From a bacterium (GTDB taxonomy: Bacteria > Spirochaetota > UBA4802 > UBA5550), in the NCBI GenBank assembly GCA_024224995.1, contig JAAENB010000023.1, positions 1 through 19,526 of the forward strand: a stretch of DNA of 19,526 nt, in the 5' to 3' direction. Made by a program: the position numbers and the translations under genes. Each line of letters starts with the position of its first letter. Within the stretch, counting starts at the first letter, position 1. Positions 1 through 19,526 of this stretch are shown piece by piece. A model generated the notes under the pieces. That model had not been told where the DNA came from, did not search any database, and saw nothing but the letters and a program-made list of their open reading frames with translations.

Positions 1-10
1 ATATCGACCC

Positions 11-120
11 GGAATGTAGACTATACCCGGAGCAATGCCTCGGCAGAATGTTCGGAACTCGCTCCGCTCAGACAGCCTCACAATCTGCCGAGGCATCACT
101 CCGGGTATAGTCTACATTCC
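11..120. repeat. Long perfect-arm hairpin with conserved loop, copy 1
   Basis: Positions 11-50 and 81-120 are inverted copies of each other: 37 of 40 positions pair, and the outer 22 bp are perfect. The 30-nt loop (51-80) contains CGGAACTCGCTCCGCTCA. The same loop sequence, in the opposite orientation, is the loop of the second hairpin at 345-424, although the stems of the two are unrelated. No ORF or promoter is evident. The structure is directly visible. Whether it is a mobile element remnant, a single-strand DNA structure or an RNA is not known. Confidence 0.85.
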
Positions 121-153
121 AAATTACGTTTTTCGGTATAGTAAGACATGACC

Positions 154-189
154 GACCCTGTGTAGCGGGGAAAAAATACGAAAGAAACT
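154..189 (+). repeat. Interspersed GACCCTGCG repeat, degenerate or half copy
   Basis: This stretch matches the right half of the small repeat also found at 263-320 and 11800-11875: a GACCCTG-type hairpin, a run of A, then ATACGAAAGAAA. The small hairpin is worn here (CCCTGT/GCGGGG instead of CCCTGC/GCAGGG), and the usual TTTCT left end is not found upstream. Confidence 0.6.
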
Positions 190-262
190 GTTTAGAAAGA
201 GGATTGGGAATAAAAAGAGACTGGTTGCCGGAACTCTGTCAACTGTCAACCGCCAACTGACC

Positions 263-320
263 TTAGTTTCTTAAGAGCACCTGACCCTGCGAAGCAGGGA
301 AAAAATAGATTAGAAACTAA
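263..320 (+). repeat. Interspersed 58-bp repeat with inverted ends
   Basis: The element is bounded by a perfect 9-bp inverted repeat, TTAGTTTCT (263-271) and AGAAACTAA (312-320). Inside is AAGAGCACCTGACC, then a tight hairpin CCCTGC-GAA-GCAGGG followed by a run of A. The interior is nearly the same as at 11813-11863, but the outermost arms differ between copies while still pairing within each copy. It has no coding capacity. Confidence 0.75.
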
Positions 321-452
321 ATGGTATTGCGGGCTGCATCTGGTCTGGAAGTATCCCTCTTCTAAATGTGAGGACTGTTTGAGCGAAGCGAGTTCCGCAG
401 CATTTAGAAGAGGGATGCTTCCAGGCCCGCTCACTAGCAAAATTTAGTTTCT
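312..452. repeat. Long hairpin with conserved loop, copy 2
   Basis: The core stem is 345-368 against 401-424, with 23 of 24 positions pairing and the odd one a possible G-U pair. The fold extends outward through GCGGGC/GCCCGC (329-334, 425-430) and AGAAACTAAAT/ATTTAGTTTCT (312-322, 442-452). The 32-nt loop (369-400) contains GAGCGAAGCGAGTTCCG, the reverse complement of the loop of the hairpin at 11-120 with few differences. The right outer arm overlaps the last codons of the minus-strand gene ending at 434, so it may also act as its transcription terminator or mRNA-stabilising end. Confidence 0.8.
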
Positions 453-796
453 TGAGAGAAATAACTGCTTAAGTTTGAAAGACAGATGTTGCGAAGTTTG
501 ATGTGTTTGCCCTGGATGGTATCGAGATTAAATGCTGATGATAAATCAGTATGGGCTTCTTTTGTGATTTCTTTGAATTTCGAAGGGTAGTGGGTTTTTA
601 ATGCCAGGAGAAGAGCTTTGAAGCTGTCGAAATGACGCATATAGTCTGCGTTCTGTTTGTTTTCCAGCAGGAAGTTCGACGCGATAATTATATTTTTTAC
701 AACAGTCGTATAGTTGTATTTATTTATCGTAGTGTCGCTTATATTCAGCGGCAAGCCAAAATTAAACAGGACATTCCATGAAGGTTCTTCTATCAT
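434..796 (-). CDS. Hypothetical protein, partner of upstream nucleotidyltransferase
   Basis: A 120-residue protein whose family I do not recognise. It looks mostly helical, with no signal peptide, membrane segment or obvious catalytic motif. The ATG at 794-796 has AGGA about 7 nt upstream, and that site lies in the 14-nt gap after the stop of the nucleotidyltransferase gene, so the two are very likely co-transcribed and coupled. The pairing of a small nucleotidyltransferase with a small helical protein invites a toxin-antitoxin or partner hypothesis, but nothing in the sequence proves it. The last codons (ending ...ETKFC) lie within the outer arm of a long hairpin (312-452), so the C-terminus may have been altered by that repeat. 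AT-rich compared with the genes to its right. Confidence 0.7.
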   Translation of the reverse strand: MIEEPSWNVLFNFGLPLNISDTTINKYNYTTVVKNIIIASNFLLENKQNADYMRHFDSFKALLLALKTHYPSKFKEITKEAHTDLSSAFNLDTIQGKHIKLRNICLSNLSSYFSQETKFC

Positions 797-810
797 ATTT
801 AATCCTTGAT

Positions 811-1215
811 CTAATCCTCGATATTTTCTTCGAAGACCTGGATATCATGCAAATCTGTTTCTGAACCTCGTTGTTCTTTGAGGGACCGGAATAATTTTTT
901 TGAAGGACGGTACATTCGGGCGTTTTTATTTTCCGCCAGCAGGATTAATTCTTTTTCCCAGTTTTCCTGTTTTTTTACAAAATATTCGGCCGCAAAGTTT
1001 ATTGTCTCAGGGGGAAACCCGTTTTTTGCGGCGATATCCATGATCGCGATTTGATCTTTATTCGTGACCTCATTGATGGGAACAAGGTCAATATCAAGCG
1101 TTTCCCTGTTGTCTATTCCCAGGACATGGAGCAGTGAACCTCCTACCAGCAGCCAGTCGCCCTGTAAATTTTCCAGGATATCATTGTATAGCTTTATAAT
1201 ATCTTTTTGTTTCAT
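811..1215 (-). CDS. Small nucleotidyltransferase-fold protein (DUF6036/AbiEii-like)
   Basis: A 134-residue protein with the hallmark of minimal nucleotidyltransferases: VGGSLLHVLG (residues 24-33), followed by TLDIDLV (39-45) with metal-binding D41 and D43. The rest (FPPETINFAAEYF, then RMYRPSKKLFRSLKEQRGSETDLHDI) fits the DUF6036 style, a predicted NTP transferase related to AbiEii-type toxins. It is shorter than many family members, ending soon after the DLHDI segment. The substrate cannot be read from sequence: it could modify tRNA or protein, or be a degenerate regulatory fold. First gene of a two-gene unit with the 120-residue protein downstream. The start ATG has no Shine-Dalgarno sequence and lies 6 nt past a good -10 box, which suggests a leaderless transcript. 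Confidence 0.78.
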   Translation of the reverse strand: MKQKDIIKLYNDILENLQGDWLLVGGSLLHVLGIDNRETLDIDLVPINEVTNKDQIAIMDIAAKNGFPPETINFAAEYFVKKQENWEKELILLAENKNARMYRPSKKLFRSLKEQRGSETDLHDIQVFEENIED

Positions 1216-1221
1216 CCGTAT

Positions 1222-1250
1222 ATAGTACGCGACAACATCTATACCGTCAA
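1222..1250 (-). promoter_or_regulatory. Sigma70-type promoter of nucleotidyltransferase unit, probably leaderless
   Basis: Read on the minus strand: -35 TTGACG (1245-1250), 17-bp spacer, -10 TACTAT (1222-1227). Only six bases (ATACGG) separate the -10 from the ATG at 1213-1215, so the expected start of transcription is at or within a base or two of the start codon. Confidence 0.7.
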
Positions 1251-1256
1251 GAGATT

Positions 1257-3461
1257 TTAGTCACTGCTGTTCTGAGCCCCTGATGTTTCACCACTGCCGT
1301 CTTGCCAGTTCCCGGCGTCTGCCGGATTGGTGAGGACCGTTCGTTCCATGGAGAGTATTGTGCCGGAACTTCCGGCTCCCCATCCCCCTGACATGCTAAT
1401 CGTATCAATATCGGTACCGTTATATTGCAGAGTCAGATCGGCGCCGTCATTGTTTAAGCTTCCCGAATAAATTTGATCGGCTGTTTTTGTTGATACGGAA
1501 TTGTCATCGGTCCGTTCAAGTAAAAAATATGAATTCGCCGGAATGGTTCCCGTAAGATCAATGCTCATATCACCCTCAATTGACCAGGGACCAAGGACAA
1601 TGTCAGAGCCGGTATTGTTATGCAGCTCAATCCATTCATCATAGATACTGCTTGAGGTTCCGGCCCACCCGATCTCGGAGATAACAATATCCAGTACGCT
1701 AACCGGCAGGGCACCGGAAGTGTTATCGCTGCCCGGTGTGGCATAGGTATAGAGCGTATACCCGCCTTGAATATTTACCTGGGTATTGGTGGTAAACCAG
1801 TTGGCGGCTGTCTTTCCGTCCCCATATACGGCATTCCTGGCCATGCTTTTTTTAAGACCCGTAGACCCGCTGATGTTGGTCCCGGCAAAGCCGTCTCCGT
1901 CACTGCCGTCTCCGGCATAATCAATTATCGTACCATCAGGACTTTCCAGGATCAGCTCAACCCGGTCATTGGGTATGGATAAATCACTAATAACTATATT
2001 CGGAGCGGACGCATATGCCGATGAAACCATATCTTTTGTTTGAATTACCAGGGTACTGTTTGCCAATATGGTGCAGCCGCTTAAAACAAGGGGTTTCCCG
2101 CTCATGGCAGCCCCTTTAATGGCCCAGCCGCTGAGGTCAATAGTACTGCCGGTCATGTTTTTCAGTTCAATAAACTCATCCTGGTATGAAGAGGTTCCGC
2201 TGTCGTTCAGGTTTCCCATCCACATCACTTCATTGATAATTATTTCCTGGAATCCTGCTGTATCTCCCGTGGGAACAGTTGCTACGGAAGTTCCTTCATC
2301 CCAGCGGGCGTTCCATTCCTGCATATACTTTTGCGCGATCTCTTTTGAATGAATAAAGACCAGGTTCTCGTTGTTCTCTTCGTTGGCGCTGTCGCTCCAA
2401 TTGAACGATCCCGTAATAACAACAGCATCGTCCTGGTCCGCGTCCAGTATCATGGTTTTATGATGCAGTTTTCCGCCCTCACTGCCGTTTACGTGAAGAT
2501 TGCCGTCTATTTTACAGGGAATGCCCCGCTGTGCCAGGTATTCTTCGGAGCTGTTGCTTAATTGAGATTCATCAAATATTCCCTGTATGGTGATACCGTC
2601 TTTATGTTTTTGTGCCAGCTGGTCATTGAGATAGCGATGGGGAAAAGAGAATATCATAAAGTTAATAGTACTCTCCGCGGCGTCAACCTGTTCCATAACA
2701 TGGTCCATTACTCTTTTTCCGTCCAGGTACTGGGGCGCGAAAAGAACATCAACTTTTACTCCCTTGATGTTATGAGTAACAACGGAGTCGACAGCGCTTG
2801 CTCCTGAAATTTCCAGAAGGTATTCGAATTGCTGCAGGTAGGTAGCGTGAATGTTCTTGTTCTTAAAGACTATTGTGTTATTATTATTCCGTTCAAATCC
2901 GGAATCCGTAGAATTTGTTGATCCTGTGTATACGTATTTATGTCCATAGGAATCGGAAGCCAGGGCGAATTTATTGTGCATTATTGTGCTGTTATTAATA
3001 AGAATAAAGTCGTCAAACCCGGAATCCGTGGGAAAACTGGTTCTTTGTTTTCCCGATACGGGGAATTTGCTGTCCAGGGCTTCGGCTATCCGGTTATACC
3101 CGTCATAGTAGTCGCCTGTTTTGGCGGCAACATCGGCAGAACCGTCTTTATTTCCCACAAACCGTACATGAACTCCCCGGTTTACGGCGTTTTCTATTGC
3201 CTGGATAACGTTTTCCCGGTTTAAACCGTAAAAACAGAGGTCAAGATACTCATTTGTTGGGTGGTTGTTTATAAGTGATATCAGGGCGTCATCGAGATCG
3301 GGATCGCTAAAGGGATTGGTGAAATATATGGAAATAGAGTCGAAATTATAATTTTCGGCCTTTGTCAGGTCATGGAGCGATTCCCTGCACCCGTTAAAGG
3401 AAAGAAGCAGTAAAATAGCCGAAATTGCTACAGCAATGGTTTTATAGTGTTTAAATTTCAT
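1257..3461 (-). CDS. Phospholipase D-like lipoprotein with two lamin-tail domains
   Basis: 734 residues. The N-terminus is a lipoprotein signal (LLSFNGC, lipid-bearing Cys25), so the product should be anchored outside the inner membrane. Two HKD-type segments follow: HNK at 162-164 with TGSTN after it, and a canonical HHKTMILD at 333-340 with TGSFNW after it. In the first motif the Asp is shifted by one (HNKFALASD), so that half may be modified. After the catalytic part come two lamin-tail (LTD) beta-sandwich domains, roughly 405-575 (IIINEVMWMG...DEFIELKN) and 590-720 (IVISEIGWAG...DEWIELHN). PLD plus LTD architectures occur in secreted nucleases and phosphodiesterases; the LTDs probably bind surfaces or polymers. 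The substrate (DNA or phospholipid) is not decided by the sequence. Start supported by the signal peptide and a promoter 36 nt upstream. Confidence 0.85.
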   Translation of the reverse strand: MKFKHYKTIAVAISAILLLLSFNGCRESLHDLTKAENYNFDSISIYFTNPFSDPDLDDALISLINNHPTNEYLDLCFYGLNRENVIQAIENAVNRGVHVRFVGNKDGSADVAAKTGDYYDGYNRIAEALDSKFPVSGKQRTSFPTDSGFDDFILINNSTIMHNKFALASDSYGHKYVYTGSTNSTDSGFERNNNNTIVFKNKNIHATYLQQFEYLLEISGASAVDSVVTHNIKGVKVDVLFAPQYLDGKRVMDHVMEQVDAAESTINFMIFSFPHRYLNDQLAQKHKDGITIQGIFDESQLSNSSEEYLAQRGIPCKIDGNLHVNGSEGGKLHHKTMILDADQDDAVVITGSFNWSDSANEENNENLVFIHSKEIAQKYMQEWNARWDEGTSVATVPTGDTAGFQEIIINEVMWMGNLNDSGTSSYQDEFIELKNMTGSTIDLSGWAIKGAAMSGKPLVLSGCTILANSTLVIQTKDMVSSAYASAPNIVISDLSIPNDRVELILESPDGTIIDYAGDGSDGDGFAGTNISGSTGLKKSMARNAVYGDGKTAANWFTTNTQVNIQGGYTLYTYATPGSDNTSGALPVSVLDIVISEIGWAGTSSSIYDEWIELHNNTGSDIVLGPWSIEGDMSIDLTGTIPANSYFLLERTDDNSVSTKTADQIYSGSLNNDGADLTLQYNGTDIDTISMSGGWGAGSSGTILSMERTVLTNPADAGNWQDGSGETSGAQNSSD

Positions 3462-3497
3462 TTTAACAGCCTTTTGTATATTCTTTATATAAGAATA

Positions 3498-3526
3498 AAG
3501 ATACTAAAATTTTTTCCTGCTGTCAA
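3498..3526 (-). promoter_or_regulatory. Sigma70-type promoter of PLD lipoprotein gene
   Basis: On the minus strand: -35 TTGACA (3521-3526), 17-bp spacer, -10 TATCTT (3498-3503), 36 nt before the ATG at 3459-3461. It is divergent from the promoter of the ATPase/RloB unit. Confidence 0.65.
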
Positions 3527-3579
3527 TAGATAGGGAATGAACGCTAACTGGGGGGCAATGAACAACAGTCTTTTTTCTA

Positions 3580-3596
3580 GCGTGAAATAATCACGC
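3580..3596. promoter_or_regulatory. Upstream palindromic operator-like site, GTGA-N5-TCAC
   Basis: GCGTGAAATAATCACGC is a palindrome whose core GTGAAATAATCAC (3582-3594) matches the core GTGAAAATATCAC at 3655-3667 in both arms. The core centres are 73 bp apart, close to seven helical turns, so a repressor dimer on each could face the same side and loop across the promoter at 3623-3651. The cognate regulator is not identified in the window. Confidence 0.6.
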
Positions 3597-3622
3597 AAGT
3601 GTGTGTTTTTTTGTTTTAATGC

Positions 3623-3651
3623 TTGACGAAAGAGGTTGTTTTTGTTATATT
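3623..3651 (+). promoter_or_regulatory. Strong sigma70-type promoter of ATPase/RloB operon
   Basis: -35 TTGACG (3623-3628), 17-bp spacer, -10 TATATT (3646-3651), followed by a short leader to the ATG at 3683. It is bracketed by two similar palindromes (3580-3596 and 3655-3667). Confidence 0.75.
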
Positions 3652-3654
3652 GAA

Positions 3655-3667
3655 GTGAAAATATCAC
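3655..3667. promoter_or_regulatory. Downstream palindromic operator-like site at transcription start
   Basis: GTGAAAATATCAC sits 3 nt past the -10 box, over the expected transcription start of the ATPase/RloB operon, where a bound repressor would block RNA polymerase. It shares its arms with the site at 3582-3594. Confidence 0.6.
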
Positions 3668-3682
3668 GTAAGGAGGGGCGGC

Positions 3683-5050
3683 ATGCTGGTTAGATTTGTT
3701 ATTGAGAATGTATTCTCATTCGGTGAAAGGAAAGAATTTACCACTATTCCAAATAATCGTCTAAAAACACTGGACAATCACAAATACAATGTAAATGGGA
3801 TTGATCTATTGAAAACATGTGCTATTTATGGGGCAAATGGTGCTGGTAAGTCTAATCTTATAAAATCATTGCTATTGCTTCAAAAATTAGTTCTCAGGGA
3901 AGAAATGTCTTTTAGAGTAAACAGGACTCAATTTAAGTTTAATTCTGAAAGTGACAATAAAAAACAAATTTTTGCAGTTGAATTTATTCAGGAAAATACA
4001 GCCTTTTATTACGGAATTGAACTTTTGGATGATCTAATCGTAACAGAGGAGTTGTATTTATCCGGCCTGGGCAAAAAAGAAGACAAACTTATCTTTGAAC
4101 GCAAAACGGATGAAAATGAGAGTACTAAAATTACCTTTCCGGAAGAGTTTGAGAAAGATGAAAAAAGTCAAATATTAAAATCTGTTCTACTGGAAGAATT
4201 TATCAACCCCGATGAGCCTGTACTGAAACTTATATCAAATAGAGAGAATAAATTTTTAAGTGATGTAAAGAAAGCTTTTCGTTGGTTTGAAGACACTCTT
4301 CAAATAATGACTCCTCAGTCAAGGCCAATAGTTCTGGTTCATAAACTGGAACAAGATAAGGAATTCAAAAGGTATGCAGAAGATATTCTTCGTTCATTTA
4401 ATATCGGAATTACTTCGTTAACATCAGAAAAAAAAGAGATTAAAGATTTTTTTGGTGAGGAGCATCAAGAATTTGTTGAAAGAGTATCCAGGGATGTTGA
4501 AAAGTCTCAAGACAACATGCTTTGTTTATTAAGCGAGAATGCAGGCGAAATTCTATTCGAAAAAGAAGACGGAAAAATATGGGCTAAAATACTTAAAGTC
4601 GGACACATTGGAAAAAACGATAAACCGGTTTTATTTGAATTAGAAGAAGAATCCGATGGCACAATACGGCTTCTGGATTTTATTCCGGCATTTCAAGAAA
4701 TGATTAATGAAAATAAGGTGTTTTTCATAGATGAAATTGAAAGGAGTATTCATCCGCTCCTTATAAAAGAATTAGTAAAAAAGTTTTCTTTAGATACCCG
4801 GACAATGGGACAATTAATGTTCACCACACACGAATCAAATTTGCTCGACCAGGAAATCTTTAGACAAGATGAAATATGGTTTGCAGAAAAAGACAAAAAT
4901 GGCTCTACAGATTTATATTCTATAAGTGATTTCAAAGAACATAAAACTACCGACATCCGCAAAGGATATTTAAATGGGCGTTATGGTTCAATACCGTTTT
5001 TAGCAAATCTGCGAGACTTGAATTGGCATCAATATGATACTGACAAATAG
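3683..5050 (+). CDS. AAA_15-type ATPase, AbiLi/RloA-like
   Basis: 455-residue SMC/ABC-like ATPase. Visible motifs: Walker A GANGAGKS (50-57), a signature-like SDGTIRLL (324-331), Walker B VFFIDEIE (346-353) with the catalytic Glu351, and the H-loop TTHES (His383). Between Walker A and the signature lies a long charged helical insert, as in OLD-family and AbiLi ATPases. It overlaps the following RloB gene by 17 nt. An AAA_15 ATPase followed by RloB is the arrangement of abortive-infection AbiL (AbiLi + AbiLii) and RloAB modules. The ATPase would be the sensor or activator and RloB the likely effector. It starts at an ATG preceded by AAGGAGG. Base composition is clearly AT-richer than neighbouring envelope genes, which suggests horizontal transfer. 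Assignment to AbiL rather than a sister ATPase-TOPRIM system rests on the partner. Confidence 0.85.
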   Translation: MLVRFVIENVFSFGERKEFTTIPNNRLKTLDNHKYNVNGIDLLKTCAIYGANGAGKSNLIKSLLLLQKLVLREEMSFRVNRTQFKFNSESDNKKQIFAVEFIQENTAFYYGIELLDDLIVTEELYLSGLGKKEDKLIFERKTDENESTKITFPEEFEKDEKSQILKSVLLEEFINPDEPVLKLISNRENKFLSDVKKAFRWFEDTLQIMTPQSRPIVLVHKLEQDKEFKRYAEDILRSFNIGITSLTSEKKEIKDFFGEEHQEFVERVSRDVEKSQDNMLCLLSENAGEILFEKEDGKIWAKILKVGHIGKNDKPVLFELEEESDGTIRLLDFIPAFQEMINENKVFFIDEIERSIHPLLIKELVKKFSLDTRTMGQLMFTTHESNLLDQEIFRQDEIWFAEKDKNGSTDLYSISDFKEHKTTDIRKGYLNGRYGSIPFLANLRDLNWHQYDTDK

Positions 5051-5708
5051 ACTTTTTGAAAGGAAACCACCTGGTAGAGAAGCAAAAAGTATCTATATTT
5101 TCTGTGAAGGCGCTAAAAGAGAATATCAATATTTTGAATATTTCAAAGAAATGGACTCTCGAATCAATGTTGAGATTTACAAACTACACCCACATGAAGA
5201 CAACTCTCCTCTTGGTTTGCTTACTATTGCAAAGAAATGTATTATCGCTAATGAAGAGAGTCCTATACCAAAATATATGTTCCAGGAGAATGATGAAGTC
5301 TGGATAGTGCTGGATACAGACATAGATAAAGATGAATCTCGCAAGCCGCAAATAAAACGAGTTAATGATGAATGTGAACTAATGCCGGATTGGTTTGTTG
5401 CTCAAAGCAATCCTTGCTTTGAGGTGTGGCTGTATTATCATTTTTGCTCTGATAAGCCTGTTTTTGTCGGCAATGAATACTGTATTAATTGGAAAGATTT
5501 GGTCAATAAATCTATAAGCGGTGGGTTTGATTCCAGGAAACATCCTATTTTTATAGAAAGCGCAAGTGAAAATGCAGAAAAAAATTTTGAGTCAAAAGCA
5601 GGTGAACCAACTATCGGAAGCACTGAAGTTTTTAAATTATCAAAAAGTATCTTTTCCCTGGTGAAAACAAAAATAGAAAGGGTTCTGGAACAAATAGACT
5701 CCAATTGA
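5034..5708 (+). CDS. RloB-family protein, AbiLii-like putative effector
   Basis: 224 residues matching RloB. It has an N-terminal YIFCEGAKREYQYFEYF (21-37), where the CEG glutamate (Glu25) corresponds to the TOPRIM-like acidic position. A central VWIVLDTDID (89-98) has three aspartates, and the family signature SNPCFEVWLYYHF is at 125-137. These motifs fit a TOPRIM-related nuclease fold. The ATG at 5034 lies inside the end of the ATPase gene, giving translational coupling and probably a fixed ratio of the two proteins. Within AbiL/RloAB it is the presumed toxic or nucleolytic component. Its substrate is not established from sequence; tRNA or other nucleic acid is possible. The gene is complete, AT-rich like its partner, and ends 28 bp from the convergent TPR gene. 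No tRNA or tRNA fragment lies beside the module. Confidence 0.85.
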   Translation: MILTNRLFERKPPGREAKSIYIFCEGAKREYQYFEYFKEMDSRINVEIYKLHPHEDNSPLGLLTIAKKCIIANEESPIPKYMFQENDEVWIVLDTDIDKDESRKPQIKRVNDECELMPDWFVAQSNPCFEVWLYYHFCSDKPVFVGNEYCINWKDLVNKSISGGFDSRKHPIFIESASENAEKNFESKAGEPTIGSTEVFKLSKSIFSLVKTKIERVLEQIDSN

Positions 5709-5736
5709 CCGACCCGGCATCCTGCAAGAGCTAATT

Positions 5737-7074
5737 TTATTTCCCCTGATCCTCGGCTTTTGCGTCGGTCATGGCTCTGAGCAGGGCTGCGAGAGCATTT
5801 ATTTTCCCAGTGTCGGTATCGCATTCCAGTGCCGTAGAATAGGCTTTATCATATTCACCAATCTTTGCCAGATCGTTTGAAATCTCCAGCAAAAGGTTGG
5901 GTTTAAATCTGGAATCTTCAATTTTCTTAATGAATCTGCGGGCCTGGTCCCATGTTTTTACAGCCCGGTCTTTTTGCCCTTCTTCCGCAAAGGTTTTTCC
6001 GATATCTAATAAGGCACGTGATTTTTCATAGGGTTTGGTCATTTTTTCAGTTATTGCAAGGGCTTTTTTCCATATTTTGTGAGCCCGGTCTTTTTCCCCG
6101 GCTTGGGAAAGTGCTTTTTTTAACTCTATAAAGGCAAAGTAATCTCCCCGGGACTCGTCAATGCCTTGAATTAATTCCAGTGCTTCATCCCATATTTTTA
6201 TGGCCCGGTCTTTTTTCCCGGCTTTCGCAAAGGCTTTTCCTGTTTTTATTAAAACTATGGATTTATGATAGGAATCTCTTATGCTCTCAGCCACGGTGAG
6301 GGCTTGCTCCGGCTTTCCTGCATAGGCAATGGCCATTGCTAAACTAGACAGGGTATGGGTTCTCGATGAAGGAATTGTTTTTAAACCCTTATAGTCAATA
6401 GCGGCCTTGTGGGCTTCATTCAATATTATCATGGCCCGGTCTTTTTCCCCTGCTTCCGCAAGTGCATTTCCGATTATTGTCAGGTAACGGCATTTATAAT
6501 AAACATCCGTAATTTTTTCAGCAAAGCCGCGTGCTTCTTCCCATATTTTTAGAGCCCTGTCTTTTTCTCCTGCCCGGGCAAGTACTTTTCCGATCTCTGC
6601 CAGAACAAATGGGGGGTCAATGCCTTCCGGTAAGGCCTTAGCCGTAGTGCGTGCTTCATCCCATATTTTTATGGCCCTGTCCTTTTCCCCTGCTTTTAAA
6701 AAGACTTTTCCAATCATTATCAAGGCCAAGGATTTTTGGAAGGAACCTGGCTGGCTCACTATTGTTTTGAGGGCTTCGTTTTTTTTCCCTGCTTTCGCGA
6801 GATCTATCGCAGTATCCGCTAAGATAGCGTTTTTAGTTTCGGAATCTTTACTGCTCTCAGCCATTTTACGGGCTTTTTCAAAGTCACCATTTCTTGAAAA
6901 TACTGCGGCGCATTGATGTAAAACCGGGCGATCAAAATTTCTATCGCATAAACGGGTTAATTGCCGGTTAACCTTATTGGGAAGACTCTGAGTGCCAAAC
7001 CATAATGCAAAGCCTCCCGAAAGAAGAAGCAGCGAAGGAGTGAGGATGAAGATACTTTTTTTCATTTTATTCAT
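5737..7074 (-). CDS. Membrane-anchored tetratricopeptide-like repeat protein
   Basis: 445 residues. A hydrophobic stretch at about 7-27 (IFILTPSLLLLSGGFALWFG) acts as a signal anchor, with the rest probably exported to the periplasm. The remainder consists of helical hairpin repeats of about 40 residues with the motif AGEKDRAxKIWxEA. Eight or nine units are recognisable (such as AGEKDRAIKIWDEAR, AGEKDRALKIWEEAR, EGQKDRAVKTWDQAR). They are TPR-like, with Ala-Gly turns and the IGKxxAxAG helix. DNA repeats every 120 nt in places (near 5950, 6072 and 6192, and near 6541 and 6661), so recent duplication is likely. Such proteins are scaffolds for protein binding; no enzyme motif is seen. No clear Shine-Dalgarno precedes the ATG, and Met4 is an alternative start. 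It is monocistronic and convergent with the RloB gene. Confidence 0.8.
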   Translation of the reverse strand: MNKMKKSIFILTPSLLLLSGGFALWFGTQSLPNKVNRQLTRLCDRNFDRPVLHQCAAVFSRNGDFEKARKMAESSKDSETKNAILADTAIDLAKAGKKNEALKTIVSQPGSFQKSLALIMIGKVFLKAGEKDRAIKIWDEARTTAKALPEGIDPPFVLAEIGKVLARAGEKDRALKIWEEARGFAEKITDVYYKCRYLTIIGNALAEAGEKDRAMIILNEAHKAAIDYKGLKTIPSSRTHTLSSLAMAIAYAGKPEQALTVAESIRDSYHKSIVLIKTGKAFAKAGKKDRAIKIWDEALELIQGIDESRGDYFAFIELKKALSQAGEKDRAHKIWKKALAITEKMTKPYEKSRALLDIGKTFAEEGQKDRAVKTWDQARRFIKKIEDSRFKPNLLLEISNDLAKIGEYDKAYSTALECDTDTGKINALAALLRAMTDAKAEDQGK

Positions 7075-7081
7075 GTTTCTT

Positions 7082-7110
7082 GTTATAACGGAGTATTGGT
7101 AAATTGTCCA
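7082..7110 (-). promoter_or_regulatory. Promoter of TPR gene, near-leaderless
   Basis: Minus strand: -35 TGGACA (7105-7110), 17-bp spacer, -10 TATAAC (7082-7087). The ATG (7072-7074) begins 7 nt after the -10 with no ribosome-binding site, so the transcript would begin at or next to the first codon; if Met4 is used, the leader is about 9 nt. Confidence 0.55.
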
Positions 7111-7160
7111 GAAATTTTTTTTACGATAGTTCTGAATTATTCGTTCTTAACCGAATTGTC

Positions 7161-7190
7161 TTGACTTTTTGCAATTATAATGCTTAAATT
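7161..7190 (+). promoter_or_regulatory. Possible promoter of solute-binding lipoprotein gene
   Basis: -35 TTGACT (7161-7166), 18-bp spacer, -10-like TAAATT (7185-7190). The gene's ATG at 7235 has GGAGG 10 nt upstream. The -10 is weak, so the exact boxes are uncertain. Confidence 0.4.
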
Positions 7191-7234
7191 ATAGAAGATC
7201 TTATTGATATAATAATTTTGGAGGTTTTTGAGTT

Positions 7235-8074
7235 ATGAAAAAATTATCCCTATTGGTCATTGTTATACTATCAGCAGCGCTCCTGTTCTCATGCGGCAAG
7301 AAAAAGGAAACAAAAGATGAAGATGCACCAGGTACTGTTGATACAAGCAATACTGTAAATTTAATTACAGTACGAGCAGATAGCTGGCCGCCTTATAATG
7401 GAGATCCCAATTCACCCAATCCGGGCTATATGGTAGAGGTGGTAAATCAAATTTTCAAAAAAGAAGGATTCCTTATCGATTATAAATTGATGCCCTGGAA
7501 TAGAAGTCTCAAAGAGGTTGAAAGAGGAAAATATGATGCGGTACTAGGTGCCAGTGTTGAATGCGCAAAATGCGTAACACCGAAAGAACCAATTCAAACC
7601 TTTCAAAATCGCTTTTTTGTTAAAAAGGGATCAAAATGGCGATTTAAAAATATCAAGTCACTTGAAAACAAGAGTGTTGGTGTTATTGCAGATTACAGCT
7701 ATTCTTCATCCTTTGATAAATATCTGGAAAAAAATAAAAAGGACAGCAAAAGGATTGCTATTATGTTTGGAGATCTTTCACTGCAGAAAAATATCAAAAA
7801 ACTCCTTTCCGGTCGAGTCGATATAATTCTCGAAAATCCTGTTGTTCTCCGGTGGGAGATGAAAACCATAGGAGTAATGGATGATGAAATCATTGACGCA
7901 GGAATGCTTTCTGATAGCAAAGACAATCTTTACATGAAATTTTCTCCGGCAAGCAACAAAAAAGCAACATCGGAAAAATACTCAGCTCTGTTTGACAAAG
8001 GCATAAAGGCAATGAGAAAGTCCGGTGAACTGGGAAAAATACTTAAGAAGTATAATATGAAGGATTGGAAATAA
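7235..8074 (+). CDS. Extracellular solute-binding lipoprotein (SBP_bac_3 type)
   Basis: 279 residues with a lipoprotein signal ending LLFSCG (Cys20) and a Lys/Glu/Asp-rich tether (21-40). The mature part shows features of family 3 solute-binding proteins: a first beta strand and ligand loop ITVRADSWPPYNG (44-56), GYMVEVVNQIF (64-74), PWNRSLKEVERGKYDAVLG (87-105), then SLENKSVGVI and VDIILENP of the second lobe. These bind polar amino acids or small organic acids and normally feed an ABC transporter or a sensor kinase. No permease or ATPase lies beside it, so it is an orphan here. An unusual CAKC pair (110-113) could form a disulfide. It ends at a strong hairpin shared with the convergent ceramidase gene. 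Confidence 0.8.
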   Translation: MKKLSLLVIVILSAALLFSCGKKKETKDEDAPGTVDTSNTVNLITVRADSWPPYNGDPNSPNPGYMVEVVNQIFKKEGFLIDYKLMPWNRSLKEVERGKYDAVLGASVECAKCVTPKEPIQTFQNRFFVKKGSKWRFKNIKSLENKSVGVIADYSYSSSFDKYLEKNKKDSKRIAIMFGDLSLQKNIKKLLSGRVDIILENPVVLRWEMKTIGVMDDEIIDAGMLSDSKDNLYMKFSPASNKKATSEKYSALFDKGIKAMRKSGELGKILKKYNMKDWK

Positions 8075-8090
8075 AAAATAGTTCCTTTTT

Positions 8091-8156
8091 CATAGCGTGG
8101 GTTTAAAACCCCTCGCAGGGGTCGCACCCCTCGCAGGGGTCGCGCCCCACGCTATG
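8091..8156. terminator. Bidirectional terminator-like hairpin with tandem 18-bp repeat
   Basis: Outer arms CATAGCGTGGG (8091-8101) and CCCACGCTATG (8146-8156) pair perfectly. Inside are two exact tandem copies of an 18-bp unit (8108-8125 and 8126-8143), each containing its own hairpin CCCCTCGCAGGGG. A T-run (about 8167-8174) lies just after it on the plus strand, and a run of T read on the minus strand's other side lies at 8083-8090. It separates two convergent genes, which fits a shared terminator. Confidence 0.65.
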
Positions 8157-8176
8157 AGAATGGAGATTTTTTTTGC

Positions 8177-10405
8177 CTATTGAACAGTAAAGCTGTTGCT
8201 TACCCCCGTATATTCACTGATGTTCCCGGTCCACCCCGATTTCCAATTACCGTAATGACGAAGCCGGTAAGTACCCGCTTCTGCCGACTCGGGAATTGCC
8301 CAGGAAATGGTGATGAGCGAGTATGAAACACTATTCCGGTTCCACCGGTACTCCGTTTCCGGGTCATTATCCGTGGCAATGGTTTCCCACTCATTGCTCG
8401 CGGAGAGTTTTTCAACAGCAAGAAATGATTTCATATGACGCACATCATTATTCGGGTGGGCACCCCAGAAAACAGCACTGGCCACGGGTGCGTTTGTTCT
8501 GTTATACGAAGAGTCGGGCTGGGATTTTACCGTACCCCAACTCTTAAAAGGGGGTTTATCGTCCAGGATAACATTACCCACAATTATTACCTGCTCACTT
8601 AAGCGGTCCTCAATGGAATCAATGCCAAGGGCATAAGAGGGAAGGGCGATAGAAGAATCAAAAGTGTTTGCCAGGTCATTAACCATTTCCCTGATCCCGT
8701 TCAGGGTATAGGGACCAAAGACATTTGAACCGCCTTCGTACTGTTGTGACGCGTACTCCTCGCGGGTGGTGAGGTAGCGGCAGTCGCTTCCGGAGAGAGC
8801 GGCTATTTCAACATGAGTAACATCGGGGAGTACTGTTTTCAGTTCGGCCCTGATCCTTCTTCCGGCCATGGTAGAGACCTCAAAGGGCAGCCCCACAATG
8901 GCAAAGGAGCCGATCTTGATAATCTGTATGGCGTGTTTCGTAGCCCAGGCATCCTCACCGGGTAAAATGACCGTGCCGGAATCGAAGGCAAGAAAGGGAA
9001 CCTTTTCCAGCTGGCAATTTCTTTCATCCTGAGCGTCATCGGCACCCAGGGTGAGCCCCAGGAGGATATCGAGCGCTCCCGGCAGGGAGCCTGTGAGGCA
9101 GTCACCATAATCATTATTTTCAGACACATCCCGGGAGCATCCTTCGTTCTCGATCAGGCCGCTGTCGCCATCTTCAGTTGAACCTGCCGTAAGTGCCAGG
9201 CCCACAGTGCCGGTACAGAGCCTGCAGTTGTTTATATCTTCGTAAACCGGGTCAACACCGCTGTACATGACCTGATGGGGCTCAATATATTCGGAAGAAA
9301 TACTAAAATTTTTAAAATCGACAAACATCTGCCGGTATTCAACAGTACCGGAAAGTTCAGTAAGGGCATTGCTGTTGAGTGAATCGGCCAGGGCAAAGGC
9401 GGTTTCGGCCCGTAATTTGACCCGTTCATAATCATGGTCGCCTAATGCGGGGTAGTCCCCTTTGCTGTTTAACGAAGCACCGAAGTACGCGGCATCCTCG
9501 GGAAGGTTTCCGGAAGTATCGCCGCAATCACTCATGCCCATGGCAGCCACATAGGATGTTTCGGAAAGATCGCTCTTTCCTTTTTCCAGAAGGTATTCCG
9601 TATAGCCGATAATATCGCCATTCACCAGGTTCAGGTTAGCGCCGCTTACATTGGGATGTATTGGAGCCCAGCTATATATGCCGATATCACTTCCATTGTC
9701 TGCGGTGAATTTAAGCAGAGACATCCGCCGGTTGGTGTCTTCTTCTGTGCCGTCTTCGTTAAGATAGCTGCTTCTTTCGGAAGCCGGGTTAAGAACATAT
9801 GCCTCAGGCGAGCGCTGGCGGCTGATGCGGCTGTTTGTCTCAGAGGAAAACTTACCGGAGTTTAGATATATTTTTCCGGGGGTGAGGTTATTATGAGCCC
9901 GCTCAATGGATTCAACAATACCGTTTACAAGAATCTCAAAGTTTTTTTCGCAGAAACCCAGACCCATGACGGCATTGATAGCCCATTCGAAGAAATAGCC
10001 GCCCGGCCCGCTGTGGGTATGGGTGGCGCTGAGGAGTACATTTTTTTCGGTATACAGATCGCCGTATTTTTCTTTAAGCTTATTGATAACATAGAGCTGT
10101 ACACCCTGAGACATGGTACCGATATCGGCATTAACCATAACCACGCTATTGTTGTTTCGCGTGTCTTTAATAATAAAGGCCCGGGAAAATTGTCTCATCT
10201 TAATTCCTTCGCCTTTCTGGCTGGTATTAACATACCCCACAAACATAACCTCTGCCGGAGCCAGGGTAATATCATAAATACCGGCGCCAAGCATATAGTT
10301 TGATGACCCTTCTGTGGAAGCTGATCCTGAATTATTGGGAACGCTGTCGCAGGAGATAAATACTGTAAAAATTGCTAACATCACTAAGAATTTTTTTAAT
10401 TGCAT
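8177..10405 (-). CDS. Neutral ceramidase-family lipoprotein amidase
   Basis: 742 residues from the chosen start. An in-frame ATG 14 codons upstream lies within an operator palindrome, whereas this ATG has AGAGG 8 nt upstream and directly begins a lipoprotein signal (VFISC, Cys19). It belongs to the neutral/alkaline non-lysosomal ceramidase family. The zinc-binding HTHSGPGGY is at 129-137, NSRISRQRSPEAY at 191-203, a further histidine loop IHPNVSG at 249-255, and CGDTSGN at 294-300. The last aligns with the family's amidase hexapeptide GDVSPN and gives Ser298 as nucleophile; two positions differ. The C-terminal beta-sandwich domain (HPNNDVRHMKSFLAVEK...) is present. The family hydrolyses the N-acyl bond of ceramides; an acyl-amide lipid is the likely substrate class. 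Probably acts at the cell surface or in the periplasm. Length is typical or slightly long. Confidence 0.88.
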   Translation of the reverse strand: MQLKKFLVMLAIFTVFISCDSVPNNSGSASTEGSSNYMLGAGIYDITLAPAEVMFVGYVNTSQKGEGIKMRQFSRAFIIKDTRNNNSVVMVNADIGTMSQGVQLYVINKLKEKYGDLYTEKNVLLSATHTHSGPGGYFFEWAINAVMGLGFCEKNFEILVNGIVESIERAHNNLTPGKIYLNSGKFSSETNSRISRQRSPEAYVLNPASERSSYLNEDGTEEDTNRRMSLLKFTADNGSDIGIYSWAPIHPNVSGANLNLVNGDIIGYTEYLLEKGKSDLSETSYVAAMGMSDCGDTSGNLPEDAAYFGASLNSKGDYPALGDHDYERVKLRAETAFALADSLNSNALTELSGTVEYRQMFVDFKNFSISSEYIEPHQVMYSGVDPVYEDINNCRLCTGTVGLALTAGSTEDGDSGLIENEGCSRDVSENNDYGDCLTGSLPGALDILLGLTLGADDAQDERNCQLEKVPFLAFDSGTVILPGEDAWATKHAIQIIKIGSFAIVGLPFEVSTMAGRRIRAELKTVLPDVTHVEIAALSGSDCRYLTTREEYASQQYEGGSNVFGPYTLNGIREMVNDLANTFDSSIALPSYALGIDSIEDRLSEQVIIVGNVILDDKPPFKSWGTVKSQPDSSYNRTNAPVASAVFWGAHPNNDVRHMKSFLAVEKLSASNEWETIATDNDPETEYRWNRNSVSYSLITISWAIPESAEAGTYRLRHYGNWKSGWTGNISEYTGVSNSFTVQ

Positions 10406-10428
10406 AAATAGCCTCTTATAGTATCGCA

Positions 10429-10446
10429 TGAGTGAGTAATCACTCA
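10429..10446. promoter_or_regulatory. Palindromic operator upstream of ceramidase gene (TetR-like)
   Basis: TGAGTGA-GTAA-TCACTCA is a perfect 7-bp inverted repeat with 4-bp centre. It lies between the -10 box (10467-10472) and the ATG, in the position of a repressor site. TGANTGA-N4-TCANTCA palindromes are typical of TetR/AcrR regulators, several of which respond to acyl lipids. No TetR gene lies in the window. Confidence 0.65.
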
Positions 10447-10466
10447 CTAGATTGTAGATTAAGTGT

Positions 10467-10496
10467 AGTTTATCACCTACAATTTTAATCTGTCAA
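10467..10496 (-). promoter_or_regulatory. Promoter of ceramidase gene
   Basis: Minus strand: -35 TTGACA (10491-10496, full consensus), 18-bp spacer, -10 TAAACT (10467-10472). Downstream are the TGAGTGA palindrome and the AGAGG ribosome-binding site. Confidence 0.6.
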
Positions 10497-10558
10497 CACA
10501 AAAGAGCGTCCGGCCGGTCTTTTTTTTGTATCTTTATAAAAACCCGCAGGAATGCTGT

Positions 10559-11359
10559 TTAGGGATTTTTTATTTGATCAACCACTGATTGAATAACCAG
10601 TCCCGCAATGGTAAAGCCAAATATGGCGGTAATATGGGCAATTGACCCGTTGATCTGTGCTTTGAGGCTGCACCACTCGTGGTCCGTCAGGCCGGGGTCG
10701 CCGGGGCCGTTTTCCGATTTTGGGCATACACAGTCTGCGCTTCCGCAGGCGGTTTCCACGTTCTGCCGGGGCAGCATTTCGTTGCTGAATACACAGAGGA
10801 AATTTTTGTTTATTCTCCGTTTTCGAAGGGCTTTGCGTACTTCCCGCGCAAGGGGACAGCCCTCGGTTTTCCAGATGCCTGCTGTTTGTATGCGCGACGG
10901 GTCCAGTTTTAGAGCGGCTCCCATTGAGGCAAAGAGGGTGCCCCTGCATTCCAATGCTGTTTCTATTAAGTGTATTTTATTGCTCAGGCTGTCTATGGCA
11001 TCGATAATATAGTCATATGAATCCAGGTTAAAGGAGGCGGAAGTCTCTTTGCTGTATATTCTCTGGGCGGCTTCAATCTCGGCGTCGGGATTTATATCAA
11101 GCAGCCTTTTCTTGAGCGTTTCTACTTTTACTTCCCCAACGGTAGATGCGGTTGCCTGTAGCTGGCGGTTGATATTTGTGGCGCAAACCCTGTCTGAGTC
11201 TACAATGGTGAGCTGCCCAATCCCGCTCCGCACCAGGCTTTCTGCGCACCAGCTTCCCACGCCGCCAACACCAAAGAGAATAACCCTGGTTTGGGAAAGT
11301 TTTTTTGCGGCTTCTTCTCCCAGGAGAAGAAGGGTTCTGTGTGAATATGCTTCTTTCAT
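10559..11359 (-). CDS. tcdA: tRNA threonylcarbamoyladenosine dehydratase
   Basis: 266 residues, matching the usual 265-270 of TcdA (CsdL), an E1/ThiF-like enzyme. It uses ATP to cyclise t6A at position 37 of ANN-decoding tRNAs to ct6A in the cytoplasm. Motifs: nucleotide loop GVGGVGSW (30-37), VDSDRV (53-58), NINRQ (62-66), DAID (120-123), MGAALKLDPSRI (146-157), and the C-terminal GSIAHITAIFGFTIAG (238-253). A further in-frame ATG lies 32 codons upstream, but the chosen ATG begins the conserved protein and has AAGGA 9 nt before it, so I use it. Monocistronic. It may be a chromosomal backbone gene between accessory regions. Confidence 0.93.
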   Translation of the reverse strand: MKEAYSHRTLLLLGEEAAKKLSQTRVILFGVGGVGSWCAESLVRSGIGQLTIVDSDRVCATNINRQLQATASTVGEVKVETLKKRLLDINPDAEIEAAQRIYSKETSASFNLDSYDYIIDAIDSLSNKIHLIETALECRGTLFASMGAALKLDPSRIQTAGIWKTEGCPLAREVRKALRKRRINKNFLCVFSNEMLPRQNVETACGSADCVCPKSENGPGDPGLTDHEWCSLKAQINGSIAHITAIFGFTIAGLVIQSVVDQIKNP

Positions 11360-11463
11360 TTGTGTTTCCTTTATATGAGCCACAAAAATGGATATGGTTT
11401 TTTTAGCAACAAAAAAATAAAACCACAATGCTGACTCTGTATAAGAGCCAGTCAAAATGTAAC

Positions 11464-11492
11464 TTGACGTATCATATGGAATTTTGTATAAT
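11464..11492 (+). promoter_or_regulatory. Consensus sigma70-type promoter with long leader
   Basis: -35 TTGACG (11464-11469), 17-bp spacer, -10 TATAAT (11487-11492, full consensus). The next gene on this strand starts at 11958, so transcription would give a structured leader of about 460 nt, or a separate small RNA ending in one of the hairpins. Confidence 0.7.
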
Positions 11493-11595
11493 AGAAGTCA
11501 GGTGCAAGGGACAGGGCGAAAGAGAGAGCTTGAAAGAAACTGCGGTTTACAATGAGCCAATTCCGTTGGGGATTTAGACCGGAGCCTTTTCTGCT

Positions 11596-11637
11596 CCCGG
11601 GGTTAAAAACCCCGGGCTACTACACCCCTCCGGGGTG
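11596..11637 (+). repeat. GC-rich interspersed repeat, copy 1
   Basis: Hairpin CCCGGGGTT-AAA-AACCCCGGG (11596-11616), then GCTACTACA and a second hairpin CACCCC-TCC-GGGGTG (11623-11637). The inverted, diverged partner lies at 11709-11756. A GGGGTT-AAACCCC-GGCTAC layout is typical of REP-like intergenic repeats. Confidence 0.65.
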
Positions 11638-11708
11638 TTTCCGGTGTGGGACCGAATCGCCCGCAGGGCATTGGTTGATCATTGGTTGATGCTGACTCAG
11701 GACAGAAT

Positions 11709-11756
11709 CGCCCCTATAAGCGGGGCGACGTGTTGTAGCTCGGGGTTTCAACCCCG
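11709..11756 (-). repeat. GC-rich interspersed repeat, copy 2 (inverted)
   Basis: Read on the minus strand it gives a CGGGGTT-GA-AACCCCG hairpin (11741-11756), then AGCTACAACACG and a second hairpin CGCCCC/GGGGCG (11709-11727). This is the same order as copy 1 at 11596-11637. The two inverted copies could fold into a larger stem. Confidence 0.65.
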
Positions 11757-11799
11757 TGAAACAGAGCAAGGCCCCGGGATAAAATCTTCCGGAACCAGC

Positions 11800-11875
11800 C
11801 CTGTTTAAAAAGAGTTTCTCGAGAGCAGGTGACCCTGCGGAGCAGGGAAAAATACGAAAGAAAGTCCAAAACAGG
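11800..11875 (+). repeat. Interspersed GACCCTGCG repeat with inverted ends
   Basis: Outer arms CCTGTTT (11800-11806) and AAACAGG (11869-11875) pair. Inside are TTTCTCGAGAGCAGGTGACC, the hairpin CCCTGC-GGA-GCAGGG (11834-11848), a run of A, and ACGAAAGAAA. The core is nearly identical to that at 263-320, while the outer arms differ but still self-pair. Confidence 0.7.
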
Positions 11876-11957
11876 TTCGATCTCTTTCCGGGTAATCAAC
11901 CTCGGTCAAAAAACTTCGAACTTCGAACCTTGAACTTTCTTAAGAAGGAGCATCCAT

Positions 11958-12920
11958 ATGGAAATAATCAAATATTTTGATTCAACGGAATTTACAGCAA
12001 AACGGCTTATTGCCATGAAGCGGGAAACGCGAAAACAGATTTATGTTGTATTTTCCACTTTGGGAGAGCGCGAAGCAGAGCTCATATACGATAAGATTAC
12101 CCTGCTGCGGTTGGAACTGGTTGAATTTATCGACAAGATATTTCTTTCCCACCGGAGAGCGGGCGATCCTGAAAAAGAGGAGCTCACCGAGCAAAAGGCC
12201 AAAAAGGCCGATCCCGCAGTAGAGATCATTAACTGCAACAGCTACAATCCCCCGGATATGGAATCGGAACGGGGAAAAGGCGCTGATATGCGGAGAACCC
12301 TCTATTATATAAATCAAAACCTTGAAGAGTCTGTTTCTCCCGACGATGTTATCCTGGTATTCCTTGATGCTGATGTGGTGCCCGAGCACTTTGGCGCTCA
12401 TTTTGTTCTGGGCCTCTCCGGCGCAATCATGGAAGGATATGATTTTTCCAAGGCCAGTTTCTGGCGTGAAATGGGCCGGGTAAAGAAGTTTGTTGCCCAG
12501 CCGATTTTTTCCATAATAGACCACCCGGACCTGGACAAATTAAAGGATTTTGCCTATCCTCTTTCCGGAGAGGTTGGCGGCACTCTCCATTTTTTCAACT
12601 CCGTCTGCTTCTGGCAGATATACGGAGTTGAGACCGGTATCAATATCGATTCCTGTGTCGGTTCTTACCAGGTCGCGGATATCAATCTTGGTTTGTATGA
12701 TCATGAACATCACGGAGACCTGAATATCCAGAAAATGGCTTTTGGCATTATGCGGACCTATCTTACGCAGCTCCGTGATTACGGTATTATTGAACTAAAA
12801 CAGGGCGCGAAAATCTCCGATACCTTTAAGGCCGCCATGATCGATGAAAAGGGAAACCGGGAGTCTATGGAGTTTGATCTTACGGAGAAGAAGTATTCAC
12901 CGCTGAAGGAGATATTGTAA
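11958..12920 (+). CDS. GT81-like glycosyltransferase (GpgS-related)
   Basis: 320-residue GT-A-fold glycosyltransferase. Recognisable pieces of the glucosyl-3-phosphoglycerate synthase (GT81) type are: RGKGADMRRTLY (105-116), the metal-binding FLDADVVPEHFG (135-146, Asp137/Asp139), PLSGEVGGT (201-209), YGVETGINID (222-231) and the histidine segment LYDHEHHGDL (246-255). It would transfer a sugar from a nucleotide sugar, in the family onto 3-phosphoglycerate as a step to glucosylglycerate-type solutes or polysaccharide primers. The N-terminus (QIYVVFSTLGERE...) differs from typical GpgS, so donor and acceptor are uncertain. The start has AAGGAG 7 nt upstream. A 41-bp repeat follows the stop, then the DUF2889 gene on the same strand, so an operon of two is possible. 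Confidence 0.72.
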   Translation: MEIIKYFDSTEFTAKRLIAMKRETRKQIYVVFSTLGEREAELIYDKITLLRLELVEFIDKIFLSHRRAGDPEKEELTEQKAKKADPAVEIINCNSYNPPDMESERGKGADMRRTLYYINQNLEESVSPDDVILVFLDADVVPEHFGAHFVLGLSGAIMEGYDFSKASFWREMGRVKKFVAQPIFSIIDHPDLDKLKDFAYPLSGEVGGTLHFFNSVCFWQIYGVETGINIDSCVGSYQVADINLGLYDHEHHGDLNIQKMAFGIMRTYLTQLRDYGIIELKQGAKISDTFKAAMIDEKGNRESMEFDLTEKKYSPLKEIL

Positions 12921-12924
12921 GTAA

Positions 12925-12965
12925 GGTAATCGGAGGCCCTGGGGGCCGGGTTATCGGTGATCGGT
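12925..12965 (+). repeat. 41-bp intergenic repeat, copy 1
   Basis: It is almost the same as 13577-13617. It contains the hairpin GGCCC-TGG-GGGCC and ends GGTGATCGGT. It begins 5 nt after the stop of the glycosyltransferase gene. Confidence 0.75.
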
Positions 12966-12996
12966 TAAGAAAAGGAAGAAAGAAGAAAGAGGGAAG

Positions 12997-13581
12997 ATGA
13001 GTGAATTGATGAAACGGGCCGGGGATATGGTTCATAACCGGGTTATTGATATATCGAGTTATGCGGCTGATGATGATAAGCATTTAATTGTGGAAGGCAG
13101 GCTTCTTGATGAGCGGGAAAAGAGTTATTTTCTTATGACGGGAGAGGAAAAACCCGCCGGAGAACTGCATAATATGGTTATTCGTCTTTTGATACATATA
13201 CCTGGAATGCGCATTGAAGACGCGGAAGTTGAGATGAGGACCGTTCCCCGGGAAGAATGCCTGGAAACGGAAAAAATAGTGGAAACGATCAAAGGAATGG
13301 AGATCAAAGCCGGGTTCTCGTTTAAAATAAGAACCCTCTTTGGCGGCAAAGAGGGCTGCAACCACCTGCTTCACCTCCTTACGGACATGGCGCCCGCAGT
13401 AGTGCAGGGCGTATGGGCTCTCAAGGCCCAGCGGCCCGTTGATAAAGAATCCGGCTCCGACATAGAGCGGATAGAAAAGATGAAACGGACCCTGAAAAAT
13501 ACCTGCTATGTATGGCGGGAGGATGGGCCTACGTATACCAAGCTGCTGGATGTTGTTGAGGAGATTAAAGAGGGAAGGTAA
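12997..13581 (+). CDS. DUF2889 family protein
   Basis: 194 residues that fit DUF2889: RVIDISSYAADDDKHLIVEGRLLDERE near the start, a beta-rich middle (HNMVIRLLIHIPGMRIEDAEVEMRTVPREEC), then a Gly-rich FGGKEGCNHLLHLLTDMAP with Cys and two His, typical of the family, and a helical tail. The conserved Cys-His set could bind a metal, but the family has no established function. It has no signal peptide, so it should be cytoplasmic. A purine-rich site (GAGGGAAG) abuts the ATG. It lies 76 nt after the GT81-like gene, which puts both in one likely transcript; no known link between the families supports a joint pathway. The stop codon lies within the second copy of the 41-bp repeat. Confidence 0.8.
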   Translation: MSELMKRAGDMVHNRVIDISSYAADDDKHLIVEGRLLDEREKSYFLMTGEEKPAGELHNMVIRLLIHIPGMRIEDAEVEMRTVPREECLETEKIVETIKGMEIKAGFSFKIRTLFGGKEGCNHLLHLLTDMAPAVVQGVWALKAQRPVDKESGSDIERIEKMKRTLKNTCYVWREDGPTYTKLLDVVEEIKEGR

Positions 13582-13617
13582 TCGGTGGCCCTTTGGGCCG
13601 GGTGATCAGTGATCGGT
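13577..13617 (+). repeat. 41-bp intergenic repeat, copy 2
   Basis: It is almost the same as 12925-12965, with the hairpin GGCCC-TTT-GGGCC. The stop codon TAA of the DUF2889 gene (13579-13581) is formed inside it. It probably stabilises or ends transcripts; the next gene (13639-13851) is convergent. Confidence 0.75.
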
Positions 13618-13638
13618 GGAGAATCCTTTCCGGAAACC

Positions 13639-13851
13639 TTACCCCGGTCCTATCCTTTTCCCCATCCTGCCGGAGCCGGAGCAGGAGCGTTTGGCCTCTT
13701 CTTCGGAGCCGTCGTCGAATTCCGGTTTTACTACCAGGCATTTTATACAGCTGTCGGCTTCTTCCTGCTGTTTGATAAATTCCGCCACGTCCCGTTCGTC
13801 CATGATGATGCGGTCTTCTTCCCGGTAAATTATAACTTCTGCTTTTGCCAT
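13639..13851 (-). CDS. Small acidic protein with CxxC motif
   Basis: 70 residues. The N-terminal 55 are acidic and amphipathic (REEDRIIMDERDVAEFIKQQ), with CIKC at 35-38 and a third Cys near 57; the tail is basic (RMGKRIGPG). The CxxC suggests a metal site or thiol function. I do not recognise a family. Evidence for a real gene is a full AGGAGG 7 nt before the ATG. An overlapping frame from 13855 has only 3 nt of spacing and an arginine-rich, repeat-derived sequence, so I reject that frame. It lies 48 nt downstream of the beta-barrel gene on the same strand, with a 12-bp palindrome CCTGAATTCAGG in the gap, and is probably co-transcribed. Confidence 0.6.
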   Translation of the reverse strand: MAKAEVIIYREEDRIIMDERDVAEFIKQQEEADSCIKCLVVKPEFDDGSEEEAKRSCSGSGRMGKRIGPG

Positions 13852-13899
13852 GCATCCGCCTCCTTTGTGCTGCTATACCCTGAATTCAGGTTACCGGTA

Positions 13900-14514
13900 T
13901 TAGAATTTATAACTGAGACTGATTCCCGGTGTAATGTTATAGATCGTCGCGTTATCAAAGATAAGGGTAAACCGGGTTATAAAACCTGCGGAGAATCCTG
14001 CGGCAATGTAGTGGTCATAGCCCAGGAAGGCGCCCATTCCGAAGCTGCCGCCGGAACCTTTATAATGAAAAGATCGGGTAAATTTGTTGATATACCCCAG
14101 TGAAAGACCGGCATAGATGTTCCATTTGCTTATGTATCTGCCCTGGATCATGAGGGGGATATAGGCAAGATCGTCGTATGAATTCCCGTCTATTGTTACG
14201 CCCTCGCCCGAAAGGGAATAGACTGGCAAATAATAAATATCCAGCCCCACCTGCAGCTCGTCCGAGCCGAGCCAGAAAAAGATGCCGCTTCCAATACCGT
14301 TTTTATTCAGTTTACTGCTAAGAGAGGCCGTTTTGGCAGCATCGTTAATGTCATTAACATGGGAACCAAAAGCGAAGTTGTATCCCAGCCAGGTACCGAA
14401 TTGGGTTACTGTTTCGGCTTGTGCGGCCGGGGCTTGCAGACAAAAGAGAGTAAGAACAGCTGTAATAATTAAGCTTTTTTTTCCAAATAATTTATTTGCT
14501 GTATTTAATCTCAT
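13900..14514 (-). CDS. Outer-membrane beta-barrel protein
   Basis: 204 residues. A cleavable signal peptide ends in APAAQA, with cleavage before ETVTQF. The mature part alternates polar and hydrophobic residues in short strands (GTWLGYNFAFG, YIPLMIQGRYI, IYAGLSLGYI, FSAGFITRFTLIF) and ends in a Phe-terminated strand GISLSYKF, the usual BAM recognition end. About eight strands are likely. It resembles OmpA-like/OmpW-like small barrels in size, but I cannot place it in a named family. AGGAG lies about 11 nt before the ATG, and the gene begins 24 nt after the ImmA/IrrE gene, so it may belong to the XRE-ImmA transcript or have a promoter inside that gene. Confidence 0.75.
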   Translation of the reverse strand: MRLNTANKLFGKKSLIITAVLTLFCLQAPAAQAETVTQFGTWLGYNFAFGSHVNDINDAAKTASLSSKLNKNGIGSGIFFWLGSDELQVGLDIYYLPVYSLSGEGVTIDGNSYDDLAYIPLMIQGRYISKWNIYAGLSLGYINKFTRSFHYKGSGGSFGMGAFLGYDHYIAAGFSAGFITRFTLIFDNATIYNITPGISLSYKF

Positions 14515-14538
14515 GAAAATGTGTTCTCCTGTTTGGGA

Positions 14539-15078
14539 TTAAGGAATTCTATCAATATACGTAGGATCATATTTAATCCTTTTTTCCATACATGCTGTTG
14601 AAACATTGTAGCATGGAGCTAATTTTAATGCTAACCTGTCAATAGCATAATCTAAATATGTATTACGGTCTATCTTATTTTCTTTTGCATTATTAATTAA
14701 TTCCATAATTGCATTTAATTCATTTGAAAAATTATCTTTTAAATGATAATCCGGGATTAATATATACGATGCAAAAGAATATGCCTGAAATTCAAGCTTG
14801 CTATGTGTTGTGTCGTTAAGTGATTGGTATATGCCCATCCACTCTTCCGGTTTATCGAAAGTAATCATCTCATAAAAATTTTTATGTAAATAATAATGGC
14901 CTATTTCATGAGCTATAGAAAATCTATACCTGGTTTCATAATTAAAATATACGTTTTGGTCAACATATATTGTTTTTAAGTCGTTTGAGAGAAACGCCTC
15001 AATGTGATATACATCTTGCAGATTGGGGATTGGAACAATATCAATCCCCAACTCACTTTCAACATTTATCTTCATCAA
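14539..15078 (-). CDS. ImmA/IrrE-type metallopeptidase
   Basis: 179 residues from the TTG at 15076-15078; the following ATG (15073-15075) is an equally possible start, and AGGAG lies 9 to 12 nt before them. The zinc peptidase motif HEIGH is at 57-61 (SIAHEIGHYYLH), with the supporting segment KLEFQAYSFASYILIP further on, whose Glu is the probable third ligand. These proteins (ImmA, IrrE, gamma-peptidases) cleave or sense a partner repressor, often in response to DNA damage or phage. Here the partner is clearly the XRE regulator directly upstream: the gap is only 5 nt, and the ribosome-binding site lies within the end of the XRE gene. AT-rich, suggesting mobile origin. Confidence 0.85.
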   Translation of the reverse strand: MMKINVESELGIDIVPIPNLQDVYHIEAFLSNDLKTIYVDQNVYFNYETRYRFSIAHEIGHYYLHKNFYEMITFDKPEEWMGIYQSLNDTTHSKLEFQAYSFASYILIPDYHLKDNFSNELNAIMELINNAKENKIDRNTYLDYAIDRLALKLAPCYNVSTACMEKRIKYDPTYIDRIP

Positions 15079-15083
15079 TAAGA

Positions 15084-15455
15084 TCAGCTCCTTTTGATAA
15101 GATCAATTAATTCATTAAGCTTATCTTCCGGTACTTTTTCTCCTCGTAATGTCCTGAAAAATAATGGTAATTTTTCAACAACTTGTTCGTTATTCAGGAT
15201 TTCAGCAGGAATTTCCCCTCTACATGCGGCTGCATAATCAAAAAATTTTATCCAATCATCTGTTCCTTCTTCTATCTTCAGAGCAATTGCGTATTTTTCC
15301 AATTCTTTTTTTCCCGGAGGACTTAACAATCCTCTTTCCATTTTTGAAATATTACCCGGATCAAACTTGTTGTTCATGCAAAATTGTCGTAATGATTGTT
15401 CTAATTCCAATCTTTTTTCTTTGAAAAATTTTCCAAACAATTCCTTCGCTTTCAT
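15084..15455 (-). CDS. XRE-family transcriptional regulator
   Basis: 123 residues. An N-terminal helix-turn-helix of the Cro/C1 type covers about 8-62 (LEQSLRQFCMNNKFDPGNISKMERGLLSPP; the recognition helix contains GNISKMERG). A helical C-terminal half (DWIKFFDYAAACRGEIPAEI...LPLFFRTLRGEKV) probably dimerises or binds the peptidase. It is a DNA-binding repressor whose activity is probably controlled by the adjacent ImmA/IrrE-type protein. The ATG has GAGG 8 nt upstream. Its own promoter is overlaid by a perfect 9-bp inverted repeat at 15474-15496, the likely autoregulatory operator. Confidence 0.85.
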   Translation of the reverse strand: MKAKELFGKFFKEKRLELEQSLRQFCMNNKFDPGNISKMERGLLSPPGKKELEKYAIALKIEEGTDDWIKFFDYAAACRGEIPAEILNNEQVVEKLPLFFRTLRGEKVPEDKLNELIDLIKRS

Positions 15456-15473
15456 GTTGAGTACCTCTCTGTG

Positions 15474-15496
15474 GTGTTGTATGAAATATACAACAC
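15474..15496. promoter_or_regulatory. Operator palindrome overlapping XRE promoter
   Basis: Arms GTGTTGTAT (15474-15482) and ATACAACAC (15488-15496) pair perfectly around GAAAT. The -10 box (15485-15490) lies inside, so a dimer bound here would block the promoter. Probably the XRE regulator's own binding site. Confidence 0.75.
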
Positions 15497-15513
15497 TACG
15501 GCTGTTTTGTCAA
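15485..15513 (-). promoter_or_regulatory. Promoter of XRE-ImmA operon
   Basis: Minus strand: -35 TTGACA (15508-15513, consensus), 17-bp spacer, -10 TATATT (15485-15490). It lies about 30 nt before the ATG at 15455. Confidence 0.75.
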
Positions 15514-15556
15514 GCCTCTTAGCGGTTTTTTTTATTTTTTGACCGGAATTTTGACA

Positions 15557-15900
15557 ATGGTTCATGTAAGAAAAAACAAAAAAAGGCTTGAAGAAAATAT
15601 CCGGCAACGGAAAAACGCAGCTATTACGAAGAACTCTTCCGGGTCGATAAAGATCTCATGAAGGCCCTGGAAAGCCGGGAGCACTATCTTACTCTGCCCG
15701 AGAGTGAGATTGAGACCTTTTTGGAAAACGAAGGCATTGACGAAGATACAATGGATTGGGCTCTGAGTATGGTTGAAGCACCGGACTATACTGCCTGGAA
15801 CAGGCATATTATTATGCTTGTTACCCTGAGTCATCAAAAGTACGCCGAACACCTGCAGGAGAATATGACTTATCCGTCATCTGCATACTGCGGAGAATGA
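15557..15900 (+). pseudogene. Small hypothetical gene with a frameshift at an A-run
   Basis: The first frame from the ATG at 15557 reads MVHVRKNKKRLEENIRQRK and then leaves coding-like sequence, ending at a stop overlapping 15658. The next frame, from about 15615, reads RSYYEELFRVDKDLMKALES and continues to a stop at 15900. The frames join cleanly if the A5 run at about 15611-15615 had one more A, giving an intact helical acidic protein of about 115 residues. It therefore looks like one gene disrupted by a single-base loss, or a sequence error, or slippage. Read alone, the second half starts at the ATG at 15658 (80 residues). No family is recognised. No clear ribosome-binding site precedes either start. 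Confidence 0.55.
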
Positions 15901-16178
15901 ACTAAGATTGGGCAGGCGCCTCAAGAAATACTACTGAAATAAGTACATTTCCTCGACAATGTGCTGTTTTCCAGGTGCCGGGAAGGCATTCGTATTAAAA
16001 AAAGCTTGCTTTATTATTATATTTATTACACCTGTTCTTATAAGTAGTAAAAGTGGTATATTATCGTAAAATTTTTTACCCAATTTTATAGGCTTTTCCC
16101 GGACATACATTATTATGGAATATTTGCACTATCTTGTGCGAAATAATAATTGTTTATTCCGTTTTTAAGGATAAAAAC
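15901..16178. other. Intergenic leader before ATPase/HNH-NACHT genes
   Basis: No gene is seen. The sequence becomes very AT-rich from about 15995. I see no confident promoter, although TATATT near 16053 is a possible -10. The end carries AAGGA for the ATPase gene. Confidence 0.5.
16122..16144. promoter_or_regulatory. Imperfect inverted repeat upstream of ATPase gene
   Basis: ATTTGCAC (16122-16129) and GTGCGAAAT (16136-16144) pair apart from one extra base, around a 6-nt centre. It lies 35-57 bp before the ATG and could be an operator for the ATPase/HNH-NACHT unit. Confidence 0.35.
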
Positions 16179-17594
16179 ATGTACATCAAAAGTGCACATA
16201 TCAAAGGCATCAAATGTTTTGAAAATATCGACCTGGAATTCAAGAACGCGAAACAAACAGGCGATCCGCAGTCCAACTGGAACGTAATACTTGGCGACAA
16301 CGGAGACGGCAAAACCACTCTCTTACGAGCCATAGCCGCCGGTCTTATGGATGCGGCCACGGCCGAACGCCTTCTTGACATGAAGAATTTGATTCGAGAA
16401 AAGGAAAGCACAGCAAGCATCCTGGTAAAATGGTTATGGCAGCAAGGCGACCAATTGCCTGATAATTCAAAAAACGGAGACAGGAAAAAATTAACTGTTC
16501 ATTACCTGGTTGCCGGGGAAGGGTCGGCTCTCGGCAGAGATGAACAGGCCGAATATTTTTCTTCTGCAAGGATTATCGATCCTACTTCTGTTAATAAAAA
16601 GTATTTCTCTGGTGATTCAGGAAGTTTTGACAAAATTTCCACTGACCTCGATTTTTTAAAACGTAATGTCTGGAAGATGGAAAATATAGGATGGATTAGC
16701 TGTGGTTATGGTCCGTTTCGACGAGCTGTTGGCCCATCCACCGATACGATAAAAATTGAAGACCAGTTACAGGAGCGTTTCCTGACCCTTTTCCACGAGG
16801 GTGCAGCATTGACTGAATGCGAGAGCTGGCTAAAGGATCTGGAGCGCAGGGCGTTGAAAGGCGGTAAGGATTCCGGACAGAAAAAAATATTCAACGAGGC
16901 CATGTTAATTATCAAAGAATTGTTGCCCAATGTGGATGAAATTATTATTGAGGATACTGTACTATTTAAATGGCGCGGCAGCAGCGTTAGTCTGCGCCAG
17001 TTAAGTGATGGCTACAGAAGCATGTTTGTTTTTATTGTTGATATGCTTCACTGGTTTGAAAAACTCAAATTGCCGGAAACCGGTTTTCGTGAGGTAAATG
17101 GTGTTGTATTGATCGATGAGATCGACGCTCACCTGCATCCTCACTGGCAGCGTAAAATTGGTTTCGAATTAATCAAAATTTTTCCGAACATTCAGTTTAT
17201 CGTGACAACGCACAGTCCTTTTGTGGCTATGGCCGCTGGTACTGGTGCGCTAACTGTGCTTGAGAAAATAAAGGATGATGCGGTAACTGCGAACAGGAGC
17301 ATCGAGAGCCCGCGCGGCTGGGCTGTGGATCGTGTGCTCACGAACCTGTTCGGAATGGAAAGCCTCCGCGATCAGGACACTGCCGAAAAACTAATCAAAT
17401 ATGATGAGCTGATCCTGGCACAGCAGAGCGGCGAAATTTCTGTAAATGAAATAAAGGAACTGGATAAGCTGAAATCGACATTGAATGAACGGTTGATGGG
17501 AGAATGGGAGGCGCCCAAAAATAAGCAGCTTGAAAAAGATCTTGCTTTTTTCGCACGTTCTTATCGAAAAAAAATGGAATCTGAGGATGCTTAA
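16179..17594 (+). CDS. PtuA-like AAA/ABC-type ATPase of a Septu-like module
   Basis: 471 residues from the chosen ATG, which has AAGGA 8 nt upstream; a longer frame starts at a TTG inside an inverted repeat and adds 15 non-conserved residues. Motifs: MYIKSAHIKGIKCFENIDLEF start strand, Walker A GDNGDGKTT (39-47), CGYGPFRR (175-182), signature LSDGYRSM (275-282), Walker B VVLIDEIDAHLHP (309-321, Asp313/Glu314) and H-loop TTHSPF (343-348). The Q-loop region and middle insert fit SMC/RecF-like defence ATPases such as PtuA of Septu and retron-linked PtuAB. It would be the cytoplasmic ATP-dependent sensor or controller of the nuclease next to it. Its last 8 nt overlap the start of the HNH-NACHT gene, so the two are translationally coupled. 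No reverse transcriptase lies in the 16 kb upstream. Confidence 0.85.
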   Translation: MYIKSAHIKGIKCFENIDLEFKNAKQTGDPQSNWNVILGDNGDGKTTLLRAIAAGLMDAATAERLLDMKNLIREKESTASILVKWLWQQGDQLPDNSKNGDRKKLTVHYLVAGEGSALGRDEQAEYFSSARIIDPTSVNKKYFSGDSGSFDKISTDLDFLKRNVWKMENIGWISCGYGPFRRAVGPSTDTIKIEDQLQERFLTLFHEGAALTECESWLKDLERRALKGGKDSGQKKIFNEAMLIIKELLPNVDEIIIEDTVLFKWRGSSVSLRQLSDGYRSMFVFIVDMLHWFEKLKLPETGFREVNGVVLIDEIDAHLHPHWQRKIGFELIKIFPNIQFIVTTHSPFVAMAAGTGALTVLEKIKDDAVTANRSIESPRGWAVDRVLTNLFGMESLRDQDTAEKLIKYDELILAQQSGEISVNEIKELDKLKSTLNERLMGEWEAPKNKQLEKDLAFFARSYRKKMESEDA

Positions 17595-19526
17595 AGTAAT
17601 TAAACCCGGTCTGCCTCATGAGCTGGAAGATGAGTTAAACACACGGCAGGAAAACGTAAATGCAGGCACTGTGGGGAAAACTGACCCCTGGACAGCATTT
17701 ACAAGTTATGAAAATGGTCGTGAAGACAGGGGACACCCCACAGTGAGAGCAGTACTGAGAGAAGCATTCAGCGGAAAATGCGCTTATTGTGAAAGCGGCG
17801 ATGCCCAAACTGTTGATCATTATATTCCACAAAAACCAACTGACGCAAACGATAATAGAGGCAGCGATAAATTTACATTTGATTGGGAAAATTTGCTATG
17901 GTCATGCAATACGTGTAATAATAAGAAGCGCTCAAACATGGAGTGGATTGACAGGGAACCCAAGCTGCTCAATCCCAGTAAGCATACGGACGATCCCCTC
18001 TGCTATTTTTCAATAGATACGGAATTCGTCATTGGGCATATTCAGCTACGTGGCGGGATTAATGAAATAGCCCATACTCGAGCGAGTTATACGATTGATC
18101 TTTTGGAGCTTAACAATCGTAACGATCTGGTCAAAAGCCGCTACATGGCAGTTAATATGTTTGGAATACTGATTAAATTACTGAGGCTGGATGGTCCCGA
18201 TTCCAAAACAGATTGGGGCACACCCCTGCGACAAACTTTTTGTGAATTTCTGGCATCTACCAGTCCCTTTCTCGCTCCAATCAGGCAAATCCTTTGCAGA
18301 GACAATCCAGGTCTCTATAAAGAACTAATTGGAAGTATGCCGGAACTAAAATCGGTATTGGATACGTGGGCGCTTCCACCCGGGGATTGCAGTCATATCT
18401 ATGACCCGAATGCTGATAACCTGCGGGAAGAAGATGTTCAAGACGAAGATATTATTTATCCTAAAGAAAGCTATGAAAGACCGGCCGACTATCTTCCGCG
18501 CCAGGTCATGCTCAACAATGAATATACCGGTAAGGATCTGCTTGCGATAATTAAAGAAGAAAAACGCGTCGTTCTTCTGGGAGATGCGGGGGAGGGCAAG
18601 AGCACGGAGTTAAGGCGTATTGCTTCTGAGCTATCCAAACCTGGTAGTGTTTACCCTTTCCATCCATTTTTTATTGAATTGGACACTTTTGTTGACGAAA
18701 AAATTGAAGATTTAATTCCCGGTTTGCATAGAGTACCCGACAATGCTCGATGTATCATTATTGATGGACTTGACCAGGTTCAGAGTCAAAACCGCCATAC
18801 TGCAGTGCGCAGGATTGAAAGTTATTCAAGAGAACACCCCGAAGTCCGTATTCTTGTTTCCTGCCGTACGGCATTTTACCGGACCGGTACAGAAACACAT
18901 AACGCCACACTGGACGGTTTCCAGGTTTATCATTTTTTGCCCATTCGAGATCATGATATTGAATATTATATTGAGGATAAACTAGATGACACAGGTTCTG
19001 AGTTTATTGGTGAATGTATTCAATACGACCTGAAAGATCTTTTGGAAAATCCCTTTTATTTAGTAGAATTGGTCAATTTGTATAGAATTGAGAACAGAAT
19101 TCCGGGTTGGTCCCAACTTTTTGAAAGGCTGTTACACAGCAGAATGCGGCTGGATCGGGAGCAATATCGCACAAAAATTGAACTGAGCGATGAAGAGACA
19201 AAGGAAAAGATCATCAGTGAGCTTGAAAAGCTGGCCTTTGTTATGGAGACAGCCGGACAGGGCGTTATCTCGGGCAGTGAATACCGTAAAATAATATCCG
19301 ACTCAGAGACGCGTAACCTTATTGAGCATTGTACTGTTTGGCGAGGTGACCCGTCAAAGGATAGATGGACCTTTGAGCACAACAGTTTTCGGGAGTACCT
19401 GGCTGCCCGGTTCCTGGCCGGGAATTCCTTTGATGCTATCAAGAGCTTTACTGCGTACGGACACGGACCGGAGTATACACATATTAAACCCGCCTGGGCA
19501 AATTCCCTGGCTTTTTTGTTTGGAAT
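17587..19526 (+). CDS. HNH nuclease-NACHT/STAND NTPase fusion, 3' end outside window
   Basis: One frame stays open for 646 codons up to the window edge. Residues 1-130 are a PtuB-like HNH nuclease: KVIKPGLP start, CAYCES (65-70), VDHYIPQ (76-82, catalytic His78), FDWENLLWSCNTCN (98-111), then K113/K114. The two CxxC pairs would hold zinc. After a helical linker (130-320) comes a P-loop NTPase: Walker A GDAGEGKST (332-340), Walker B CIIIDGLDQ (389-397), sensor ILVSCRTAF (422-430), NPFYLVELVNLY (488-499), and FEHNSFREYLAARFL (596-610), the typical end of a NACHT/STAND module. Sensor repeats would be expected after the window. The likely role is a defence effector: ligand binding to the STAND part, with the PtuA-like ATPase, licenses DNA cleavage by the HNH domain. 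The fusion is visible; the mechanism is inferred. Confidence 0.87.
   Translation, partial: MLKVIKPGLPHELEDELNTRQENVNAGTVGKTDPWTAFTSYENGREDRGHPTVRAVLREAFSGKCAYCESGDAQTVDHYIPQKPTDANDNRGSDKFTFDWENLLWSCNTCNNKKRSNMEWIDREPKLLNPSKHTDDPLCYFSIDTEFVIGHIQLRGGINEIAHTRASYTIDLLELNNRNDLVKSRYMAVNMFGILIKLLRLDGPDSKTDWGTPLRQTFCEFLASTSPFLAPIRQILCRDNPGLYKELIGSMPELKSVLDTWALPPGDCSHIYDPNADNLREEDVQDEDIIYPKESYERPADYLPRQVMLNNEYTGKDLLAIIKEEKRVVLLGDAGEGKSTELRRIASELSKPGSVYPFHPFFIELDTFVDEKIEDLIPGLHRVPDNARCIIIDGLDQVQSQNRHTAVRRIESYSREHPEVRILVSCRTAFYRTGTETHNATLDGFQVYHFLPIRDHDIEYYIEDKLDDTGSEFIGECIQYDLKDLLENPFYLVELVNLYRIENRIPGWSQLFERLLHSRMRLDREQYRTKIELSDEETKEKIISELEKLAFVMETAGQGVISGSEYRKIISDSETRNLIEHCTVWRGDPSKDRWTFEHNSFREYLAARFLAGNSFDAIKSFTAYGHGPEYTHIKPAWANSLAFLFG

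Follow-up and report, generated by a model that had tools for sequence, protein, structure and literature searches.

The window, meaning the whole stretch of DNA analysed here, is a complete contig of 19,526 nt, and at its far end are two adjacent genes in the ptuA to ptuB order that Septu requires (all features given below are on the + strand). Gene 1 (16179..17594) runs from ATG to TAA and encodes a protein of 471 aa, and the ATG of gene 2 at 17587 lies inside its last codons (ATGCTTAA). This is the 8-nt overlap of ATPase and HNH genes (17587..17594, from the gene 2 ATG to the gene 1 TAA) that a sequence-only reading of the window had described and that we also read from the sequence. A purine-rich TCTGAGG adjoins the gene 2 ATG, with a spacing too short for a classical Shine-Dalgarno site. 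Gene 2 (17587..19526), which ORF and Pfam analyses identify as a PtuB–NACHT fusion, has 646 codons in the record and is still open at position 19526; as the contig itself stops there, the end of the gene and any sensor are missing.

The gene 1 product is a PtuA-like ABC/AAA ATPase, as the same reading had it, with a PADLOC PtuA match (PDLC00269, E 1.6e-84) and intact Walker A and Walker B motifs; NCBIfam PtuA (NF041760) matches at E 5.4e-44, with 151 bits where the equivalog cut-off is 500. Gene 1 keeps all the residues that do not vary in an alignment of 40 sequences (gene 1 plus 39 relatives of 40–55% identity), among them G39, N41, G42, G44 and K45 of Walker A (GDNGDGKTT, residues 39–47, 16293..16319), S276, G278, Y279 and R280 of the ABC signature-like LSDGYRS (residues 275–281, 17001..17021), and D313 and E314 of Walker B (LIDEID, residues 311–316, 17109..17126).

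About residues 1–268 of gene 2 (17587..18390) make up a complete PtuB-type HNH nuclease part, for which HNH (PF01844) scores 25.2 bits against the Pfam cut-off of 21.4. The three motifs named earlier, CAYCE, VDHY and WENLLWSCNTCN, are all present, and the zinc-type cysteine pair of the first (C65 and C68; residues 65–69, 17779..17793), the HNH catalytic histidine of the second (H78; VDHYIP, residues 76–81, 17812..17829), and W100, N102, C107, C110 and N111 of the third (residues 100–111, 17884..17919) are invariant in 18 PtuB sequences. The H-N-H residues and zinc cysteines of a PtuB-family nuclease are thus intact in gene 2. The PtuB proteins of relatives stop just before the position of the acidic linker described below, and the whole of PtuB, beyond the HNH core, is kept in the fusion. 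Modelling had been suggested as a check of the HNH identity, and a Foldseek comparison of the AF2 model ranks PtuB chains first.

The acidic, disordered linker (about residues 269–301, 18391..18489; AF2 pLDDT below 50 over residues 265–314) lies between PtuB and a NACHT NTPase core (residues 327–464, 18565..18978; PF05729, 30.9 bits against a Pfam cut-off of 26.7). In an alignment of five sequences, G, G and K of the NACHT Walker A (GDAGEGKST, residues 332–340, 18580..18606, with the lysine at K338) are invariant, and the sensor arginine and Walker A are common to gene 2 and the aligned relatives; the Walker B (IIIDGLDQ, residues 390–397, 18754..18777, with D393 and D396) ends in Q in gene 2 but in E in all four relatives. 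A conserved motif after the NTPase core, FEHNSFREY (19372..19398), has invariant F, H, N and E, and by comparison with NLRs we infer that this region is winged-helix-like. The solved chains that the five-sequence profile matches best are NLRC4 entries (E 5.7e-6, over profile positions 42–344), and with the Pfam match this upholds the claim of a NACHT-type NTPase core. The structural check was answered for the HNH part by the PtuB chains but gave little for the NACHT part: the AF2 model of the latter is poor both in the fusion and alone (mean pLDDT 39.3 when modelled alone), and the Foldseek matches to NLRP14, NLRP2, NLRP7 and NLRC4, next after the PtuB chains with E 3e-3 to 9e-3, have TM-scores of only 0.09–0.15; VIA-align with the AF2 model gave no NLR among the 50 matches listed. 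With confidence so low in this half, we have leaned on sequence evidence for the NACHT identity. It should be noted that NCBIfam EruA (NF058535, E 8.9e-15, residues 320–613) scores 53.9 bits against a cut-off of 1000, for a truncated gene 2 and a model of 1318 positions, and that PADLOC Avs4 matches the NACHT part weakly (E 0.0057; Foldseek Avs4 rank 22, E 0.04).

HNH and NACHT stand in one chain, both above their Pfam cut-offs, and the first does run without a stop into the second, as had been claimed: no stop occurs over the 646 codons of gene 2 (random sequence with this composition would stay open that long with a probability of about 6e-18, and over just the final 378 codons with one of about 8e-11). 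GC content hardly differs between the PtuB part (0.444; GC3 0.403) and the rest of gene 2 (0.438; GC3 0.415), and the codon-usage distance between the two is 0.143, which is uninformative on the fusion as it falls within the 0.12–0.20 found between other contig genes. Of the three in-frame start codons in 18301–18600, none is preceded by a ribosome site at a good distance as judged by eye; GGAAG stands one base upstream of the ATG at 18337, and an internal start here giving an additional shorter NACHT protein is possible.

The nearest relatives of the NACHT part share 29–35% identity over the core, and comprise a metallophosphoesterase–NACHT protein of at least 1,396 aa (L194), a DUF4062-like–NACHT protein of 1,412 aa (L205; DUF4062 19.3 bits against a cut-off of 24.7), a 1,329-aa protein from a Bacteroides ovatus plasmid without a named N-terminal domain (L161), and a fragment (P0002) with a precomputed PF19964, which we take to be an effector-associated domain. 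L161, L194 and L205 run on for hundreds of residues past the region seen in gene 2, and L194 and L205, with 29–32% core identity and about 850 residues after the core, belong to the same NACHT group but have other N-terminal domains than gene 2. This group seems to swap its front-end domain. The DNA read around L194 (only some 1 kb past the gene), L205 and L161 showed no neighbouring PtuA. A three-gene PtuA–PtuB–NACHT ancestor on the B. ovatus plasmid, suggested by the order of genes there, was considered and rejected, the two upstream genes being a DUF234-type ATPase and a protein without a family match. The group also looks rare: at E 1e-15 the NACHT profile matched one of 247 genomes in the phylum of G009, and this match (G698) is L205, itself in the profile, and none of 118 in the phylum of G002, where zero matches carry no weight alone; at E 1e-20 it matched seven of 117 genomes in the phylum of the cyanobacterium G008, all distant at no more than 85 bits.

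The same domain order beside a PtuA was sought in protein, genome, plasmid, phage and viral searches, as had been proposed, and was not found again. With gene 2 as query, the best 7,994 protein candidates were scored and only gene 2 itself and P0002 matched, the latter over the NACHT half only, and residues 1–268 matched only themselves among 768 candidates scored. Both protein searches span proteins of about 355–1,130 aa, so that they would overlook a relative of full length, at about 1,400 aa, and this length window is the most important limit on the rarity of the fusion. A genome contig scan with gene 2 gave 23 stretches that matched a pattern, none of which encoded a relative. No PtuB–NACHT fusion was found in 1,510 whole-genome searches with gene 2 (13 + 251 + 201 + 296 + 297 + 200 + 149 + 103, with at least seven centre genomes counted twice) at E limits of 1e-3, 1e-6 or 1e-5, where the set of 149 gave zero matches of any kind and carries no weight as a negative. 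These searches returned 48 distinct HNH places, none of which extends to NACHT, and three NACHT places, none of which extends to HNH; 47 of the HNH places are in frames of no more than 490 aa and the remaining one, of 746 aa, is an HNH–PtuA fusion (L206). The 490-aa frame (L223) was rejected as a fusion candidate, being an ordinary PtuB with the frame open upstream. The plasmid searches gave 11 records for gene 2 (no match covering more than 80% of it), 37 for the PtuB part (none labelled NACHT, judging by labels), ten for the NACHT part and 32 for the NACHT relative L205, of which 20 were listed; in phages gene 2 matched a single record, over the NACHT half only, and there was no match in viral contigs.

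We also surveyed the neighbourhoods of PtuA genes, using the best 80 of 563 genome loci found with the PtuA alignment. An HNH frame follows ptuA in 76 of these, ending 524–962 nt past ptuA, with no HNH match after ptuA in the other four (L005, L009, L010 and L076). With the NACHT part as query, phmmer found no NACHT in these or in 80 viral PtuA loci (160 loci in total); the same query detected NACHT frames in two other loci. An ORF follows ptuB in 57 of the 80 genome loci and is absent from 23, and there is no NACHT among the 25 listed of the 72 Pfam families matched by this following gene. We note that the 80 genome loci are 28–40% identical to the gene 1 PtuA and more distant than the metagenome relatives. 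Of 84 listed PtuA relatives with 38–54% identity (P0004–P0087), the neighbourhood survey probably takes in P0065, which would be locus L001, and so covers little of the nearest kin.

The PtuA family, the PtuB family and the adjacency of their genes are common to this locus and Septu. PtuB is free-standing in Septu, whereas here it runs on into a NACHT NTPase, which makes the locus a Septu variant rather than a plain Septu. PtuB-type HNH fusions are also known in the single-chain HNH–PtuA Septu (PADLOC PDLC00292; L206, about 742–746 aa, E 3.6e-216), but there the HNH is joined to its own ATPase, PtuA, and here to a STAND NTPase. Type I-A retrons (Ec78/Eco7 and Ec83) likewise have PtuAB effectors, while the candidate control here is a STAND domain fused to PtuB itself; Rfam at gathering thresholds found no retron RNA within the contig and no reverse transcriptase was found among the contig ORFs scanned. 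An N-terminal effector and a NACHT core are shared with bNACHT, Avs, EruA and HyoA proteins, and gene 2 has its effector, at residues 1–264, before the NACHT as STAND defence proteins do, but here the effector is PtuB and PtuA is encoded by the neighbouring gene. Searches of the open-access literature turned up no PtuB–NACHT fusion and no paper on EruA or HyoA. The suggestion that no named system has this architecture agrees with these literature searches, which leave aside subscription papers and preprints, and with the sequence searches, of which the main protein search reaches up to about 1,130 aa.

Family searches and alignments bore out the identities of PtuA, the PtuB-type HNH and the NACHT/STAND part, as well as the fusion, and structure comparison did so where the HNH is concerned. 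On balance we favour, by a little over even, a locus in which a Septu-type PtuA acts with a PtuB nuclease that is now the N-terminal effector of a NACHT/STAND switch. This reading combines what is described for PtuAB control in retrons with the layout of bacterial NACHT proteins. According to PMC11555353, retron-Eco7 needs PtuA and PtuB jointly for growth arrest and depletion of tRNA-Tyr, neither being enough by itself, and the RT and msr-msd neutralise the pair; PtuAB of retron Ec83 is reportedly kept arrested by msDNA until phage infection (the review PMC12948488); and bacterial NACHT proteins have the effector N-terminal and the sensor C-terminal, with an N-terminal nuclease as effector in bNACHT25 (PMC12169576). 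By analogy, a NACHT switch in the controlling role is a plausible and the simplest reading. In the resting cell, the missing C-terminal sensor would keep the fusion protein inactive and ADP-bound; on binding of a phage product to the sensor, the NACHT part would exchange nucleotide and oligomerise, gathering several PtuB domains on a PtuA ATPase scaffold, and the HNH nuclease might then cut DNA or tRNA and lead to abortive infection. The STAND part would in this way take over the triggering job of the RT–msDNA complex in retron PtuAB. We would give an even chance to the wider proposal of a STAND-gated Septu, in which a pathogen-sensing NACHT joined to PtuB stands in for the retron, or for a trigger carried by PtuA, and brings the PtuAB nuclease together when it is needed. 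PtuAB would then be a general-purpose nuclease head for different sensors. Against the NACHT switch are the single instance with its sensor not on the contig, the poor NACHT model with its low Foldseek TM-scores and the Walker B Q, and a possible misfit of a bulky NACHT on each PtuB in the solved Septu assembly, which has a PtuA:PtuB ratio of 6:2 (PMC12948488).

The STAND part might instead be an accessory, with the sensing still done by PtuA, as plain Septu has it, and a NACHT that does no more than tether, cluster or tune PtuB. PtuA is fully intact, and an E. coli Septu that consists of just ptuA and ptuB suffices for defence according to PMC13096335 (where tail sheath, when tested, did not trigger Septu). 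Nevertheless, relatives share the Walker A and sensor arginine of the NACHT part, a sign of a functional NTPase more than of a tether, and other members of the NACHT group bear different N-terminal domains, like stand-alone sensors, so we consider an accessory role improbable, although worth keeping in mind. We think it more doubtful still that a bNACHT protein borrowed an HNH domain as its effector and that the neighbouring PtuA is an unneeded leftover: the fusion does have the usual STAND order of effector then NACHT, but PtuA retains all of the alignment's invariant residues, ptuA overlaps the fusion gene by those 8 nt, PtuB is present entire, and neither PtuA nor PtuB of retron-Eco7 causes growth arrest singly (PMC11555353). 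Most unlikely is an artefact, with unrelated pieces put together during assembly, or a locus that is broken and rare, since despite the single contig, the fusion not being found elsewhere and the absence of reads, a random join must land in frame within the roughly 40 codons between two complete modules, GC is even over the junction, and catalytic motifs are intact on either side of it.

The PtuB–NACHT combination looks new within the searches made, and judging from its sequence we regard the locus as a variant of Septu, one that would act as a nuclease under STAND control. The proposal of an undescribed anti-phage system goes further than the evidence, and we do not claim a new system because there is a single truncated instance and both halves are of known kinds. 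Rather, the fusion may trigger a known defence by a new route, and for the triggering of Septu, fusion to an NLR-like sensor would provide a handle with a ligand that can be screened for. If true, our reading links the effectors of Septu and retrons with the bacterial NLRs, and suggests that PtuAB is a module under the control of different triggers.

Among the nearest relatives of the NACHT part of the PtuB-NACHT fusion, two carry other domains at their N-termini. One of these, a NACHT protein at locus L205 (6355-10593), has a DUF4062-like domain at the N-terminus, and its N-terminus matches the candidate PDC-S60 (PADLOC, E 2.5e-23); the other, from the same group as the NACHT part of the fusion, is a metallophosphoesterase-NACHT fusion with a long C-terminal region (L194, 1-4191; the source is a clone from human faeces labelled as phage). 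The locus containing a single-chain HNH-PtuA protein (L206, 5972-9900) is a Septu locus with three consecutive nuclease-bearing genes, in the order HNH-PtuA (742 aa; PDLC00292, E 3.6e-216), PtuB, which follows after 6 nt (297 aa; PDLC00319, E 1.5e-115), and HNH_2 (265 aa).

Divergent from ptuA in the window is an IrrE-like gene preceded by a gene for a small protein (14539-15455, minus strand). The IrrE-like protein matches Peptidase_M78 (Pfam, 41.9 bits) and is capP-like (PADLOC), while the small protein, which had no matches in the Pfam scan, has by eye the look of a helix-turn-helix regulator; these genes could be regulators of the ptuA/PtuB-NACHT cassette or parts of another element. The protein encoded at 1257-3461 (minus strand) is lipoprotein-like and contains two stretches of PLD-type phosphodiesterase and two of lamin-tail domain. 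The overlapping genes at 3683-5708 (plus strand), encoding an AAA_21 ATPase and an RloB-like protein which match AbiLi (E 5.8e-76) and AbiLii (E 1.1e-24) in PADLOC, respectively, are likely to be a second defence pair, and the contig is a defence neighbourhood.
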